A stretch of 64,000 nucleotides of DNA, taken from contig BOKP01000001.1 in the NCBI GenBank assembly GCA_016861045.1, positions 499,529 through 563,528 of the forward strand, given 5' to 3'. How positions within the stretch are numbered: position 1 is the stretch's first letter; the number at the start of each line of letters is the position of its first letter. The stretch comes from Actinomycetes bacterium. Its GTDB lineage: Bacteria > Actinomycetota > Thermoleophilia > Solirubrobacterales > 70-9. Positions 1 through 64,000 of this stretch are shown in pieces. The position numbers and the translations under genes were made by a program. Under the pieces are notes generated by a model. It saw nothing but the letters and a program-made list of their open reading frames with translations, did not search any database and was not told where the DNA came from.

Positions 1-2
1 AG

Positions 3-1748
3 AGCAAGGGCGCCGAGGAGGAGGAGGCCGACGCCGGCGATCCGACCGAGGGGATGGAGCCGGAGGAGGCTCTGCACTTCCAGATCCTGCGGCGCAGGAA
101 GGACGGCGTCGAGGAGTGGATCGACCGCGCGGTCGAGAAGATCGGGGCGGTGCCGACGCTGAACACGGTGCTGCTGCCGGCGATGAAGGAGGTCGGCGAC
201 AAGTTCGGCGCCGGCGAGCTGATCCTGCCGTTCGTGCTCCAGTCGGCGGAGGTGATGAAGCGCGCGGTGGCGCAGCTCGAGCAGTACCTCGACCGGATCG
301 AGGGCCACACGAAGGGCACGGTCGTGATCGCGACCGTGTTCGGCGACGTCCACGACATCGGCAAGTCGCTGGTCAACACGATCCTCACCAACAACGGCTA
401 CACGGTGGTCGATCTCGGCAAGCAGGTCCCGATCGACCAGATCATCGATTCCGCCGTCGAGCACGACGCCGACGCGATCGGCCTCTCGGCGCTGCTCGTC
501 TCGACCTCGAAGCAGATGCCGGCCTGCATCCAGGAGCTCCACCAGCGCGGCCTCGCCTTCCCGGTCCTGATCGGCGGCGCCGCGATCAACCGCGACTTCG
601 GCCGTCGCGCGCTGTACCCGGACGGGCGCGAGTCCGACGACGTCTACGCGCCCGGCGTCTTCTACTGCAAGGACGCGTTCGTCGGGCTCGACACCGTCGA
701 TGCGCTGATCGACGACGAGGCCCGCGAGGCGCTCGTCACGCGGATCCGCGAGGAGGCCCGCAGGCTCCGCGAGAAGCCGGTGGAGCCCGACGACGCCCCG
801 CCGACGAGCGACGACTCCGTGCGCTCCGCGATCAGCACCACGACCCCCGTGCCCGATGTCGCCTACGGGGTCGAGGACGTCGACGTCGACCTCGGCGAGG
901 TGTTCCCCTACCTCGACCGTCATGTCCTGTTCAAGCTGCATTGGGGCGGGCGCGGCAAGAAGGGCGAGGAGTGGCGGCGGATCGTCGAGGGCCACGACGG
1001 CGAGGAGGGCTTCCGGCCGCGGCTCGAGCGCATGTGGGCCGAGCAGGACTACCTCGAGCCGCGGGCGCGGATCGGCTACTTCCCGTGCAACTCCGACGGC
1101 AACGAGGTCGTCGTCTTCGATCCCGACGACCCCGAGCGCGAGCTCGAGCGGCTCGTCTTCCCGCGCCAGCCGCGGCACGACCGGATCTGCCTCGCCGACT
1201 ACTTCCGCCCGATCGACACCGGGGAGCGCGACGTCGTGGTCATCCAGGCGGTCACGGCTGGCTCCGAGGTGACGCGCCGGATCGAGCAGCTCGAGCGCGA
1301 CGGCGAGTTCGCCGAGCAGCTCTTCGTCCACGGCCTCGGCGTCCAGTCTGCCGAGGGGATGGCCGAGTGGCTGCACGCGCGGGCGCGGGCGACGCTCGGC
1401 ATCGACCCCTCGCAGGGTCGGCGCTACTCGTGGGGATACCCGGCCTGCCCGGAGCAGTCCGAGCACGAGAAGGTCTGGCGCCTGCTCGGGCTCGAGGAGC
1501 TCGGCATGACGCTGTCGGGGGGCTGGGCGGTCGAGCCCGAGCAGTCGACGGTGGCGATCGTCGCCCATCACCCGCAGGCGGTCTACTTCGGCATGAAGTC
1601 CGGCTTCGTGCCCGAGGAGCCGAAGCCGGACGAGCTGATCGCGGGGACCGAGCGCGGCGGGGAGCTGCCCCCCGAAGCCGACCCCGCCGGCGACGGGACC
1701 GTCGACTCCGAGGTCGCCGAGCCGGCCGCCGACCCGGCCTCGGCCTGA
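3..1748 (+). CDS. metH: Cobalamin-dependent methionine synthase, C-terminal part (5' end outside window)
   Basis: This is the C-terminal half of the cytosolic enzyme that methylates homocysteine to methionine using methylcobalamin. The reading frame is open to the window edge, so the homocysteine- and folate-binding domains lie upstream. Counting from the first in-frame ATG at 54, residues 1-85 are the helical cap domain. The B12-binding Rossmann domain follows, with the cobalt-ligand motif DVHDIG at residues 98-103 (His100). A charged, variable linker lies around 240-270. The C-terminal AdoMet reactivation domain ends with GYPACPEQSEHEKVW and a conserved SGGWAVEP-type stretch. The last ~35 residues are an acidic Ala/Pro/Glu tail without recognisable domain. 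The ATG at 54 should not be taken as the real start. Identification is secure; operon context upstream is not visible. Confidence 0.96.
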   Translation, partial: SKGAEEEEADAGDPTEGMEPEEALHFQILRRRKDGVEEWIDRAVEKIGAVPTLNTVLLPAMKEVGDKFGAGELILPFVLQSAEVMKRAVAQLEQYLDRIEGHTKGTVVIATVFGDVHDIGKSLVNTILTNNGYTVVDLGKQVPIDQIIDSAVEHDADAIGLSALLVSTSKQMPACIQELHQRGLAFPVLIGGAAINRDFGRRALYPDGRESDDVYAPGVFYCKDAFVGLDTVDALIDDEAREALVTRIREEARRLREKPVEPDDAPPTSDDSVRSAISTTTPVPDVAYGVEDVDVDLGEVFPYLDRHVLFKLHWGGRGKKGEEWRRIVEGHDGEEGFRPRLERMWAEQDYLEPRARIGYFPCNSDGNEVVVFDPDDPERELERLVFPRQPRHDRICLADYFRPIDTGERDVVVIQAVTAGSEVTRRIEQLERDGEFAEQLFVHGLGVQSAEGMAEWLHARARATLGIDPSQGRRYSWGYPACPEQSEHEKVWRLLGLEELGMTLSGGWAVEPEQSTVAIVAHHPQAVYFGMKSGFVPEEPKPDELIAGTERGGELPPEADPAGDGTVDSEVAEPAADPASA

Positions 1749-1981
1749 TTGCGCCGCGTGCCCGCGGCTTCCGGCGGCGATTTCGTGGCGCTCGACGGCT
1801 GCGGCGGGTCGAGATCCACAAAAGGGGCGATATCGCCCCCGTTCGTGGCACTCGCGGCGCCGGGCGGGTCGAGATCCACGCAACCGTCGTGTCTGTCAAG
1901 GCCGGTCGAAAGCCGACCCCTTGGCACCGTTTGGATTCTGACCCCTTGAGGGCTCATAGCCCGCTCGCGGAGCGAGCCGTA
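1749..1981. other. Intergenic region between convergent genes with palindromes
   Basis: No gene is seen here. The stretch holds a perfect 16-nt palindrome GGGGCGATATCGCCCC at 1824-1839. It also holds two imperfect direct copies of a segment containing GCGGGTCGAGATCCAC (around 1802-1818 and 1864-1880). A small hairpin GCTCGC-gga-GCGAGC lies at 1963-1977. The position between the 3' ends of metH and the leftward hydrolase suggests a bidirectional transcription end, but no U-rich tract follows the hairpins. Confidence 0.5.
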
Positions 1982-2065
1982 GGCGAGCGCAGCGGGTCGG
2001 TGGCGAGCGCAGCGGGCCGGTGGCGAGCGCAGCGGGCCGGTGGCGCCGGGGCGCCGGGGCGCCGG
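1982..2065. repeat. Short tandem repeats, 20-nt unit x3 then 8-nt unit x3
   Basis: Three head-to-tail copies of a 20-nt unit beginning GGCGAGCGCAGCGGG occupy 1982-2001, 2002-2021 and 2022-2041. The first copy differs by one base. Three copies of GGCGCCGG follow at 2042-2065. There are no spacers between units, so this is simple tandem repetition, not a CRISPR array. It ends 8 nt before the stop codon of the leftward hydrolase gene. Confidence 0.85.
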
Positions 2066-2073
2066 GGCGGGTT

Positions 2074-2955
2074 CTAAGCGGGCGCGTACTCGAGGTTGCC
2101 GGGGAAGTCGAGCAGCAGCTCGGCCAGCAGGTCGGGGACCTCGACCTGGGGGCAGTGGCCGCAGCGGGGGATCACCTCGATGTCGGAGTAATCGACCGTG
2201 CGGAGGACTCGCTCGGCCCCGGTCGTGAAGACCATCCGGTCCCGCTCTCCCCAGACGAGCAGCAGCGGGCAGCTGATCCGGCCGAGCTCGAACGGGTCGC
2301 CGAGCTCGGGCAGCAGGCGCCGGCCGACCTCGAGCACCCCCATGCTCCGCGCCAGGCTCGCGAGGTGGCTCGAGAACGTGTCGATGACGGCGGGGTCGGC
2401 CCGGGCGGGATCGCCGAAGACGAGCGTCCGGTACACGCGGCCGACGATCGGCTTGACGATCCGATCCGGGACCGGGACCGGCGAGAACCGCAGCAGCCGG
2501 ACCAGCCACTCGCTCTCGATCGCCGAGAACCATCCCGCCATGTGGAGGCCGGCCGGGGCGATCGGGACGATCCCGCCGATCGGCAGCGGGCGGCGCTCGG
2601 CGGCGCGCAGCGCCAGCGCGCCCCCGAGCGAGTTGCCGACGACGTAGGCCTCCCCGTGCGCCTCGCCGAGCTCGGCGAGGGCGGCATCGACCATCGCGTC
2701 CCACTGCGGCAGCAGCGGCAGGCCGGCTGCCAGGGGGGCCGCGGTCCCGAAGCCGCGCAGGTCGATCGCGACCGCGGCCCGTCCGGCTGCTCCGAGGCGC
2801 TCGAGCAGCGGCCGCCACGTGTCGGCGCTGTCGGCGTAGCCGTGAAGGAGCAGGAGCGGAGGTCCCTCGCCGGACACGGCCAGCGTGCGCGTCGCGACCC
2901 CGGCGAGCTCCCCCCGGGCCTCGGTTGGCGACGTCGCCGGTCGGGTAGAACTCAT
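2074..2955 (-). CDS. Alpha/beta hydrolase
   Basis: A cytosolic alpha/beta-hydrolase-fold enzyme of 293 residues, a usual length for the family. From the ATG at 2955, an oxyanion HG motif sits near residue 38. The nucleophile elbow GNSLGG has Ser109. The probable acid is Asp239 in WGERDRM and the catalytic His267 lies in RCGHCPQ. A helical cap with several hydrophobic segments lies between about 125 and 215. A TTG two codons upstream (2961) is an alternative start; neither has a good ribosome binding site. The substrate cannot be told. It is transcribed divergently from the ferritin-like gene, with 66 nt between them. Confidence 0.88.
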   Translation of the reverse strand: MSSTRPATSPTEARGELAGVATRTLAVSGEGPPLLLLHGYADSADTWRPLLERLGAAGRAAVAIDLRGFGTAAPLAAGLPLLPQWDAMVDAALAELGEAHGEAYVVGNSLGGALALRAAERRPLPIGGIVPIAPAGLHMAGWFSAIESEWLVRLLRFSPVPVPDRIVKPIVGRVYRTLVFGDPARADPAVIDTFSSHLASLARSMGVLEVGRRLLPELGDPFELGRISCPLLLVWGERDRMVFTTGAERVLRTVDYSDIEVIPRCGHCPQVEVPDLLAELLLDFPGNLEYAPA

Positions 2956-3021
2956 CCTCAACCATTCTTAGCGCCCGCCGCCGATGGCACGGGCCACCCG
3001 AACCGGAAGAGGAGTCACGAG

Positions 3022-3525
3022 TTGTCAGAAGTCTCACGAGGGATCATGTCCGAGGAGGCCCGCGAGGCCCGCGAGAAGCTCGTCGCGATGCTCGAGCGGG
3101 CCTACTGGATGGAGATCGAGACGGTGATGAGCTACGTCGCCAACTCGGTCAACCCCGACGGGGTCCGCGCCCAGGAGATCAAGCAGTCGCTCGCGGCGGA
3201 CATCGCCGAGGAGCTTGGCCACGCACAGCAGTTCGCCGCCCGGATCAAGGAGCTCTACGGGGTCGTCCCCGGCTCGCAGGGGTTCGCGGCCGAGCAGGAC
3301 TACCTGCAGCCGCCGAGCCGGCAGACCGACATCCCGCACGTGATCCGGGGCGTCATCGAGGCCGAGGCGGGAGCGATCTCCTACTACAGCGAGATCCGCG
3401 AGCTCGCGGCCGACGTCGACCCCGTCACCGAGGACATGATGATCGCGATCCTCCGTGACGAGCAGGGCCACATGCGCGAGTTCGAGGGGTTCCTGCGCGA
3501 GTACGAGGCCGAGGGCCTGGCCTGA
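3022..3525 (+). CDS. Ferritin-like domain protein (bacterioferritin/DNA-protection type)
   Basis: A four-helix ferritin-like protein of 167 residues that probably binds a di-iron centre for iron storage or oxidant defence. Carboxylate/His ligands occur in the expected order: Glu in EIETVMSY (helix 1), EELGHAQQF (helix 2), EAEAGAISYY (helix 3) and DEQGHMREFE (helix 4). The TTG at 3022 is preferred because GGAAGAGGAG at 3005-3014 is placed 7 nt upstream. The ATG at 3046 is the alternative and gives 159 residues. A much longer upstream frame exists but has no homology-like content. Whether it forms Dps-like dodecamers or a bacterioferritin shell cannot be seen. Confidence 0.85.
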   Translation: MSEVSRGIMSEEAREAREKLVAMLERAYWMEIETVMSYVANSVNPDGVRAQEIKQSLAADIAEELGHAQQFAARIKELYGVVPGSQGFAAEQDYLQPPSRQTDIPHVIRGVIEAEAGAISYYSEIRELAADVDPVTEDMMIAILRDEQGHMREFEGFLREYEAEGLA

Positions 3526-3579
3526 TGAGCCCTGTACCGGCCCACCTCTATGCGGCGCACTGTTTCCGGCAGCCCGACA

Positions 3580-3702
3580 GGGCCGCCGTGATCTGGGCGC
3601 CGCCGTAGCTGGGCGGCAGCCCGGCGGAAGCGGACGCGCAGCAGCATTCCGCCGGGTGATCCGCGCACGGGCCCGGCCCGGAGCATTCCGCCGCGGTGAT
3701 CT
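3580..3702 (-). repeat. Dispersed palindromic intergenic repeat, family A copy 1
   Basis: Read on the minus strand this segment shares three blocks, in the same order, with the region downstream of the thiolase gene (37097-37180): GGCGGAATGCTCCGGG, CGTCCGCTTCCGCCGG and CGGCGGCGCCCAGAT. It contains a 9-bp inverted repeat, CCGGCGGAA at 3621-3629 against TTCCGCCGG at 3647-3655. This copy carries an extra duplicated GGCGGAATGCT module. It lies just downstream of the ferritin-like gene. Confidence 0.75.
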
Positions 3703-3721
3703 GTGACGAGAATCCCCGCGA

Positions 3722-3766
3722 TCTTGCGATTTATATTGCAAGATTCCGGTTAGCGTTCGCTAATGT
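3722..3766 (+). promoter_or_regulatory. AT-rich promoter with two overlapping palindromes
   Basis: An AT-rich island in otherwise GC-rich DNA. Two dyads are visible: TTGCGATTTATATTGCAA at 3724-3741 (7 of 9 pairs match) and the perfect TTAGCG-TT-CGCTAA at 3750-3763. A plausible promoter reads TTGCAA (3736-3741), 19 nt, then TAATGT (3761-3766), ending 10 nt before the ATG at 3777. The second dyad overlaps the -10 element, as expected for a repressor operator of TetR or similar type. The cognate regulator is not identified. Confidence 0.55.
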
Positions 3767-3776
3767 GGGAGCCCGC

Positions 3777-3995
3777 ATGGTCGACTCGACCGCAACCCGC
3801 GCGAGCCGCGCCCGAGGCGAGGACCCCGGCGCCGGCGCCGTCATCGTCCTCGAGCTCGCCGACGGCACCCGGCTGGTCCCCGAGGGCGAGGGAACGCCCT
3901 CACGGCTCGAGGGCGACGGCGATCACGTGTTCACGCTCGCCGAGGTCCAGCGCGCGGGTGCCGGGCCGTTCGCCGGCTACGTCCGGCGCGGCTGA
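3777..3995 (+). CDS. Small hypothetical protein (72 aa)
   Basis: A 72-residue acidic protein of unknown function with no signal peptide, membrane segment or motif that I recognise. The middle contains a short beta-rich stretch (VIVLELADGTRLVPEG) and an acidic segment. The ATG at 3777 is chosen because a promoter-like island with palindromic operators ends 10 nt upstream. A longer in-frame extension to 3696 would run through that promoter. It is convergent with, and directly abuts, the sugar dehydrogenase gene at 3996. The regulated-looking promoter is the best argument that it is real. Confidence 0.5.
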   Translation: MVDSTATRASRARGEDPGAGAVIVLELADGTRLVPEGEGTPSRLEGDGDHVFTLAEVQRAGAGPFAGYVRRG

Positions 3996-6296
3996 TCAGC
4001 GACGCCCGCCGACGATCTCGTAGACGCCGCCGTCGAGGTCGGCGAAGTAGAGGTTTCCCCGCGCGTCCTCGCCGAAGCTCGAGATCTTGCTGAACCGCGG
4101 GAGGCCGATCGGTCGATCGCGATCGGGGTCGCCGGGGGCGAGGCTGCGGATCCGGCCGCGGCAGAAGTCCGCATACACGTAGCGGCCGCGCAGCTTCGGG
4201 GCCGTCCGCCCCCGGTAGACGTAGCCGCCCGTGATCGCGCAGTTGCCGTCGGAGTGGCCGAGCACGGCGACCGGTCGCGTCACCTTCCCGGGCGGGACCG
4301 GGCTCGCGTCCGAGCTTCGGAACCGCTCGAAGCCCTCGAAGGCGTCCCAGCCGAAGTTGGCGCCCCGCGCCGCTTTCAGTCCGAGCAGGTCGATCTCCTC
4401 CCAGCGGTCCTGGCCGACGTCGCCGATCGCGAGCCGCCGCTTGCGGCGATCGAACGAGAAGCGGTACGGGTTGCGGAGACCGGAGGCGTAGATCTCATCG
4501 CGGCCGGCCCGGCCCACGAACGGGTTCGAGCGCGGCACCGAATAGCCGCCCTTCCCGCGCGGGTCGATCCGCAGCAGCTTCCCGAGCAGCGAGGTCCGGC
4601 TCTGGGCGTTCTCGCGCGGATCGCCACCGCCGCCGCCGTCCCCGGTCCCGATGTAGAGGTAGCCATCGGGCCCGAACTGGAGCTGTCCGCCGTTGTGGTT
4701 CGGGGCCATGCGATGGGGAATCCGGATCACCTTTCGGCGGCTCCGCTTCGACGCCTTGCGGGGATCCCGCTTCGAGCGCCGGAATTCGGCAACGACGATG
4801 TCGCCGCGATCGTCGGTGTAATAGACGTAGAAGCGGCGGCTGCTCCGGTAGTCGCGCGGGAACGCGACCGAGAGCATCCCCCGCTCGCCGTCGTCGGAGA
4901 CGCGCCCGTGGATGTCGAGGAACTTCCGCGTTCCGCCGCCGTTGCGCCGGATCGTCTTGATCACCCCGCCCTGCTCGACGACGTAGAGCAGGCGGTTGGG
5001 GCCGCGCGGGGCGGTCACGTAGACGGGGCGGTCGAAGCTGCCGACCCGCCGCGCCCGCAGGCCGCCGCCGCGCCGCCCGTCGGTGCGCGCGACCCCGGGG
5101 GCCTCGCGGGGGTCGAGGCGATAGAGCTCGCCGAGCAGGGAGGTCAGGTAGACGCGGCCGCGGCGGCCGGCCGTGATCGAGCTGATCTTGGCGACGCGCG
5201 GTCCGAGGTCACGGTCGCCGGCGGCTCCGCCGGCGGCGGGGACGAGGCTGCGGAGCCCGCCGGCGCAGAAGTCCGAGTAGAGGTAGCGGCCGTACAGGGT
5301 CGGCAGCCGCCGGTCGCGGACGACCGGGCCGCCGATGATCGAGCAGCCGGTGAAGGTGCCCGGGGAGCCGCTCTCGTGCGGATAGGCGTGGATCGGGAGG
5401 GTCGTGGCGGCGATCGGCTCGGTGCCGCAGGGCTCGGGCGCGAACCCCTCGAACGCGTCCCAGCCGAAGTTGGCGCCGCGCGCTGCGGCGAGGGTCGTGT
5501 AGTCGACCTCCTCCCACGCGTTCTGGCCGACGTCGCCGATCGCGATCCGTTCGCCGTCGAAGGAGAAGCGGAACGGGTTGCGGAGCCCGTAGGAGTAGAT
5601 CTCGTCGGCGCCGGCCCGCCCGACGAACGGGTTGTCGGCGGGGACCGTGTAGCCGCCGCCGGGACGCGGATCGATCCGCAGCAGCTTGCCGAGCAGGGAC
5701 CCGGTGTCGAGCGCGTTGCCCTGCGGGTCGCAGGAGTCGCCGCCGTCGCCGGTGCCGAGCCACATGTGGCCGTCGGGCCCGAAGCCGACCTGGCCGCCGT
5801 TGTGGTTGGGGGCGGCGGAGTGGGGGACCGAGATCACGGTCCTGCCGCTGCCGGGATCGGCCCGGAGGGCCCCCTTCCGGCGCTTGAACCGGGCGACGGT
5901 GATCGCCCCGTCCCCGGCCGTGTAGTAGGCGTAGAAGCGCCGGTTGCCGACGTAGCCGGGATCGAACGCGATCGAGAGCAGGCCCTGCTCGGCGAAGCCG
6001 GACTCGACGCTGTCGCTGATGTCGAGGAACGGGCGGCGGAGCACGCGGCCGCCGCTGACCACGCGGACGACGCCCTCACGCTCGACGACGAAGAGCCGCT
6101 TGCGGTTGGCGCGTCCCGGGGCGAAGGCGGTGTAGACCGGCTCCTCGAAGCTCGCGATCCTGGTCAGCGCGGCTCCCCCGGCGCCGTTCCCGATCGGCGG
6201 CGCGGCGGCGATCGCGGCGGTGGCTAGCGTCAGCGCGGCGACGAGGGCGCCGAGCATCGCGGTCCCCCCGGCGAGGGGAATCGGGCGCCTGCTCAT
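3996..6296 (-). CDS. Secreted tandem double-domain PQQ-type sugar dehydrogenase
   Basis: A 766-residue exported protein made of two consecutive soluble glucose/sorbosone dehydrogenase-type six-bladed propellers, each about 360 residues. Single-domain members of the family are about 350-420 residues. The N-terminus (residues 1-32) is a signal peptide ending near ATAAIAAAPP. Both halves carry the family signatures: PNHNGGQ (predicted PQQ-contacting His), GTGDGG, LLGKLLRIDPR, GLRNP(F/Y)RFSFD (Arg-Asn pair), GDVGQ and ANFGWDAFEG. Predicted role is periplasmic or extracellular oxidation of aldoses or related alcohols, passing electrons to an acceptor. A third paralogue lies immediately upstream (6356-7591), so this locus arose by repeated duplication. 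Enzyme activity is inferred from family membership only; many such proteins have unknown substrates. Confidence 0.9.
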   Translation of the reverse strand: MSRRPIPLAGGTAMLGALVAALTLATAAIAAAPPIGNGAGGAALTRIASFEEPVYTAFAPGRANRKRLFVVEREGVVRVVSGGRVLRRPFLDISDSVESGFAEQGLLSIAFDPGYVGNRRFYAYYTAGDGAITVARFKRRKGALRADPGSGRTVISVPHSAAPNHNGGQVGFGPDGHMWLGTGDGGDSCDPQGNALDTGSLLGKLLRIDPRPGGGYTVPADNPFVGRAGADEIYSYGLRNPFRFSFDGERIAIGDVGQNAWEEVDYTTLAAARGANFGWDAFEGFAPEPCGTEPIAATTLPIHAYPHESGSPGTFTGCSIIGGPVVRDRRLPTLYGRYLYSDFCAGGLRSLVPAAGGAAGDRDLGPRVAKISSITAGRRGRVYLTSLLGELYRLDPREAPGVARTDGRRGGGLRARRVGSFDRPVYVTAPRGPNRLLYVVEQGGVIKTIRRNGGGTRKFLDIHGRVSDDGERGMLSVAFPRDYRSSRRFYVYYTDDRGDIVVAEFRRSKRDPRKASKRSRRKVIRIPHRMAPNHNGGQLQFGPDGYLYIGTGDGGGGGDPRENAQSRTSLLGKLLRIDPRGKGGYSVPRSNPFVGRAGRDEIYASGLRNPYRFSFDRRKRRLAIGDVGQDRWEEIDLLGLKAARGANFGWDAFEGFERFRSSDASPVPPGKVTRPVAVLGHSDGNCAITGGYVYRGRTAPKLRGRYVYADFCRGRIRSLAPGDPDRDRPIGLPRFSKISSFGEDARGNLYFADLDGGVYEIVGGRR

Positions 6297-6355
6297 CGCC
6301 GCAAGGCTAGCGGAGCCCGCGGGCGCCGACGCCGGTCGAGCGGCGCCCCGCGGGC

Positions 6356-7591
6356 TCAGCCCGCCGGATCGATCCTGTAGACGGGCCCGGCGAGGGAGAC
6401 GGCGTAGACGGTGCCGTCGGCGGCCTCGCCGAAGCTCGCCAGGCGCTCGACCTCCGCATCGGGGCCGATCGCGACGTCGTCGCTCGCCGGCCGGTCCGGT
6501 CGGGCCGGGAAGCTGCGCAGCTCGCCGGCGCAGAAGTCGCCGTAGACGTAGCGGCCGTACAGGCTCTCGAGGTCGGTGTCACGAACCGTCAGCCCGCCCG
6601 TGATCGAGCAGTTGCCGTCGCCGTGGAAGGTCGTCAGCACCGGCGGGATCGCGCCGTCGGGGTCCTGGTCCTCGTTGTAGCGGGCGTCGCCCTCCCACGC
6701 CGACCAGCCGAAGTTCGCCCCCGAGCCCTCGCCGCGGGCGACCAGGTCGATCTCCTCCTGCTCGTACTGGCCGACGTCGCCGATCGACAGGTCCCCGGTC
6801 TCGGCGTCGAACGCGAAGCGCCACGGGTTTCGGAGCCCGTAGGAGTAGATCTCGGGACGCGCCCCCGGGGTGTCGGCGAACGGGTTGTCGGCCGGGATCG
6901 TGTAGGGCTCGTCCCCGTCGGGCCTCGGGTCGATCCGGAGGATCTTGCCGAGCAGCGTCGAGAGGTCGAGGCCGCGGCGCTCGGGGTCCCCCTTGCCCCC
7001 GCCGTCCCCGAGGCCGATGTAGAGCTTGCCGTCGGGGCCGAAGAGGACGAGCCCGCCGTTGTGGTTCGGGTAGGGCTGGTCGACGAAGAGGATCTGCCGC
7101 GCGCTCGACTCGTCGACCTCGCCGTCCGCGGCGCGGTACTCGACCACGCGGGTGTCGCCGTCGAGGTCGGTGTAGTCGACGTAGAACAGCCCCGAGTCCG
7201 CGTAGTCGGGAGCGAACGCCATCGACAGCAGCCCGCGCTCGCCGTCGGCGACGGTCTCGTCGGAGATGTCGAGGAAGGTCTCCGCGCTCCCGTCGGGGGC
7301 AACGCGGATGATCATCCCGCCCTGCTCGACGACGTAGAGGTCCCCGCCGGAGCCCTCGGGCTGGGTCAGGTAGAGCGGCGCGTCGAAGCTGCCGATCTCG
7401 GTCAGCTCGACCCCGCCCTGGCCGTCGCCGACCTCGGGCCGGCCCTGGCCGGCGTCGGTGGCGGTCGCCACGCCGGTCTCGTGCTCGTCGCTCGAGCCGC
7501 AGCCGGCGAGGAGCAGGAGGCAGGCGGCGAGCAGCGAGCAGCCGAGCGGCGCGAGCGCTGCCTGCCGTGCTGCACGCTCCGCGCTACTCAC
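6356..7591 (-). CDS. Lipoprotein PQQ-type sugar dehydrogenase
   Basis: A 411-residue single-propeller paralogue of the neighbouring double-domain protein. The N-terminus has a lipoprotein signal with lipobox LAGC near residue 31 followed by an acidic Ser/Asp/Glu spacer, so it is predicted to be anchored on the outer face of the membrane. Family signatures are present: PNHNGGLVLFG, GLGDGGGKGDP, LLGKILRIDPR, GLRNPWRFAFD, GDVGQYEQEEID and GANFGWSAWEGD. It overlaps the upstream lipoprotein gene by 8 nt and is 59 nt from the downstream paralogue, so the three probably form one leftward operon. The substrate is unknown. Confidence 0.9.
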   Translation of the reverse strand: MSSAERAARQAALAPLGCSLLAACLLLLAGCGSSDEHETGVATATDAGQGRPEVGDGQGGVELTEIGSFDAPLYLTQPEGSGGDLYVVEQGGMIIRVAPDGSAETFLDISDETVADGERGLLSMAFAPDYADSGLFYVDYTDLDGDTRVVEYRAADGEVDESSARQILFVDQPYPNHNGGLVLFGPDGKLYIGLGDGGGKGDPERRGLDLSTLLGKILRIDPRPDGDEPYTIPADNPFADTPGARPEIYSYGLRNPWRFAFDAETGDLSIGDVGQYEQEEIDLVARGEGSGANFGWSAWEGDARYNEDQDPDGAIPPVLTTFHGDGNCSITGGLTVRDTDLESLYGRYVYGDFCAGELRSFPARPDRPASDDVAIGPDAEVERLASFGEAADGTVYAVSLAGPVYRIDPAG

Positions 7592-8285
7592 CCTCCGTCA
7601 CGACCCGCCCCTTGTCGTTCACCTTCGCCTTCGGCGCCTTCTCGTCGATCGTGACCACGAACTCGCCCTCCGCAGCGCCGCCGTCGGCGGTCACGGCCCG
7701 GGCCTGGCCGTCCAGCCCGGCCTCGACGCGGTAGTGGAGCGTGTAGGTGCCGGCCTCGACCGCCGTCAGCCTCCAGACGACCGTCTTCTCGTCGCCGGCG
7801 TCCAGCGGCCCGAAGCCGAAGGTGTTCGTCTGCGCCCGCAGGCCGCCGGAGTTCCCCTGCGGCGGCGGCTGACCGATCTCCCGCGGGTACTTGTAGCCGA
7901 GGACCCAGACCGGGCGGCTCGGGATCGAGGCCGCGGGGTTGTCGATCCGGGTCTGGAAGGAGCCGTCCGCGTCGCCGTCGTCGGTCTCGATCGTGAACGC
8001 GAGCTCAGGGAGCGCCTCGTCGCCGACGTTCCTGACGCCGAGCACGAGGTCCGACGTCAGGGCCAGCCGCTGCTCGGCCGGAAAGCGCGCGAGCGTCACC
8101 TCGACCGGATACTCGCCGGAAGGCTCGTCCGCGTCCTGGCGGTTGGTCGAGTCGTCGCCCCCGCAGCCGCCGAGGGCGACGGCGAGCAGCGAAGCCGCGA
8201 GCGCGGCCCCGGGCCAGCGCCGTTGGGGCCCGCGCCTCGGTCCCGATCGGGGCCTTCCGCCTCGCCTTTCGGGTCTCCACCCCAA
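7584..8285 (-). CDS. Hypothetical secreted lipoprotein
   Basis: A 233-residue protein with an Arg-rich start, a hydrophobic core and the lipobox LGGC near residue 41, so it is predicted to be exported and lipid-anchored. The mature part is beta-strand rich and resembles CARDB/DUF11-type adhesive domains (LVLGVRNVGDEALPELAFTI), but I cannot assign a family. It starts the leftward operon with the two sugar dehydrogenases and overlaps the next gene by 8 nt. It may be an accessory or surface-binding partner of those enzymes. Its start is uncertain because the N-terminal 20 residues are unusually Arg-rich. Confidence 0.7.
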   Translation of the reverse strand: MGWRPERRGGRPRSGPRRGPQRRWPGAALAASLLAVALGGCGGDDSTNRQDADEPSGEYPVEVTLARFPAEQRLALTSDLVLGVRNVGDEALPELAFTIETDDGDADGSFQTRIDNPAASIPSRPVWVLGYKYPREIGQPPPQGNSGGLRAQTNTFGFGPLDAGDEKTVVWRLTAVEAGTYTLHYRVEAGLDGQARAVTADGGAAEGEFVVTIDEKAPKAKVNDKGRVVTEGE

Positions 8286-8425
8286 AGCGCGCGCAACATA
8301 CCACGGGGTCCCTCCGCCCCCGGCAGGCCGGCGCCGGCCTGCCCGTACCGGTGGCGCGGCGCCTCGCGATGGACTAAGTTTCGTCCGCGGAGGCGAGTCG
8401 CAGGGAACCGTCGTCCGCCGGAGAG

Positions 8426-9232
8426 ATGGTCAGATCCGCAGCCGACAGGGCGTTCCTACCCGCGAAGAACCTGTTCGAGCAGGTCGGGAACATGATGATC
8501 CTGACCGGAAAGACGCTGGTCGCCACCGTCAAGCCTCCGTACCCGTACGGCGGCGAGTTCGTCAGCCAGTTCCTGTTCGCGCTTCAGCTCAGCTGGTTCC
8601 CGCTGCTGATCAGCACCGTAGCGTTCGGCTTCGGCGCGCCCGGGCTGCAGGCCGCGAACTTCCTCTCCCTGTTCGGCGCCCTCGACCGCCTCGGCGGCTT
8701 CTTCATCCTCGCGTCCGTGCGCGAGTTCGCCCCCGTCGTCACCGCCGTCGTCGTCGCCGGCGTCGCGGGCACGGCGATCACCGCCGACCTCGGCGCCCGC
8801 AAGATCCGCGAGGAGCTCGACGCGCTGATGGTGCTCGGCGTCGACCCGATCAAGAACCTCGTCGTCCCGCGCTTCCTCAGCCTGATGCTGGTGACGGGCC
8901 TGCTGAACATCTACGCGCTGCTGTTCGGGATCAGCGGCGGGCTCTTCGCGGAGCTCACCTACGGCCAGCCGCTCGGCGGCTTCTTCGCCACCCTCTTCAA
9001 CAACGCGTCGGTCACCGATCTCTGGGGGTCGGTGCTGAAGACGACCCTGTTCGGGGCGATCATCGCGATCGTCTGCTCCTACAAGGGGATGAATGCGTCC
9101 GGGGGTGCGCAGGGTGTCGGCACCGCCGTCAACCAGGGGGTCGTGATCGCGTTCATGGGCGTCTTCGCCTTCAACTACGTCTTCACGCAGACGCTGCTGG
9201 CCACCCACCCCGAGATCCAGACGATCAAGTGA
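8426..9232 (+). CDS. MlaE/YrbE-family lipid ABC transporter permease 1
   Basis: A 268-residue integral membrane permease of the MlaE/YrbE family, with about five or six hydrophobic segments and the family core LASVREFAPVVTAVVVAGVAG followed by GARKIREELDAL and VLGVDP. It should move phospholipid or other hydrophobic compounds between membrane and envelope. GAGAG directly precedes the ATG, giving a short Shine-Dalgarno spacing. The stop codon overlaps the GTG start of the second permease (GTGA), which implies translational coupling. It is the first gene of an MlaE-MlaE-MlaF operon. Confidence 0.93.
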   Translation: MVRSAADRAFLPAKNLFEQVGNMMILTGKTLVATVKPPYPYGGEFVSQFLFALQLSWFPLLISTVAFGFGAPGLQAANFLSLFGALDRLGGFFILASVREFAPVVTAVVVAGVAGTAITADLGARKIREELDALMVLGVDPIKNLVVPRFLSLMLVTGLLNIYALLFGISGGLFAELTYGQPLGGFFATLFNNASVTDLWGSVLKTTLFGAIIAIVCSYKGMNASGGAQGVGTAVNQGVVIAFMGVFAFNYVFTQTLLATHPEIQTIK

Positions 9233-10026
9233 CCGGTTGGCTCGCCGTGCCCAGGGAGTGGCTCTCCTCGATGGGGGAGATCACCCGCTTCTGCCTGCGG
9301 ACGATGGGGCTCGTCTTCTCGGGCCGGGTGTTCCAGTTCTTCGGCGAGGCCCTGCGTCAGGCCGGCATCCTGATCCTCGGCTCGACGATGGTGATCTGGG
9401 GCCTGGTCTTCATCCTCGGCCTCCAGTGCGGTATCGAGGGCGCCTACTTCAACCGCTCGCTCGGCTCGCCCTCCTACGCCGGCGTGTTCGCGGCGTGGTG
9501 CGACCTGCGCGAGGTCACCCCGTACGCGTTCGGGTACATGATGAGCGCCAAGGTGGGGACCGGGATCGTCGCCGAGCTCGGCGCGATGCGGATCTCGGAC
9601 GAGATCGACGCGCTCGAGGTGATGGGCATCCAGCCGGTCACCTTCCTCGCGGCGACCCGCCTGCTCGCCGCCTGGATGACGATCCCGTTCATGTACCTCG
9701 CCGCTGTCGGCATCGGCTTCGTCGGCTCCTACCTCGCGGTCGTCGAGCAGATCGGCGACACCTCCCCCGGCGGCTACCTGCTGATCTTCTGGATGTTCCA
9801 GAACCCGCCCGACCTCTTATTCAGCGTCATCAAGGGGATGTTCATGGCGACCGCGATCGTGCTCGTCGGCTGCTACTACGGCTACACGGCCTCGGGCGGG
9901 CCGGTCGGGGTCGGCACCGCGACCGCGAAGTCGATGGTGCTCAACATCGTGCTCGTGCACATAATCGGGATGATGGGGACGCTGGTCTTCTGGGGCGCCA
10001 ACCCGAGGGCCCCGATCGGCGGATGA
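9229..10026 (+). CDS. MlaE/YrbE-family lipid ABC transporter permease 2
   Basis: A 265-residue paralogue of the preceding permease; two different YrbE proteins per system are typical of actinobacterial Mce transporters. It carries the signature SAKVGTGIVAELGAMRISDEI and MGIQPV, with several membrane spans. The GTG start at 9229 overlaps the stop of the first permease by 4 nt. A longer upstream frame exists but runs through the first permease gene. The ATPase gene begins 22 nt after its stop. The cargo cannot be told from the permease alone. Confidence 0.93.
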   Translation: MTGWLAVPREWLSSMGEITRFCLRTMGLVFSGRVFQFFGEALRQAGILILGSTMVIWGLVFILGLQCGIEGAYFNRSLGSPSYAGVFAAWCDLREVTPYAFGYMMSAKVGTGIVAELGAMRISDEIDALEVMGIQPVTFLAATRLLAAWMTIPFMYLAAVGIGFVGSYLAVVEQIGDTSPGGYLLIFWMFQNPPDLLFSVIKGMFMATAIVLVGCYYGYTASGGPVGVGTATAKSMVLNIVLVHIIGMMGTLVFWGANPRAPIGG

Positions 10027-10048
10027 TGCGGACGACGAGGAGGAGAGC

Positions 10049-11020
10049 GTGACCGAGGAAGAGAACCGCGAGCAGCCGATGTACGAGGGCCGGCCGGTGC
10101 CGACGCCGCCGGCGCAGGCACCCCCGAGCGGGCCGATCGGCGGCGACCCCGACTCGGCCGCGCCGGAGCTGGGCGAGCTCAACGTCGACTACTCGATTCC
10201 GGGCGTCGAGGCCAACGACACCGACCCGTACCGCTGGCACACCGGCGAGAAGCGCGACCACGGAGGCGAGGACGCGATCGAGGTGATCGACCTCGTCAAG
10301 CAGTTCGGCTCGACCCGGATCATGAACGGGCTCAACCTCGGCCTGCCCAACGACGAGGTCTCGATGGTCCTCGGCCCGTCCGGCACCGGCAAGAGCGTCC
10401 TCGTCAAGCTGATCGTCGGCCTCCTCTACCCGGACGCGGGCGACATCCTCGTCCACGGCGACTCGGTGCCGAACATGACCGACGACGAGCTCTTCGAGAT
10501 GCGGAAGAAGTTCGGCCTGCTGTTTCAGGACGGCGCGCTGTTCGGCTCGATGAACGTCTACGACAACACGGCCTTCCCGCTCCGCCAGCACACCGACAAG
10601 TCCGAGGACGAGATCGCCGAGATCGTCAACCGGCGGCTGCGCGAGGTCGGGCTCGCCGAGGCGCACTACAAGATGCCCAACGAGCTCTCCGGCGGGATGC
10701 GGAAGCGGGCCGGCTTCGCCCGCGCGCTCGTGCTCGACCCGGCGATCGTCTTCTTCGACGAGCCCGACTCCGGGCTCGACCCGGTGCGGACAGCGCTGCT
10801 CTGCGAGCTGATCCGCGAGATCCACGAGGAGAACGGCGGCTGCTACATGGTGATCAGCCACGACCTCGGGACGGCGCGCCGGATCGCCGACTTCATCGCC
10901 GTGCTCTGGAAGGGCCGGATCGTCGAGAGCGGGCCAAGCGAGGAGCTGTTCAACTCCGACAACGACTTCGTACGCCAGTTCCTCAACGCCGAGGTGGACG
11001 GCCCGCTGGCGATGGACTGA
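10049..11020 (+). CDS. MlaF-type ABC transporter ATP-binding protein
   Basis: A 323-residue cytoplasmic ATPase that powers the two YrbE/MlaE permeases. All ABC motifs are present: Walker A GPSGTGKS (near residue 110), Q-loop FQDGALF, signature LSGGM, Walker B IVFFDEP, D-loop SGLDP and switch His in ISHD. About 70 extra residues at the N-terminus are Pro-rich and polar, longer than in E. coli MlaF. The GTG start is preceded by GAGGAGGAGAG. It ends the operon; the next gene faces the other way, so no MCE substrate-binding subunit is encoded here. Confidence 0.93.
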   Translation: MTEEENREQPMYEGRPVPTPPAQAPPSGPIGGDPDSAAPELGELNVDYSIPGVEANDTDPYRWHTGEKRDHGGEDAIEVIDLVKQFGSTRIMNGLNLGLPNDEVSMVLGPSGTGKSVLVKLIVGLLYPDAGDILVHGDSVPNMTDDELFEMRKKFGLLFQDGALFGSMNVYDNTAFPLRQHTDKSEDEIAEIVNRRLREVGLAEAHYKMPNELSGGMRKRAGFARALVLDPAIVFFDEPDSGLDPVRTALLCELIREIHEENGGCYMVISHDLGTARRIADFIAVLWKGRIVESGPSEELFNSDNDFVRQFLNAEVDGPLAMD

Positions 11021-11072
11021 GCGGGAGCCCGCCCGTAGCCCGCCGCGAGGGGAGGCGGGCGGCGTCTCGCGG

Positions 11073-12299
11073 TCACGCCAGCGCCCGCGCCCGCAGCGCC
11101 AGCTCGAGCACGAACCGGTCCCAGCCCGACGCCGGATCGCGTCCGGTCAGTTCGGCGACCCGGCGAAGCCGGTAGCGGACCGTCTGCGGGTGGACGTGGA
11201 GGCTTTCCGCCGCCGCCACGGCGTTGCCGGCCGCGAAGTACGCCGTCAGGGTCTCGATCAGCGGGCGGTTGGCCTCGTCTCCGAGAGAGCCGAGGACCTC
11301 GTCCCGCACCGCCCCGCTCGTGCGCTCGAGCGATCCCGCCAGGGAGCCGAGCAACTGCGCCTCGCCGTCGGTGGCGAGGGCCGGCGCCTGGGTGCCGCCG
11401 GCGAGCAGCAGCTTGAGGACGATCCGGGCGAGGCGGTAGGTCTCGGGTACCGATGCAACATCCGCCGCCTGGACCGCCGCCGCTCGCAGGTCGAGCCCGC
11501 GGAGGGCCCGGGCGAGCTGATCGCGATCGACGTCGGGCGTGAGGAAGATCAGCCGTCCACCGCCGACGAGCTCGAGCCGGCGGCCGTGGCGTTCCGGCTC
11601 GGGAAGGGCCTTGCGCAGCTCCAGCCCGCGGTTCGCGAGCTCGGCCGTCTCGCACTCGCCGGGAGGGCCGGCGACGATCATCACGGGGCGTTCGGGCAGG
11701 CTCACCGTCAGGGCCTGCGCCCGCTCGGCGATCGCCTCGCCCGAGGTGAAGCGCCCCGCGAGCAGATCGGCGAACAGCCTCCGGACGGCGTGATCGGGTC
11801 GCTCCGTCATCTGCGCCGCGCGGTCCAGGTAGGCCTCGGCGACGACGTCGCAGATCTGGTCGAGGAAGCGCATGATGATCGCCGCGAAGTCGTGGACGTC
11901 GTCGGCGTTGAGGACGCCGCGACCGCTGCGGATCACGTAGTCGAAGGCGGCGGCGCCGCCGACCCGCCACGCGCGCAGGACGGCCGGCAAGGGCCGGCCC
12001 CTGTGGGCTCGGTCGACTCCCATCTCCGCGTAGGGCGCGAGCTCCCGGCGCCGCGCCAGCCGGCCCTCCGCCCAGAGGCCCAGGATCGCCTGGAATCCGA
12101 CGATCCCGATCCGGCGGGTGTCTTCGAGCAGCGGCGGGTCGAGCGAGCCGTACAGGGGGACCTCATTGGCTATCGACCTGATCATCTCCTCGCCGACGAC
12201 TTCCGCCTCCGAGCGAAGCCGCTCGAGCAGCAGCGGGTGGCGGCACGGCCGCAGGCCCGGGTGCTCCTGGTCTGACGCTGGGGTCGATGTCGCTGCCAT
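11073..12299 (-). CDS. PucR/CdaR-type transcriptional regulator
   Basis: A 408-residue cytoplasmic regulator. The C-terminal ~50 residues form the PucR helix-turn-helix (LIETLTAYF, then HVHPQTVRYRLRRVAELTG). The central part resembles the GGDEF-like region of CdaR proteins, and the N-terminal ~150 residues form a helical domain. Such proteins usually respond to small metabolites and control catabolic genes. The ATG at 12299 is preferred; an in-frame extension to 12449 would enter the promoter region of the divergent hydrolase gene. It is convergent with the MlaF gene (52 nt between stops) and divergent from the secreted hydrolase, which could be its target. Confidence 0.85.
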   Translation of the reverse strand: MAATSTPASDQEHPGLRPCRHPLLLERLRSEAEVVGEEMIRSIANEVPLYGSLDPPLLEDTRRIGIVGFQAILGLWAEGRLARRRELAPYAEMGVDRAHRGRPLPAVLRAWRVGGAAAFDYVIRSGRGVLNADDVHDFAAIIMRFLDQICDVVAEAYLDRAAQMTERPDHAVRRLFADLLAGRFTSGEAIAERAQALTVSLPERPVMIVAGPPGECETAELANRGLELRKALPEPERHGRRLELVGGGRLIFLTPDVDRDQLARALRGLDLRAAAVQAADVASVPETYRLARIVLKLLLAGGTQAPALATDGEAQLLGSLAGSLERTSGAVRDEVLGSLGDEANRPLIETLTAYFAAGNAVAAAESLHVHPQTVRYRLRRVAELTGRDPASGWDRFVLELALRARALA

Positions 12300-12495
12300 C
12301 GCGATCCCCGGAGATGCGGGGGCTTGCCTGGAGGATGCTAACCGCGCCGACGGGCGGCGGCACTCGTCCAATCGGCACCGGCATGGCCGTCCTCGGGGCC
12401 GGTTGTCACCCGGTGAGTCCGCGGTTCGGGAACTTCGAACACTTGCCAACAGATCGCTTGCGCGGCGGCGGTGCCCTGGCTAGCTTCGGGCTCCG

Positions 12496-14883
12496 ATGAG
12501 GCGGTTGATTGTCATATCGGTGGTGAACCTCGCCGCGCTCTGCCTCGGGCTCCCCAACGCGGCGGCGCAGGCGCCCGACGGCGAGGGGGTCGAGGTGCTC
12601 GCCGGGCCCGTCGACTGCCCGGCGCCGTTCTCCTGCCGCGCGATCGACCTCCGCGTCGATGTCCGCCCCGACGAGAGCGGCATGCAGGGACTGGAAGCGA
12701 GGTTCCTCCTCCCTCGTGAGGACGCGCCCGCCCCGCCCGCCGGAGACCTGCGTGGAGGGCGTGGCTCGCTGCCGGGGCTGCTCACCTTCCCAGGGACGGG
12801 CTACTGCACGACGCGCGATCCCCTCACCCCGCCGGACGGAGGTGGCGAGACCTTCTGGGACCGGTTGGAGGCGGACCCGGACACCGGCATGGCGAAGCGG
12901 ATCGAGCTGGCGGGCGAAGGTATCGCCCAGGTGATGCTGGCGATTCGCGGGCATCGCTCGTGCTACGAGCCGGGGGACGGGATGTATGGGACGGGGAGTT
13001 GGATCGGCCCGGTCGAGTTCGCCGACTACGACGCGCTGCTCGAGCGGCTGGTCGCCGGCGATCTCCACGCGGAGATACCGGCGCTCGATTCCCGCCACGT
13101 CGGGCTCAGCGGCGGCTCCCACGGGGGCATCACGTCGCTCATCTACGCCGCCAAGTCAGCCTTCCCGAAGCCGTTCGCACTGGTCATGCCGAGCGTCGGC
13201 TCGCCGGACATGAGCGACTGGATGGAGCGGTCGCTGGATCCGACGGAGGGACTCGACGGCGTGACCGGGATCGGCTTGCTCTCGATCCCCGGCGTCATCT
13301 CTCAGCTCAAGGCCTATCCGGGCTCGGATCTGCAGGACCGCGTGATCGAGGCAATGAGCGGCGATTTCTCCCAATGGCCCGCCTACTGGGCGTACCGCAC
13401 CGCCTACGACAGCGATGGCAGCCTCGACACCTTCGACGCCAAGGTGCGGGCGCTGGTCATGCACACCGGGGGGCGGGACTGCATCGTGCCGGTGAACCGG
13501 CAGGTGGAGTTCTGGGAGCAGCTCGAGCGGGACTACAGGCGGCCGAACGACCTCTGGCTGTTCTCGACGGACCCTCACTCCTGCAAATGGGTCACCCCCC
13601 GCTATCCCTCGGTCGACGAGGCCTTCGGCTACGACGGTGGCGGGGGCTTCTTCCCGACCTGGAGCGAAGAGCTCAAGGCGTGGTCGGAGAGCATGCTCAA
13701 GAAGGAGGTCTTCCAGTGGGCGGCGCGGACCTATCTGGCCGGCGACGATGACGGATGGCGACCGGGGCCGGCGCTGGTCACCCCGCTCGTGCAGGGCGAG
13801 GAGAGCGGTCAGCGCGAGCCGTACCGGGCGGTGCGCACGCTCAGCGGCGCCCAGACCGGTCGCAAGACCCTCTGGCTTCGCGGCGACGGAGTTCTCGCCT
13901 CGCGGCGGAAGGCGTTCACCAAGACCGTCATCGAGCACGAGCCCGGCGGGGTCTGTCCGGTGTTCAGCATCATCGCCCCGTGCGGGAAGACCGGCTGGGG
14001 CGGCTCCGATGCCGGGCAGCGGATCCAGGAGCTCGAGCAGATCCGCTCCTCGACCGATTTCGTCTCCCGTCCCTTCCGCAAGCAGGTGACCCTGCTCGGC
14101 TCACCGAGCCTCCGCGCGAGGGTCAGGATCGATCGGGACGAGAGCTTCGCCGGCGCCGGGATCGTCGCGCAGCTCTGGTACCTGCCGCCGGACCTGCCGT
14201 CGAGCTCGCCCGGCTGGATGTTCACGCATGGGATGCGGTTTCTGAAGGTGCTGCCGGAAGACGGCGTCGTGGACGTGCGGATCCCGCTCGACAGCCGGGT
14301 GATGACGCTGGAGCCCGGTGGCCGCCTGCGCCTCACGCTCACCAACCTCACGACCTACATCAAGGGCTTCCCCTGGCATCATCCGGTGACGACGCCCTAC
14401 GACGTCACCCTGCTCTCGCGTCCCCGCCACCCGGCCATGCTCAAGATGCCGGTGAGCTCGAGCTTCGAGAGGCTGCCGTTGGCCGATCTGTCGAGGTTCG
14501 AGGGGAACGGTCCCTGCGCGGGGCGTGAGAGCCGCTGCCGATGCCGGGGAAGGGCCGCCACTCAGGCCTGGAGCGACGGGGATGGCAGATTCCGCGGCAC
14601 CCCGGGCCGTGACGTGATCGTCGCCGGCCGTGGCGACGACACGATCCGCGGCGGCGGGGGCGGTGACCTGATCTGCGGCGGGCCGGGCCGCGACGCGATC
14701 CAGGGGCAGGGCGGTCGAGATCTCATCCGCGGCAACGGCGGCGGCGACCGGCTCCGCGGGGGCCTGGGGCCGGATCGCCTCGATGGCAACGGCGGCCGCG
14801 ACCGAATACACGGAGGCGGCGGCCGACGGGACCGCTGCCGAGGGGGAGGCAGCCGCAATCGCATCCGCGGCTGTGAGGCGTAG
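12496..14883 (+). CDS. Secreted CocE/S15-like hydrolase with C-terminal RTX-like repeats
   Basis: A 795-residue exported protein. Residues 1-25 are a signal peptide. An alpha/beta-hydrolase domain of the CocE/NonD type follows, with the nucleophile motif GGSHGG (Ser208) and a downstream TGGRDCIVP stretch that probably holds the acid. A beta-jelly-roll, PepX_C-like domain spans roughly 430-680. The last ~100 residues (696-795) are Gly/Asp-rich nonapeptides such as GRGDDTIRGG and GGRDRIHGG, the pattern of calcium-binding RTX repeats. Here many positions carry Arg, and the usual large hydrophobic is kept. Predicted role is extracellular ester, amide or peptide hydrolysis. A TAGCTT element 9 nt before the ATG suggests a nearly leaderless transcript. 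Confidence 0.82.
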   Translation: MRRLIVISVVNLAALCLGLPNAAAQAPDGEGVEVLAGPVDCPAPFSCRAIDLRVDVRPDESGMQGLEARFLLPREDAPAPPAGDLRGGRGSLPGLLTFPGTGYCTTRDPLTPPDGGGETFWDRLEADPDTGMAKRIELAGEGIAQVMLAIRGHRSCYEPGDGMYGTGSWIGPVEFADYDALLERLVAGDLHAEIPALDSRHVGLSGGSHGGITSLIYAAKSAFPKPFALVMPSVGSPDMSDWMERSLDPTEGLDGVTGIGLLSIPGVISQLKAYPGSDLQDRVIEAMSGDFSQWPAYWAYRTAYDSDGSLDTFDAKVRALVMHTGGRDCIVPVNRQVEFWEQLERDYRRPNDLWLFSTDPHSCKWVTPRYPSVDEAFGYDGGGGFFPTWSEELKAWSESMLKKEVFQWAARTYLAGDDDGWRPGPALVTPLVQGEESGQREPYRAVRTLSGAQTGRKTLWLRGDGVLASRRKAFTKTVIEHEPGGVCPVFSIIAPCGKTGWGGSDAGQRIQELEQIRSSTDFVSRPFRKQVTLLGSPSLRARVRIDRDESFAGAGIVAQLWYLPPDLPSSSPGWMFTHGMRFLKVLPEDGVVDVRIPLDSRVMTLEPGGRLRLTLTNLTTYIKGFPWHHPVTTPYDVTLLSRPRHPAMLKMPVSSSFERLPLADLSRFEGNGPCAGRESRCRCRGRAATQAWSDGDGRFRGTPGRDVIVAGRGDDTIRGGGGGDLICGGPGRDAIQGQGGRDLIRGNGGGDRLRGGLGPDRLDGNGGRDRIHGGGGRRDRCRGGGSRNRIRGCEA

Positions 14884-15013
14884 CAGCGGCCGGTAGGGCC
14901 CGTCCGCGTCACCGGGAGCGCCTCAGCGGGCGCGATGGACCTGCGGCGGCCGCGGCGGGCTTCGCGGTCCGATCGGGCGTTGCGGCGCGTCACCGCTCTA
15001 TCGTGTCTGGCGC

Positions 15014-17572
15014 GTGCGCCGCTTCCTCGGTCGGATAGGAGAGTGGTCGGTCACCCACCCGGCGGCGGCGATCGCCGCGGTGGTCTCGGTGGTCGCGATC
15101 GTCGGGGTCGTCGGCGGGCTGCGGCTGTCGCCCGACGCGGGCACCGACAAGCTCGTCGACGACGACTCGGCTGCGTTCGTCGGCACCGAGCGGTTCCGGG
15201 GGCGCTTCGGCGACGACGCGATCGTGATCCTGGCCGAGGGCGACCTGCGGAAGCTCCTGCTGACCCGCGACAGCCACCGGCTGCTCGGGCTCGAGGCGTG
15301 CCTGGCAGGCCGCGTCGATCGCAGCGCCGTCGCCGCGACCGACGTCTGCAGCCGGATCGCCGCGCTCGGCGCGACCCGTGTCGTGTTCGGGCCCGCGACG
15401 TTCCTCAGCGAGGCGGCGGCGCGGTCGAACGAGGCGATCCTGCGCCAGGTCCAGTCGCTGGAGGACGCATCGCCCGCCGAGCGGCAGCGGCTCCTGCGCC
15501 AGTTCCTGAGCAGCGGCCTGAGCCCGGCAGCCGTTCTCGCGGGCCTCTCGATCGACAACCAGCAGTTCGTCTCCTCGATCGTCTTCGACCGGACGAAGCC
15601 GGGCGCGCCGCCGAAGTCGAAGTTCGGGTACCTGTTCCCGAGCGATCGCGGCGCGCTGATCTCGATCCGGCTCGAGCCCGACCTCGACGAGGCCGACCGC
15701 CGCGAGGCGGTCGGGCTGATCCGAACGGCGGTCGGCGATCAGCGGTTCGCCCTCCGCCACGGCAGCTATGAGATCTCCGGCATCCCGGTCGTCGCGCAGG
15801 GCCTCGCCGACGAGCTCGGCAGCCAGATCGCGCTCCTGTTCGCGGTCGCGCTCGTCGTCATGGCGGCGGTACTGACGATCGGCTTCGGGCCGCCGCTGCG
15901 CCTGCTGCCGCTGCTGATCGCGATCGGCGCCGCCGGCTTCGCGTTCGGATTGCTGTCGCTCCTCGGCGGCTCGCTGACGATGGCTTCGGTCGCGGTGCTC
16001 CCGGTCGTCATCGGCTTGGCCGTCGACTACGCGATCCAGCTTCAGGCGCGCTTTCGGGAGGCCGTGGCGGATGGTCGCCGCCCGCCCGCCGCCGCCGTCT
16101 TCGCCGCCGTCCGCGGCGGCCCGGTGATCGCGACCGCCGCGCTCGCGACCGCGGTCGGATTCCTCGCCCTGATCCTCTCGCCGATCCCGATGGTCCGCGA
16201 GTTCGCGATCGCGCTCGTCGCCGGCATCGCCGCGGCCCTGGCGATCTCGCTGACCGCCGGTCTCGCGGCGCTCTCGATGGCCCCCGCCCGCACGGAGGCA
16301 CGGCGCCGGCCGCCGCGGGGTCGGATCGCCCGCCCGCTCGTCGTCCTGGGTGAGCGCGCCAGAGCGACCCGCGCCGGCCTCCGCAGCCGCGGGTCGACGG
16401 CGTGGAGCAGAGCGCTGGCGGCGTCGATCCGGCGGCCGGGCCGGGTTCTCACGGTCGCGGCGGTGCTCGCCGTGTCCGGCTGGGTGGCCGGCGCCGGGGC
16501 CAAGGTCGTGACGGACATCCGCGAGCTCGTGCCCGGCGACCTTCCGGCGATGCGGTCGGTCGAGCGTCTCCAGGACGCGACCGGGATCTCGCAGGAGCTC
16601 GACGTGATCGTCTCCGGCGACGTCACCACGCCCGAGGCGATCGCCTGGATGAGCGACTTCAAGCAGCGGGTGTTGGCCCGCAACGGCTTCGGCCCGGACA
16701 CCCCGAACTGCCTCGCCGAGTCGGCAGAGCTCTGTCCCGGGCCGGCACTGCCGGATCTCTTCGATCTGAGCTCGGGGGCGCCGCTCGACCAGCGGCGCGT
16801 CGATGCCGTGCTCGCGGCCGTGCCGCAGTACTTCTCGCAGGCGATCCTCTCGCGCTCCGAGGGCGGGGACGTAGCCGCGCTCTCGTTCCTGATCCCGGTG
16901 ATGCCGCTCGACGAGCAGGAGCGACTCGTCTCCGGCATCCGCGCCGAGCTCGACCCGCCCGCGGGCGTGAGCGCCGAGGTCGTCGGCCTTCCGGTCCTGA
17001 CCGCCGACGCGAGCGCGGCGCTCTCCGGCTCGCGCTACTGGCTGGCGGCTGCCGGGCTCTTCGCCGTCGCCCTCGTCCTGCTCGCCGTCTACCGCTCCCC
17101 CGGGCGCGCGCTCGTGCCGTTGCTGCCGATCGTGCTCGCGACCGGATGGTCGGCGCTCGTGCTCGCGGCGATCGACATCCCGCTCAACCCGATGTCGGCG
17201 ACGCTCGGCGCGCTCGTGATCGCGGTCGCGACCGAGTTCAGCGTCATCCTCGCCGCCCGCTATCACGAGGAGCGGGGGACGGGACGGAGCGTCGGCGAGG
17301 CGTTGCGATCCACCTACTCGCGGACCGGGGCCGCGGTGATCGCCTCCGCGGTCACCTCGATCGCCGGCTTCGGCGTCCTCGCGCTCAGCCGGATCACGAT
17401 GCTGCGCGACTTCGGGGTCGTCACCGTGGTCGACCTCACCGTCGCCCTGGCCGGGGTCATGCTGGTGTTGCCGGCGGCGCTCGTCTGGGCCGAGCACGGC
17501 TTCCATCCGCTGCCGGCGCTGCGCAGGCTCGCCGCCCGGGCGCCCCGGCGCGACGTCGACGTCCCGACCTGA
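15014..17572 (+). CDS. RND-superfamily (MMPL/HpnN-like) transporter
   Basis: An 852-residue inner-membrane transporter with the RND layout: one membrane helix near 15-37, a large extracytoplasmic loop to about 265, five clustered helices to about 430, then the same pattern repeated (helix near 485, loop 510-670, cluster 675-835). It has a sterol-sensing-like core (PVVIGLAVDYAIQLQARFREA; in the second half, IAVATEFSVILAARYHEE). Family members export hydrophobic lipids, hopanoids or drugs. The GTG start at 15014 has no strong Shine-Dalgarno. Only 2 nt separate it from the next gene, and the third follows 2 nt later, so the three form a tight operon. Confidence 0.88.
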   Translation: MRRFLGRIGEWSVTHPAAAIAAVVSVVAIVGVVGGLRLSPDAGTDKLVDDDSAAFVGTERFRGRFGDDAIVILAEGDLRKLLLTRDSHRLLGLEACLAGRVDRSAVAATDVCSRIAALGATRVVFGPATFLSEAAARSNEAILRQVQSLEDASPAERQRLLRQFLSSGLSPAAVLAGLSIDNQQFVSSIVFDRTKPGAPPKSKFGYLFPSDRGALISIRLEPDLDEADRREAVGLIRTAVGDQRFALRHGSYEISGIPVVAQGLADELGSQIALLFAVALVVMAAVLTIGFGPPLRLLPLLIAIGAAGFAFGLLSLLGGSLTMASVAVLPVVIGLAVDYAIQLQARFREAVADGRRPPAAAVFAAVRGGPVIATAALATAVGFLALILSPIPMVREFAIALVAGIAAALAISLTAGLAALSMAPARTEARRRPPRGRIARPLVVLGERARATRAGLRSRGSTAWSRALAASIRRPGRVLTVAAVLAVSGWVAGAGAKVVTDIRELVPGDLPAMRSVERLQDATGISQELDVIVSGDVTTPEAIAWMSDFKQRVLARNGFGPDTPNCLAESAELCPGPALPDLFDLSSGAPLDQRRVDAVLAAVPQYFSQAILSRSEGGDVAALSFLIPVMPLDEQERLVSGIRAELDPPAGVSAEVVGLPVLTADASAALSGSRYWLAAAGLFAVALVLLAVYRSPGRALVPLLPIVLATGWSALVLAAIDIPLNPMSATLGALVIAVATEFSVILAARYHEERGTGRSVGEALRSTYSRTGAAVIASAVTSIAGFGVLALSRITMLRDFGVVTVVDLTVALAGVMLVLPAALVWAEHGFHPLPALRRLAARAPRRDVDVPT

Positions 17573-17574
17573 CC

Positions 17575-18354
17575 GTGGCCGGCGACGACGAGCGCGATCG
17601 CGGCGGCTGGTGGCCCGGGGAGGAGACGGCGGAGCCCGAGCGTCGCGGGCGGGACCGCCCCCGGGGGCTGGCGAGCCCTGAGCGGCCGCGCCCGGGCGGG
17701 CGCTACGCGGCCTTCGTCGGGATCGCGTTCATCGTCGTGATCGCGATCGCGCTCGTCAACCTGCTCAACACCGAGGATGTCGGGATCGAGCTCGAGCAGG
17801 GTCGGCCGCTGGCCGAGTTCGCGGTGCCCGACGCGCTCGTCCCGAGCGCCGCGGATGCCGACGCCAACATCGCCCAGGACGACTGCGAGAGCTCGCGCAA
17901 CCCCTGCCCCGAGGACGACCGGCGAACGCCGGCCTGCGAGATAACCGCGCCGGGCGCGATCCGCGTCTGCGACCTCTTCGACCGGCCGCTCGCGATCTCG
18001 TTCTGGTTCACGCGCGGCGGCGACTGCCTGCCGAGCCAGGACGCCTTCGACTCGGCCGCCCGTCGCTACGCCGGCCGCGTCAACTTCCTCAGCATCAACG
18101 TCCGCGACGACCCCGAGACGGTCGCCGGCATCGTTCGCGAGCGCGGCTGGCGGGTCCCGGTCGGACTCGATCGCGACGGTGCCGTCTCCAACCTCTACCG
18201 CGTCGGCGTCTGCCCGACGATCGTGCTCGCCTATCCCGGCGGGATCGTCGACGACACGGCGATCCGGGCGGGTAACTACGACGCCGCCGGAATCGACGGG
18301 CTGGTCGACGGGCTGCTCGCGGCGTCACGGCGGCGGGCCGCGACGGTGCGCTAG
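17575..18354 (+). CDS. Membrane-anchored thioredoxin-like protein
   Basis: A 259-residue protein with a charged cytoplasmic N-terminus, one transmembrane helix at about 44-64 and an extracytoplasmic thioredoxin-fold domain of the AhpC/TlpA type. The active-site position reads C-L-P-S (Cys151 to Ser154), so the resolving Cys of a CxxC is missing. The cis-Pro loop is V-C-P-T (Cys213, Pro214), and further Cys residues occur at 104, 111, 121 and 132. A monothiol reductase, peroxidase or chaperone role is possible. The GTG start follows the RND stop by 2 nt. Co-transcription suggests that it acts in the same envelope process as the transporter. Confidence 0.75.
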   Translation: MAGDDERDRGGWWPGEETAEPERRGRDRPRGLASPERPRPGGRYAAFVGIAFIVVIAIALVNLLNTEDVGIELEQGRPLAEFAVPDALVPSAADADANIAQDDCESSRNPCPEDDRRTPACEITAPGAIRVCDLFDRPLAISFWFTRGGDCLPSQDAFDSAARRYAGRVNFLSINVRDDPETVAGIVRERGWRVPVGLDRDGAVSNLYRVGVCPTIVLAYPGGIVDDTAIRAGNYDAAGIDGLVDGLLAASRRRAATVR

Positions 18355-18356
18355 CG

Positions 18357-19010
18357 ATGCCCGGCGAGGATCAGGAGCGCCTCGCCGAGCGCGGCGCCGT
18401 CGATCCCGCGGTGGCGGCGGAGCTCCGCGGCCTCTACCTGCGGTGGCTCGAGGTGCCGCACGGCTCCGGGCGCAGCCCGAAGGAGCTGAAGCGTCGGCTC
18501 GCGGCGCTGTCGGACCGGTTCGCCGGCCCGCAGGCAATGGCGTTCCGGGCGAGGCCGATCCCCCACGCCTACCGGGTCTTCTACCGGCATATCGGCCTCG
18601 ATCCCGACGAGCAGCCGAGCGGTCCGGAGGCACTGGTGCTCGAGCGGATGCTGAAGGGAGGCTTCGTCAGCCGGAGCCTGCTCGACGACGGGCTGACGAT
18701 CGCGATGATCGAGACGGGCGTGCCGCTCGTCGCCTTCGACGCAGCCGCGGTCTCCGGCCCGCCGCGGATCCGCCCCAGCGCCGCCGGCGAGGGCCTCGAC
18801 GGCCGCCCCTCCCCGCTGCCGGCGGGGACGCTCGTCCTCGCCGACGACGTGCGCCCGCTGGCGCTGCTGTTCGGCGCCATCGCCTCCGGTCGCGGCGTCA
18901 GCCCGGCGACCGCGCGGACGCTGCTCGTCGCCGTCGGCGTCGCCGGGGTCCCCGCGATCGCGATCGAGGAGGCGCTCTGGATCGTCGCCGAGGTCCTCGA
19001 GGGCGGGTAG
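18357..19010 (+). CDS. B3/4 (tRNA-editing-like) domain protein
   Basis: A 217-residue soluble protein. Residues about 55-190 match the B3/B4 domain pattern of the phenylalanyl-tRNA synthetase beta subunit: an Arg/aromatic segment HAYRVFYRHIGLDPDE, a SGPEALVLERMLKGG stretch and a following AFDAA beta region. Free-standing B3/4 proteins are known; in synthetases the domain hydrolyses mischarged tRNA. The ATG lies 2 nt after the stop of the thioredoxin-like gene. The link to an RND transporter is unexpected and gives no obvious function. It may act as a metabolite-binding rather than an editing protein. Confidence 0.7.
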   Translation: MPGEDQERLAERGAVDPAVAAELRGLYLRWLEVPHGSGRSPKELKRRLAALSDRFAGPQAMAFRARPIPHAYRVFYRHIGLDPDEQPSGPEALVLERMLKGGFVSRSLLDDGLTIAMIETGVPLVAFDAAAVSGPPRIRPSAAGEGLDGRPSPLPAGTLVLADDVRPLALLFGAIASGRGVSPATARTLLVAVGVAGVPAIAIEEALWIVAEVLEGG

Positions 19011-19141
19011 CCTCCGTCCGCGGCCGCCGCCCTGCTGGGCCATCCCAGCCCAACATGCGGCGGTCAGGATGACCCGGATGGGGCGATCGGGGCGGCGAAC
19101 ACGGCTACAATGCTCCGACTCGACCCGGAAAGGGGCCCCCG

Positions 19142-19663
19142 GTGCGGGAGCTTCTGCAGCACGATCCGATGCCGCCGCCCGGCGCCGCCCGGGGATCGAG
19201 GGTCGGCGTTGACGAGCGGGCCGCGTGCCGGTCTCTGCGCATGCAGATCGCCCGCCTCGAGCGCGAGCTCGCCGAGCTCTTCGCGGGCACCGCGCCGCGT
19301 GCCGGGATCGAATGGCGGGTCGGCGCCAGGGGCGGACCTCGGGTTCTGGGCTTCGCCGACCTCGAGCGGACCCGCGACGCGCTCGCGACGCGGCTCGTGG
19401 AGGCCCGGGCCGAGATCGGCCGCCGCGCGGAGCGCGAGGAGGCGAAGCGGGCGCTCGTCGAGCGGATGATCGCCGACCCTGCCGGCCACCGCTGGGTGCG
19501 GGTCCGCGGCGAGGAGGTCGGCGAGCGCGGCTGCAAGCACTGGCACTCGCGCCCGCGCTGGGGCCTGCTCGGGATGATCGCCGGCTGGTGGCGGGTAAAG
19601 CTCTCCTCCGGCTGTCCCTTAGCCTCCGGGGCGTGCCGACCGCGCGTCCCGCTCCCGAGCTGA
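19142..19663 (+). CDS. Uncharacterised protein with conserved C-terminal Cys/His motif
   Basis: A 173-residue protein without a signal peptide. Residues about 28-115 form a highly charged alpha-helical, probably coiled-coil segment (QIARLERELAELF; then an Arg/Glu-rich helix). The C-terminal part has a compact aromatic, Cys- and His-bearing motif: RGCKHWHSRPR, then LLGMIAGWWRVKLSSGCPL. The arrangement Cys-x-His-x-His and a later Cys could bind a metal. I recall similar C-termini in hypothetical proteins of related actinobacteria but cannot check this. It starts with GTG after a GGGGCCCCC-type spacer; 9 nt separate it from the following membrane protein gene. Confidence 0.65.
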   Translation: MRELLQHDPMPPPGAARGSRVGVDERAACRSLRMQIARLERELAELFAGTAPRAGIEWRVGARGGPRVLGFADLERTRDALATRLVEARAEIGRRAEREEAKRALVERMIADPAGHRWVRVRGEEVGERGCKHWHSRPRWGLLGMIAGWWRVKLSSGCPLASGACRPRVPLPS

Positions 19664-19672
19664 GCTCCGAGG

Positions 19673-20203
19673 ATGGCCTCCGCTAAGCGGCGCAAGCGGC
19701 GCCGACGCCGAGCGCGGGCGGGCGCTTCCGGCGCGCCGACGCCGGAAGGTGAGACGACCCCCCGCCCGGCGCCGCCGCCTCGCCGCCGACGAGCCGCCGC
19801 CGACGAGCCGCCGCCGCCGCCGTGGGGGAGCTTCCCGCTGATCGAGCTCAGCGTGCTCGCCGGGATCGTCATGCTCATCCTCGGCTTCTTCGTCGTCGGC
19901 GGCGACCGCGGGCCGATCCTGATCGCCGCGGGGCTCGCCCTGGGCTCGATCGGCGGGCTCGAGCTGAGCATCCGCGAGCACCTGGCGGGGTACCGCTCGC
20001 ACACGGTGGTGCTCGCCGGCGTTCCGGCCCTGATCGTCCTCGGGCTGCTCTTCTACCTCGCCCCCGAGGGGCTGCCGGCGCTCGGCCGCGCCGCGATCGG
20101 CCTGGCCGTGTTCGCGGGCGCGGCGGCGCTGCTGGTCCGGCTGTTCAGTCGCCGGTCGGGGGGCGCGCGCTACCGGTTCGCGCCGTTCCGCGGGCGCCGG
20201 TGA
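19673..20203 (+). CDS. Hypothetical membrane protein with basic N-terminal tail
   Basis: A 176-residue protein. The first ~50 residues are extremely Lys/Arg-, Ala- and Pro-rich and likely cytosolic and disordered. Four hydrophobic helices follow (roughly 55-75, 82-98, 109-128 and 136-154) and a short basic tail. No family is recognised. It follows the Cys/His protein by 9 nt in the same direction, suggesting co-transcription. The basic tail could bind nucleic acid or lipid headgroups, but this is only composition-based. Confidence 0.6.
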   Translation: MASAKRRKRRRRRARAGASGAPTPEGETTPRPAPPPRRRRAAADEPPPPPWGSFPLIELSVLAGIVMLILGFFVVGGDRGPILIAAGLALGSIGGLELSIREHLAGYRSHTVVLAGVPALIVLGLLFYLAPEGLPALGRAAIGLAVFAGAAALLVRLFSRRSGGARYRFAPFRGRR

Positions 20204-20206
20204 GAT

Positions 20207-20256
20207 AACCGCGCGACTCGCAGCCCTCCGGGCTGCTCGACTGCGCCGACCGGCCG
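20207..20256. repeat. Dispersed intergenic repeat, family B copy 1
   Basis: A ~50-nt segment starting AACCGCGCGACTCG and containing the palindromic core GCAGCCC-tcc-GGGCTGC. A second copy lies 84 nt downstream (20291-20341) and a third, truncated copy at 55745-55783. All three are intergenic. Confidence 0.85.
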
Positions 20257-20275
20257 GGTCACGCCCCGGCCGGTC
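20248..20275 (+). terminator. Strong hairpin between convergent genes (possible terminator)
   Basis: GACCGGCCGGG at 20248-20258 pairs perfectly with CCCGGCCGGTC at 20265-20275 across a 6-nt loop, an 11-bp all-strong stem. It lies between the rightward membrane protein gene and the leftward mihF-like gene. No U-tract follows, so factor-independent termination is uncertain. Confidence 0.5.
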
Positions 20276-20290
20276 TCCCGGGCAACAACC

Positions 20291-20341
20291 AACCGCGCGA
20301 CTCGCAACCCTCCGGGCTGCTCGACTGCGCCGACCGGCCGG
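20291..20341. repeat. Dispersed intergenic repeat, family B copy 2
   Basis: Nearly identical to 20207-20256, with one G-to-A change in the left arm of the core (GCAACCC for GCAGCCC). That change weakens the palindrome. The copy ends in the same CGACCGGCCGG tail. Confidence 0.85.
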
Positions 20342-20400
20342 ACCGCCGGACCGCCGGGTCGGCGGGATGGGCATCGGCGTCCCGGCTTGCGGCAGGGGGC

Positions 20401-20739
20401 TCAGCGGCGCGCGGCCAGCTTCTCCTCGAGGGCGCTGGCCAGCGCCTCGCGCTGGCGCAGCGTCAGCCTTCCGAGCTGGCGGTTCTCGCTGACGGCGAGC
20501 GGCACCAGGAACTTGCGGGTCCTGGTCCGGCCCCAGCGCGACTGGCTGCGCAGCAGCTCCGAGACCGACATGGTCTCGGTCTCCCAGGGACAGGAGCGAA
20601 CGACCTGCGCCGCCCCCAGGTCCCCGGCCCGGACTGCGCGCTTGAGGGCGGCGCGGGCGAGGCGGACCCGGTTGGCGTGCTCGAGAGCACGGATGTGTTG
20701 GGGCACAGCGGCGGGCGCAGCCGTCGAGGCAGCTTCCAT
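20401..20739 (-). CDS. mihF-like integration host factor / nucleoid protein
   Basis: A 112-residue small basic protein. It resembles actinobacterial integration host factor (mIHF/sIHF): a helical N-terminus with RALEHANRVRLARAALKRAVRAG, a SVSELL-type helix start, a segment in the place of the helix-two-turn-helix (RWGRTRTRKFLVPL) and a C-terminal LTLRQREALASAL helix. Such proteins bind DNA without strong sequence preference and shape the nucleoid. The ATG at 20739 follows an excellent AGGAGGAGGAG site, which rules out the longer upstream frame. The linker around residue 50 (SCPWETETM) is less conserved than in Mycobacterium, so it could be a diverged paralogue. Confidence 0.62.
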   Translation of the reverse strand: MEAASTAAPAAVPQHIRALEHANRVRLARAALKRAVRAGDLGAAQVVRSCPWETETMSVSELLRSQSRWGRTRTRKFLVPLAVSENRQLGRLTLRQREALASALEEKLAARR

Positions 20740-21133
20740 ACTCACTCCTCCTCCTGCGATGAGTGCGGTGGTGATGACGGGTCTTCGGCCCGAACGGGGG
20801 TGATCGATGCTCCGATCCGGACCCGGGAGGCTCCCTTGGCGAAACCCTCCCGAGCCGCTTCTGTCCCTGTCGCGTTCGGTGGTTGGGCACCCTAGTGACC
20901 GCCGCCGGAGCGTGTCCGCAGACGCCCCCGAAACCCCCTTCGCCGGCCCGCTAAGAGCAGGTTTTTCGTCCCCGGCTGGCCGAATTGGCGCTTGTGAACG
21001 ATCGGACAAGTCGAAACTACCCGAACCGGGGTAGGAGGCCCGGCACAATCGCGCCCGCGCGGGACGATGGCCATCAACCGGCGCATAGGCGCTTCCCGAG
21101 GGCGCTCGCGCCGATTCGCGGGGGGTGTCGGGC
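20740..21133. other. 394-nt intergenic region
   Basis: No gene with good coding character is seen on either strand. The region lies upstream of the leftward mihF-like gene and downstream of the leftward alpha-oxoamine synthase gene. It probably holds the mihF-like promoter and the terminator noted at 21017-21034. Its base composition is somewhat less GC-rich than that of the flanking genes. Confidence 0.5.
21017..21034 (-). terminator. Candidate terminator of the alpha-oxoamine synthase gene
   Basis: On the minus strand CTACCC and GGGTAG form a 6-bp stem with a 6-nt loop, followed by TTTCG. It lies about 100 nt past the stop at 21134. The short T-run makes it a weak intrinsic terminator candidate. 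Confidence 0.35.
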
Positions 21134-22405
21134 TCAGTCGCCGAGGAGCTCGGGGGAGCGCTCGACGACCCGCTCGAAGATCGCCAGGGCCCGGTCGAGG
21201 TGCTCGGTCTCGTGGGTGGCCATCAGGCTCGTCCGCAGAAGCGCCCCGGCCGGGGGCACCGCGGGGTGGAGGGCGACGTTCGTGTAGAGGCCTTCCGCGT
21301 AGAGCGCCTTCCAGAGCATCGCCGCGCGTACGTCCTCGCCGACGATCACCGGCACGATCGGGGTCAGCGCCTCGCCGCCGCCGGGCAGCGGCGTCGGCTC
21401 GACGACCCGGAGGCCGAGGTCGCTGAGCCCGCGGTGCAGGTAGGCGGCGTTGTCGAGGAGCTTCGCCATCAGCTCCGGGCCCTCGTCGCGGATGATCCGC
21501 AGCGCGGCCAGCGCGGCGCCGACCGCAGCCGGCACCGCCGCGGCGCTGAACAGGAAGGATCGGGCCGCGATCCGCAGGTAGTCGGTCACCTCGGCCGGCC
21601 CGGCGATGAAGCCGCCGCAGGAGGCGAAGCTCTTCGAGAAGGTCCCCATTCGCAGATCGACCGCGTCCTCGGCGCCGAGCAGCTCGCTGGCGCCGGCCCC
21701 ACGGGCGCCGAGGACGCCGACGCCGTGGGCCTCGTCGACCATCAGCCGCGCCCCGTAGCGGCGGCATAGCGCGACGACATCGTTGAGCGGGCAGATGTCG
21801 CCCTCCATCGAGAAGACGCCGTCGACGACGACGAGGACGCCGCCGCCGTCGCCGGCGGCGCGCTCGAGCATCCGCTCGAGCTTGTCGATGCGGTTGTGGC
21901 GGAACGGCCGCAGCTTCGCCCCCGACAACCGGCAGCCGTCGAGGATCGAGGCATGGTCGCCGGAGTCGCAGATCACGGTGTCGCCGGGGCCGAGGATCGT
22001 GCCGATGCAGCCGACGTTCGCCTGGTAGCCGGTGGTGAACACGAGCGCCGCCTCGGTTCCCATCCAGTCGGCCAGCTCCTCCTCGAGCTCGACGTGGAGC
22101 GGGATCGTCCCGTTCAGCAGGCGCGAACCGGTCAGCGCGGTCCCGTACGTGTCGAGCGCGTCGCGGGCGGCCCGCTCGACTCGCGGGTCGCCGGTCAGCC
22201 CGAGGTAGTTGTTGGACCCGAGCATCAGCATCTCGCGCCCCTCCATCTCGACCACCGGGCCCGCCTGCGAGGTGAGCAGGCGGAAGTAGGGCATCATGTC
22301 GGCCTGCTCGGCGAGCTCGAGGAGCTCGCGACGGTCGTGGTCGCGTGCCTTTGCGAAGACGTCGGCCTCGATTCGCGGACCTTGCGCGGAAAGCTGCTCG
22401 CTCAT
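21134..22405 (-). CDS. Alpha-oxoamine synthase (KBL/BioF/SPT-like aminotransferase)
   Basis: A 423-residue cytosolic PLP enzyme of the alpha-oxoamine synthase family, which condenses an amino acid with an acyl-CoA and releases CO2. Family marks are the N-terminal GSNNYLGLT, the aromatic-stacking His in DSGDHAS (His151), DEAHGVG (Asp224, binds the PLP ring nitrogen) and GTFSKSFAS with the Schiff-base Lys258. A ~35-residue N-terminal extension before the core is longer than in BioF, somewhat as in serine palmitoyltransferase-like members. Glycine C-acetyltransferase, 8-amino-7-oxononanoate synthase and serine palmitoyltransferase are all possible. No biotin or threonine-degradation gene lies nearby to decide. 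Confidence 0.87.
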   Translation of the reverse strand: MSEQLSAQGPRIEADVFAKARDHDRRELLELAEQADMMPYFRLLTSQAGPVVEMEGREMLMLGSNNYLGLTGDPRVERAARDALDTYGTALTGSRLLNGTIPLHVELEEELADWMGTEAALVFTTGYQANVGCIGTILGPGDTVICDSGDHASILDGCRLSGAKLRPFRHNRIDKLERMLERAAGDGGGVLVVVDGVFSMEGDICPLNDVVALCRRYGARLMVDEAHGVGVLGARGAGASELLGAEDAVDLRMGTFSKSFASCGGFIAGPAEVTDYLRIAARSFLFSAAAVPAAVGAALAALRIIRDEGPELMAKLLDNAAYLHRGLSDLGLRVVEPTPLPGGGEALTPIVPVIVGEDVRAAMLWKALYAEGLYTNVALHPAVPPAGALLRTSLMATHETEHLDRALAIFERVVERSPELLGD

Positions 22406-22464
22406 GCCCGAAGTGTCCCACTTGGCGCCCCCGCGGCGCCGGGGCGATACGTAGACTGGCTCCG

Positions 22465-22788
22465 ATGAGCAGCGGACCCGTCGTCGAGGCCGAGGCGGTC
22501 GAGGAGCAGGTCGCCGCCGGCGAGGACCCGGGCGGCGACGAGCAGGTCCGGCCGCTGCCGGCGCGGCGCTCCCCCTCCGAGCTCGACGCTTGGAAGGGCG
22601 ACGTCCGCGCCCTCGCGGTGGTCGCCGCCGGCGGGCTCGCCGCCGGGGCGGCGACGATCGCCGCCGTCAGCGCCGCAAGGTCGGTGGCCGGCGGGCGCGG
22701 GCGGCGGTCGCTGCGGCGTTCCCGCCCCGATCGGGACGTGATCGCGAGCCGCTCCTTCCTCGTCGACGTTCACCTGCTCGGGCGCTGA
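22465..22788 (+). CDS. Small hypothetical protein with one hydrophobic helix
   Basis: A 107-residue protein with an acidic N-terminus (Glu/Val/Asp-rich), a hydrophobic Ala/Gly/Val helix at about 48-70 and a very Arg-rich C-terminal third. No family is recognised. It may be a single-pass membrane protein with a cytosolic basic tail. The ATG at 22465 has no clear ribosome binding site. Its stop codon overlaps the start of the DNA glycosylase gene (TGATG), which supports real translation and coupling. Confidence 0.5.
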   Translation: MSSGPVVEAEAVEEQVAAGEDPGGDEQVRPLPARRSPSELDAWKGDVRALAVVAAGGLAAGAATIAAVSAARSVAGGRGRRSLRRSRPDRDVIASRSFLVDVHLLGR

Positions 22789-23777
22789 TGCCGTCCCCGG
22801 CCCGGCCGCGCCGTGGGCCGGGCCGCTCGCTGGTGGTCGCGGTCAACCCGCCTGGGAGCTACCGGTTCGGGGGTCGCGTCCCCGATCGGGTCTCCCGCCA
22901 CCGCGGCCGGGTCTACGAGCGCTTCCTCCACGTCGACCGATGCGCGGTCCTCGTCCGCGCCTGGGCGGAGCCGCGCACCGGGGCGATCGCGATCGCCGCC
23001 CTGCCGGCGCCGGAGCCGTGGCTTCCCCGGCCCTGCGGGCGCTCCGCCGGCGACGCCGAGCTCGAGGAGGCGATCGTGCGGATCCGCCATGCTCTCGCCG
23101 TCGACGACGACCTCGCGCCGTTCCGGCGCCGCTTCGCCCGCGATCCGCTGCTCGGGCCGCTGATCCGGCGGCTGCCCCGCTACCGGGTTCGCCGCTGCCC
23201 GAATGCCTGGGAGGCCTTCGCCTGGGCGGTGACCGAGCAGCTCATCGAGTCGCGGGAGGCGGCGGCGATCCAGCGCCGGATCGTCGCCCGGTGGGGGATG
23301 GAGCTGCGCGGCCCAGAGGGCGCGCGCCCGCTCGCCGACGTCCCCGGCCCCGACGTGATCGCCGGCCTCGCTCCGGCCGAGCTCGCAGCCTGCGGGTTGG
23401 CGCCGAAGCGGGCGCTGGCGCTGGTCAAGGCCGCCCGCGAGATCGCGGCCGGTCGCTGCGACCCCGCCGACCCGGCCGGCGATGCGCGCCTGCTGCGGAT
23501 CAGCGAGATCGGGCCGTGGACGATCCGGTGCCTGGCCCTGAAGGGGCGCGGTGACCTCGACTCGCTGCCGGCCGCGGACGTCGCGTACCTGAAGCTGGTC
23601 GGGCGCCTCGCCGGGCTCGGCCGTCGGGCGACGGTCGCCGAGGTCGAGGGGTTCTACGCCCCCTACGCCCCCTGGCGCGGCCTCGCGGCCCGGCTGACCC
23701 TGGTCGGGGGCCCGCGCGAGGCCGGGGCGCCGCCGCTCCGCTACCACCCGCCGGACCCCGGGTACGAGGCGGCCTGA
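22788..23777 (+). CDS. AlkA-like DNA-3-methyladenine glycosylase (HhH-GPD)
   Basis: A 329-residue DNA repair enzyme that removes alkylated bases. The N-terminal ~125 residues match the AlkA_N beta-rich domain. Residues about 130-290 are the HhH-GPD fold with the hairpin-helix ISEIGPWTIRCLALKG and the catalytic Asp264 in LPAADVAY, aligned with Asp238 of E. coli AlkA. The iron-sulphur Cys set of EndoIII is absent, as expected for AlkA. The start overlaps the preceding small gene by 1 nt. It is convergent with the thiamine-precursor ABC operon (8 nt between stops). Confidence 0.85.
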   Translation: MPSPARPRRGPGRSLVVAVNPPGSYRFGGRVPDRVSRHRGRVYERFLHVDRCAVLVRAWAEPRTGAIAIAALPAPEPWLPRPCGRSAGDAELEEAIVRIRHALAVDDDLAPFRRRFARDPLLGPLIRRLPRYRVRRCPNAWEAFAWAVTEQLIESREAAAIQRRIVARWGMELRGPEGARPLADVPGPDVIAGLAPAELAACGLAPKRALALVKAAREIAAGRCDPADPAGDARLLRISEIGPWTIRCLALKGRGDLDSLPAADVAYLKLVGRLAGLGRRATVAEVEGFYAPYAPWRGLAARLTLVGGPREAGAPPLRYHPPDPGYEAA

Positions 23778-23785
23778 AGCCGCCG

Positions 23786-24787
23786 TCACTCGTCGCCGCG
23801 GGCCGGCGGCAGCAGGTCGTTGGTGAGCAGCTCGGCGGCGGCCGGCCGCGAGTCGATCTGCCCGGCCTCGTACAGGTAGTCGGCGAAGCGCTGCCAGCGT
23901 CCCGTGTCCATCCAGCCGTAGGGCCGATCGCCCGGCGGCAGCAGGCGCGGCAGCGTCTTGTCGATCTCGGCTCCGGTCAGCCCCGGGTCGAGCCCGTTGC
24001 CGGCGGCGAGGACCGCGTCGGTGGTCGCCTGCGGGTTCCGCGCGGCAGCGTAGGTGCCGCGCTCGAGCGCCGCCAGGAAGGCGCGGATCGGCTCCGGGTC
24101 GGACTCGACCCGCTCCCGATCGGCGACGAGGACGAGCTCGTCGTAGGTCGGGATCCCGAGCCGATCGACGGGGACGACCCGCGGGTCGAGGCCGCGCTCG
24201 GCGAGGTCGACCCCCTCGACGTTGAGAAAGCCTCCGAACATCGCATCCGCGCGTCCCGAGATCACCGGTGGCATCAGGTTGAAGCCGACGTCGACGAGGT
24301 CGACCGACTCGGGGTCGACGCCCGCCCGCCGGAGGATCGTCTCCAGGTAGGCGGCCTGGTAGGGGATGCCGGCGGTTACCACGGTCTTGCCGGCGAGATC
24401 AGCGGCCGTCTCGATCCCCGCTTCCGGGAGCGAGATCAGCGAGGTCAGCGGGCCGTTCACGAGCGCGGCGACGGCGACGACGTCGAGTCCCTGGTCGCGG
24501 GCGAGGATCACCTCGGGCTCGTAGGAGATCGCGAGGTCGGTGCGGCCGGCGGCGACCTGCTTGATCGGCGCCGCGGGGTCGGAGGGGACCTGTGGGTTGA
24601 CATCGAGGCCCACCTCGTCGAAGTAGCCGCGCTCGAGCGCCGTGAAGACGCCGGCGTGGTCGGGATTGACGTAGAAGTCGAGGGTCAGGCTGAACGGTTC
24701 GCCGTCGTCAGCTTCTCCGCCGCCGCAGGCGGCGAGCGCGATCGCCGTCGCCAGCGTCGCGAGCGCGATCGCCGTCGTCCTTTTCAC
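23786..24787 (-). CDS. thiY: ABC transporter substrate-binding lipoprotein (ThiY/NMT1-like), thiamine-precursor uptake
   Basis: A 333-residue lipoprotein: signal peptide with a lipobox near AACGGG (Cys about residue 21), then a periplasmic-binding-protein type 2 fold of the NMT1/THI5-like group. Signatures are DFYVNPDHAGVFTALERGYF, a DLAISYEPEVI segment and a KTVVTAGIPYQAAYLE stretch. ThiY-type proteins bind pyrimidine precursors of thiamine. The TPP riboswitch at the head of this operon supports that substrate class over riboflavin or nitrate/taurine. The GTG start overlaps the permease stop by 4 nt. It is the third gene of the operon. Confidence 0.88.
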   Translation of the reverse strand: MKRTTAIALATLATAIALAACGGGEADDGEPFSLTLDFYVNPDHAGVFTALERGYFDEVGLDVNPQVPSDPAAPIKQVAAGRTDLAISYEPEVILARDQGLDVVAVAALVNGPLTSLISLPEAGIETAADLAGKTVVTAGIPYQAAYLETILRRAGVDPESVDLVDVGFNLMPPVISGRADAMFGGFLNVEGVDLAERGLDPRVVPVDRLGIPTYDELVLVADRERVESDPEPIRAFLAALERGTYAAARNPQATTDAVLAAGNGLDPGLTGAEIDKTLPRLLPPGDRPYGWMDTGRWQRFADYLYEAGQIDSRPAAAELLTNDLLPPARGDE

Positions 24788-25590
24788 CGGGCTCCCCCTC
24801 GCTCGTCGGCTTCCGCCACCTCGCCCCACCAGGCGATCCGGCGCTCGATCAGGCTCAGGCAGGCGAACAGCGCGATCGCGATCGCCGACAGCCAGACGAT
24901 CGCGGCGAACAGGCGCGCGACCTCGAGCTGCGCGTTGTCGACGAGCATCAGGTGCCCGAGGCCCTCCTTGGCGCCGGCCCACTCGCCGAAGACGGCGCCG
25001 ATCACGGCCACCGCGGCGGCGATCTTGGCGCCGCTGAGGGCGAACGGCAACGCCGTCGGCGCCTCGACCATCGCCAGCAGCCGCCAGCGGCCGGCGCCCA
25101 GCGAGCGCAGCAGCCGCCGCTGCTCGGCGGGGACGGTTCCGAGGCCGTCGAGCGTGTTGACGGCGATCGGGAAGAAGCAGATCAGCGCGATGATCGCGAC
25201 CTTCGGGCCGATCCCGAACCCGAACCAGACGACGAGCACCGGCGCGATCACGATCACCGGGATCGTCTGCGAGGCGATCACGAGCGGATAGGAGACGCGG
25301 CGCACGAGCGGCGACAGATGCAGCGCCACCGCGGTAGCGACGCCGAGCGCGAGCGCGGCGCCGAACCCGAGCAGGACCTCGCCCAGCGTCACTCGGGCGT
25401 TGTCGACGAGCAGGTCTCGGTCGGTCCACAGGGACTCTCCGATCTCGGCCGGCGAGGGGACGAGGAAGGGCTCGAGGCCGAGGCCGTCGGCGAGCGCCCC
25501 GCTGGAGGCCGCGAGCTGCCAGGCCCCGAGCAGGGCGACGAGGACGAGCGCCGCCGGCCAGAGCCGAGCGATCGCCGCGCGGGGCTTCAC
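24784..25590 (-). CDS. thiX: ABC transporter permease (ThiX-like)
   Basis: A 268-residue binding-protein-dependent permease with six predicted helices. It carries the EAA-type loop EAPTALPFALSGAKIAAAVA that contacts the ATPase. A GTG start at 25590 overlaps the ATPase stop by 4 nt, and its own stop overlaps the binding protein start by 4 nt, so the three genes are translationally coupled. With the riboswitch upstream, it is predicted to form the membrane channel of a thiamine-pyrimidine importer. On its own the sequence would fit any NitT/TauT-type system. Confidence 0.88.
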   Translation of the reverse strand: MKPRAAIARLWPAALVLVALLGAWQLAASSGALADGLGLEPFLVPSPAEIGESLWTDRDLLVDNARVTLGEVLLGFGAALALGVATAVALHLSPLVRRVSYPLVIASQTIPVIVIAPVLVVWFGFGIGPKVAIIALICFFPIAVNTLDGLGTVPAEQRRLLRSLGAGRWRLLAMVEAPTALPFALSGAKIAAAVAVIGAVFGEWAGAKEGLGHLMLVDNAQLEVARLFAAIVWLSAIAIALFACLSLIERRIAWWGEVAEADERGGAR

Positions 25591-26396
25591 GCGGCCTCCA
25601 GGACGCTCATCGCCTCGGTCCTGGCGGCGACGAACGCGGAGGCGCCGATCGCCTCCGCCCGCCCCGCCCCGGCCGCCTTTCGCGGCGCATCGATCAGGGC
25701 CGAGATCCGGGCGGGCCGACTCGTCATCAGCGTCACCCGGTCGGCGACGTAGAGCGCCTCCTCGACGTCGTGGGTGACCAGCACGGTCGTCCGCCTCTCC
25801 GCGGCCAGCGTCCGCACGAGCCAGTCCTGAAGCCCGCCGCGGGTGATCGCGTCGAGCGCCGCGAAGGGCTCGTCGAGGAGCAGCACGGGGGTCCCTGCGA
25901 GCAGCGTCCGCGCGAACGCGACGCGCTGCCGCATCCCCCCCGAGAGCTCGCGGGGGAGGGCGGCGGAGAAGTCGCCGAGGCCGATGTGGTCGAGAAGCTC
26001 GCTCGCGCGGCGCCTGCTGTCGGCGCGGTTTCCGCCCGCCGCCCGCAGCGCCAGCGCCGCGTTGTCGGCGGCGTTCGCCCACGGCAGCAGCAGGTCACGC
26101 TGCGGCATCCACGTCGAGGTCGCGGTCCGCGCCTGCACGGCGGTCGCGCCGCCGATCGCGATCGAGCCGGACTGCAGCGGCCGCAGGCCGCCGATCAGCT
26201 CCAGCAGCGTCGACTTGCCGCAGCCCGACGGCCCGACGAGCGCGACCGTCTCGCCCTCCGCCACCTCGAGGTCGATCCCGTCCAGCACCGCGGTCGGGCC
26301 GTAGCGATGCTTGGCTCCGGCGACGCTGATCGCCGCCGGCGGCGGTCCCGGTTCCTCTTCGGCGGCCGCGGCCGCGGCTGGGTGCCTCTCGGCGAT
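25587..26396 (-). CDS. thiZ: ABC transporter ATP-binding protein (ThiZ-like), start codon unusual
   Basis: The ATPase of the importer. Motifs are Walker A GPSGCGKST, Q-loop MPQRD, signature LSGGM, Walker B VLLLDEP and switch His VTHD. The first canonical start in frame is GTG at 26288, but conserved coding sequence continues upstream (AISVAGAKHRYGPTAV), including the A-loop Tyr that stacks on ATP. Between that GTG and the riboswitch there is no ATG, GTG or TTG in any of the three forward frames. I mark the CDS from the in-frame ATC at 26396, 9 nt after the AGGGA that closes the riboswitch. ATC at 26402 is also in frame. A sequencing error or use of GTG 26288 are the alternatives. Expression should fall when TPP is bound. 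Confidence 0.85.
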   Translation of the reverse strand: MAERHPAAAAAAEEEPGPPPAAISVAGAKHRYGPTAVLDGIDLEVAEGETVALVGPSGCGKSTLLELIGGLRPLQSGSIAIGGATAVQARTATSTWMPQRDLLLPWANAADNAALALRAAGGNRADSRRRASELLDHIGLGDFSAALPRELSGGMRQRVAFARTLLAGTPVLLLDEPFAALDAITRGGLQDWLVRTLAAERRTTVLVTHDVEEALYVADRVTLMTSRPARISALIDAPRKAAGAGRAEAIGASAFVAARTEAMSVLEAA

Positions 26397-26402
26397 GACG
26401 AT

Positions 26403-26508
26403 CTTTCCCTTCGCGCGAATTACCGCACAGGTTCGGAGGGTCAGCGCCGGGCGGGGAGGTCCCGGAGACGCTATCTCAGCCCGCTGCCCGCGAGCACCCC
26501 TTGACGCC
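26403..26508 (-). promoter_or_regulatory. TPP (thiamine pyrophosphate) riboswitch
   Basis: Reading the minus strand from 26508, the THI-box conserved segments occur in order: GGGGTGCTC, GGCTGAGAT, then ACCCTCCGAACCTGTGCGG and GGTAATTCGCGCGAAGGGA. The spacing fits the P1-P5 fold with a variable P3a region in the middle. The 3' AGGGA both closes the aptamer and can serve as Shine-Dalgarno for the ATPase gene, so control is probably at translation initiation. This places the following ABC operon in the thiamine regulon. Confidence 0.95.
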
Positions 26509-26524
26509 TCCGATCATAGCCTGG

Positions 26525-27907
26525 TCAGGGCCGTGCGACCACGTCGACGAAGTGCTCCAGGTGCTTCGTCGTCCAGCACTCGAACGCCTCGGTCGTGTGC
26601 GGCTCGTAGGCGGCCATCACCGAGTCGCCGTAGTTCCAGTAGAGGCGCGGCTCGGGGTTGAGCCAGAAGGTACGACCGGCGCGCTCGGTGAGCCGGGCGA
26701 AGGCGGCGGCGTGGGGGTCGCGGCCGTTGGTGCGCGCGTCGCCGAGGACGATCACGGTCGAGCGCGGGTCGAGGTCGGCGGAGATCTCCTCGAGGAACTC
26801 GAGCCAGACGCGGCCGTAGTCGGTGTAGCCGGAGATGTCGGCGACGCCGCCGTCGCGGCTGATCCGCTCGCTGATCTTCGTGAAGTCGCGCTCGCGCTCG
26901 AAGATCTCGGTGACCTCGCTGATCCGCTCGATGAAGACGAAGCTGCGGAGCTTGCGGAACGAGTCGTGGAGGGCGTGCAGGACGCTGAGGAAGAAGACGC
27001 TGGCCGAGGTGACCGAGGTCGAGACGTCGCAGAGCACGTAGATCTCGGGCCGGCGGGGACGCTTCGGCCGGTAGCGGAGCCGCAGCGGCACGCCGCCGGT
27101 CTCGAGCGAGGCCCGCATCGTCCGCCGCACGTCGACGATGCGTCCCCGGCGCCGGCCGCGCTGCTCGGTGCCGAGCGTCGCCAGCCGCCGCTTCAGCATC
27201 GCCACCGAGCGGTGGACGGCGGCGAGGTCCTGCGCGGGGTTGGTCGGCAGCGCCCGGTCGAGGTCGGCGAGCGGTCGCGCCGGCGGCAGCTTGCCGGTGC
27301 GCTCGATCAGCTCGCGCTCGAGCTCGCGACGGAGGTGGGACTCGAACCGGCGGACGCCCTCGCGGTCGAGCTCGACGTCCTCGCTGCCGCCGGCGCCCGG
27401 GGCGGAGCCGGGGGTCAGCCCGAGCGAGCGGCGGATCCGCTGCACGTCGACGCCGACGACGCCGGAGCCCTCGCCGCGGCGGCCGAACGCCGCGACCGCG
27501 AGCTGGGCGAGGTCTCCCATCCGCGCGTCGTCGCCGTCGGCGATCGCCTGCCGGATCAGCTCGCTGAGCTCGTCGATGTCGATCCGGTCGCCATCGCCCT
27601 CGCCGCCGGCGGCCCCCTCGCCTCGCGCGGCCCCCTCGCGATCGCGCTCGATCGCCTCGAGCTCGGCCGCGCGGAAGAACCAGCGATCGAAGACGAGGTC
27701 GAAGAGGCGCCGGTCCTCCTGTGACTTCGCCAGGGTGGCCGCGAGCGCCCCGCGGAACTGCTCGCGGTCGCTCCACGGCACCTGCTCGACGGCCGCCAGC
27801 GAGTCGAGGATCTCGGCGGTGCCGACCGCCAGCCCCTCCTCGCGGAGCTCGCCGCAGAAGCGGACGAGCTGGCCGGCGAGGAGGTTGGGGCCGGATGCCG
27901 CGGCCAC
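26525..27907 (-). CDS. CoxE-like VWA domain protein
   Basis: A 460-residue cytoplasmic protein. The N-terminal half is helical with an acidic Gly/Glu/Asp segment near 90-112. The C-terminal half is a von Willebrand A domain with an intact MIDAS motif D-x-S-x-S (DVSTS, 294-298), a threonine in YTDYG and the acidic GDARTNGRDP near 393. Proteins of this group (CoxE, YehP-type) work with a MoxR ATPase as a metal-dependent adaptor or chaperone pair. The GTG start at 27907 lies 5 nt after the MoxR stop, so the two are one operon. Its client protein is unknown; no CO dehydrogenase genes are present here. Confidence 0.87.
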   Translation of the reverse strand: MAAASGPNLLAGQLVRFCGELREEGLAVGTAEILDSLAAVEQVPWSDREQFRGALAATLAKSQEDRRLFDLVFDRWFFRAAELEAIERDREGAARGEGAAGGEGDGDRIDIDELSELIRQAIADGDDARMGDLAQLAVAAFGRRGEGSGVVGVDVQRIRRSLGLTPGSAPGAGGSEDVELDREGVRRFESHLRRELERELIERTGKLPPARPLADLDRALPTNPAQDLAAVHRSVAMLKRRLATLGTEQRGRRRGRIVDVRRTMRASLETGGVPLRLRYRPKRPRRPEIYVLCDVSTSVTSASVFFLSVLHALHDSFRKLRSFVFIERISEVTEIFERERDFTKISERISRDGGVADISGYTDYGRVWLEFLEEISADLDPRSTVIVLGDARTNGRDPHAAAFARLTERAGRTFWLNPEPRLYWNYGDSVMAAYEPHTTEAFECWTTKHLEHFVDVVARP

Positions 27908-27912
27908 GGCTC

Positions 27913-28884
27913 TCAGCCCGCCGTGGCGGCGTCCCCGGGAGCCGCCGCGCGCGGGGCGGCGGGCAGCCGCATCCCGACGCGCTCGGCGACGAGGTCGAGG
28001 TCGGTCCGGTGCTTGACGATGATGCTCATCGTCCGCGCGAACGTGTCGGCGTCGATCTGCTCGACGCCGAGCAGGAGCAGCGCCCGCGCCCAGTCGATCG
28101 ACTCGGCGATCGACGGCGGCTTCTTGAGGTCGAGCTCGCGGACCATGCCGACGACCTCGACGAGGCGCCGGGCGAGCTGCTCGTCGAGGTCGGGCGCGTG
28201 CAGGCGGACGATCTCGACCTCGCGCTCGACCGCCGGGTAGTCGAGCCAGAGGTAGAGGCAGCGACGCTTCAGCGCCTCGGTCAGCTCGCGCGAGTTGTTC
28301 GACGTGAGCAGCACCAGCGGCATCGTCTGCGCCTCGACGACGCCGAGCTCGGGGATCGAGATCTGGAAGTCGGAGAGGACCTCGAGCAGCATCGCCTCGA
28401 ACTCCTGGTCGGTCTTGTCGATCTCGTCGATCAGCAGGACGACCGGCTCGCGCGAGGCGATCGCGGCGAGCAGGGGCCTGGTCAGCAGGAACTCCTCGCC
28501 GAAGATGTCCTCCATCACCGCGTCGCCGGGCGCCGCGCCGTCCGGGTCGGCGGCGCTCGCCTCCGCCTGGATCCGGAGCAGCTGCTTGCGGTAGTTCCAC
28601 TCGTACAGCGCCTTCGCCTCGTCGAGGCCCTCGTAGCACTGCAGGCGGATCAGCTCGCGGCCGGTGGCGCGTGCGAGCGCCTTCGCGAGCTCCGTCTTGC
28701 CGACGCCGGCCGGGCCCTCGACGAGCACGGGCTTGTCGAGGCGGCGCGCGAGGTGGGAGACGAGCGCGGTCGCGTCGTCGGCCAGATAGCCGGCCTCCTC
28801 GAGGGCGGAGCGGGACTCCTCGAGGCCGTCCACGACCGCCTGCTCGGAGCCGGCGCCGGACGCGCTTGCGGGCGGGGGGCTCAC
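27913..28884 (-). CDS. MoxR-family AAA+ ATPase (CoxD-like)
   Basis: A 323-residue AAA+ ATPase. It has Walker A GPAGVGKT (57-64), Walker B VVLLIDEID (148-155), sensor-1 LTSNN and an arginine-finger-like ALKRRCLY. It should remodel or insert cofactors into a client protein together with the VWA partner encoded directly downstream. The GTG start at 28884 is preceded at 8 nt by TATCAT on the minus strand and lacks a Shine-Dalgarno site, consistent with a leaderless mRNA. An in-frame extension to 28992 would overlap the divergent small membrane protein gene and is rejected. Confidence 0.9.
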   Translation of the reverse strand: MSPPPASASGAGSEQAVVDGLEESRSALEEAGYLADDATALVSHLARRLDKPVLVEGPAGVGKTELAKALARATGRELIRLQCYEGLDEAKALYEWNYRKQLLRIQAEASAADPDGAAPGDAVMEDIFGEEFLLTRPLLAAIASREPVVLLIDEIDKTDQEFEAMLLEVLSDFQISIPELGVVEAQTMPLVLLTSNNSRELTEALKRRCLYLWLDYPAVEREVEIVRLHAPDLDEQLARRLVEVVGMVRELDLKKPPSIAESIDWARALLLLGVEQIDADTFARTMSIIVKHRTDLDLVAERVGMRLPAAPRAAAPGDAATAG

Positions 28885-28906
28885 TCGGGTCGATGATAAT
28901 GACGCC
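28885..28906. promoter_or_regulatory. Overlapping divergent leaderless promoters
   Basis: Only 22 nt separate two divergent GTG starts. On the plus strand GATAAT (28895-28900) ends 6 nt before GTG 28907. On the minus strand TATCAT (28898 down to 28893) ends 8 nt before GTG 28884. The two -10 hexamers overlap in the same ATGATAAT core, so the promoters cannot easily be occupied together. Each -35 region must lie inside the opposite coding sequence. Confidence 0.55.
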
Positions 28907-29128
28907 GTGAGCCCCGCCGCCGCCCTGACGCTCGCGCTCGCGCTCGGCGACGACGCCGGGCCGTACGCGCTGATGATCGGCGCCGGGTTCATCGTCGGCG
29001 TCTACGCCCACGCCGCGAGGATGCCACGACTGCTCGCGGCGGCGATCATCTTCGTCATCCTCAGCTCGCTGCTGGCGATCGTCGTCTCGTTCAGCTACGA
29101 GGGCCCGAACCCGCAGGCGAGGCGGTGA
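28907..29128 (+). CDS. Small two-helix membrane protein
   Basis: A 73-residue protein with a short hydrophobic N-terminus and two clear membrane helices (about 18-35 and 42-62) joined by a short basic loop, ending in a polar tail. No family is recognised. The GTG start fits a leaderless promoter shared with the divergent MoxR operon, which argues that it is real and possibly co-regulated. The coiled-coil gene follows 56 nt downstream in the same direction. Confidence 0.6.
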   Translation: MSPAAALTLALALGDDAGPYALMIGAGFIVGVYAHAARMPRLLAAAIIFVILSSLLAIVVSFSYEGPNPQARR

Positions 29129-29184
29129 GAGCCTGACCTCGGCGGCGCGCAAGGGGTAGGCTCGCGAAGGGAAGGAGGAACGTG

Positions 29185-30138
29185 ATGGAGACGAGCGCCG
29201 ACCGGCAGACCTCCGACAGCGCCACCGGGCGCGCCCGCGCCGCCACCGATGCGCTGCGGGAGAAGATCGAAGCCGCGCGCGGCGGCGACATCGAGGCCCT
29301 CGCCTCCGAAGCCGAGCGGGTCGCCGCCGAGGCCCGCGAGTCGGCCCTGCGGGCGGCCGGAGCGGAGTCGATCGCCCGTCGCGCCGTCGCCGAGCGGGAC
29401 GCCGCCGGCGAGCGCGCCCGGCGGGCTGAGGAGGCCGCCGATGAGCGCGCCACGGCGGCCGAGCGCCGCTACGAGGAGAAGCTGGAGGAGACGCGGGCGG
29501 AGCTCCGCGCGAAGGCGAAGGAGCAGGTCGAGGAGGCGATCGCCGGGATCAAGGAGCGTGGGGCCGAGCGGATCAAGGCGGAGTTGAAGCAGCGGAAGTC
29601 CGAGCTCGAGGAGCGGATGGACGTGCGCCGGCGCAAGGCCGAGACCGATATCGCCGCCCGCCGCAAGCAGCTCGAGGAGGGGATCGAGAACCGTGCCCGC
29701 GAGCTCGACGCCCGGATCGCCGAGCGCGAGGACGGCTTCGAGGACGAGCTCGAGCGGGTCCGCGAGGACTGGCGCCGCAAGCTCGCCGTCGAGGTCGAGG
29801 CGCGGCAGGAGGTCGAGGGAAAGCTCAACCTGGCCGAGGCGCGGCTCAAGACCCTGGCCGAGCGGCTCGCCGACGAGGCCGAGCGGCGCACGAAGGCGGA
29901 AGCGGAGCGCAAGCTCGCCGCCGAGATGGAGAAGCTGAAGCGCGAGGCGACGGTGACCGGCGAGAAGGCCCGCCAGCGGGCCGCCCGCGAGGCCGAGCTC
30001 GAGGGCGCGCGGCTGGCGAAGAAGGCCGAGGCCGAGGCCCGCGAGCGCCGCGAGGAGCTCGAGCGCGAGGCCCGCGCCCGGGCGTTGCGCGAGGCCGAGC
30101 AGGCGGCTGAGCGGGCCCGCCGCGAGGCGCTCGGCTGA
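29185..30138 (+). CDS. Long alpha-helical coiled-coil protein
   Basis: A 317-residue protein that is almost wholly Glu/Arg/Ala/Lys and predicted to be one long coiled coil (residues ~20-315), with no membrane segment, signal peptide or globular domain. Runs such as KEQVEEAIAGIKERG and AERLADEAERRTKAEAER show heptad-like spacing. It may be a cytoskeletal, scaffold or polar-tethering protein. ATG 29185 is chosen over GTG 29182 because the AAGGAGGA site is then 6 nt away. Composition may inflate resemblance to DivIVA, TolA or IF-type proteins, so no homology is claimed. Confidence 0.7.
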   Translation: METSADRQTSDSATGRARAATDALREKIEAARGGDIEALASEAERVAAEARESALRAAGAESIARRAVAERDAAGERARRAEEAADERATAAERRYEEKLEETRAELRAKAKEQVEEAIAGIKERGAERIKAELKQRKSELEERMDVRRRKAETDIAARRKQLEEGIENRARELDARIAEREDGFEDELERVREDWRRKLAVEVEARQEVEGKLNLAEARLKTLAERLADEAERRTKAEAERKLAAEMEKLKREATVTGEKARQRAAREAELEGARLAKKAEAEARERREELEREARARALREAEQAAERARREALG

Positions 30139-30368
30139 GCCGCCGGGCGCCTCGCGGCGCCCCGGGCGGCGGTGGGGTGCAGCGATCGGGGGTGCTCAGC
30201 GCGCGCCCGCCGCGCGGAACCACCAACAACGTCACGCGCCGCTCGTTCCAGGCCGGCGCTGGTTGCGAAAGCGGTGCTGGGGCGCCGGTTTCGTCACCGC
30301 ACCGATGTCCGAACAGTGGGCTGGTGACGTTCCGGGGACCGCGCCCACTCCTGGCGTCGGTCGTGGCA

Positions 30369-30854
30369 TCAGTCGACGCGGGCCGTCATCAGCCAGAAGC
30401 CGACGAACGCCACGACCAGCGTGAGCAGGAGGCCGCCGAGCCGGGTCCAGAGCGTCCGGGCTGCAAGCGCGGTCGCCAGAGTCAGCGTCGCCCAGGAGGC
30501 GAGCAAGGTGACGCCGACATGGAGGTAGAGCGGCTCGCCGCGATCACCTGCGTTCGCATCGGTGTTGAGGGCTGCCGCCTGACCCGCGAGCCCTACGAAG
30601 CAGATGATCGGCATCGCCGAGGCCACGGCCCGAGCCGTGTCTCGTGCCCGTTGCCTGATCGCGAGCCCGGCAAGCACCGCGATCACGACGTAGATCAGCG
30701 CTAGGGGCTCGAGGCTCGCAGTGCCGTTGTAGACCGGCAGCCAGAAAGTCGACGAGATCCCGAATGCCAGCCAGGTCGCGACGAGCGCCAGCCGGACCCG
30801 TTCATCCCGCGTTGCCGACGACGCCCCTGGCTCGGTCTCGGCGCCGACCCCCAT
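30369..30854 (-). CDS. Hypothetical four-helix membrane protein
   Basis: A 161-residue protein with four predicted membrane helices (about 25-45, 50-66, 80-100 and 110-158 containing the last one or two) and a polar N-terminus of ~20 residues. No family is recognised. GC content is visibly lower than in adjacent genes and codon choice is less G/C-biased, which may mean recent acquisition. It starts at ATG 30854, 29 nt downstream of the glnK stop, in the same direction. It could be read through from the amtB-glnK operon, but no functional link is evident. Confidence 0.6.
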   Translation of the reverse strand: MGVGAETEPGASSATRDERVRLALVATWLAFGISSTFWLPVYNGTASLEPLALIYVVIAVLAGLAIRQRARDTARAVASAMPIICFVGLAGQAAALNTDANAGDRGEPLYLHVGVTLLASWATLTLATALAARTLWTRLGGLLLTLVVAFVGFWLMTARVD

Positions 30855-30883
30855 TGCGGAACCGGCTTGGTTCTCCGGATCCC

Positions 30884-31255
30884 TCAGACCGCCGGGACCT
30901 CGGGGCCCTCGTGGGCCTGGAGGACGTCCTCGCCCTCCTCGCCGGTGCGGATCCGGATCGCCTCCTCGACCGGGAGGACGAAGATCTTGCCGTCGCCGAT
31001 CGAGCCGGTCCGGGCGTGCTTGAGGATCGTCTCGACGACGAGCTCCTTCTCGGAGTCGTCGACGACGCACTCGATCTTCAGCTTCGGCCGCACGTTGACC
31101 GTCAGGCTCGCCCCCCTGTAGTGCTCGACGACGCCCTTCTGGCGGCCCGACCCCTTCACCTCGGAGATCGAGAGTGACGGGATGCCCCGCTCGAGCAGCT
31201 CTTGGCGGATCGGCTCGAACGCCTCGTGGCGGATGAACGCTTCGACCTTCTTCAT
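30884..31255 (-). CDS. glnK: PII nitrogen regulatory protein (GlnK/GlnB family)
   Basis: A 123-residue PII signal protein, slightly longer than the usual 112, with an acidic C-terminal extension. The start MKKVEAFIRH, the T-loop VKGSGRQKGVVEHYRG, the GDGKIFVLPVEEAIRIRTGE region and strand KLKIECVV are characteristic. Tyr46 is kept, but the position equal to Tyr51, the residue uridylylated or adenylylated in other bacteria, is Leu. It should bind ATP/ADP and 2-oxoglutarate and block the AmtB channel when nitrogen is plentiful. It follows amtB by 13 nt and has an AGGAGGAATGAGGAG leader. Confidence 0.94.
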   Translation of the reverse strand: MKKVEAFIRHEAFEPIRQELLERGIPSLSISEVKGSGRQKGVVEHYRGASLTVNVRPKLKIECVVDDSEKELVVETILKHARTGSIGDGKIFVLPVEEAIRIRTGEEGEDVLQAHEGPEVPAV

Positions 31256-31268
31256 CTCCTCATTCCTC

Positions 31269-32771
31269 CTAGGCGCTTGGCGTGGTCGCGGGCCCGCGCG
31301 GCGGGCGCGCCGACGCCTGGGTCGCGATCGGCGTCCCGGCGACGCTCGGCTCGTACGCGCCCGCACCCGGGTACTCCTCGCGGGGGATGAACGATTCGGG
31401 GTATCCGTACATGCCGTGCGTCGAGATGTCGAGGCCCGCGAGCTCCTCCGATTCGGAGACCCGCAGGCCGATCGTAGCCTTGATCGCCGCGAACACCGCG
31501 TAGGAGGCCGCGAAGACGAACCCGAACGTGGCCACCACGGCGAGCGCCTGGACCCCGAGCTGGCCGAGCGAGGCGGCGAAGCCGCCGTCGGTGATCCCGT
31601 AGAAGATCCCCGGCGCCGCCCCGTCCGCGATCAGCCGCGGTGAGGCGAAGATCCCGACCGCGAGCGTCCCCCAGATGCCGGCCATGCCGTGCGCCGACAG
31701 CGCGCCGACCGGGTCGTCGAGCCGCCGCTCGATCGCGATCACCGAGTGGACGACGAGGACACCGGCGACGAACCCGATGAGCGGCGCCGCCCAGAACTCG
31801 ACGAAGCCGGAGGGGGCGGTGATCGCGACGAGGCCGGCGATCGCGCCGTTGCCGGCCATGCCGACGTCGAGCGATCCGGTCTTCCGGTAGCAGACGAGGA
31901 TCGCGCCGAGGACGCCGGCCGCGGCGGCGAGCTGGGTGTTCAGCATCACCTCGCCGAAGAAGACGTCGGAGGTGCCGAACGTCGAGCCGCCGTTGAACCC
32001 GAACCAGCCGACCCAGAGGATCAGCACCGCGAGCCCGACGAACGGCATCGAGTGGCCGGGGATCGCCCGCGGCGAGCCGTCGGTCGCGTACTTGCCGCGG
32101 CGGGCGCCGAGCAGCAGCAGCGCCGCGAGCCCGGCGACCGCGCCGGTCAGGTGGACCACCGAGGAGCCCGCGAAGTCCATCACCGGACGGCCGCCGACGT
32201 CGGAGAGCAGCCCGCCTCCCCATACCGAGTGGGCGACGAACGGGTAGATCACCGCCCCGAAGACGACCGCGTAGATCACGTAGGCGCTGAACTTGATCCG
32301 CTCCAGCGTCGTCCCCCAGACGATCGCCAGCGAGACCGCCGCGAAGGCGAGGCCGTAGAGCATCAGCATCGCGTCGGAGCCGGCGACGGTGACCGCGTCG
32401 GCGCCGCTGCCCAGCACCTGACCGAAGTGGAAGAAGAAGCCGTCGGTGCCGAAGATGTCGTTGCCGAAGCCGCTGATCCCGTAGCCGACCGCCCACCAGA
32501 CGATCGTCACGACGCCGAGGTTGACGAGGATCTTGCCGACTCCCGCGCCGGCGTTCTTCTCGCGGCCGAACCCGATCTCGAGGAACAGGAACCCGGCCTG
32601 CATGAGGAAGACGAGCGCGCAGGAGATCGCCACCCAGACCATGTCGAGCTCGAGCGACTTCGCCGCGAGCTGCCTCGCCCCGTCCTGGGCCGACGAGACC
32701 GGCGGCACCGCGAGGGCCGCGACGAGCGCCAGCGCGACGGCCAACCCGAGCCCCTTCGTCCACTTCGCCAT
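31269..32771 (-). CDS. amt: Ammonium transporter
   Basis: A 500-residue ammonium channel of the Amt/AmtB family. A signal-like N-terminus (to about residue 29) is followed by eleven membrane helices. The pore His pair lies in SSVVHLTGAVAG and LSAHGMAGIWG. A conserved C-terminal GLDISTHGMYGYPE segment is the docking site for PII. A ~35-residue Pro/Ala-rich tail follows. ATG 32771 has a good GAGGAGGAA site. Pairing with glnK directly downstream is the classic nitrogen-limitation operon. Confidence 0.96.
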   Translation of the reverse strand: MAKWTKGLGLAVALALVAALAVPPVSSAQDGARQLAAKSLELDMVWVAISCALVFLMQAGFLFLEIGFGREKNAGAGVGKILVNLGVVTIVWWAVGYGISGFGNDIFGTDGFFFHFGQVLGSGADAVTVAGSDAMLMLYGLAFAAVSLAIVWGTTLERIKFSAYVIYAVVFGAVIYPFVAHSVWGGGLLSDVGGRPVMDFAGSSVVHLTGAVAGLAALLLLGARRGKYATDGSPRAIPGHSMPFVGLAVLILWVGWFGFNGGSTFGTSDVFFGEVMLNTQLAAAAGVLGAILVCYRKTGSLDVGMAGNGAIAGLVAITAPSGFVEFWAAPLIGFVAGVLVVHSVIAIERRLDDPVGALSAHGMAGIWGTLAVGIFASPRLIADGAAPGIFYGITDGGFAASLGQLGVQALAVVATFGFVFAASYAVFAAIKATIGLRVSESEELAGLDISTHGMYGYPESFIPREEYPGAGAYEPSVAGTPIATQASARPPRGPATTPSA

Positions 32772-32846
32772 TCGCGTTCCTCCTCGACGCCGGAGTGCCG
32801 GCGAGCCTGGTTCAGCAACCCGACCAGTCTCGGATGCGGCCGCGGG

Positions 32847-32901
32847 CCGGTGTTTGTACCGGCGTCGAAAATTCGGCCCGGGGGCTTGTACGGCTCGGCC
32901 G
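32847..32901 (-). promoter_or_regulatory. Candidate regulatory repeats upstream of amt-glnK
   Basis: A 5-bp inverted repeat CCGGT-n6-ACCGG lies at 32847-32862. The minus strand carries two direct GTACAA copies about 35 nt apart, with an AT-rich AATTTTC between them. The position 80-130 nt upstream of the amt start suits an activator site for nitrogen control. It does not match the GlnR consensus well. Confidence 0.3.
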
Positions 32902-32948
32902 CGAGCGGGAGGAGGGCCGCCCGGAGCGTCGGATCCGCGGCTTGCGGC

Positions 32949-33836
32949 TCAGACCGCCAGCCGAGCCGGAGCCGACGCCGGGACGGCTCCGATGGCGATC
33001 TCGGCCCGTTCCGCCGCGATCGCGATCTGCTCGGGGTCGCCGCCGAGCTCGCCCCAGCGCCGCCGCGCCGTCCGGTGGAGGTCGTCGAGGAACCCGTCGG
33101 TGTGGAGGGGGTCGTGGTGGAAGAGCAGGGTCCGCCGGGCCCCGACCCGGCTCGCGAAGGTGAGAGTATCGTTGACCGGCGAGTGCCCCCAGCCCTCGTG
33201 CCCGGGGTACTCCTCGTCGGTGTACTGGCAGTCGTGGATCAGGAGGTCGGCTTCGCGGGCCAGGTCGAAGCCCGAGATCCACTCCGAGCCGAGCTCGGCG
33301 AGGTCGGTGCCGAGCCCCGGCTCGTGGTCAGGGATGTAGCAGACGGTGGCGTCCCGGTCGGTGATCCTGTAGCCGAGCGTGGGGCCGCGATGGGTCACGG
33401 CTTCGGCCCGGATCGTGCAGCCGCCGATCTCCCACTCGGTCGCGGGAGCGTCGAGGAAGGACACGTCGCAGGGGAGCTCGCGGACCTCGACCGGCGAGAG
33501 CGGGGCGGAGATGTAGCGCGCGATCCGCGCCTCGAGCGAGGCCTCGGGGGAGCTCGGGCCGAAGATGCGGATGATCGACTCGGTGCGGAAGCAGGGCGGG
33601 AAGAACATCAGGCCCTGGATGTGGTCGAGGTGGAGGTGGGTGAGGAGGATGTTGATCCGGGCGAGGTCGGGCGGCAGGGAGAACCCGAGCGTGCGGATGC
33701 CGGTGCCGGCGTCGAGGATCAGGGTCTCCCCGCTCGCCAGGGTGAGCTCGACGCACGAGGTGTTGCCGCCGTAGCGGTTCATCTCCGGGCCCGGCGCCGG
33801 GACCGAGCCGCGGGCTCCCCAGACCCTGACCCTCAA
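32949..33836 (-). CDS. Metallo-beta-lactamase fold hydrolase (PhnP-like)
   Basis: A 295-residue metal-dependent hydrolase of the metallo-beta-lactamase superfamily. The start VWGARGSVPAPG and GGNTSCVEL is typical of the PhnP/cyclic-phosphodiesterase branch. The metal motif H-L-H-L-D-H spans residues 67-72, with further ligands likely in HDCQYTDEEY and FHHDP. The TTG at 33836 is the only fitting start and overlaps the upstream PAS gene stop (TTGA), so the two are translationally coupled. A cyclic nucleotide or nucleic-acid phosphodiester substrate is possible but unproven. Confidence 0.82.
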   Translation of the reverse strand: MRVRVWGARGSVPAPGPEMNRYGGNTSCVELTLASGETLILDAGTGIRTLGFSLPPDLARINILLTHLHLDHIQGLMFFPPCFRTESIIRIFGPSSPEASLEARIARYISAPLSPVEVRELPCDVSFLDAPATEWEIGGCTIRAEAVTHRGPTLGYRITDRDATVCYIPDHEPGLGTDLAELGSEWISGFDLAREADLLIHDCQYTDEEYPGHEGWGHSPVNDTLTFASRVGARRTLLFHHDPLHTDGFLDDLHRTARRRWGELGGDPEQIAIAAERAEIAIGAVPASAPARLAV

Positions 33837-34315
33837 CGGGACACCTCGTGCCGGCCGGTGGTGACCTCTCGCGCCTGCTCGTCGTCGACCGGCCAGAAGA
33901 TCACCATCGCCCCCGACGCCCCCGAGGCGGCGCCGACGATCGGCATCGCGCTCGCGGCGATCCTGTGCTTGACGCCGTCGGCCGAGCGGACGGTGAGCTC
34001 GTCGTGGGCCGGCCGCCCCTCGCGCAGGGCCCTGGTCAGGGGCAGCTCCGCGAACGGCAGCGGCTCGCCGCCGTCGTCGAACGGGCCGAACCTGCGCGTC
34101 CACTCTTCGATGCCGAGCTGGCCGATGTCCTCGAACGGCCTGCCGATCAGGGCGCCGGCGCCCTCGTTGTAGAACAGCAGGGTCCCGTCCCTCGCGACGA
34201 GGAAGGCCGGCGTGGTCACGCTCGTGAGCAGGTTCCGGGCGAGGATCAACTCGAGCGGTTTCTGCGGACCGGGCATCTCGGCCCGCATTGTTCCACCGTT
34301 TGCGCCGTTCGTCAC
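33833..34315 (-). CDS. PAS domain sensor protein
   Basis: A 160-residue stand-alone PAS domain protein without output domain. Residues about 20-70 (LLTSVTTPAFLVARDGTLLFYNEGAGALIG) and 105-140 form the typical PAS strands. ATG 34315 is listed; ATG 34288 (MRAEMPG) is an alternative. It overlaps the downstream metallo-hydrolase gene by 4 nt, so the PAS unit may sense a signal and control the hydrolase by contact. A short His/Asp signalling motif is absent, so it is not a histidine kinase. Confidence 0.78.
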   Translation of the reverse strand: MTNGANGGTMRAEMPGPQKPLELILARNLLTSVTTPAFLVARDGTLLFYNEGAGALIGRPFEDIGQLGIEEWTRRFGPFDDGGEPLPFAELPLTRALREGRPAHDELTVRSADGVKHRIAASAMPIVGAASGASGAMVIFWPVDDEQAREVTTGRHEVSR

Positions 34316-34371
34316 CAGCGGCGCCCCGGCGCAAGGCGGCCACCGGCGGCCGGGTCCCGGCCGCGGCGCGG

Positions 34372-34518
34372 TCAGCCCAGCTTGCCGATCTTGAAGATCT
34401 TGGTGCCGCAGTCCGGGCAGGTCCCGGTGACCGCGGGGCGGCCGTTCTTCATCGTGATCTGCTCGGCGCCCTTCATCTCGACCTTCTTACGGCACTTGAC
34501 GCAGTAGCCCTCGGGCAT
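34372..34518 (-). CDS. Small zinc-ribbon protein (DUF5679-like)
   Basis: A 48-residue protein with two CxxC knuckles: YCVKCRKK near the start and CPDCGTK near the end, separated by a KNGRPAVTG beta turn. This is the pattern of small DUF5679 zinc-ribbon proteins. ATG 34518 has a good AGGAGAGCG site, so a longer upstream frame is not needed. Function is unknown; the fold commonly binds nucleic acid or protein. Confidence 0.85.
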   Translation of the reverse strand: MPEGYCVKCRKKVEMKGAEQITMKNGRPAVTGTCPDCGTKIFKIGKLG

Positions 34519-34554
34519 GGTCGCTCTCCTTCCGGGCGCTCGACGCCCTCGTTC

Positions 34555-34608
34555 AGCGGCACTCGTGCCGATCGGCACGACACCTGACCTGGCGACCTTA
34601 GTGCCGCT
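34555..34608 (-). terminator. Nested inverted repeats, possible terminator or attenuator
   Basis: An outer 9-bp inverted repeat AGCGGCACT (34555-34563) / AGTGCCGCT (34600-34608) encloses a perfect 16-nt palindrome CGTGCCGATCGGCACG (34564-34579). It lies between the leftward coiled-coil membrane gene and the leftward zinc-ribbon gene. It could end transcription of the former or control the latter. Confidence 0.4.
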
Positions 34609-34632
34609 CGCGGACGGCACGTGGCGTGGGCG

Positions 34633-35424
34633 TCAGCCGCCGCCGTTGAGGTCGCTGATCTGGCTGCGAAGGTCGTCGATGTCGTCCTCGATCACGGCGA
34701 CCCGGCTGTCGGTCGAATCGCGGGCTTCGGCGAGGCCCTTCACCTGCGCCTCGAGCGTCGTCACGCGTTGCTCGAGCGCCGCCGCGGAGCTGCCGCCGCC
34801 CGCTTCGGTCGGCGGCACCGTGCCGGCCGCGGCGGCGACCTCGCTCTCGAGCGTCGCGAGCTTCTCCTCGAGCCGCGTGATGTCGTCGCTGGCGGCGGCG
34901 TTGTCGCGGGCATCGACGGCCAGCACGACGGCGACGATCGAGCAGGCGAGCGCCAGCAGCGCTGCGGCCAGCGTCAGGTAGGTCCGGAGCCCGAGCCTGC
35001 GGTCGAGCTGGGCGACCCAGGAGCGCAGCCCGTCGATCTCGGTCGCCGTCAGCGAGGTGCGAAGCCGGCCCGACGGGGCCTGGGCAGGGGCGGGGGCCCC
35101 CGGCTGGCCGGGCGCCGGTCCGGCCCCGGCCGGGGATCGCGCCGGCGGGTCCTGGGCGGGGCGGGCGGCGCCGCTGCCCTCGGCCGGGCGGACGGGGCCG
35201 CCGGGCCGCGACCATGCCGGAGCCGGTGGCGGCGTCACCCTCGTCGGGGGATCGGGCGCGCCGCGGTCGGGCGACCGCGATCCGGGCGCGGGCGGCGCGG
35301 CGCCGTCGGGCGGCGCGGGCGGGTGGCTCGCGGGCGGCGCGGGCGGTGCGGCGCCGGATCGCGGCGCGGGCGGGTGGCTCGCGTTCGGCGCGGCGCCGGA
35401 TTGGGTCGCGGGCCGTTCGTCCAT
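34633..35424 (-). CDS. Pro-rich single-pass membrane protein with C-terminal coiled coil
   Basis: A 263-residue protein. The first ~120 residues are low-complexity Pro/Ala/Gly/Ser. One membrane helix lies at about 146-170 (LTLAAALLALACSIVAVVLA). The extracytoplasmic C-terminus is a coiled coil in two blocks (DDITRLEEKLATLESEV; RVTTLEAQVKGLAEARD). No family is recognised. Layout resembles envelope tethering proteins. ATG 35424 is 5 nt after the rhodanese stop, indicating one operon. Low complexity means the N-terminal boundary is uncertain. Confidence 0.65.
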   Translation of the reverse strand: MDERPATQSGAAPNASHPPAPRSGAAPPAPPASHPPAPPDGAAPPAPGSRSPDRGAPDPPTRVTPPPAPAWSRPGGPVRPAEGSGAARPAQDPPARSPAGAGPAPGQPGAPAPAQAPSGRLRTSLTATEIDGLRSWVAQLDRRLGLRTYLTLAAALLALACSIVAVVLAVDARDNAAASDDITRLEEKLATLESEVAAAAGTVPPTEAGGGSSAAALEQRVTTLEAQVKGLAEARDSTDSRVAVIEDDIDDLRSQISDLNGGG

Positions 35425-35429
35425 GTCCG

Positions 35430-35795
35430 TCAACTCGCGTCGGGTCGGGTGTCGGCGACGATCCCGTCGGTGGGCTCGATCGCACGCCCCGAGTCGATCC
35501 AGGCGAGCAGCCCACCGGCGAGGTTGTATGCCTCGTAGCCGGAGGAGCGGAAGACCTCGGTCGCCAGCGCCGACCGGCTGCCGGTGCGGCAGACGAAGAC
35601 GATCGGCCGGTCGCGATCGATCCGCGCGGCGGCGGCAGGGAGCTCCTCGAGCGGGATGTGCTCGGCCCCGCCGACGTGCCCGGCCTCCCACTCGTAGGTC
35701 TGGCGAACGTCGATCAGCAGCGCTCCGCCGGCGACGCGGTCGGCCGCGGCGGTGGCGTCGATGTCGAGTTCGGTGTCGGCTGCCCCGGTGCTCAT
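35430..35795 (-). CDS. Rhodanese-like sulfurtransferase
   Basis: A 121-residue single-domain rhodanese. Signatures are LLIDVRQTYEWEAGHVGGAEHIP at the first half and the active-site loop VCRTGSRS with the catalytic Cys near residue 71. Such proteins carry sulfur from thiosulfate or persulfide donors to acceptors. ATG 35795 is preferred; a longer frame to 35861 has no added homology. It is followed by the coiled-coil membrane gene and is divergent from the thiolase gene (128 nt). Confidence 0.9.
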   Translation of the reverse strand: MSTGAADTELDIDATAAADRVAGGALLIDVRQTYEWEAGHVGGAEHIPLEELPAAAARIDRDRPIVFVCRTGSRSALATEVFRSSGYEAYNLAGGLLAWIDSGRAIEPTDGIVADTRPDAS

Positions 35796-35923
35796 CGACG
35801 CCGCCGAGGATAGAGGCTGGTCACCCGCCGACCGCCCGCCGGCGCCGCCGATGCGTAGCATCCTGCGCCGAGCCCGTTACCGTCCGGGAGCCCCGCTCCC
35901 GTCCCGATCAAGGAGTAAGCCAG

Positions 35924-37090
35924 ATGCCCGAGGCAGTCATCGTCGACACGCTGCGCACGCCGATCGGCCGCGCCTTCAAGGGGTCGCTCGCCCAGCTTCG
36001 CCCGGAGGAGACCGGCGCGTTCGTGATCGATCGCCTGCTCGAGCGCAACCCCGACGTCGATCCGGCCCTGGTCGAGGACGTGATCGCAGGCGTCGGCATG
36101 CCCCAGGGCCTGCAGGCGTTCAACATCGCCCGGGTCATGTCGATCCTCTCCGAGAACCTGCCCGAGACGACCACCGGCGTGACCGTGTCGCGCTACTGCG
36201 CCTCCTCGCTGGACGCGATCCGGCACGCATCGAACGCGATCAGGAACGGCGAGGGCGATGCCTACGTCGCAGCCGGCATCGAGTTCGTCTCGCGCTTCAA
36301 CGAGCGCACCGAGGTCGCCGGAGTCGAGGACCGCAACGAGAAGCTGACCGGCGAGGTGGACGGGTACCCGAACGTCTACATCGACATGGGCCTGACCGCC
36401 GTCAACGTCGCCGCGAAGTACGGGGTCAGCCGCGAGGCGATGGACGACTACGCGCTGCGCTCGCAGCATCTGGCGGTCGCCTCCCAGGAGTCCGGCTTCT
36501 TCGACCGTGAGATCGTCCCGACGCCGACGCCGAACGGCGACGTGGCCTCCGACGACGGCCCGCGCAAGGACGAGGGCGATATGCGCGAGAAGCTCGCCGA
36601 GCTCAAGGAGGCCTTCGGCGGCGGCGGCGTCACCGCCGGGAACTCCTGCCCGCTCAACGACGGCGCCGCGGCTGTCCTGCTGATGTCGGACACCAAGGCG
36701 CAGCAGCTCGGCCTGACGCCGCGGGCGCGGATCGTCACCGCGGCGACCGAGGGCAATAACCCCGAGTACATGGGCGTGGCGCCGATCGGCGCGGTCAGGA
36801 AGGTCCTCGACCGGGCCGGGATGACGATCGCCGACATCGACGTGGTCGAGCTCAACGAGGCATTCGCCGCCCAGGTCATCCCGATCATGGACGAATGTGA
36901 GATCCCGCTCGAGAAGCTGAACACGCACGGCGGGGCGATCGCCCTCGGCCATCCGTTCGGCATGACCGGCGCCCGGATCATGGGCACGTTGCTCAACGCG
37001 ATGGAGACCGACGATCACTCGATCGGGCTCGAGACGATGTGCGTCGCCGGCGGCCAGGGCGAGGCGATGATCGTCGAGCGGCTGAGCTGA
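35924..37090 (+). CDS. Acetyl-CoA C-acyltransferase (thiolase)
   Basis: A 388-residue cytosolic thiolase that condenses two acetyl-CoA or cleaves 3-ketoacyl-CoA. The nucleophile Cys92 sits in SRYCASSLDAI. GGAIALGHPFGMTGARI holds the activating His and CVAGGQGEAM holds the second Cys. ATG 35924 is preceded by AAGGAG at 8 nt spacing. It stands alone, without neighbouring beta-oxidation genes. Family-A dispersed repeats and three hairpins follow its stop. It could act in beta-oxidation or in biosynthesis. Confidence 0.94.
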   Translation: MPEAVIVDTLRTPIGRAFKGSLAQLRPEETGAFVIDRLLERNPDVDPALVEDVIAGVGMPQGLQAFNIARVMSILSENLPETTTGVTVSRYCASSLDAIRHASNAIRNGEGDAYVAAGIEFVSRFNERTEVAGVEDRNEKLTGEVDGYPNVYIDMGLTAVNVAAKYGVSREAMDDYALRSQHLAVASQESGFFDREIVPTPTPNGDVASDDGPRKDEGDMREKLAELKEAFGGGGVTAGNSCPLNDGAAAVLLMSDTKAQQLGLTPRARIVTAATEGNNPEYMGVAPIGAVRKVLDRAGMTIADIDVVELNEAFAAQVIPIMDECEIPLEKLNTHGGAIALGHPFGMTGARIMGTLLNAMETDDHSIGLETMCVAGGQGEAMIVERLS

Positions 37091-37096
37091 ACAACT

Positions 37097-37180
37097 CCGG
37101 CGGAATGCTCCGGGCTTCGCCCGTCCGCTTCCGCCGGCTCCGGCCGCCGACAACGGCGGCGCCCAGATAACGGCGCCCCC
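37097..37180 (+). repeat. Dispersed palindromic intergenic repeat, family A copy 2
   Basis: Shares GGCGGAATGCTCCGGG, CGTCCGCTTCCGCCGG and CGGCGGCGCCCAGAT with 3580-3702 (opposite orientation). A 9-bp stem pairs CCGGCGGAA (37097-37105) with TTCCGCCGG (37129-37137), and inside it CGGGC-ttc-GCCCG forms a second hairpin. It starts 7 nt after the thiolase stop. Confidence 0.75.
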
Positions 37181-37192
37181 GAGGGGGCGCCG
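37171..37192 (+). terminator. Perfect GC-rich hairpin downstream of thiolase
   Basis: CGGCGCCCCC (37171-37180) pairs with GGGGGCGCCG (37183-37192) around a 2-nt gap, effectively a 4-nt loop. It is a likely transcription stop for the thiolase gene, though no U-run follows. Confidence 0.5.
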
Positions 37193-37428
37193 GAAGCGCT
37201 GCGCCGCCTGTGAGCCGGTGGGCTTCGCCCGTCCGCGCAGCGGGCCTTCCGGCGCTGTGACGCTGTGAGGGGGTTTTAGCCGTCGGATCTGACCGGTTTC
37301 GCCCGGTTCGGCGATCCGCCTCGCGGGGACCCCTGGTCCCGGGCCCCCTTCCGGCCGTGAGTGGCTGATGGTCGGGCATCGGATCCCGGCCCGGGTCCGC
37401 GCCCGGGGCCGCGGCTAGGGTCCGCTCC
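37192..37428. other. Third hairpin and plain intergenic DNA
   Basis: GGAAG/CTTCC and CGCTGCGC (37197-37204) / GCGCAGCG (37235-37242) form a third long hairpin up to 37250, whose tip repeats GGGCTTCGCCCGTCC from the family-A element. The remaining ~180 nt to the DUF4126 gene show no gene or clear site; a TTTTAG run at about 37276 follows the hairpins. Confidence 0.5.
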
Positions 37429-38028
37429 GTGGACCTCGGCGCCACCATCTTCTCAACCGGATGGGCCTCCGGCGTCAACTCCTACGCCACGGTGCTCGTG
37501 CTGGCGCTGCTCGCCCGGGCCGGGGTCGGCGACGTGCCGGCGGGATTCGACGCCGACTGGGTCCTCTACGTCTCCGGAGCGATGTTCGCGGTCGAGTTCG
37601 TCACCGACAAGGTCCCGTTCCTCGACTCGGCCTGGGACACGGTCCACACCGTCGTCCGGCCGCTGATCGGCGCCGTCATCGGGTTCTCGTTCGCCGGTGA
37701 GAGCGGCATCGACGGGATCGGGGAGGCGCTCGGCGGCGGCGTCGCCGGGATCACGGCGCTGGCGAGCCACTGCGTCAAGGCGGGCCTCCGCCTCGGCGTC
37801 AACACCTCGCCCGAGCCGGCCTCGAACATCCTCGTGAGCCTCGCCGAGGATGCCACCGTCGCCGCCGTCGCCGTGCTCGCGATCGAGCACCCGGAGTTGG
37901 CGGCGCTGGTCGCGGCGGTCTGCCTCGCGGCCGGGGCGCTGCTCCTGCTGCTGCTCTGGCGGAAGGTGGTGCGCCCCGGGTGGGCCCGGCTTCGCGCCCA
38001 CTACCGCGCCGGCGTTCGCGACCCGTGA
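37429..38028 (+). CDS. DUF4126 family membrane protein
   Basis: A 199-residue membrane protein with four or five helices. Its start, [20 protein letters not shown], and the following [16 protein letters not shown] segment are characteristic of the DUF4126 family, whose role is unknown. The inner Gly-rich region [17 protein letters not shown] resembles a transporter-like re-entrant loop. It begins with GTG at 37429 and is followed 71 nt later by the AIM24 gene in the same direction. Confidence 0.85.
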
Positions 38029-38099
38029 TCGAACCGGAGCCCGCCCCGGGGCGCCGCAGCGAATAGGCTGGCGGCGAAGTCGAAGATGGAGGTCCACCG

Positions 38100-38831
38100 A
38101 TGTCGGTCGAGCAGTCGCTCGCAGGATTGAAAGAGACCGAGGGCCAGGGTGCGTTCTCGCTCCAGAACTCGAAGATGCTGAAGGTCGAGCTCGCCGACGC
38201 GACGATCCAGGCGAAGCTCGGCTCGATGGTCGCCCATCAGGGAGACGTCAGGTTCGAGCACGCGGGCAGCGGCGGCATGACCAAGTTCATGAAGAAGGCG
38301 ATGACCGGGGAGGGGACCGACCTGATGAAGGTCTCCGGCACCGGCGAGGTCTTCCTCGCCGACTTCGCCCAGGAGATCCAGCTCCTGCGGCTCGAGGACG
38401 AGGCGATCACCGCCAACGGCGCCAACGTGCTCGCCTTCGAGGACGGGATCGAGTGGGACATCAAGCGGGTCGAGGGAGTCTCCGGGATGCTCGGCGGCGG
38501 CCTCTACAACATGCACCTCTCCGGGACCGGCTTCGTCGCGATCATCTCCGACGGCTCGCCGGTCCTGCTCGAGGTCGATGGCGAGTCGACGTTCGCCGAC
38601 CCGCAGGCTGCGATCACCTGGTCGAGCGGCCTGACCTCCTCGGTCAAGGCCGACGTCAACATGAAGACGCTGATCGGACGCGGCTCCGGCGAGACCATGC
38701 AGCTCAGCTTCTCCGGCACCGGGTGGGTACTGATCCAGCCCTCGGAGGGAAGGGTGGCCTCGACCGCCGCCGGCGGCAGCGGATCGTCCGGCGGAGCGGC
38801 CGGCGGCCTCGGGAAGCTGCTCGGCGGCTGA
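38100..38831 (+). CDS. AIM24 family protein
   Basis: A 243-residue AIM24/TerD-like beta-sandwich protein. Signatures are [27 protein letters not shown], a GTGEVFLAD motif and the C-terminal [21 protein letters not shown] Gly/Ser-rich tail of ~25 residues ends in LGKLLGG. Family members in bacteria are of unknown function and often linked to membrane stress; the yeast homologue is mitochondrial. A run of Met/Lys near residue 60 may touch the membrane. The stop is followed 14 nt later by trpB2. Confidence 0.9.
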
Positions 38832-38845
38832 GCGGAGGGATGGAG

Positions 38846-40207
38846 ATGAGCGAGCCGACCAAGTACGCGCTGCCGGAGGACCGGATCCCGACGAGCTGGG
38901 TGAACCTGATCCCGGACCTGCCGGGCGAGCCGCTGCCGCCGCTCAGCCCGGCGACGATGGAGCCCGCGGGCCCACCCGACCTCGCGCCGATCTTCCCGAT
39001 GGCGCTGATCGAGCAGGAGGTCTCGGGCGAGCCCGAGGTCGAGATCCCCGACGAGGTCCGCGAGATCTACTCGCTGTGGCGGCCGACGCCGCTGTTCCGC
39101 GCCCGGCGCCTCGAGCGGGCCCTCGACACGCCGGCCCACATCTACTACAAGTACGAGGGCGTCTCGCCGGCCGGCTCGCACAAGCCGAACTCGGCCGTCC
39201 CGCAGGCCTACTACAACCGCGAGGCCGGGACCCGCAAGCTCGTCACCGAGACCGGCGCCGGGCAGTGGGGGAGCAGCCTGGCGCTCGCCTGCAGGCTGTT
39301 CGGGCTCGAGTGCGAGGTCTTCATGGTCGGCGTCAGCTACGACCAGAAGCCCTACCGGCGGGCGATGATCGAGACCTGGGGGGCGACGATCCACCGCAGC
39401 CCCTCGGAGCTGACCGAGGCCGGGCGCTCGCAGGCCTCCCATCCGAGCGGCAGCCTCGGGATCGCGATCTCCGAGGCGGTCGAGGTCGCCGCGGCAGCCG
39501 AGGACACCAACTACGCGCTCGGCTCGGTCCTCAACCACGTCTGCCTGCACCAGACCGTGATCGGGCAGGAGTGCATCGAGCAGCTCGAGCTCGCCGGCGA
39601 GTACCCCGACGTCGTGATCGGCTGCGTCGGCGGCGGCTCCAACTTCGCCGGCGTCGCCTTCCCGTTCCTGCGCCGCCGCCTGCGCGAGGGCGGCGCGACG
39701 CGGTTCGTCGCCGCCGAGCCGTCCGCCTGCCCGACCCTGACCCGGGGCGAGTACCGCTACGACTTCGGCGACACGGTCGGGATGACGCCGCTGATGCCGA
39801 TGTACACGCTCGGCCACGACTTCGTCCCACCCGAGCTCCACTCCGGCGGGCTCCGCTACCACGGCGACTCGCCGCTGGTCAGCGCCCTCGTCAAGGCCGG
39901 CGTGGTCGACGCAGTCGCGATCGCCCAGACGAGCGCCTTCGCGGCCGCGATCCGGTTCGCCGAGACCGAGGGGATCATCCCGGCGCCGGAGGCCGCCCAC
40001 GCGATCCGGGCGGCGATCGACGAGGCCGAGGCGGCGAAGGAGGCCGCCGAGGAGCGCGTGATCCTCTTCAACCTCTCCGGCCACGGCCACTTCGACATGT
40101 CGGCATACGACGCCTACCACCGCGGCGAGCTCGCCGACCTCGAGTTCTCGGAGGCCGACATGGAGGCGGCGCTGGCGCGGCTTCCGGAGACGCCGGCGAT
40201 CGCCTGA
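38846..40207 (+). CDS. trpB: TrpB2-type tryptophan synthase beta-like protein
   Basis: A 453-residue PLP enzyme of the TrpB2 class, longer at the N-terminus than TrpB1 and without a trpA partner nearby. The PLP Lys113 lies in [10 protein letters not shown]; the phosphate-binding loop is [17 protein letters not shown] and [10 protein letters not shown] are family blocks. TrpB2 makes tryptophan from indole and serine, and often lacks coupling to TrpA; some use phosphoserine or salvage indole. ATG 38846 is chosen over 38840 because GGAGGG then sits 6 nt upstream. It is followed by an FKBP gene 16 nt downstream. Confidence 0.93.
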
Positions 40208-40223
40208 TCCGGATGGCCATCTG

Positions 40224-40751
40224 ATGGAGCGCTCCCCGCACGCGACGAAGGTGCTGATCGGCGCCGCCGCCGTCCTCGCGATCGTCGTCGCGATCGTCCT
40301 GATCGCGCGTGGTGGAGGCGACGACGCCGATGCCGGCACCGTCTCCGGCGAGCTTGGCAGCAAGCCGACGATCGAGGTCCCCTCGGGCCCGCCGCCGGCC
40401 GAGCTGGTCAGCGAGGACATCGTCACCGGCGACGGCGCGACCGCCGAGCAGGGCGACACCGTCGAGGTCCAGTACGTCGGCGTCGACTACGCGACCGGCG
40501 AGGAGTTCGACTCCTCCTGGGGCGGCGGCAAGCCGTTCAGCTTCACGCTCGGCTCCGGTCAGGTGATCCCGGGCTGGGACCAGGGGGTCGAAGGGATGAA
40601 GGTCGGCGGCCGCCGCGAGCTGATCGTCCCGCCCGACCTCGCCTACGGCGCCCAGGGCTCACCGCCGGCGATCGGCCCGGACGCGACCCTCGTATTCGTG
40701 ATCGACCTGCTCGACGTCCAGCCGGGCGGGTCGGCGCAGCCACCGGGCTGA
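40224..40751 (+). CDS. Membrane-anchored FKBP-type peptidyl-prolyl isomerase
   Basis: A 175-residue protein with one N-terminal membrane helix (about 9-28), a Gly/Asp/Ser linker and an FKBP domain from about residue 70 to 165 with VEVQYVGVDYATGEEFDSSW, VIPGWDQGVEGMKVGGRREL and the PPDLAYG strand. It should speed proline isomerisation in exported proteins outside the membrane. It is co-directional with trpB2 and ends convergent with the toxin-antitoxin pair. Confidence 0.92.
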   Translation: MERSPHATKVLIGAAAVLAIVVAIVLIARGGGDDADAGTVSGELGSKPTIEVPSGPPPAELVSEDIVTGDGATAEQGDTVEVQYVGVDYATGEEFDSSWGGGKPFSFTLGSGQVIPGWDQGVEGMKVGGRRELIVPPDLAYGAQGSPPAIGPDATLVFVIDLLDVQPGGSAQPPG

Positions 40752-40789
40752 GCGCCGGAACCCCCTGCCCCAGACTCAAAGGCTGCTTC

Positions 40790-41101
40790 TCACGGGCGAT
40801 CGAAAACCGAGTGATCGCCGATGCGCCGCCAGCGAATCGCTGGCTCGCCGTCGATGCTGATCCATTCCCAGGTGGCGCGACCGTCAGGGTCGCTGAAGCT
40901 CCAGGCCATCTCCCAGACGGCCGGCATTCCCGCGACTCCCTTGATCCGCAGACGCGGCGGCCATGGATGACCCGGATCTCTTACGTAGTCGTCGAGAGCG
41001 GGATTGAAATGCTCGCGCACAACCCGCCTGAACTCTTCCCTGTGGTTGTCGGAGAGCCGTCGGTAATCGCGCTTGAAGCTATCGGTCCGTTCGTACTTCA
41101 C
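40790..41101 (-). CDS. RelE/ParE-like toxin
   Basis: A 103-residue basic protein with the RelE/ParE layout: helical hairpin YERTDSFKRDYRRLSDNHREEF, then beta strands LRIKGVAGMPAVWEMAW and WEWISIDGEPAIRWRRIGDH. As a RelE-type it could be an mRNA endonuclease, or as a ParE-type a gyrase inhibitor; the signature residues do not decide. Its start overlaps the antitoxin stop by 4 nt. GC content is lower than in the flanking genes, which fits a mobile toxin-antitoxin module. Confidence 0.72.
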   Translation of the reverse strand: MKYERTDSFKRDYRRLSDNHREEFRRVVREHFNPALDDYVRDPGHPWPPRLRIKGVAGMPAVWEMAWSFSDPDGRATWEWISIDGEPAIRWRRIGDHSVFDRP

Positions 41102-41394
41102 TCGCCGCCATCGAGCTCGGCGAGGAAGTCGTCGACGTCCTCGGAGCGGAGGACGCGACCGGCGGCGATATCAGCGTCGGCCTCATGCTCCCGCTCCTGC
41201 CAACGGTCGGTCCAGAACCACTTCTGGTCAGCGGGCACGGGAACGTGGGGCCGGAGCTCGATCACTCCGTCATCTCGTTCGGCTACCTCCACCTGGGCCC
41301 CCGGCTCGTCCAGGTGATGCCGCTTTCTCAGCTCGGACGGCAGGGCGAGAACGCCCCGCTGTTGGATAGTCACGAAGGTGGTGCGGGTGGCCAT
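41098..41394 (-). CDS. AbrB/MazE-type antitoxin
   Basis: A 98-residue protein. Residues 1-50 form a swapped-hairpin AbrB/SpoVT DNA-binding fold (TTFVTIQQRGVLALPSELRKRHHL, then VEVAERDDGVIELRP). The C-terminal half is acidic and likely wraps the toxin. ATG 41394 is placed 6 nt after TATGCT on the minus strand, so the mRNA is probably leaderless. A 13-nt palindrome directly upstream of the -10 is the expected autorepression site. Confidence 0.75.
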   Translation of the reverse strand: MATRTTFVTIQQRGVLALPSELRKRHHLDEPGAQVEVAERDDGVIELRPHVPVPADQKWFWTDRWQEREHEADADIAAGRVLRSEDVDDFLAELDGGE

Positions 41395-41400
41395 GTCCGC

Positions 41401-41419
41401 AGCATAGCAGCTAAGCTGC
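41401..41419 (-). promoter_or_regulatory. Toxin-antitoxin promoter with palindromic operator
   Basis: The palindrome GCAGCT-A-AGCTGC (41407-41419) abuts the -10 element TATGCT (41406-41401 on the minus strand), which ends 6 nt before the antitoxin ATG. This arrangement suits conditional autorepression by the AbrB-type antitoxin. Confidence 0.6.
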
Positions 41420-41483
41420 AATGCAGCCGGTGCGGTCGGCCCCAGCTTGGAGGTCCAAGGCCGACCCCGGCCGGACCCGAGCC

Positions 41484-41699
41484 TTAGCCCTCCTTGCTGT
41501 ACTTGAACGAGATGCCGAGCCGGACCCGGAAGTCCGCGACCTTTCCGTCCTCGATCGTGACGTCCTGGCGGATGACCTCGGCGATCCGGAGCTCGCGAAC
41601 CGACTCGCCGGCCGTCGCGACGGCGTTCTTGGCCGCCTGCTCCCAGGAATCCGAACTGACGCCGATCACCTCGGTGACGCGGTAGACGCTGTCTGCCAT
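41484..41699 (-). CDS. Dodecin
   Basis: A 71-residue dodecin, a small flavin-binding protein that assembles into twelve-subunit shells and buffers FMN/riboflavin or coenzyme A. The sequence VYRVTEVIGVSSDSWEQA and later IEDGKVADFRVRLGISFK match the family well, including the Trp that stacks on flavin. ATG 41699 follows AGGAGGAG closely; the GTG one codon upstream is less likely. It lies alone between the toxin-antitoxin pair and the acyl-CoA dehydrogenase. Confidence 0.93.
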   Translation of the reverse strand: MADSVYRVTEVIGVSSDSWEQAAKNAVATAGESVRELRIAEVIRQDVTIEDGKVADFRVRLGISFKYSKEG

Positions 41700-41772
41700 C
41701 ACTCCTCCTATTGGTCGGGTGCCCTGAACCTACCCCGAACGCCTGGCGCGCCAATCGCGTGGGCTCGAGTCC

Positions 41773-43521
41773 TCAGTCGAACAGCGCGTAGCCGTACTCG
41801 CCGCGCTTGTAGGCGAGCTTGGCGATCGCGAGGATCCGCTCGTCGTCGTTGTTCTCGATCTGGGCGAGGCGGCCGCGGACGCGGGCGGCGGCGCGGCTGC
41901 AGAAGGTGTCGGCGATGTAGCGCTCCTGGCCGGCGGGCTCGAACCCGATGTCGGTGAAGATCGAGCTGACGCGGCTGAGCACGGCGACCTGGGCGTAAAC
42001 GTCGGCGATCGCGTCGGCGAGCCGCTTCTGGTCGAGCTGGCGCAGCATCACGTCCTTCTTGTGCCTGCGGATCAGCGACTCGGTCGCGGCGGCGAGGTCC
42101 TTGACCTGGTCGGCGACCGCGTCGGCGTGGCGCTCGAGCTCGGGGTGGGCGGGGGTGATCCGCTCGGGCCGGACCTCGCGCTTGACGCGGCTCGCGGCGT
42201 AGTCGACGAGCAGCCCGATCGAGCCGATCGGGTCGCCGAGGCCGATCTGGTCGAGCCCGGAGAGCCGCTCGCCGACCGGCTTCATCGCCGAGAGCGCGAT
42301 GAACGCCCGCATCACGTCGTTGGCCCCCTCGAAGATCGGGAAGATGCGGATGTTGCGGAGGATCTTCTCCCACGGCCGGTCCTTCATGTAGCCCTCGCCG
42401 CCGGCGAGCTGCAACGACCGGTTCGCCGCGTACCAGAGGAACTCGGTGCCCGCGACCTTGCAGACCGCCGACTCGAGCGAATAGTCCTCGACGCCCCGGT
42501 CGACGAGCCCGCATGTGAGGTAAGCCATCGACTCGAGCCCGAACAGGTAGGAGGTCATCCAGCCGACCTTCTCCTCGACCAGCTCGAAGTCGGCGAGTGG
42601 CTGGCCGAACTGTCGCCGCTCGGTGACGTGGTCGATCGTCAGGTCGATCAGCTTCTTGGCGGCGCCGACCGTCCCGGTGCCGAGGCCGATCCGGCCGTTG
42701 TTGAGGACCGACATCGCGATCCTGAATCCGTCGCCCGGCTCGCCGAGGACGTTCTCGGCCGGGACCCGGACGTCGCTGAAGCGGAGCTGGCGCAGGTCGT
42801 TGCCGCGGAGGCCCATCGTGTCGAAGCGCTCGCCGACCTCGAAGCCCTCCATCCCCTTCTCGAGGATCAGCGCGATGTGGCGGTCGGTGCCGTCGACCTC
42901 GGCCCGGGCGAAGGCGGTGAAGACGTCGCCCTTGGACCCGTTGCCGATGTAGCGCTTCTCGCCGTTCAGGACCCAGGAGCCGTCGGGCTGGCGCACCGCA
43001 CGCGACTGCAGGTTGTGGGCGTCGGATCCCGCCATCGGCTCGGTCAGGGCGAAGCCGGCGAGCTTGCGGCCGGCGACGAGGTCGGGGAGGAAGCGGTCCT
43101 TCTGCTCGTCGGAGCCGAACAGGACGATGCCCTTGTAGCCGATCGACTGGTGGACGCCGAGGATGATCGAGAGCGTCCCGTCGATCTGCGCGAAGGTCTC
43201 GAAGACGCGTGCATATCCGGTCTGCGAGAGGCCCTGGCCCCCGTAGCGCTCGTCGACGTAGAGCCCGCAGAGGCCGGCGTCGCCGAGCTCGCGGATCACG
43301 TCGTCGCCGATCCAGCGCTCCTCCTCGACCTCGCGGTGGTCGATCCGCTCGCCGATCGCGCGGGCGCGGGCACAGAGCTCACGGACCCGTTGCTGCTCGC
43401 CGGCATCGGGCTCGGGCCATGGGAAGACCATCTCCTCGTGGATCTCGCCGAGCAGCAGCGATTTGGTGAACGACGAGGCGGCGACCTCCTCCTCGGGCCT
43501 CTCGGCGGTGCTCGTCTCCAC
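41773..43521 (-). CDS. Acyl-CoA dehydrogenase (VLCAD/ACAD9-like)
   Basis: A 582-residue flavoenzyme. Residues about 40-415 are the acyl-CoA dehydrogenase fold, with GFALTEPMAGSD (FAD binding) and the catalytic Glu in RIFPIFEGANDV. An extra C-terminal helical domain of ~170 residues, as in very-long-chain enzymes, makes it longer than short-chain members. Substrate length is thus probably long, but no operon partner supports it. It should hand electrons to ETF. The start METSTAERPEEE is the only good ATG. Confidence 0.92.
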   Translation of the reverse strand: METSTAERPEEEVAASSFTKSLLLGEIHEEMVFPWPEPDAGEQQRVRELCARARAIGERIDHREVEEERWIGDDVIRELGDAGLCGLYVDERYGGQGLSQTGYARVFETFAQIDGTLSIILGVHQSIGYKGIVLFGSDEQKDRFLPDLVAGRKLAGFALTEPMAGSDAHNLQSRAVRQPDGSWVLNGEKRYIGNGSKGDVFTAFARAEVDGTDRHIALILEKGMEGFEVGERFDTMGLRGNDLRQLRFSDVRVPAENVLGEPGDGFRIAMSVLNNGRIGLGTGTVGAAKKLIDLTIDHVTERRQFGQPLADFELVEEKVGWMTSYLFGLESMAYLTCGLVDRGVEDYSLESAVCKVAGTEFLWYAANRSLQLAGGEGYMKDRPWEKILRNIRIFPIFEGANDVMRAFIALSAMKPVGERLSGLDQIGLGDPIGSIGLLVDYAASRVKREVRPERITPAHPELERHADAVADQVKDLAAATESLIRRHKKDVMLRQLDQKRLADAIADVYAQVAVLSRVSSIFTDIGFEPAGQERYIADTFCSRAAARVRGRLAQIENNDDERILAIAKLAYKRGEYGYALFD

Positions 43522-43600
43522 GGCGGCTCCTTCCGGTCCTGGCTCGCTCGGTCGGGTTCGAGCGTAGTCGCCTCGTCGTCCCTCTGCCCTTCGACCGCGC

Positions 43601-44818
43601 CTACGAAACGGCGTCGAGGCGGTCGGCGATCAACTCGGCCAGCGCCAGCGCCGCCGTGGCGGCGGGGGAGGGGGCGTTGCGGACGTGAACGGCCCGCTCG
43701 GTCTCCGAGATCACGAAGTCGTCGATCAGCGAGCCGTCGCGGCCGATCGCCTGGGCGCGGACGCCGGCGTGGGGCGAACGCTCGACGTCGGCGCGGCGCA
43801 GCTCGGGGACGTAGCGGCGGCAGGCGGCGACGAGCGACCGGATGCTCGCCGCCCGCCCGAGCTCGACGACGCCGGTGCGCCAGTAACGCCGCATCATCCG
43901 TCGCGTCCCGGGCCACGACAGCGACTCGGCGAGGTCGTGCGGGGAGACCCGGCGCAGCCGGTAGGCGTCGCGGGCGCCGGCGAGCAGGGCGGTCGGCCCG
44001 AGCAGCACGGTGCCGTCGGGGCCGCGGGTCAGATGCGCCCCCAGGAACGGCAGATCGGGATCGGGAACCGGGTAGATGCTGGCCCGCACGAGGTCGGAGC
44101 GGTGCGGGCGCAGTCGCAGGTAGGCGCCCCGGAACGGCACGACCCGCGGGTCCGGGTCGGCCCCGGCGGCGATCGCCAGCCGGTCCGCCCAGGGGCCGGC
44201 GCAGAGGACCGCGCGCGATGCCTCGAGGGCGCCGCCGTCATGCTCGACCGTGAGCGCCGAGCCGTGCGGGACGAGGCGGCGGACCTCGCAGCCGGTGATC
44301 ACCGCGCCCCCGGCGGACTCGAGGTCGCGGGCGAGCGCGCGCGTCACCGCCGCGAAATCGACGACCCCGGTCGCCGGCGAGTGGAGGGCGGCGATCCCGC
44401 CTGCGTGCGGCTCGATCGCCCGCAGCTCGTCGGGGCCGATCCGCGCGAGCCCCGGGACCCCGTTCGCCCGCCCGCGGCGCTCGAGCTCGTCCAGCCGCGG
44501 GAGCTCGGCCGCCGATGTGGCCACGATCACCTTGCCGTCGCGCCGGGCCGCGATCCCGCGCTCCTCGCAGTACTCGTACAGGCGCCGCGCGCCCTCGACG
44601 CAGAGCCGCGCCTTGAGCGATCCCGGCGCGTAGTAGATGCCGGCGTGGATGACGCCGCTCGAGTGGCCGCTCTGGTGGGCGGCGAGCCCGGCTTCGCGCT
44701 CGAGCACGACGACGCGGGCGCCCGGGTGGCGGAGCTGAAGCTCGCGCGCGGTCGCGACCCCGACGATCCCGGCGCCGACGACGTAGATGTCGGCGTGGGC
44801 GGGTGCCGCTAGGTTCAC
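43601..44818 (-). CDS. lhgO: FAD-dependent oxidoreductase, L-2-hydroxyglutarate oxidase-like (LhgO)
   Basis: A 405-residue FAD-dependent oxidoreductase of the DAO/LhgO group. The dinucleotide-binding motif VVGAGIVGVATARELQ is at residues 12-27. HQSGHSSGVIHAGIYYAPGSLKA is the signature of L-2-hydroxyglutarate oxidase and dehydrogenase, and HAGVRAQAIGRDG near the C-terminus is also typical. It should oxidise L-2-hydroxyglutarate to 2-oxoglutarate. The GTG start at 44818 has no Shine-Dalgarno; a large upstream frame is rejected since it runs antisense to the divergent gene. Confidence 0.85.
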   Translation of the reverse strand: MNLAAPAHADIYVVGAGIVGVATARELQLRHPGARVVVLEREAGLAAHQSGHSSGVIHAGIYYAPGSLKARLCVEGARRLYEYCEERGIAARRDGKVIVATSAAELPRLDELERRGRANGVPGLARIGPDELRAIEPHAGGIAALHSPATGVVDFAAVTRALARDLESAGGAVITGCEVRRLVPHGSALTVEHDGGALEASRAVLCAGPWADRLAIAAGADPDPRVVPFRGAYLRLRPHRSDLVRASIYPVPDPDLPFLGAHLTRGPDGTVLLGPTALLAGARDAYRLRRVSPHDLAESLSWPGTRRMMRRYWRTGVVELGRAASIRSLVAACRRYVPELRRADVERSPHAGVRAQAIGRDGSLIDDFVISETERAVHVRNAPSPAATAALALAELIADRLDAVS

Positions 44819-44866
44819 GCCACAACCGTAGAACCGGCTCGCCGCCGGCGCTGGTTGAATCGGGGG

Positions 44867-47056
44867 ATGGCAAGCCAACCCTCCAGGCTGCCCCGCAGCC
44901 GCGGCTGGTCGATCGCCCTGGCGGCGCTCGGCGCCCTCGCCGGCCTCCTCGGCGGCTTCCTCCTCTACGCGCGCCAAGAGATCTTCGACCCCGACAGCCT
45001 CGCCGAGCGCTCGAGGACCGCCCTCGGCGACGAGCGGACGCGGCTCGCGATCGCGCAGCCGATCGTCGACGGGATCGTCGACTCGGGTTCGGCCGAGCTC
45101 GTCAACGCCCGCCCGCTGGTCGAGTCGATCGTCGTCTCCGCCCTCGGCACGCCCCCCGCCAAGGCGGCCTTCGCCGAGGCCGTCCGCTCGCTCGACGCCA
45201 AGCTCGCCAACCGCTCGCCGAACACGCTCCTCCTCAACCTGACCGATGCGACGGTCATCGCCGCCAAGGCGCTCGAGGCCCTCAACCCGGCGGTCCGGAA
45301 GTCGCTGCCGAAGGAGGTCGACGACGTCAAGACGGCGATCCTCGAGAGCAGGATCACGATCACGCCGCTGCGCTGGGTTCACGAGGTCGACCTGTTCGGC
45401 ATCGTCCTGCCGTTTGCGGCGCTGCTCCTGCTCGCGCTCTCGGTGGTCGTGGCGCCGATCAGGCGCACCGCCGTCCAGCGGGCCGCGATCGCGGTCGCGA
45501 TCGCGGCCGTCGTCGGGCTGGTCGTCCTGATCGCCGGCAAGGCGCTGGCCTTGGGCCGGATCGCCGACCCGCTCTACGAAGATGCCGCCTCCGCCGCCTG
45601 GGATGCCGTGCTCGGTGGCCTCGGGGAATGGACGATCGGGATCGGGCTGCTCGCCCTGCTCCTCGCCGCCGCCGCCCGGTTCGACGACGGCGAGGTCGAT
45701 CCGCTGCGGCCGCTCGGCCGGGCGGCGGAGCTGGCCCGCCGTCACCCGCGACGGCCCGTCCTCGGCGTCCTGCGCGGGGTCGGGATCGGGCTCGTCGGCC
45801 TGCTCTTCGTCGTCGAGCCGGAGCTGTCCCTGCGCCTGCTCGCGGTCGCGGCCGGCGCTTGGCTGATCTACGTGGCGATCATCGAGGTCCTCGCGATCAT
45901 CGCTCCGGTCGTGCCCGCGGGGGAATCGCGCGTCGCCGGGCGCAGGGTCGTGCCGCTGCGGCTCGCGGGGATCGGGGCCGTCGTCGCCGGCGCCGTCGTC
46001 GTCGCGCTCGCCGTCGGCTCCGACAAGCGCTCGCAGGCCCGGCCGCCGGGCCCCCCGGAAGCCTGCAACGGGTACCCGCAGCTGTGCGGCAAGCGGATCG
46101 ACCAGGTGACCATCCCGGCCACCCACAACTCGATGTCGGCCGCTGCCGAGGCCGGGTGGTTCCTGCCGAACCAGCGTTACGGGATCGTCCGCCAGCTCGA
46201 CGACGGAATCCGTGGGCTCCTGATCGACACCCACTACGGGACCCCGCGCGGAGGGGCGGGCGCCGAGCGCGACTTCGGCGGCGTCATCACCGACCTCGCG
46301 AAGGAGGGCAAGACGCGCCAGGAGGTCGTCGCAGAGCTCGGCGAGGACACCGTTGAGCGGGCCGAGGACCTGATCGGGCGGCTCGCATTCGGGGAGTCGC
46401 CGCGCGGCGAGGCGCGACCCTACCTCTGCCACGTCCTCTGCGAGCTCGGCGCCACCAGGCTCGACACGGCGCTGGGGAAGATCGAGACCTGGCTTCGGAC
46501 CCATCCCGACGAGTTCCTCGCGATCGTGATCGAGGACTACGTCAGCCCCGAGGAGACGGCGCAGGCGTTCCAGCGGGCGGGGCTCGTGCGCTACGCCTAC
46601 ACGCCGCCTGCGCCGGGCACGGTCCCGCCGACGCTCGGGCAGCTCATCGAGCGCGACAGGCGGCTGCTGGTCCTCGCCGAGCACGACGGCGGCGGCACCA
46701 AGTTTCCCTGGTACGGGCAGGCGTTCGACCTGTTCCAGGAGACCCCGTACACGTTTAACGGCATCGACGCGATCAGCGGTCGCCAGAGCTGCCGCGAGAA
46801 CCGGGGCAGCTCCGGCAACCCCCTGTTTCAGATCAACAACTGGATCGAGAAGGTGCCGCGGGATCCGGGGCTGCAGGGGGAGATCAACGCGTTCGACGTG
46901 CTCCGCGAGCGGGCCGCGACCTGTCGCCGCGTCCGCGGCATGGATCCGAACCTGATCGCCGTCGACTACTACAACGAGGGCGACGTGGTCGCGGTTGCGA
47001 AGTCACTCAACGGCATCCCGATCGACGAGGAGCCGCGGGTGCGGACGGTCCGGTGA
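44867..47056 (+). CDS. Multi-span membrane protein with PI-PLC-like phosphodiesterase domain
   Basis: A 729-residue protein. One N-terminal helix (13-33) is followed by an outside loop to about 180, then a cluster of about six helices to about 385, and a C-terminal PI-PLC X-like TIM barrel. The barrel has the catalytic pattern TIPATHNSMS (first His), LDDGIRGLLIDTHYGT (Asp and His) and CHVLCELG (second His region). It would hydrolyse a phosphoinositol- or glycerophosphodiester-type lipid or a teichoic-like polymer at the outer face. Fusion of a barrel to a long multi-span module is unusual. ATG 44867 is chosen over the TTG at 44855. It overlaps the ligase gene by 4 nt. Confidence 0.8.
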   Translation: MASQPSRLPRSRGWSIALAALGALAGLLGGFLLYARQEIFDPDSLAERSRTALGDERTRLAIAQPIVDGIVDSGSAELVNARPLVESIVVSALGTPPAKAAFAEAVRSLDAKLANRSPNTLLLNLTDATVIAAKALEALNPAVRKSLPKEVDDVKTAILESRITITPLRWVHEVDLFGIVLPFAALLLLALSVVVAPIRRTAVQRAAIAVAIAAVVGLVVLIAGKALALGRIADPLYEDAASAAWDAVLGGLGEWTIGIGLLALLLAAAARFDDGEVDPLRPLGRAAELARRHPRRPVLGVLRGVGIGLVGLLFVVEPELSLRLLAVAAGAWLIYVAIIEVLAIIAPVVPAGESRVAGRRVVPLRLAGIGAVVAGAVVVALAVGSDKRSQARPPGPPEACNGYPQLCGKRIDQVTIPATHNSMSAAAEAGWFLPNQRYGIVRQLDDGIRGLLIDTHYGTPRGGAGAERDFGGVITDLAKEGKTRQEVVAELGEDTVERAEDLIGRLAFGESPRGEARPYLCHVLCELGATRLDTALGKIETWLRTHPDEFLAIVIEDYVSPEETAQAFQRAGLVRYAYTPPAPGTVPPTLGQLIERDRRLLVLAEHDGGGTKFPWYGQAFDLFQETPYTFNGIDAISGRQSCRENRGSSGNPLFQINNWIEKVPRDPGLQGEINAFDVLRERAATCRRVRGMDPNLIAVDYYNEGDVVAVAKSLNGIPIDEEPRVRTVR

Positions 47057-48048
47057 GCGCGGTCCCGAAGCCGCCGCTCGAGCCCCAGCTGGCACGCTCG
47101 GCGAAGCGGATCCCGGCCGGTGACGGCTGGGCCTACGAGCCCAAGTACGACGGCTTCCGGGCGCTCGTGTTCAAGGGCGGCGACGAGCCCGGGAGGACGT
47201 TCGTGCAGTCGCGCGGCGGCAAGCCGCTCGCACGCTACTTCCCCGAGCTCGAGCTGCCGCCGGGCGAATACGTCCTCGACGGCGAGCTCGTGATCCTCGA
47301 CGACGCCGGGGCCGAGGTCTTCGACGCGCTCCAGAGCCGGATCCACCCGGCCGAGTCGCGGATCAACCGGCTGGCGGCGGAGACGCCGACCCGCTACCGG
47401 GCCTTCGACCTGATCGCCCGCGACGGGCGGAGCCTGATGGACGCGCCGTTCGCCGAGCGGCGCTCGGCGCTCGTCGAGCTCCTCTCCGGGGCGCCGGGGG
47501 CGGTCGAGGCCGGGCCGGGGGGCTGGACCGCCGGGACGGTCGAGCTCACGCCGCTGACCCTCGACCCCGACGCGGCGGCTCCCTGGCTGGAGAGCGGGGA
47601 GGGGGTGATCGCCAAGCGCCTCGACTCGCCCTATCTGCCCGGCAAGCGGACCGCGATGGTCAAGGTCAAGCGCCTGCGGACGATCGACGCCGTGGTCGCC
47701 GGCTGGCGCCCGGGCAAGGAGCCGGACACGGTCGGCTCGCTGATGCTCGGCCTCTACGACGGCGACGAGCTCCGCGTCGTCGGCCACACCTCCGGCTTGA
47801 AGGCCGCCGAGAAGCGCGAGCTGGTCACGACCCTCGCGCCGTATGAGACCGGCGATCGCGGCTCCGCCGACCCGAGCCGCTGGGCCGGCGACCGCGACCT
47901 CGAGTGGGTCGCGCTCCGCCCCGAGCTGGTGATCGAGGTCAGCTTCGACCACGTCAGCGCCGGCCGGATCCGCCACGGCGCCAAGATCCTCCGCTGGCGC
48001 GAGGACAAGGAGCCGCGGGCGTGCACGATCGACCAGCTCGTGGAGTAG
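47053..48048 (+). CDS. ATP-dependent DNA ligase (LigD/LigC ligase domain type)
   Basis: A 331-residue ATP-dependent DNA ligase. The adenylation-site Lys sits in WAYEPKYDGFR (motif I, near residue 31). EGVIAKRLDSPY and MVKVKRLRTIDAVVAG are motifs IV and V. The C-terminal OB domain ends in SFDHVSAGRIRHGAKILRWR. It is the ligase part of a bacterial non-homologous end-joining system, without polymerase or nuclease domains. The GTG at 47053 overlaps the phosphodiesterase stop by 4 nt. The partner polymerase is encoded convergently at 48261-49271. Confidence 0.92.
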   Translation: MSAVPKPPLEPQLARSAKRIPAGDGWAYEPKYDGFRALVFKGGDEPGRTFVQSRGGKPLARYFPELELPPGEYVLDGELVILDDAGAEVFDALQSRIHPAESRINRLAAETPTRYRAFDLIARDGRSLMDAPFAERRSALVELLSGAPGAVEAGPGGWTAGTVELTPLTLDPDAAAPWLESGEGVIAKRLDSPYLPGKRTAMVKVKRLRTIDAVVAGWRPGKEPDTVGSLMLGLYDGDELRVVGHTSGLKAAEKRELVTTLAPYETGDRGSADPSRWAGDRDLEWVALRPELVIEVSFDHVSAGRIRHGAKILRWREDKEPRACTIDQLVE

Positions 48049-48116
48049 CGATCGGCTCACGCCCGGCCTCGACGGCGGCGTGGGCTGGCGCAAGACTCCC
48101 GCCGCATCGGCTTATC

Positions 48117-48159
48117 GAGTGGGCGATTTCGACGAAATGCTCGTCGCTATCGCCCACTC
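48117..48159. terminator. Extended hairpin between convergent ligase and polymerase genes
   Basis: GAGTGGGCGAT (48117-48127) pairs with ATCGCCCACTC (48149-48159), an 11-bp stem. A 2x2 internal loop is followed by CGACGA/TCGTCG and a 5-nt loop. It probably ends transcription in both directions. No U-run is present, so another role is possible. The rest of 48049-48260 holds nothing else I recognise. Confidence 0.55.
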
Positions 48160-48260
48160 ACCGCTGTCGGCTTTGGCGGCGGTCCCTGCCGCCTCCCTTC
48201 GCCAGCCCTGATCGTCGTCCACCCAACGCCAGCGGCCCGGCGCGAGCCGAGCCGCCGGCG

Positions 48261-49271
48261 CTACTCCTTCGCCCGGCTCGGCTGCACCCGCTTCGGCTCG
48301 CCCCTCTGCTTGCGGAAGTGGGGCGGCCAGGGGGCGTCGCCGAGGCCCTCGGCCTCGTCGCGGGCGGCGAGGTCGAGGAGGGCGTCGAGGCGGCCGGCGT
48401 GCTCGTCGATCGCCGCCGCGAGGTCGCCGAGGTCGCGGAGCCGGTCGGGGACGGTGCGCAGGGTGAACGCGGCGGGGTCGACGTCGGCGACCTCGTCCCA
48501 CTCGAGCGGCGTCGAGACGCGGGCGTCGGGGACGGGGCGAACCGAGTAGGCGGAGGCGACGGTGCGGTCGCGGGCGTTCTGGTTGTAGTCGACGAAGACG
48601 CCGTGGCGCTCCTCCTTCCACCACTTGCTGGTCGCCAGCTTCGGGACCCGGCGCTCGACCTCGCGGGCGAGGGCGAGGGCGGCGCGGCGGACGTCGTCGA
48701 AGCCCCACTCGGGCTCGATCCGGACGTTGATGTGGATGCCGCGGTTGCCGCTCGTCTTCGGGAAGCCGGTCAGGTCGTGGTCTCTGAGGACGTCGCGGGC
48801 GACCAGCGCGACCCTGCGGACGTCGTCCCAGCTCGCCTCCGGCGTCGGGTCGAGGTCGACGCGCAGCTCGTCGGGGCTGTCGAGGTCGGCCCGCCGGCAG
48901 GGCCACGGGTTGAAGTCGATCACGCCGAGGTTGACCGCCCAGACGAGGTGGGCGGCGTCGTTGGCGCAGAGCTCGCGCGCCGATCGGCCGCTCGGGAAGT
49001 GGACCGTCGCCGACTCGAGCCAGTCCGGCGCCCCCTTCGGGACCCGCTTCTGGAAGAAGAAGTCTCCGGCGGCGCCGTCGACGAACCGCTTCAGCGTCGT
49101 CGGTCGCTCGCGGAGGTGGATGACGGCGGCGTCGGCGACCGTCAGGTAGTACTCGGCGAGCTCGCGCTTCGTGATCGGCGGGTCGACGTCGCCGAAGAAC
49201 GGCTTGTCGGGGCTCGAGAGCCGGACCTCCTGCCCGGCCGCCTCGAACGTGATCGCCTCCGCTTTCGCCAC
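48261..49271 (-). CDS. LigD-type DNA polymerase/primase (NHEJ)
   Basis: A 336-residue archaeo-eukaryotic primase-type polymerase corresponding to the LigD polymerase domain. Catalytic Asp pair is in RVDLDPT, with TSGNRGIHINVR and LSSPDKPFFGD as further family motifs. Predicted to fill gaps at double-strand breaks during end joining. GTG 49271 is preferred; the TACCCT element 7 nt upstream on the minus strand suggests a leaderless start. The last ~40 residues are basic. No Ku gene or nuclease domain is visible in the window. Confidence 0.93.
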   Translation of the reverse strand: MAKAEAITFEAAGQEVRLSSPDKPFFGDVDPPITKRELAEYYLTVADAAVIHLRERPTTLKRFVDGAAGDFFFQKRVPKGAPDWLESATVHFPSGRSARELCANDAAHLVWAVNLGVIDFNPWPCRRADLDSPDELRVDLDPTPEASWDDVRRVALVARDVLRDHDLTGFPKTSGNRGIHINVRIEPEWGFDDVRRAALALAREVERRVPKLATSKWWKEERHGVFVDYNQNARDRTVASAYSVRPVPDARVSTPLEWDEVADVDPAAFTLRTVPDRLRDLGDLAAAIDEHAGRLDALLDLAARDEAEGLGDAPWPPHFRKQRGEPKRVQPSRAKE

Positions 49272-49321
49272 GACGATCAGGGTATCCGCGGGCCGCCGAG
49301 CGGATACGTTGCACGCGGCAG

Positions 49322-50224
49322 ATGGGACGGCCGCAGACACTGACCTACGACCGCGACGACCGGATCGGGCGGATCACGCTCAACCGACCGGAGCGCGGCA
49401 ACGGGATCACGCTCGAGATGCCGGCCGAGCTCGCGGCGGCGGTCGAGGAGGCCAATCTCGACCCCGCTGTCCACGTGATCGCGCTCGCAGGAAACGGCCC
49501 CGGCTTCTGCGCGGGCTACGACCTCGGCGCCGCCGAGGCGTTCGCCGCCGGGGCGGGCGGGGACGGCGGCGGGTCGGGTCGCCCCGACGACCCGGCGACG
49601 ATCGCCGCCAACCACGACCCCGGGCGAACCTGGGACCCGGTGGTCGACTTCCAGATGATGTCCCGAAACCTGCGCGGGTTCATGTCGCTGTTCCACTCCG
49701 ACAAGCCGGTGATCTGCAAGATCCACGGCTTCTGCATCGCCGGTGGCACCGACATGGCGCTCTGCTCGGATCTGATCGTGGCCGAGGACCGCGCCAAGAT
49801 CGGCTACCCGCCGGCCCGAGTCTGGGGGGTTCCGACCTCGATGCTCTGGGCGCACCGGATCGGTCTCGAGCGCGCCCGCCGGCTGCTTCTGACGGGCGAC
49901 TCGATCGACGGGACGACCGCGGTCGAATGGGGCCTGGCGTCGGAAGCGGCGCCGCATGCCGAGCTCGATGAGGCCTTCGAGCGGCTGCTCGAGCGGGTCG
50001 CGCGGCTGCCGGTCAACCAGCTCGTCATGCACAAGCTCGCCCTGAACGCGCCGCTCTCCAGCCAGGGCCTGGACGCCAACCAGGTGATGAGCGTCTTCTT
50101 CGACGGCATCGCCCGCCACACGCCCGAGGGCCACGAGTTCGCCCGCCGCGCCGGCTCCGAGGGGTTCCGGGAGGCCGTGCGCCGCCGTGACGAGCCGTTC
50201 GGCGACCACGGTCCGCTCCGATGA
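49322..50224 (+). CDS. Enoyl-CoA hydratase/isomerase family protein (crotonase)
   Basis: A 300-residue crotonase-fold enzyme. The oxyanion-hole segment GNGPGFCAGYDL and the second GFCIAGGTDMALCSDL are present. The usual catalytic Glu of hydratases near GVPTS is replaced, so hydratase, isomerase or another crotonase activity cannot be told apart. A short Gly/Asp-rich insert lies near residues 78-92. It begins 50 nt from the divergent polymerase start and is convergent with pyruvate kinase. Confidence 0.86.
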   Translation: MGRPQTLTYDRDDRIGRITLNRPERGNGITLEMPAELAAAVEEANLDPAVHVIALAGNGPGFCAGYDLGAAEAFAAGAGGDGGGSGRPDDPATIAANHDPGRTWDPVVDFQMMSRNLRGFMSLFHSDKPVICKIHGFCIAGGTDMALCSDLIVAEDRAKIGYPPARVWGVPTSMLWAHRIGLERARRLLLTGDSIDGTTAVEWGLASEAAPHAELDEAFERLLERVARLPVNQLVMHKLALNAPLSSQGLDANQVMSVFFDGIARHTPEGHEFARRAGSEGFREAVRRRDEPFGDHGPLR

Positions 50225-50272
50225 TCGCGGCCGCCGTCCCTCCCCTCCTCTCTCCGTCTTCGCCCGTCGCCC

Positions 50273-51703
50273 CTACGCAGGCACCCGGTGGATCTCGAAC
50301 AGGTTCGTGCCGAGCTCCTGGTCGGGGAGCCCGGCGGTGACCGCGATCAGCTCGCCGGGCTTGGCGATCCCCTCCCGGCGGGCGATCATCGCGCTGTCGG
50401 CCAGCAGGTCGCGAAGCTCGCCCCACTGCTCGTGCAGCACGCAGCGGACGCCGAACAGGAGGTTGAGGCGGCGCACGGTCTCCTCGCGCGGGGAGATGGC
50501 GAGGATCGGCAGCTCGGGCCGGAACGCCGAAACGATCCGCGCCGTGCGGCCGCTCTGGGTCGGCACCACGATTGCGGCCAGGCCGAGCCGGTAGGTCGAG
50601 CCGACGGCTCCCTGGGCGACGGCGGTCGCGACGTCGTCGCTGCCGATCTCGACCCGGTGCAGGAGCCAGTCGCCGTAGGGCAGGTCCTGCTCGGTGGCCC
50701 GAGCGACGCGGTCCATCGTCGCCACCGCCTCGACCGGATGGTCGCCGATCGCCGTCTCCTCCGAGAGCATGACGGCGTCCGTGCCGTCGTAGATCGCGTT
50801 CGCGACGTCGGTCACCTCGGCCCGGGTCGGACGGTCGCTGGTCACCATCGAGTGCAGCATCTGCGTCGCGGTGATGACGGGCTTCGACCTGCTGCCGGCG
50901 AGCCGGATCAGGCGCTTCTGGGTCGCCGGCACCGCCTCGATCGGCAGCTCGATCCCGAGGTCCCCACGGGCGACCATGATCCCGCTGGTCGCCGCGTCGA
51001 TGATCTCCTCCGCCTGCTCGGCGGCCTGCGGCTTCTCGATCTTCGCGATCAGCGGGATGTCGGAATGGCGCTCGGCGAGCCGCTCGGCGACCGGCTCGAG
51101 GTCCGCGGGCGAGCGCACGAACGAGACCGCGAGCAGATCGACGCCCTGGTCGACGGCGAAATCGACCCAGCCGATGTCGGTGAGCCCGGCCGCGGGCATC
51201 TCGGAGCCCGAGCTCGGCAGGTTCACGCCCTGGTGGGAGGCGACCCTGCCCCCGGCCTCGACCGCGCAGCGGATCGCGTCGCCCTCCACCTCGAGCGCGC
51301 GGAGGCGGACGCGGCCGTCGGCGAGGTAGATCGGGTCGCCCTCGCCGACCGCCGCGGTGAGGCCGTCCCAGCCGACCGAGAGCAGCTCCCGCGAGCCGAT
51401 CGTCGCGTCGTCGGTCGTCAGGGTCACCTCGCTGCCGGCCTCGATCTCGACGAACCCGTTCGCGACCTCGTCGAGCCGCAGCTTCGGCCCCGGCAGGTCG
51501 CCGATGATCCCCACCCACTTGCCCATCAGCTCGCCGGCGGCGCGGATCCGGGCGACGTTCTCGGCGTGGCTCGCCTCATCCCCGTGGGAGAAGTTGAGCC
51601 GGAACACGTCCGCCCCGGCCGAGATCAGCCGCTCGAGGATCTTCGGCGAGCGCGAAGAGGGGCCGATCGTGGCGACGATCTTCGTGCGCCGGCGGTCGGC
51701 CAT
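50273..51703 (-). CDS. pyk: Pyruvate kinase
   Basis: A 476-residue glycolytic enzyme that makes pyruvate and ATP from phosphoenolpyruvate. The start RRTKIVATIGPSS, the metal and substrate site IAKIEKPQAAEQ (catalytic Lys), MVARGDLGIELP and the conserved TATQMLHSM block are present. A B-domain spans roughly 70-165 and the C-terminal regulatory domain is complete. The ATG at 51703 overlaps the upstream P-type ATPase stop by 1 nt, so both are co-transcribed. Confidence 0.97.
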   Translation of the reverse strand: MADRRRTKIVATIGPSSRSPKILERLISAGADVFRLNFSHGDEASHAENVARIRAAGELMGKWVGIIGDLPGPKLRLDEVANGFVEIEAGSEVTLTTDDATIGSRELLSVGWDGLTAAVGEGDPIYLADGRVRLRALEVEGDAIRCAVEAGGRVASHQGVNLPSSGSEMPAAGLTDIGWVDFAVDQGVDLLAVSFVRSPADLEPVAERLAERHSDIPLIAKIEKPQAAEQAEEIIDAATSGIMVARGDLGIELPIEAVPATQKRLIRLAGSRSKPVITATQMLHSMVTSDRPTRAEVTDVANAIYDGTDAVMLSEETAIGDHPVEAVATMDRVARATEQDLPYGDWLLHRVEIGSDDVATAVAQGAVGSTYRLGLAAIVVPTQSGRTARIVSAFRPELPILAISPREETVRRLNLLFGVRCVLHEQWGELRDLLADSAMIARREGIAKPGELIAVTAGLPDQELGTNLFEIHRVPA

Positions 51704-54132
51704 CAGCCGGCCCCGGCGGCGGGAGCGGCGCCCGCCTCCGCGCCGAGCTCGAGCCGCTGGACGTAGGGGAGGCGCCAGAGGGCGCTGGCGACGACGAGCC
51801 CGGCGGCGACCGAGAGCATGCAGACGAACCACTGGCCGGCGCCGAGCAGCTCGAGGTCGAAGAACTCCCGGGCGGGCTCGAGCGCGAGGATCGCCGCGTA
51901 GAGGCCGCCGAGCGCGCACACCATCGCGAGCATGTACCCCTGGATCGCGATGTGCTCACGGCCCGGGCCGCGCTCGAGCAGGAGGATGAAGGCGAGGCCG
52001 AGGACGATCAGCGTCGTCGTGGCCGCGGTCCGCCCCTCGTTCAGCGTGCCGCCGAAGATGCCGTCGACGAGCCCGAACGAGAGCAGCGAGCCGACCCCGA
52101 TGCCGATCCCGGCGGGGACCGCGAATGCGGCCAGCGCCCGCAGCAGGCGGCCTCGGTAGAGCGGGCCCTCGCTTGGCGCGAGCGCGAGCACGAACGACGG
52201 GATGCCGATCGTCAGCAGCGCCGCGGCGGTGAGCTGGCGCGGCAGGAACGGGAAGGTGAAGCCGATCAGCGCCGCGGCGACGATCAGAAAGCCGGCGTAC
52301 ACGGTCTTGGTCAGATAGAGGCGCCCGAGCCGGTGGATGTTGCGGGCGATCCGCCGGCCCTCGGCGACCGCGCGCGGCAGCATCGAGAACCGGTCGCCGA
52401 GCAGGACGATGTCGGCGATCCCCTTGGTGATCTGGCTGCCGGAGCCCATCGCCACCGCGAGCCGCGCCTGCTTCAGGGCGGGGACGTCGTTGACACCGTC
52501 GCCGATCATGGCCGTGAATCTTCCCGAGTCGGACAGCGCCCCGACCAGGGCCTTCTTCTGGTCGGGGGTGATCCTGCAGAAGATCGTGTTCTCGGCGGCG
52601 GCGGCCGCGATCCCGGCGGGGTCCTCGGGGAGGGAGGGGCCTTCGATCACGCCGGCGTCCGGGGGCACGCCGAGCCCGTGGGCGACCGTCGTGACGGTCT
52701 GTCGCGCATCGCCCGAGATCAGCTTCAGCTCGACCTCCTGCTCGCGCATGAATGCCAGGGTCTCCGCCGCGTCCGGGCGCACGGTCTCCTCGAGGACGAC
52801 GAGCGCACGCGGCTCGAGCTGCGGAGGCGGTCCGCTGCCGGGGTCGGTGGGCAGCCCGTCCCGGGCCTCGGCGAAGGCGACGACGCGGCGACCGCGGCCC
52901 GCCTCGGCCTCGAGCCGGCGGCTCAGCTCCCCCGGAAGCGCCATCGCCCCGGAGCCGACGAGGACGTCGGGGGCCCCGAACACGAAGCTGCGGCCGCGGC
53001 CCTCGCCGTTCAACGTCAGCCCGCTCCACTTCCAGCGCGACGAGAACGGGACCTCGGCGGCCACCGCGGCCGCCCGCTCGGGGAAGGCGGCGGCGATCGT
53101 CTCCAGGGTCCGGTTGCGCTCCCCGGCCGACGCCGCGAACAGGCCCAGGGCCCGCTCGGTGGCCTCGCCCCGCTCGGGGTCGGCGCTGACCACCTCGATC
53201 AGCTCGAGGGTGCCGTCGGTGAGCGTCCCGGTCTTGTCGACGCACACCGTGTCGACGGCCGCCAGCGACTCGGTGGCGCTGATCTGCTGGACGAGGGCTC
53301 CCATGCGGGCGAGCCGCACGGCGGCCACCGCAAGCGTCACGCTCATCAGCAGCACCAGGCCCTCGGGGATCAGCGTGACCAGCCCGGCGGTCGCCGTCTG
53401 TGCGGCCTCGGTGAAGTCGATGCCGCGGACGATGAAGCCGGCGAGCATCACGAGCGCCATCGGCGCGAGCAGGATCGCGGTGGCCCGGAGGATCCGATCG
53501 ACCTCGAGCTGCAGCGGCGATGGGGGATGGCGGAACTCCTTCGCCTGTCCGGCGATCCGCTCGGCGTAGGAGTCGCCGCGGACGGCGTCAGCGACGTAAT
53601 GGCCGGAGCCGGTGGTGCAGTAGGCGCCGGAGAGGACCCGGTCGCCGGGCTCCTTGCGGATCCCGTCCGACTCCCCCGTCAGCAGCGACTCGTCGAGCGT
53701 CAGACCGCGGCTGGCGGCTACCTCGCCGTCGGCGACGAGCTGGTCGCCGGGCTCGACGCGGATCACGTCGCCGGGGACGACCTCATCGGCGCGGAGCTCG
53801 AGCGCCCGGCCCTCGCGGATCACCTCGGCCCTCGGCGCGACGAGCAGCGCGAGCTCGTCGAGCGTCCGCTTCGCCTGCACCTCCTGGCGGATGCCGATCG
53901 CCGAGTTGACGACCGCGATCAGGCCGAACAGCGCGTCGGCCCAGAGCCCCTGGCTGAGGATGAGGACCAGGAAGACCAGGATGATCGCGTTGAACAGCGT
54001 CAGGACGTTGGCGCGCACGATCGAGCGCACCGATCGACTCGACTCGTCCGCCACCGGCCCGAGCCGCCGCAGCCGCTCCGCGGCCTCGAGGTCGCCGAGC
54101 CCGAGCGTCTCGGTTGTCGGCTCCGCCGCCAT
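51703..54132 (-). CDS. CtpE-like P-type cation ATPase
   Basis: An 809-residue P-type ATPase. It has the actuator TGES, phosphorylation site CVDKTGTLT, nucleotide domain, hinge GDGVND and about ten helices. The fourth-helix motif TLIPEGLVLLMS and the absence of a heavy-metal CPC match the CtpE group, which imports calcium in Mycobacterium. ATG 54132 is preferred to the GTG three codons upstream. It forms an operon with pyruvate kinase, which is unusual and could link cation and energy state. Confidence 0.9.
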   Translation of the reverse strand: MAAEPTTETLGLGDLEAAERLRRLGPVADESSRSVRSIVRANVLTLFNAIILVFLVLILSQGLWADALFGLIAVVNSAIGIRQEVQAKRTLDELALLVAPRAEVIREGRALELRADEVVPGDVIRVEPGDQLVADGEVAASRGLTLDESLLTGESDGIRKEPGDRVLSGAYCTTGSGHYVADAVRGDSYAERIAGQAKEFRHPPSPLQLEVDRILRATAILLAPMALVMLAGFIVRGIDFTEAAQTATAGLVTLIPEGLVLLMSVTLAVAAVRLARMGALVQQISATESLAAVDTVCVDKTGTLTDGTLELIEVVSADPERGEATERALGLFAASAGERNRTLETIAAAFPERAAAVAAEVPFSSRWKWSGLTLNGEGRGRSFVFGAPDVLVGSGAMALPGELSRRLEAEAGRGRRVVAFAEARDGLPTDPGSGPPPQLEPRALVVLEETVRPDAAETLAFMREQEVELKLISGDARQTVTTVAHGLGVPPDAGVIEGPSLPEDPAGIAAAAAENTIFCRITPDQKKALVGALSDSGRFTAMIGDGVNDVPALKQARLAVAMGSGSQITKGIADIVLLGDRFSMLPRAVAEGRRIARNIHRLGRLYLTKTVYAGFLIVAAALIGFTFPFLPRQLTAAALLTIGIPSFVLALAPSEGPLYRGRLLRALAAFAVPAGIGIGVGSLLSFGLVDGIFGGTLNEGRTAATTTLIVLGLAFILLLERGPGREHIAIQGYMLAMVCALGGLYAAILALEPAREFFDLELLGAGQWFVCMLSVAAGLVVASALWRLPYVQRLELGAEAGAAPAAGAG

Positions 54133-54186
54133 CGCCCACACAGGATGAAGCAGGGCCGTGGCGGCGAGCGGCCTGCCGGCCCAACC

Positions 54187-54585
54187 TCAGTCCGGCCAGA
54201 AGCCGTCCTCGGTGGCGACCTCGGGCCCGAGGTCTTCGACGCGGACCGAGCAGAGAACGATCTCGGCGTCGACGGCGCCGTCGTTGTGGATCGCGCGCAA
54301 CGCGTCGGGCGCGATACGCACCGCGGTGCCGGGGCCCGCCTCGAACACGTCGTCGCCGACCTTGAAGGTCACGGTTCCGGCGGTGACCAGGTAGATCTCC
54401 TCCTGCGTCATGTGGCGGTGGCCGTAGCTGCCGCGCCCGCCGGTCCCGGGCGGCATCCGCCGCCACGTCAGCGCCACCTGCTCGGCTCGGAGCGGGTCGG
54501 TGTAGGAGAGCATCTCGCCGAAGCCCTCGTAGCCCTCCATGTAGTCGTGGGCGTCGCCGCGGCGACTGATCGTGTACTCGCTCAT
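54187..54585 (-). CDS. Cupin-domain protein
   Basis: A 132-residue single-domain cupin. The first metal-binding motif reads GHRHMTQEEIYLVTAGTVTF (His-His-Glu pattern) and the second RIAPDALRAIHNDG. Many such proteins are isomerases or dioxygenases, but no substrate can be assigned. ATG 54585 is preferred over the longer frame from 54633. It precedes the P-type ATPase gene by 54 nt in the same direction and is divergent from the luciferase-like gene. Confidence 0.88.
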   Translation of the reverse strand: MSEYTISRRGDAHDYMEGYEGFGEMLSYTDPLRAEQVALTWRRMPPGTGGRGSYGHRHMTQEEIYLVTAGTVTFKVGDDVFEAGPGTAVRIAPDALRAIHNDGAVDAEIVLCSVRVEDLGPEVATEDGFWPD

Positions 54586-54672
54586 CGCAGCCCTCCGATC
54601 CGATCCGCCCGAGGTCGGGAGCGAGCATTGCACGGGGCGCGGCCCGGGTGCAACCGACTAGGCTCCGCGGGC

Positions 54673-55740
54673 ATGGCACCGAAGCTCGGCATCAACCTCG
54701 GGTACTGGGGGATCGGCCCGCAGGGACAGGAGGCGGTCGACATCGTCCGTCTCGCCGAGTCGAAGGGGTTCGAGTCGGTGTGGGTGGCCGAGAGCTACGG
54801 CTCCGACGTCGTCTCGGTGCTCGCCTGGCTCGCCGCCCAGACCGAGCGGATCAACCTCGGCGCCGCGATCATGCAGGTGCCGGCCCGCCCGCCGGCCGCC
54901 GCGGCGATGGCGGGGGCGACGATCGACATGCTCTCCGGTGGCCGGTTCATGTTCGGGTTCGGGCCCTCGGGGCCACAGGTCTCGGAGGGCTGGTACGGGG
55001 TCGGCTACGCGAAGCCCTGGGGACGAACCCGCGAGTACATCGAGGTGGTCCGCGAGATCATCGCCCGCGAGGGGCCGCTCGAGCACCACGGCCCCCATTA
55101 CGACCTGCCGATGCCGGGCGGGACCGGCCAGGGCAAGGCCCTGAAGCTCAACTTCCATCCGCTCCGCAACGAGATCCCGGTCTTCGTCGGTGCGATCGGC
55201 CGCAAGTCGGTGGAGATGGCGGCGGAGATCTGCGACGGCTGGATCCCGATCTTCTTCAGCGCCGATGCCTTCGAGGAGACCTGGGGCGAGCATCTCGCCG
55301 CCGGTTTCAAGCGCGGCGGGCGCGACCGCTCCGCGCTCGAGATCAGCCCTTCGATCCAGGTCGCGATCGACGGCGACATCGAGGTCGCGCGGAACGTCGT
55401 CCGCACCGGCCTTCTGCTCTACCTCGGCGGCATGGGCAGCCGCGAGACGAACTTCTACGTCGATCTCGCCTGCCGGTTCGGCTTCGAGGATGAGGCGCTG
55501 CGGGTTCAGTCGCTGTACCTCGACGGCAAGCGCGAGGAGGCGTTCGCGGCGATCCCCGACGAGCTCGTCGACGCGACCTCGCTGGTTGGCGCCGAGGCGG
55601 ACGTCGCGGCCCGGATCGAGCGCTTCACCGCGGTCGGCATCGACCGCCTGATCTGCGCTCCGGTCCATCTCGACGCCGGCGAGCGCGCGCACACGGTCGA
55701 GCGGCTCGCGGCGATCGTCGGCGCGGCCGCGCCGGCTTAG
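54673..55740 (+). CDS. LLM-class F420-dependent oxidoreductase
   Basis: A 355-residue luciferase-like monooxygenase-fold enzyme, probably using coenzyme F420. Signatures are LGINLGYWG, ESVWVAESYGSDV and the SGGRFMFGFGPSGPQVSEGWYG segment. The C-terminal part (from about 225) is a helical region with LVGAEADVAARIERF. Redox substrate is unknown. ATG 54673 has only a weak ribosome binding site. The family-B repeat lies directly after its stop. Confidence 0.88.
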   Translation: MAPKLGINLGYWGIGPQGQEAVDIVRLAESKGFESVWVAESYGSDVVSVLAWLAAQTERINLGAAIMQVPARPPAAAAMAGATIDMLSGGRFMFGFGPSGPQVSEGWYGVGYAKPWGRTREYIEVVREIIAREGPLEHHGPHYDLPMPGGTGQGKALKLNFHPLRNEIPVFVGAIGRKSVEMAAEICDGWIPIFFSADAFEETWGEHLAAGFKRGGRDRSALEISPSIQVAIDGDIEVARNVVRTGLLLYLGGMGSRETNFYVDLACRFGFEDEALRVQSLYLDGKREEAFAAIPDELVDATSLVGAEADVAARIERFTAVGIDRLICAPVHLDAGERAHTVERLAAIVGAAAPA

Positions 55741-55744
55741 ACGG

Positions 55745-55783
55745 CCGCGCGACTCGCAGCCCTCCGGGCTGCTCGACTGCGCC
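55745..55783. repeat. Dispersed intergenic repeat, family B copy 3
   Basis: Matches the first ~38 nt of the copies at 20207 and 20291 (CCGCGCGACTCGCAGCCC then the GGGCTGC arm) and then diverges. It is followed by a small CCGGGC-gaa-GCCCGG hairpin. It sits between the LLM gene and the kinase gene. Confidence 0.85.
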
Positions 55784-55855
55784 GGGCCTCCGGGCGAAGC
55801 CCGGTGGCCCTCCCGGGGAGTCCCGGGCCCGCCCCGCGGGGGTATAACCAGGCCC

Positions 55856-58045
55856 ATGCCGGACCTGAATCGGGGAGCCATCTTCGCCGGCCACAGGATC
55901 GAGGGGATCGCGGGCAGGGGCGGGATGGGCACCGTCTACCGCGCCACCCACCTCGCGCTCGACCACGTCGTCGCCCTGAAGGTGATCTCGACCGATCTCG
56001 CCGCCGACGACGCGTTTCGCGAGCGCTTCCGCTCCGAGTCGCGGATCGCGGTATCGCTGCGCCACCCGAACGTCGTCTCGATCCACCACGCCGGCGAGGA
56101 GGACGGCCTGCTGTTCGTGACGATGGACCTGATCGAGGGGCCCGACCTGCGGCGGATGCTGGTCGCGTCGGGGACGCTCGGGCCGGGTCGCGCCGTCGCG
56201 ATCGTCGAGCAGGTCGCCTCGGCGCTCGACGTCGCCCATGCTCGCGGTCTCGTCCATCGCGACATCAAGCCCGGCAACGTGCTCGTCGAGCGCGATTCCG
56301 GCGATCACGCCTACCTGACCGACTTCGGCCTCGCGAAGCGCTTCGACCAGGCGGCCGACGCGAGCGGGCTGACCCGGACCGGCGCCTTCGTCGGGACCCT
56401 CGATTACGTCGCACCCGAGCAGATCCGCGGCGGTCGCGTCGATGCCCGCACCGACGTCTACGCGCTCGGCTGCGTCCTGTACGAGGCGATCGCCGGTCGC
56501 GCCCCGTTCGCCGACCGCGAGGAGAACGTCGCCAAGATCTACGCCCACCTCCAGGACGAGCCGCCCTGGCTGCCGGGCGAGGACGCGACCGCGGGGGTGC
56601 TCGACGAGGTCATCGCCCGGGCGCTGGCGAAGGAGCCGGGCGACCGATATCCGTCCGCCGGGGACCTCGCCCGCGCCGCCGCCGCGGCGGTCGGCGGCGA
56701 GGAAGTCCTGCGTTCGGCCGAGCGCAGCGTCGCGACCGGCAGGGCGGCGCCCGCCGCGGCCGGGGAGGAAGCGCCGCCCGCCGGCATCCCCGACAGGGTC
56801 GCCGCCGAGCCGCCGGCGCCGGCGGCCGCCGATACGGTCGCGTCGGAGCAGGCCGGGCTCGCCGGGCCCGCCCCGGCGCCGACCGAGCCCGCCCCGGCGC
56901 CGAGCGGGGCGGGCGCGGCATCCGGCCCGGGGCGGCCCGAGGCCGCGTCCCGGCCGGCGGCGACGGAGCCCGCTTCCGGAGGGCGGCCGCGGGCGCCTCG
57001 GGCCGAGCCCGGCGTCCCCTCCCGGCGGGGCGGCAGGGGAGGTGTGCCGACGGTCGCGACCGCTCCGGCCCGCCGCTCGCGGGCGGGCGGTCCCCGCTGG
57101 GGACGGATCGCGCTGGCGCTGGCGACGCTCGCCGGGGCGGCGGTCGTCGTCGCGATCCTGGCGCTCGCGGGCGGCGGAGGCGACGAGGGCGACGGCTTCG
57201 AGGCGCCCCGAATCGTCGGGCCGCCGATCGCGGTGGACGGCTTCCCGGTCGGGGTCGCGGCTGCCGACGGCACGGTCGCCGTGGCGACCAGGGAGGGGGA
57301 GCGGGTGGCTTTGTTCGACGAGCGCGGGAAGCCCGCTGGCACGTTCGCGCTGCCGGGGCCGGGCGAGGACGTGGCCCTCGCCGGCGGGTCGATCTGGGCA
57401 TCCGTTCCCGGCTCGGGCGTCGTGGTCCGGGCCGACGTCGACGGTGGGAACGCGGAGCCGGTCGACGTCGGCTCACCGCCGCTCGGGCTCGGAGCCGACG
57501 AGGGGACCGTCTACGCCGCCCAGCCCGAGGCGCGCAGCGTCGCCGCGATCGACGCCGGCGACGGGTCCGTGGCGCCGATCCCGATCAGCGGGTCCTCGAC
57601 GCCGTCCTTCGTCGCCGCCGGCGACGGGGCCCTCTGGGTGGTCGACCGCGACGGCGGCGTCGTCTTCCGGGTCGACCCCGGCGATCCCGACGCGGCCGAG
57701 GACTTCCCGCTCGGCGAGAACCCGAAGGGCGTCGTCATCGGGGCCGGGTCGGTCTGGGTCGCGAACACGGACAGCTCCAGCGTCGTCCGGCTCTCGACCG
57801 GCGGCGACGAGCTCGACGAGATCCGGGTCGGCGGCGAGCCGCGCCTGCTCGCCTACGGCTTCGGGAGGGTCTGGGTGGCGAATGGTGGCGGATCGGTCGA
57901 TGCGATCGACCCCGCCGACAACACGGTCCAGAGCATCGAGGCAGACGGCTCGCCGGAGGGCGTCGCGATCGGCGGCGACGAGGTCTGGGTGACCGCCGGC
58001 AAGGGGGACCTGCTCTACCGGATCGACCCCGGCGCCCCGCGCTGA
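55856..58045 (+). CDS. PknB-type Ser/Thr kinase with extracytoplasmic beta-propeller
   Basis: A 729-residue transmembrane kinase. Residues about 10-280 are the kinase: Gly loop GRGGMGTVY, Lys in VALKVI, catalytic HRDIKPGNV, DFG in TDFGLAK and an activation segment with Thr. A Pro/Ala-rich linker to about 410 leads to one membrane helix (417-437). The external part is a propeller of about six Vgb/NHL-like blades (VWVANTDSS, VWVANGGGS, VWVTAGKGD). It should sense an outside signal and phosphorylate cytosolic proteins. PASTA domains are absent. It is convergent with an FHA-domain gene. Confidence 0.92.
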   Translation: MPDLNRGAIFAGHRIEGIAGRGGMGTVYRATHLALDHVVALKVISTDLAADDAFRERFRSESRIAVSLRHPNVVSIHHAGEEDGLLFVTMDLIEGPDLRRMLVASGTLGPGRAVAIVEQVASALDVAHARGLVHRDIKPGNVLVERDSGDHAYLTDFGLAKRFDQAADASGLTRTGAFVGTLDYVAPEQIRGGRVDARTDVYALGCVLYEAIAGRAPFADREENVAKIYAHLQDEPPWLPGEDATAGVLDEVIARALAKEPGDRYPSAGDLARAAAAAVGGEEVLRSAERSVATGRAAPAAAGEEAPPAGIPDRVAAEPPAPAAADTVASEQAGLAGPAPAPTEPAPAPSGAGAASGPGRPEAASRPAATEPASGGRPRAPRAEPGVPSRRGGRGGVPTVATAPARRSRAGGPRWGRIALALATLAGAAVVVAILALAGGGGDEGDGFEAPRIVGPPIAVDGFPVGVAAADGTVAVATREGERVALFDERGKPAGTFALPGPGEDVALAGGSIWASVPGSGVVVRADVDGGNAEPVDVGSPPLGLGADEGTVYAAQPEARSVAAIDAGDGSVAPIPISGSSTPSFVAAGDGALWVVDRDGGVVFRVDPGDPDAAEDFPLGENPKGVVIGAGSVWVANTDSSSVVRLSTGGDELDEIRVGGEPRLLAYGFGRVWVANGGGSVDAIDPADNTVQSIEADGSPEGVAIGGDEVWVTAGKGDLLYRIDPGAPR

Positions 58046-58071
58046 GCCGACACGCCCGCGAGCTTGCGCCG

Positions 58072-58095
58072 ACCGGCTGGGGGAGCCGGTTTCTG
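58072..58095 (+). terminator. Intrinsic terminator after the kinase gene
   Basis: ACCGGCT (58072-58078) pairs with AGCCGGT (58084-58090) across a GGGGG loop, followed by TTTCTG. It fits a rho-independent terminator for the rightward kinase, 26 nt past its stop codon. Confidence 0.6.
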
Positions 58096-58114
58096 CAGTC
58101 TCGCGGTGAGGAGG

Positions 58115-58789
58115 TCAGAGGTCGCGGGCGGTGATGAGCCCCGCCCCCATCGCCCGCCGGACCAGCTCCATCCGCTTGCCGCCCTGCGGCGCGTCGGCGA
58201 GGCCGAACTTCTCGAACAGGGCCCGGAGGTGGGTCTTGACCGCGTCGATGCTGAGGTGGAGCTCGGCGGCGATCTCGGCGTTGGTGGCCGGCGTCGCGAA
58301 GCCCGGGCCGTCCTTGAACGGGCGGCAGAGGGCGACCAGCACGCGGCGCTGGGCCGGCGACACGCCGGCGCCGGAGGCGAGGTCGCCGGCGATCACGGTC
58401 GAGTCGGCGTCGCCGCCGGGGGCCCGGAACCGGAGCCGGGTTCGGCCGACGCGGATCACGTCGCCGTCGGCCAGCATCCGTCGCCCTCCGACCCGCTCCT
58501 CGTTGACGAAGGAGCCGTTTCGGGAGAGGCCGTCGTCGACGAGCGTCGCGTCGGCGCCGACGTGCTCGATCCGGGCGTGCAGCTTCGATACCTGCTCGTC
58601 GGCCGGCAGGCTGACGTCGGCCGACGGGCTGCGACCGACCCAGAGCTCGCCACGGTCGCTCTCGAGCGCGACGATCCGCTGGATGCCCTCGCCGTCGCGG
58701 TAGACGATCAACGGCAGGCCGCGGCGCTCGGCCTCGATCTGCTCCTTGAGCTCGACCGCGCTCTGTGGCCGCTCCCCGGGGTCGCTCAT
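58115..58789 (-). CDS. FHA domain protein with C-terminal winged/LuxR-type HTH
   Basis: A 224-residue cytoplasmic protein. The FHA core is residues about 35-120 with LWVGRSPSADVSL, SKLHARIEHV and LSRNGSFVNEERV, holding the Arg and Ser that read phosphothreonine. Residues about 145-215 are a helix-turn-helix (NAEIAAELHLSIDAVKTHLRALFEKFG), like the output part of LuxR/GerE regulators. It is thus a likely phospho-dependent transcription factor. It faces the Ser/Thr kinase gene (69 nt between stops), a natural candidate writer-reader pair. Confidence 0.88.
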   Translation of the reverse strand: MSDPGERPQSAVELKEQIEAERRGLPLIVYRDGEGIQRIVALESDRGELWVGRSPSADVSLPADEQVSKLHARIEHVGADATLVDDGLSRNGSFVNEERVGGRRMLADGDVIRVGRTRLRFRAPGGDADSTVIAGDLASGAGVSPAQRRVLVALCRPFKDGPGFATPATNAEIAAELHLSIDAVKTHLRALFEKFGLADAPQGGKRMELVRRAMGAGLITARDL

Positions 58790-58864
58790 CGGCGCAGACG
58801 CTAGCGTCGCCCGCCGACGAGGGCCCGCCGGCCGTCGGCGCTTGTATACATTCCCCGCCCGGCG

Positions 58865-59989
58865 ATGAGGCTAGGCGTCCCGAAAGAAACCCGAGCGGGG
58901 GAGCGGCGCGTCGCGCTGATCCCGGACACGGTCAGGTCGCTCGCCGACCGGGGCATAGAGGTCGTCGTCGAGGCCGGTGCCGGCGCGGCGGCCGGCCATC
59001 CCGACGTGCAGTACACCGACGCCGGCGCCACGATCGGCGACCCCTGGGGCGCGAACATCGTCGTGGCGGTCGCGCCTCCGACGGTCGGGGAGATCGGCCG
59101 GATCGGCCCCGGCAAGGTGCTGATCGGGTTCCTCGCGCCGCTCACCGCGGTCGAGACGACGAAGGCGCTCGCCGCGGGCGGGATCACCTCGTTCGCGGTC
59201 GAGGCGATCCCGCGGATCACCCGCGCGCAGGCGATGGACGCCCTCTCCTCGCAGGCCAACGTCGCCGGCTACGCCGCGACCCTGCTCGCCGCCCGCGAGG
59301 CCGGCCGCTTCTTCCCGATGATGACGACCGCGGCCGGCACGGTCTCGCCGGCGAAGGTGCTGGTGCTCGGCGCCGGCGTCGCCGGCCTGCAGGCGATCGC
59401 CACCGCGAAGCGGCTCGGCGCCGTCGTCACCGGCTTCGACATCCGCCGAGCCGCCTGGGAGCAGATCCGCTCGCTCGGCGGCCGCCCGCTCGAGCTCGAC
59501 TTCATCCCCGACGCCGAGGACGAGAGCGGCTACGCGCGCCCGCTGACCGAGGAGGAGAACGAGCGCGTCCGCGAGGCGCTCGCCGAGAGCGCCGGCCGCC
59601 AGGACGTGATCATCACGACCGCGCTGATCCCCGGCCGCCCGGCGCCGATCCTGATCACCAGGGCCGGCGTCGAGAACATGGCTCCGGGCGCGGTGATCGT
59701 CGACCTCGCCGGCGAGAGCGGCGGCAACTGCGAGTTGACCGAGGCCGGTGGGACGATCGTCCACGGCGGCGTCAAGGTCATCGCCCCGGCCAATCTCGCG
59801 AGCGACATGGCCGCCCACGCCTCCCAGCTCTACGCGAAGAACCTCGAGAACCTGATCGGACTGATCACCTCCGAGGAGGGCGAGCTCGCTCTCGACTTCG
59901 ATGACGAGGTCGTGGCCGGGGCCTGCCTGACCCACGGGGGCGAGATACGGAACGAGCGCGCAAGGTCGGTCGTGGAAGGGAGCGCCTGA
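58865..59989 (+). CDS. pntAA: NAD(P) transhydrogenase alpha subunit, soluble part (PntAA)
   Basis: A 374-residue NAD-binding subunit of proton-translocating transhydrogenase. The N-terminal catalytic domain begins LGVPKETRAGERRVALIP, and the Rossmann core is VLGAGVAGLQAIATAKRLGA. It exchanges hydride between NADH and NADP using the proton gradient. It lies with pntAB (8 nt) and pntB (7 nt) downstream as one operon. Split alpha subunits of this kind are common outside enterobacteria. Confidence 0.96.
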   Translation: MRLGVPKETRAGERRVALIPDTVRSLADRGIEVVVEAGAGAAAGHPDVQYTDAGATIGDPWGANIVVAVAPPTVGEIGRIGPGKVLIGFLAPLTAVETTKALAAGGITSFAVEAIPRITRAQAMDALSSQANVAGYAATLLAAREAGRFFPMMTTAAGTVSPAKVLVLGAGVAGLQAIATAKRLGAVVTGFDIRRAAWEQIRSLGGRPLELDFIPDAEDESGYARPLTEEENERVREALAESAGRQDVIITTALIPGRPAPILITRAGVENMAPGAVIVDLAGESGGNCELTEAGGTIVHGGVKVIAPANLASDMAAHASQLYAKNLENLIGLITSEEGELALDFDDEVVAGACLTHGGEIRNERARSVVEGSA

Positions 59990-59997
59990 GGCAAGCC

Positions 59998-60330
59998 ATG
60001 GACTTCGTGACCGAGCTGACGATCTTCGTCCTCGCCGCCTTCGTCGGCTTCGAGGTGATCTCGAAGGTCCCGACGACGCTGCACACGCCGCTGATGTCGC
60101 AGACGAACGCGATCCACGGGATCGTCATGCTTGGCGGCCTGATCGTCGTCGGCTATGCCGACGACGCGCTCGAGGACGTCATCGGCTTCATCGCGATCGC
60201 CTTCGGGACGATCAACATCGTCGGCGGCTTCATGGTCACCGACCGGATGCTGGGTATGTTCAGCCGCAAGGAGAAGCCGAGGCCGGACGGGGGAGAGCCC
60301 CCGCCCGACGGCGGCGGGACGGGGAGCTGA
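59998..60330 (+). CDS. pntAB: NAD(P) transhydrogenase alpha subunit, membrane part (PntAB)
   Basis: A 110-residue integral membrane part of the transhydrogenase. It starts MDFVTELTIFVLAAFVGFEVISKVP and has three or four helices, with LHTPLMSQTNAIHG a hallmark. The last ~20 residues are a Pro/Gly-rich hydrophilic tail of unknown use. It sits between pntAA and pntB. Confidence 0.95.
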   Translation: MDFVTELTIFVLAAFVGFEVISKVPTTLHTPLMSQTNAIHGIVMLGGLIVVGYADDALEDVIGFIAIAFGTINIVGGFMVTDRMLGMFSRKEKPRPDGGEPPPDGGGTGS

Positions 60331-60337
60331 GCGCCCG

Positions 60338-61753
60338 ATGATCCATCCCGCCGTGCTCGAGCCGGGCGGCGACGCCGCGACGCTGCTCTACATCCTCTCC
60401 TTCTCCCTGTTCATCCTCGGGATCCGTCGCGGCACCCATCCGACCACCGCCAAGCAGGGGAACCTGATCGCGGCGGTGGGCATGGTCGTCGCCGTCGTCA
60501 CCACGCTGCTGCTCGACGGGATCGGCAACTGGTGGCTGATCGTCCTCGGGATCGCAGCCGGCACCGCGGTCGGCGTGATCGCCTCGATCCGGGTCCAGAT
60601 GACCCAGATGCCGCAGATGGTCGCGATCTACAACGGCGTCGGCGGCGGCGCCGTCGCCCTGATCTCATGGTCGGAGCTACGGCACGGACTGTCGCTGGGC
60701 ACCGGCTTCGAGCTCGACACCCTGATCCCGATCCTGTTCGCGGTCGTGATCGGGTCGGTCTCCTTCTGGGGGTCGAACATCGCCTTCGCAAAGCTCCAGG
60801 ACCTGATCCCGACCAGGCCGATCGCGCTGCCCGGGCAGCAGGTGCTGAACGCGTTCCTGCTCGCCGGGATCCTCGTCGCCTGCGTGGTGATGGCGATCGA
60901 CAACGACAGCCCCTCGCAGGCGCTGTTCATCGCCGTGTTGATCGCCGCCGGGCTGCTCGGCAACCTCGTGGTCCTGCCGATCGGCGGCGCCGACATGCCG
61001 GTCGTGATCGCGCTTCTGAACGCGTTCACCGGCCTCTCCGCGGCGGCGGCCGGCTTCGCCCTCGACAACGTCGCGCTGATCGTCGCCGGGACCCTGGTCG
61101 GCTCGTCGGGGACGATCCTCACCCTGGCGATGGCGACGGCGATGAACCGCTCGGTCGCCAACATCCTCTTCGCCGGCTTCGGCGGGGCGCCGAGCGGGCC
61201 GGCCGCCGGCGGCGAGGAGCGCCCACACCGCTCGGTGACCGCCCAGGACGCGGCGATCGCGCTCGCCTACGCGGACTCGGTGGTGATCGTCCCCGGCTAC
61301 GGGCTTGCCGTCGCCCAGGCCCAGCACGCGGTCAAGGAGATGGCCGACGAGCTCGAGAAGCGCGGCGTCGAGGTCCGCTACGCGATCCACCCGGTCGCCG
61401 GCCGGATGCCCGGCCATATGAACGTGCTGCTCGCCGAGGCCGATGTCCCCTACGACAAGCTCGTCGAGATGGACGACATCAACCCCGAGATGCCCCGCAC
61501 CGACGTCGCCGTCGTGATCGGCGCCAACGACGTCACCAACCCGGCCGCCAAGGACGACCCCGACAGCCCGATCGCCGGGATGCCGATCATCGAGGTCGCC
61601 GAGGCCCAGCAGGTGATCGTCATCAAGCGCTCGCTCAGCCCCGGCTTCGCCGGCATCGACAACGACCTCTTCTACCTCGACAAGACCGCGATGCTCTTCG
61701 ACGACGCCAAGAAGGCGGCGCAGGAGATCGCCTCCGAGGTCACCGACCTCTGA
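60338..61753 (+). CDS. pntB: NAD(P) transhydrogenase beta subunit (PntB)
   Basis: A 471-residue subunit that completes the proton channel with about eight helices and holds the NADP-binding domain at the C-terminus (VPGYGLAVAQAQHAVKEM, YAIHPVAGRMPGHMNVLLAEA, ANDVTNPAA). It supplies NADPH for biosynthesis. Its stop codon overlaps the first base of a 50-nt direct repeat. It is convergent with the LapA-like gene. Confidence 0.96.
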   Translation: MIHPAVLEPGGDAATLLYILSFSLFILGIRRGTHPTTAKQGNLIAAVGMVVAVVTTLLLDGIGNWWLIVLGIAAGTAVGVIASIRVQMTQMPQMVAIYNGVGGGAVALISWSELRHGLSLGTGFELDTLIPILFAVVIGSVSFWGSNIAFAKLQDLIPTRPIALPGQQVLNAFLLAGILVACVVMAIDNDSPSQALFIAVLIAAGLLGNLVVLPIGGADMPVVIALLNAFTGLSAAAAGFALDNVALIVAGTLVGSSGTILTLAMATAMNRSVANILFAGFGGAPSGPAAGGEERPHRSVTAQDAAIALAYADSVVIVPGYGLAVAQAQHAVKEMADELEKRGVEVRYAIHPVAGRMPGHMNVLLAEADVPYDKLVEMDDINPEMPRTDVAVVIGANDVTNPAAKDDPDSPIAGMPIIEVAEAQQVIVIKRSLSPGFAGIDNDLFYLDKTAMLFDDAKKAAQEIASEVTDL

Positions 61754-61801
61754 CGGGCCGGGAGGCGCCGGGCTCGTCGTCATCGGCCGGCTTGCGGCCC
61801 G
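61752..61801. repeat. 50-nt direct repeat, copy 1
   Basis: An exact 50-nt sequence starting GACGGGCCGGGAGGCGCC, identical to 61852-61901. The copies begin exactly 100 nt apart. Copy 1 overlaps the pntB stop codon. Confidence 0.95.
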
Positions 61802-61851
61802 AGGCCGCGGCGCCGACCTCTTCCTCGATCCGGCATCTCCCGACCTCGTCA

Positions 61852-61901
61852 GACGGGCCGGGAGGCGCCGGGCTCGTCGTCATCGGCCGGCTTGCGGCCC
61901 G
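61852..61901. repeat. 50-nt direct repeat, copy 2
   Basis: Exact copy of 61752-61801. The 50 nt between copies are unique. No gene is seen in 61754-61940. Confidence 0.95.
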
Positions 61902-61940
61902 GATCCGCGGGGCCCGTGAGGGTCCGCGGCCCTGCGCCGG

Positions 61941-62222
61941 CTACCCGCGAAGGTCCTCGCGCTGCCGCTTGCGGTCGCGGCGGACGTGGGGCCAGAGCCA
62001 GCCGGCGAGGACGCCGAGGGCGAAGGTGATGAGGAGGACGAAGAAGAGCGGGGTGCTGGTGGTCGCGACGATGAAGTCGACCTCGACCTCCTGCGAGTTC
62101 TGGATGATGAAGACGAGGACGACGACCGCGATCACGATCGCCGCGTAGAAGCGCCAGCTGCGCTCCTTGCGCGCCTTCTGGCCGGGGATCGGCGCGGAGC
62201 CGCGCTGCGCTCGGTCGCTCAT
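61941..62222 (-). CDS. LapA-like membrane protein (DUF1049)
   Basis: A 93-residue protein with two helices (about 25-42 and 57-76). The segment FIIQNSQEVEVDFIVATTSTPLF is typical of the LapA/DUF1049 family, an envelope-assembly protein of uncertain role. N- and C-terminal tails are basic. ATG 62222 is clear, though a longer frame upstream exists. It is divergent from the prepilin-like gene. Confidence 0.85.
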   Translation of the reverse strand: MSDRAQRGSAPIPGQKARKERSWRFYAAIVIAVVVLVFIIQNSQEVEVDFIVATTSTPLFFVLLITFALGVLAGWLWPHVRRDRKRQREDLRG

Positions 62223-62387
62223 CGCTTCGCGACCCTACTGACTTTCGCGACACCTGCGACACACGCGTATCGCGGCGCCGCCTAGCGTCGGCGCATGAGG
62301 ACGGGGAGACGGTGCATCGGGACCGAGCGACGAGAAGCTTGGAGCGACCGGGGCGGGGTAGCCCCACCTCCGCCATGCGCTGGTCGG

Positions 62388-63293
62388 ATGACCCGCACGG
62401 CCGGACGGCGAGCGGGAGGCGCCGGGCAGGCGACGGTCGAGTGGATCGGCGCGGTCCTGCTCGCCGCCGCTCTGCTGCTCCTGCTCGCGACGCTGGCCGG
62501 CGATCGGCTCCCCGGCGGGGCCCTCGCCCGCACCGTCGCCGGCGCCCTGCTCTGCGCGGTCGACTCGGGGCGCTGCGACCGGGTCGTGCCGCCCGGGTCG
62601 GCCGCAGAGGCCCTCTACGGACCCGAGATCGCGGCGCTGCTGGAGCGCCATGCGCCGACTGTCTTCTTCGAGGGCGGCGAGTTCGTCACGCTGCCGGTCG
62701 ACTTCCGGCGCTGCCGCGAGCGCCGCTGCGCCGACACGATCCGCCCCGGCGCGGTCCGCGCGACCCAGGCCGGGCTCGAGCCGGTCGCCTTCACCCACGT
62801 CGTCGATTGCCGTGACCCGGCCCGAGCGGCGGTCGGCGGCTACGACTGCACCGGTGCCAGGGGACGGATCTACCTCCAGTACTGGCTCTACTACCCCGAG
62901 AGCCTGACCCGCGGGCTCGGCCGCCTCGGCGGCTTCCACCGCGACGACTGGGAGAGCTTCCAGGTCCGGATCGGCCCGGACGGGGCGGCCGAGGCTCGGG
63001 CCAGCTCGCACCATGGCTACAACGGCGCGCGCGGCGGCATCGCCAGCATCGGCAGCGACACCGGCCTCGCGCCGCGCCCGGCCTGGGAGCCGTGGACCGG
63101 GGCGCTCCACGTCGCCGCCGGCAGCCACGCCGGGACGACGGTGCCCGGGCTCGACGACAGCCGCATGATCGATCGCGGCGACCTCGTCCTCGTTCCCGCC
63201 GAGACGGTCGCGACCGCGACGGGCGCCCGCTTCGCGGTGACGCCGCCGTGGCGGAAGGAGGTCTGGCGGCATCCGGAGGCGATGGGGACGTGA
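62388..63293 (+). CDS. Prepilin-like protein with Vps62-type domain
   Basis: A 301-residue protein. A short basic leader ends in GAG, followed by QATVEW and a hydrophobic helix (about 19-38), the class-III pilin signal pattern with Glu at +5. The following ~260 residues contain a beta-rich region with LQYWLYYPES and GGFHRDDWESFQVRI, the hallmarks of a Vps62/DUF946-like domain. It is thus probably exported and anchored via the prepilin route or kept as a membrane-tethered enzyme. The ATG at 62388 gives a short pilin leader; the upstream ATG at 62295 gives an atypically long one. Function is unknown. Confidence 0.65.
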   Translation: MTRTAGRRAGGAGQATVEWIGAVLLAAALLLLLATLAGDRLPGGALARTVAGALLCAVDSGRCDRVVPPGSAAEALYGPEIAALLERHAPTVFFEGGEFVTLPVDFRRCRERRCADTIRPGAVRATQAGLEPVAFTHVVDCRDPARAAVGGYDCTGARGRIYLQYWLYYPESLTRGLGRLGGFHRDDWESFQVRIGPDGAAEARASSHHGYNGARGGIASIGSDTGLAPRPAWEPWTGALHVAAGSHAGTTVPGLDDSRMIDRGDLVLVPAETVATATGARFAVTPPWRKEVWRHPEAMGT

Positions 63294-63386
63294 GCCCGCC
63301 GGCCGAGCCCGGCCCCCGCGGGGCTCTAAGCTGGATCGATCCCGGCGCCCACCAAGGCAACCGATAGGGCGGAGATCGCGGAGCGT

Positions 63387-64000
63387 TTGGCCGAGGCCCG
63401 CGAGCGCACGATGCTCCTCGTCGAGCAGCTCGGCGACGAGCAGCTCAACACCGTCTACTCGCCGATCCTCAGCCCGCTCGCCTGGGACCTCGGCCACATC
63501 GCCAGCTTCGAGGAGCTCTGGCTCGTGCAGAGGGCCGGCGGGCGGGCGCCGCTGCACGGCGAGCTCGGGCGGCTCTACGACGCGATCGAGCAGCCGCGGG
63601 CGGGGCGGAACGAGCTGCCGATCCTGCGCGGTGCCGAGCTCCGCTCTTACATGCGGGAGGTTCGCGAGCGCACCCTCGACGTCCTCGACGGCGCCGACCT
63701 CGAGGGCGACGATCCGCTGCTCGGCGACGGCTTCGTCTACGAGCTCCTGCTCGCCCACGAGCACCAGCACAACGAGACGATGCTGCAGCTCCTGCAGATG
63801 GTCCCAGGCTACGAGCCGCCGCTGCCGCCGCCGCTCGCCCCCGATCCGGCTCCCGAGGGCCCCGAGACGATCGCGATCGACGGCGGGCGCCACGCGATCG
63901 GGGCGCCCGGCGACCGCTTCGCCTACGACAACGAGCGGCCCCGCCACGAGGTCGAGGTCGGCCCGTTCCGGATCGACCGCCTGCCGGTCTCCAACGGCGA
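63387..64000 (+). CDS. egtB: EgtB-type ergothioneine biosynthesis protein, N-terminal part (3' end outside window)
   Basis: The first 204 residues of a sulfoxide synthase that couples gamma-glutamylcysteine or cysteine to hercynine. The DinB-like iron-binding domain is seen with SPLAWDLGHIASFEELWL and the metal motif HEHQHNETMLQLLQM. The formylglycine-generating-enzyme-like domain begins near RHAIGAPGDRFAYDNERPRHEV. TTG 63387 is the likely start, since a stop lies upstream at 63327 and no ATG fits before 63411. The gene runs off the window end. Confidence 0.9.
   Translation, partial: MAEARERTMLLVEQLGDEQLNTVYSPILSPLAWDLGHIASFEELWLVQRAGGRAPLHGELGRLYDAIEQPRAGRNELPILRGAELRSYMREVRERTLDVLDGADLEGDDPLLGDGFVYELLLAHEHQHNETMLQLLQMVPGYEPPLPPPLAPDPAPEGPETIAIDGGRHAIGAPGDRFAYDNERPRHEVEVGPFRIDRLPVSNG

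What the first reader, a model, noticed from the sequence alone, without database searches (positions are those of the whole stretch)
25587..26508. TPP-controlled ATPase gene with no ATG, GTG or TTG start at its conserved N-terminus
The conserved ABC ATPase coding region, including the A-loop Tyr, extends upstream of GTG 26288 in frame. Between that GTG and the riboswitch none of the three forward frames holds ATG, GTG or TTG. In-frame ATC codons lie at 26396 and 26402, placed 9 and 3 nt after AGGGA of the aptamer. A rare ATC start, like the ATT/ATC start of infC, would lower expression and sit within riboswitch control. This would be an unusual start codon under ligand control.
Basis: partly seen in the sequence, partly recalled or inferred. 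Interest (0 to 1): 0.72.

Follow-up and report, generated by a model that had tools for sequence, protein, structure and literature searches.

The report
Vitamin-transport gene starting with ATC
In a genus of actinobacteria, a vitamin B1 precursor transporter gene sits right behind a B1-sensing RNA switch and has no normal start codon in any of the three species examined; a conserved ATC takes that place, which would be a rare start codon combined with riboswitch control.

Summary
A TPP aptamer (26397-26508, minus strand) ends in the Shine-Dalgarno-like GAAGGGA. From there to GTG 26288 no frame contains ATG, GTG or TTG. Coding sequence clearly extends upstream of that GTG, to about 26330.

It is not a sequencing error. 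Both congeneric species held (independent assemblies, 68% protein identity) also lack any canonical start. One of them has GTC where the window has GTG 26288. All three keep ATC at 26396, 8-9 nt after GAAGGGA and exactly 54 codons before Walker A. The other ATC (26402) lies in the aptamer's P1 helix and is out of frame in one species, so 26396 is the better start.

Controls: 26/26 other ABC ATPase loci of these genomes and 50/50 order-level homologues without a detected aptamer have a canonical start. So do 92/97 order-level loci with an aptamer; the exceptions are these three species and two doubtful MAG sequences.

Near-cognate codons (CTG, ATA, ATC, ACG) have replaced the usual start in six other genomes of the order, though most of these have an in-frame ATG inside the aptamer.

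Most likely: AUC-initiated ThiZ under TPP control. Initiation itself is untested. Precedents: infC (ATC in Streptomyces) and sigR (GTC).

The parts
26397..26508 (-). TPP riboswitch aptamer (RF00059), P1 to P1; the Rfam hit spans 26388-26511
   Evidence: cmscan 40.1 bits, E 1.4e-6, below the gathering score of 54.3; 2.3e-6 genome-wide; nearly identical between the aptamer arms in three species
26503..26508 (-). P1 5' arm GGCGUC, pairing with 26403-26397 GAUCGUC (one bulged U)
   Evidence: read by eye from the sequence; pairing kept with changes on both sides in the congeners (GGUGUC/GAUCGUC in L004, CUGUC/GAUCAG in L005)
26397..26403 (-). P1 3' arm GAUCGUC; contains the first ATC (26402)
26406..26412 (-). 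GAAGGGA: Shine-Dalgarno-like sequence inside the aptamer (AGG paired with CCU in the P4 strand of the model)
   Evidence: the same motif precedes the start codon by a few nt in most order-level relatives
26394..26396 (-). ATC, most likely start codon of ThiZ; conserved in three species, 54 codons before Walker A
26400..26402 (-). ATC, second-choice start codon; in the P1 arm; out of frame in L005
25587..26396 (-). ThiZ-like ABC ATPase coding sequence (269 aa from ATC 26396)
   Evidence: Pfam ABC_tran 7.9e-30
26286..26288 (-). GTG, first canonical start codon in frame; rejected as the main start (GTC in L004; coding extends upstream; no SD seen)
26418..26422 (-). UAAUU at aptamer loop L5; most relatives have UAAUG, hence an ATG, here
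24784..25590 (-). ThiX-like permease; GTG start overlaps the ATPase stop (GTGA)
   Evidence: Pfam BPD_transp_1 1.1e-27
23786..24787 (-). ThiY-like substrate-binding protein (NMT1/THI5); GTG start overlaps the permease stop
   Evidence: Pfam NMT1 2.6e-62
26513..26518 (-). TATGAT, possible -10 box just upstream of the aptamer (within GGCTATGATC, conserved in three species)
   Evidence: no full sigma-70 match was found

Best explanation
The gene is the ATPase (ThiZ-like) of a ThiZ-ThiX-ThiY importer for a thiamine precursor, controlled by a TPP riboswitch whose 3' end carries the ribosome-binding site. In this genus the start codon is AUC, most likely the one at 26396, directly 3' of helix P1. 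Inferred working: when TPP is scarce, GAAGGGA is free, the ribosome binds, and initiator tRNA reads AUC poorly, giving low but usable synthesis. When TPP binds, P4 and P1 form, hide the Shine-Dalgarno sequence and clamp the start region, so synthesis stops. The downstream genes overlap by GTGA and are probably translationally coupled, so the weak start would set the level of the whole transporter. Shown: absence of canonical starts in three species, conservation of ATC 26396, an intact aptamer, an intact coding frame. Inferred: initiation at AUC, its strength, any IF3 effect, and TPP repression.
For: No ATG/GTG/TTG in any frame from the SD to codon -18 before Walker A in the window or either congener. 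ATC 26396 is conserved in all three with a constant 162 nt to Walker A and no indel, while the SD-to-ATC spacing varies by 1 nt. GTG 26288 is GTC in L004. A profile of relatives matches the frame from about codon 22, and G+C at position 3 is raised in codons 22-36, so coding lies upstream of GTG 26288. Controls: 26/26 other ABC ATPase loci and 50/50 homologues without a detected aptamer have a canonical start. 86/97 aptamer-led homologues in the order have ATG/GTG/TTG soon after AGGGA. The three genomes are separate assemblies and form one supported clade. ATC is the infC start in Streptomyces, and GTC that of sigR, repressed by IF3 (PMC5472188).
Against: No expression data. The N-terminal 24 codons show no clear protein-level constraint (dN about equal to dS over codons 0-36, and flat G+C by codon position in codons 1-21), so the exact start rests on spacing, frame and nucleotide conservation. 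ATC next to P1 could be conserved for RNA reasons. One congener contig has only 3x coverage. The aptamer scores below Rfam's gathering threshold.
Confidence: 0.72

Rival explanations
1. Translation starts at ATC 26402, three nt after AGGGA, inside the P1 helix, near the place where many relatives have their ATG.
For: Spacing from AGGGA resembles that of relatives such as GGGAGCATG; in frame in the window and L004.
Against: Out of frame by one base in L005, whose P1 arms still pair (CUGUC/GAUCAG), which argues against a base-call error there.
Confidence: 0.15
2. Translation starts at GTG 26288 (or a nearby codon), giving a shortened ATPase; the upstream part is untranslated leader.
For: It is the first canonical start; dN is about equal to dS upstream of it; GTG is also present in L005.
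Against: GTC in L004, which has no in-frame ATG/GTG/TTG between its upstream stop and Walker A. The relatives' profile and codon-position G+C show coding from codon 22. The product would lack the first strand and the A-loop. No SD seen in front of it. No indel in 108 nt upstream across three species.
Confidence: 0.06
3. Some other non-canonical codon between the SD and codon 22 is used (for example GTC 26399, or the conserved ATC at codon 22, 26330).
For: GTC starts exist in Streptomyces (sigR; PMC5472188); ATC at codon 22 is conserved in the three species.
Against: GTC 26399 is GCC in L005; codon 22 has no consistent SD, and it encodes a conserved strand residue.
Confidence: 0.05
4. Artefact or decaying gene: the ATG was lost through an assembly error or the locus is a pseudogene.
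For: MAG-derived sequences; G002 contig coverage 3x; long stem branch of the genus.
Against: Three separate assemblies agree. The frame and ABC domain are intact in all; dN/dS for the three pairs is about 0.3-0.5 over the gene. The aptamer is nearly identical between its P1 arms.
Confidence: 0.02

Closest known systems
sigR of Streptomyces (GTC start, IF3-repressed; PMC5472188)
   Same: An actinobacterial gene with a conserved start codon outside ATG/GTG/TTG that gene callers misplace; weak initiation is part of the regulation.
   Different: GTC rather than ATC; no riboswitch; there the start was proven by mutation and IF3 by genetics, here neither.
infC (IF3) genes: ATT in E. coli, ATC in Streptomyces (stated in PMC5472188)
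   Same: AUU/AUC as a natural start codon.
   Different: infC controls itself through IF3. In this genus infC itself has a conserved in-frame GTG as its likely start. Here AUC sits behind a TPP aptamer in a transporter gene.
TPP (THI-box) riboswitches, RF00059, that carry the SD in the aptamer
   Same: Aptamer motifs, thiamine-transport gene downstream, SD-like GAAGGGA at the 3' end.
   Different: Relatives in the order mostly have ATG, GTG or TTG a few nt after the SD; here AUC, and the L5 ATG of relatives is ATT.
ThiXYZ-type pyrimidine (HMP) importer
   Same: ATPase, permease and NMT1/THI5-like binding protein in one TPP-controlled operon.
   Different: Nothing notable apart from the start codon; substrate not tested.

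Membership tests
TPP riboswitch (RF00059) | Conserved core motifs (CUGAGA, ACCCU-GAACCUG, UAAU loop, GAAGGGA) with P1-P5 | tested here: met
   P1 pairing kept with changes on both sides in three species
TPP riboswitch (RF00059) | Rfam gathering score of 54.3 bits | tested here: inconclusive
   40.1 bits, E 2.3e-6 genome-wide; below the curated cut-off, as are many aptamers of the same bacterial family
TPP riboswitch (RF00059) | TPP binding and ligand-dependent expression | not testable with these tools
   needs in-line probing or a reporter
Bacterial gene with a non-canonical start codon (infC/sigR kind) | No ATG/GTG/TTG at the conserved start region, across species | tested here: met
   three of three species of the genus
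Bacterial gene with a non-canonical start codon (infC/sigR kind) | A non-canonical codon conserved in frame behind an SD | tested here: met
   ATC 26396, 8-9 nt after GAAGGGA in three species
Bacterial gene with a non-canonical start codon (infC/sigR kind) | Initiation at that codon shown by peptide, profiling or mutation | not testable with these tools
   no expression data available
Bacterial gene with a non-canonical start codon (infC/sigR kind) | Repression by IF3 | not testable with these tools
   needs infC alleles or over-expression
ThiXYZ thiamine-precursor importer | ABC ATPase, permease and NMT1/THI5-like binding protein in one operon | tested here: met
   Pfam ABC_tran, BPD_transp_1, NMT1; GTGA overlaps
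ThiXYZ thiamine-precursor importer | Transport of HMP or a related pyrimidine | not testable with these tools
   NCBIfam gives only other ABC-importer models (taurine, nitrate, sulfonate and the like), all below their cut-offs

The most novel reading that the evidence does not exclude
In this order the start codon of ThiZ behind the TPP riboswitch has repeatedly moved away from AUG/GUG/UUG to AUC, CUG, AUA or ACG. Expression would then need both absence of TPP and permissive start-codon selection by IF3, a two-input gate. In some species the ATG inside aptamer loop L5 may have taken over as a start codon that the ligand itself buries.
Probability: 0.25. Interest if true: 0.72.

Novelty: new variant of a known kind. 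Interest (0 to 1): 0.55.

Why it matters
[quoted passage not shown] A genus-wide conserved AUC start placed directly at the end of a riboswitch would be, as far as the held literature shows, the first case of an AUU/AUC-class start under ligand control. It gives a simple way to ask why weak start codons are kept: to lower leak, to add IF3 control, or neither. The survey also points to further near-cognate starts at the same gene in other genera, so the question can be asked comparatively.

Tried and rejected
Sequencing error: rejected, since three separate assemblies agree. Fusion to sequence upstream of the riboswitch: in-frame stops at -60 and -62 nt from the SD in L004 and L005. Start at the L5 ATT (26420): in frame in the window and L005 but not L004, and no SD. 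A conserved alternative helix between the P3 3' strand and the start region, suggested by free-energy folds: not better than shuffled sequence (shuffles as strong in 26%, 10% and 10% for the three species), so not claimed. Shortage of NTG codons upstream of 26288 as evidence of selection: the tail simply lacks TG dinucleotides and is Ala/Pro-rich, so not claimed. The 12 'none' rows of the tree contain doubtful ones: L106 (an ATG right behind the SD but out of frame with the ATPase), L129 (out-of-frame ATG, probable frameshift in the MAG) and L137; they are not counted as near-cognate starts. A DNA-pattern scan of GTDB contigs gave no further members of the genus, only the two congeners already known and two unrelated matches.

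Full report
What is there. On the minus strand a TPP aptamer (26508 to 26397) is followed at once by the ATPase of an ABC importer. The Rfam match is 40.1 bits, below the curated cut-off of 54.3, but E is 1.4e-6 locally and 2.3e-6 in the whole genome, and all core motifs are present. Many aptamers of the same bacterial family also score below the cut-off. The operon continues with a permease (24784-25590) and an NMT1/THI5-like binding protein (23786-24787), each starting with a GTG that overlaps the previous stop as GTGA. This is the layout of a ThiXYZ-type thiamine-precursor importer. The genome is that of a Solirubrobacterales-type actinobacterium: the two congeners are public MAGs named Conexibacter sp. 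QR_Bin.2 and Solirubrobacterales bacterium HKST-UBA61.

The observation. The ATPase frame is open from 26513, but its first ATG/GTG/TTG is GTG 26288. Between GAAGGGA (26412-26406) and 26288 none of the three frames holds ATG, GTG or TTG. ATC lies in frame at 26402 and 26396.

Is the upstream part coding? Yes, at least from codon 22 counted from ATC 26396 (26330). A profile made from relatives matches the three species from there on, including the strand and A-loop region, and G+C by codon position in codons 22-36 is 0.64/0.62/0.90. The first 22 codons are an Ala/Pro-rich tail without clear protein-level constraint (dN about equal to dS over codons 0-36), like the variable tails of relatives whose ATG is obvious.

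Sister genomes. The genus has two other species held, each 68% identical in this protein. Both lack a canonical start as well. ATC 26396 is present in all three, inside the block CATCGCCGAGAGGCA, 8 or 9 nt after GAAGGGA, and always 162 nt before Walker A with no indel. ATC 26402 is out of frame by one base in L005. GTG 26288 is GTC in L004, which has no in-frame canonical codon between its upstream stop and Walker A. Thus neither 26402 nor 26288 can be the common start; 26396 can.

Structure. Read by eye, the P1 arms are GGCGUC/GAUCGUC in the window, GGUGUC/GAUCGUC in L004 and CUGUC/GAUCAG in L005. The pairing is kept although both arms change, which supports the L005 sequence despite its 3x contig coverage. 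ATC 26402 lies in the 3' arm of P1, and ATC 26396 follows the arm directly. AGG of GAAGGGA pairs with CCU in P4. Binding of TPP should therefore hide the ribosome-binding site and clamp the start region; this is inference from the known fold.

Controls. 26 of 26 other ABC ATPase loci from the three genomes have an in-frame canonical start at least 30 codons before Walker A; the three ThiZ genes have none. In the order, 147 homologous loci could be read. All 50 without a detected aptamer have a canonical start. Of 97 with an aptamer, 92 have one somewhere in the open frame, and the exceptions are the three species here and two doubtful MAG sequences, L129 and L137. In 85 of the 97 the canonical codon lies within 16 nt of AGGGA, and in one more it comes later in the 40 nt examined; several of these are GTG, and two genomes have TTG only.

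A wider pattern. Six further genomes have a near-cognate codon where their relatives have ATG or GTG: CTG in G170 inside a GTG clade, ATA or CTG in G062, ATC in G088, and ACG in G150, G149 and G137. On a protein tree the class without a canonical start near the SD needs about ten changes, at least seven of them forced by supported branches, although this count includes the three doubtful rows L106, L129 and L137. Five of these six genomes keep an in-frame ATG in aptamer loop L5 (UAAUG) that could serve instead. G170 has no in-frame L5 ATG but has a GTG about a dozen codons further on. The present genus has neither: its loop reads UAAUU. It is the cleanest case.

Known relatives. Natural AUU/AUC starts are known from infC (ATT in E. 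coli, ATC in Streptomyces), and sigR of Streptomyces uses GTC and is repressed by IF3 (PMC5472188). infC in the present genus has a conserved in-frame GTG as its likely start, and the second TPP riboswitch of these genomes is followed by ordinary ATG codons, so the ATC is specific to this gene as far as tested. No held paper was found that joins a riboswitch with such a start.

Verdict. The finding is real, conserved across a genus, and best explained by an AUC start codon at 26396 under TPP control. Initiation at AUC, the size of the effect and any role of IF3 are untested.

Noticed in passing
L062, L065, L066, L069, L080 and others, just after the ThiZ start codon: In sister genera the first codons after the ATG contain a conserved GAGGCTCCC...GGAGCCTC hairpin whose GCTCCC is complementary to the SD GGGAGC, a likely anti-SD expression platform inside the coding sequence; the present genus has lost it.
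   Followed up: partly
L104, L171, L185, L188, L204 (aptamer loop L5): The aptamer loop UAAUG supplies an ATG in frame with ThiZ in genomes whose usual start has become ATA, ATC or ACG; it may serve as a start codon inside the aptamer.
   Followed up: partly
L161 (G170): CTG stands exactly where all sister species of the clade have a GTG start behind the TPP aptamer.
   Followed up: partly
window 26511-26520: GGCTATGATC is conserved directly upstream of the aptamer in three species; TATGAT looks like a -10 box, so the transcript may begin at the aptamer's 5' end, only a few bases after the stop of the upstream gene.
   Followed up: no
L113, L114, L115 (infC): infC in this genus has a conserved in-frame GTG as its likely start, without a visible SD, unlike the ATC start reported for Streptomyces.
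   Followed up: no
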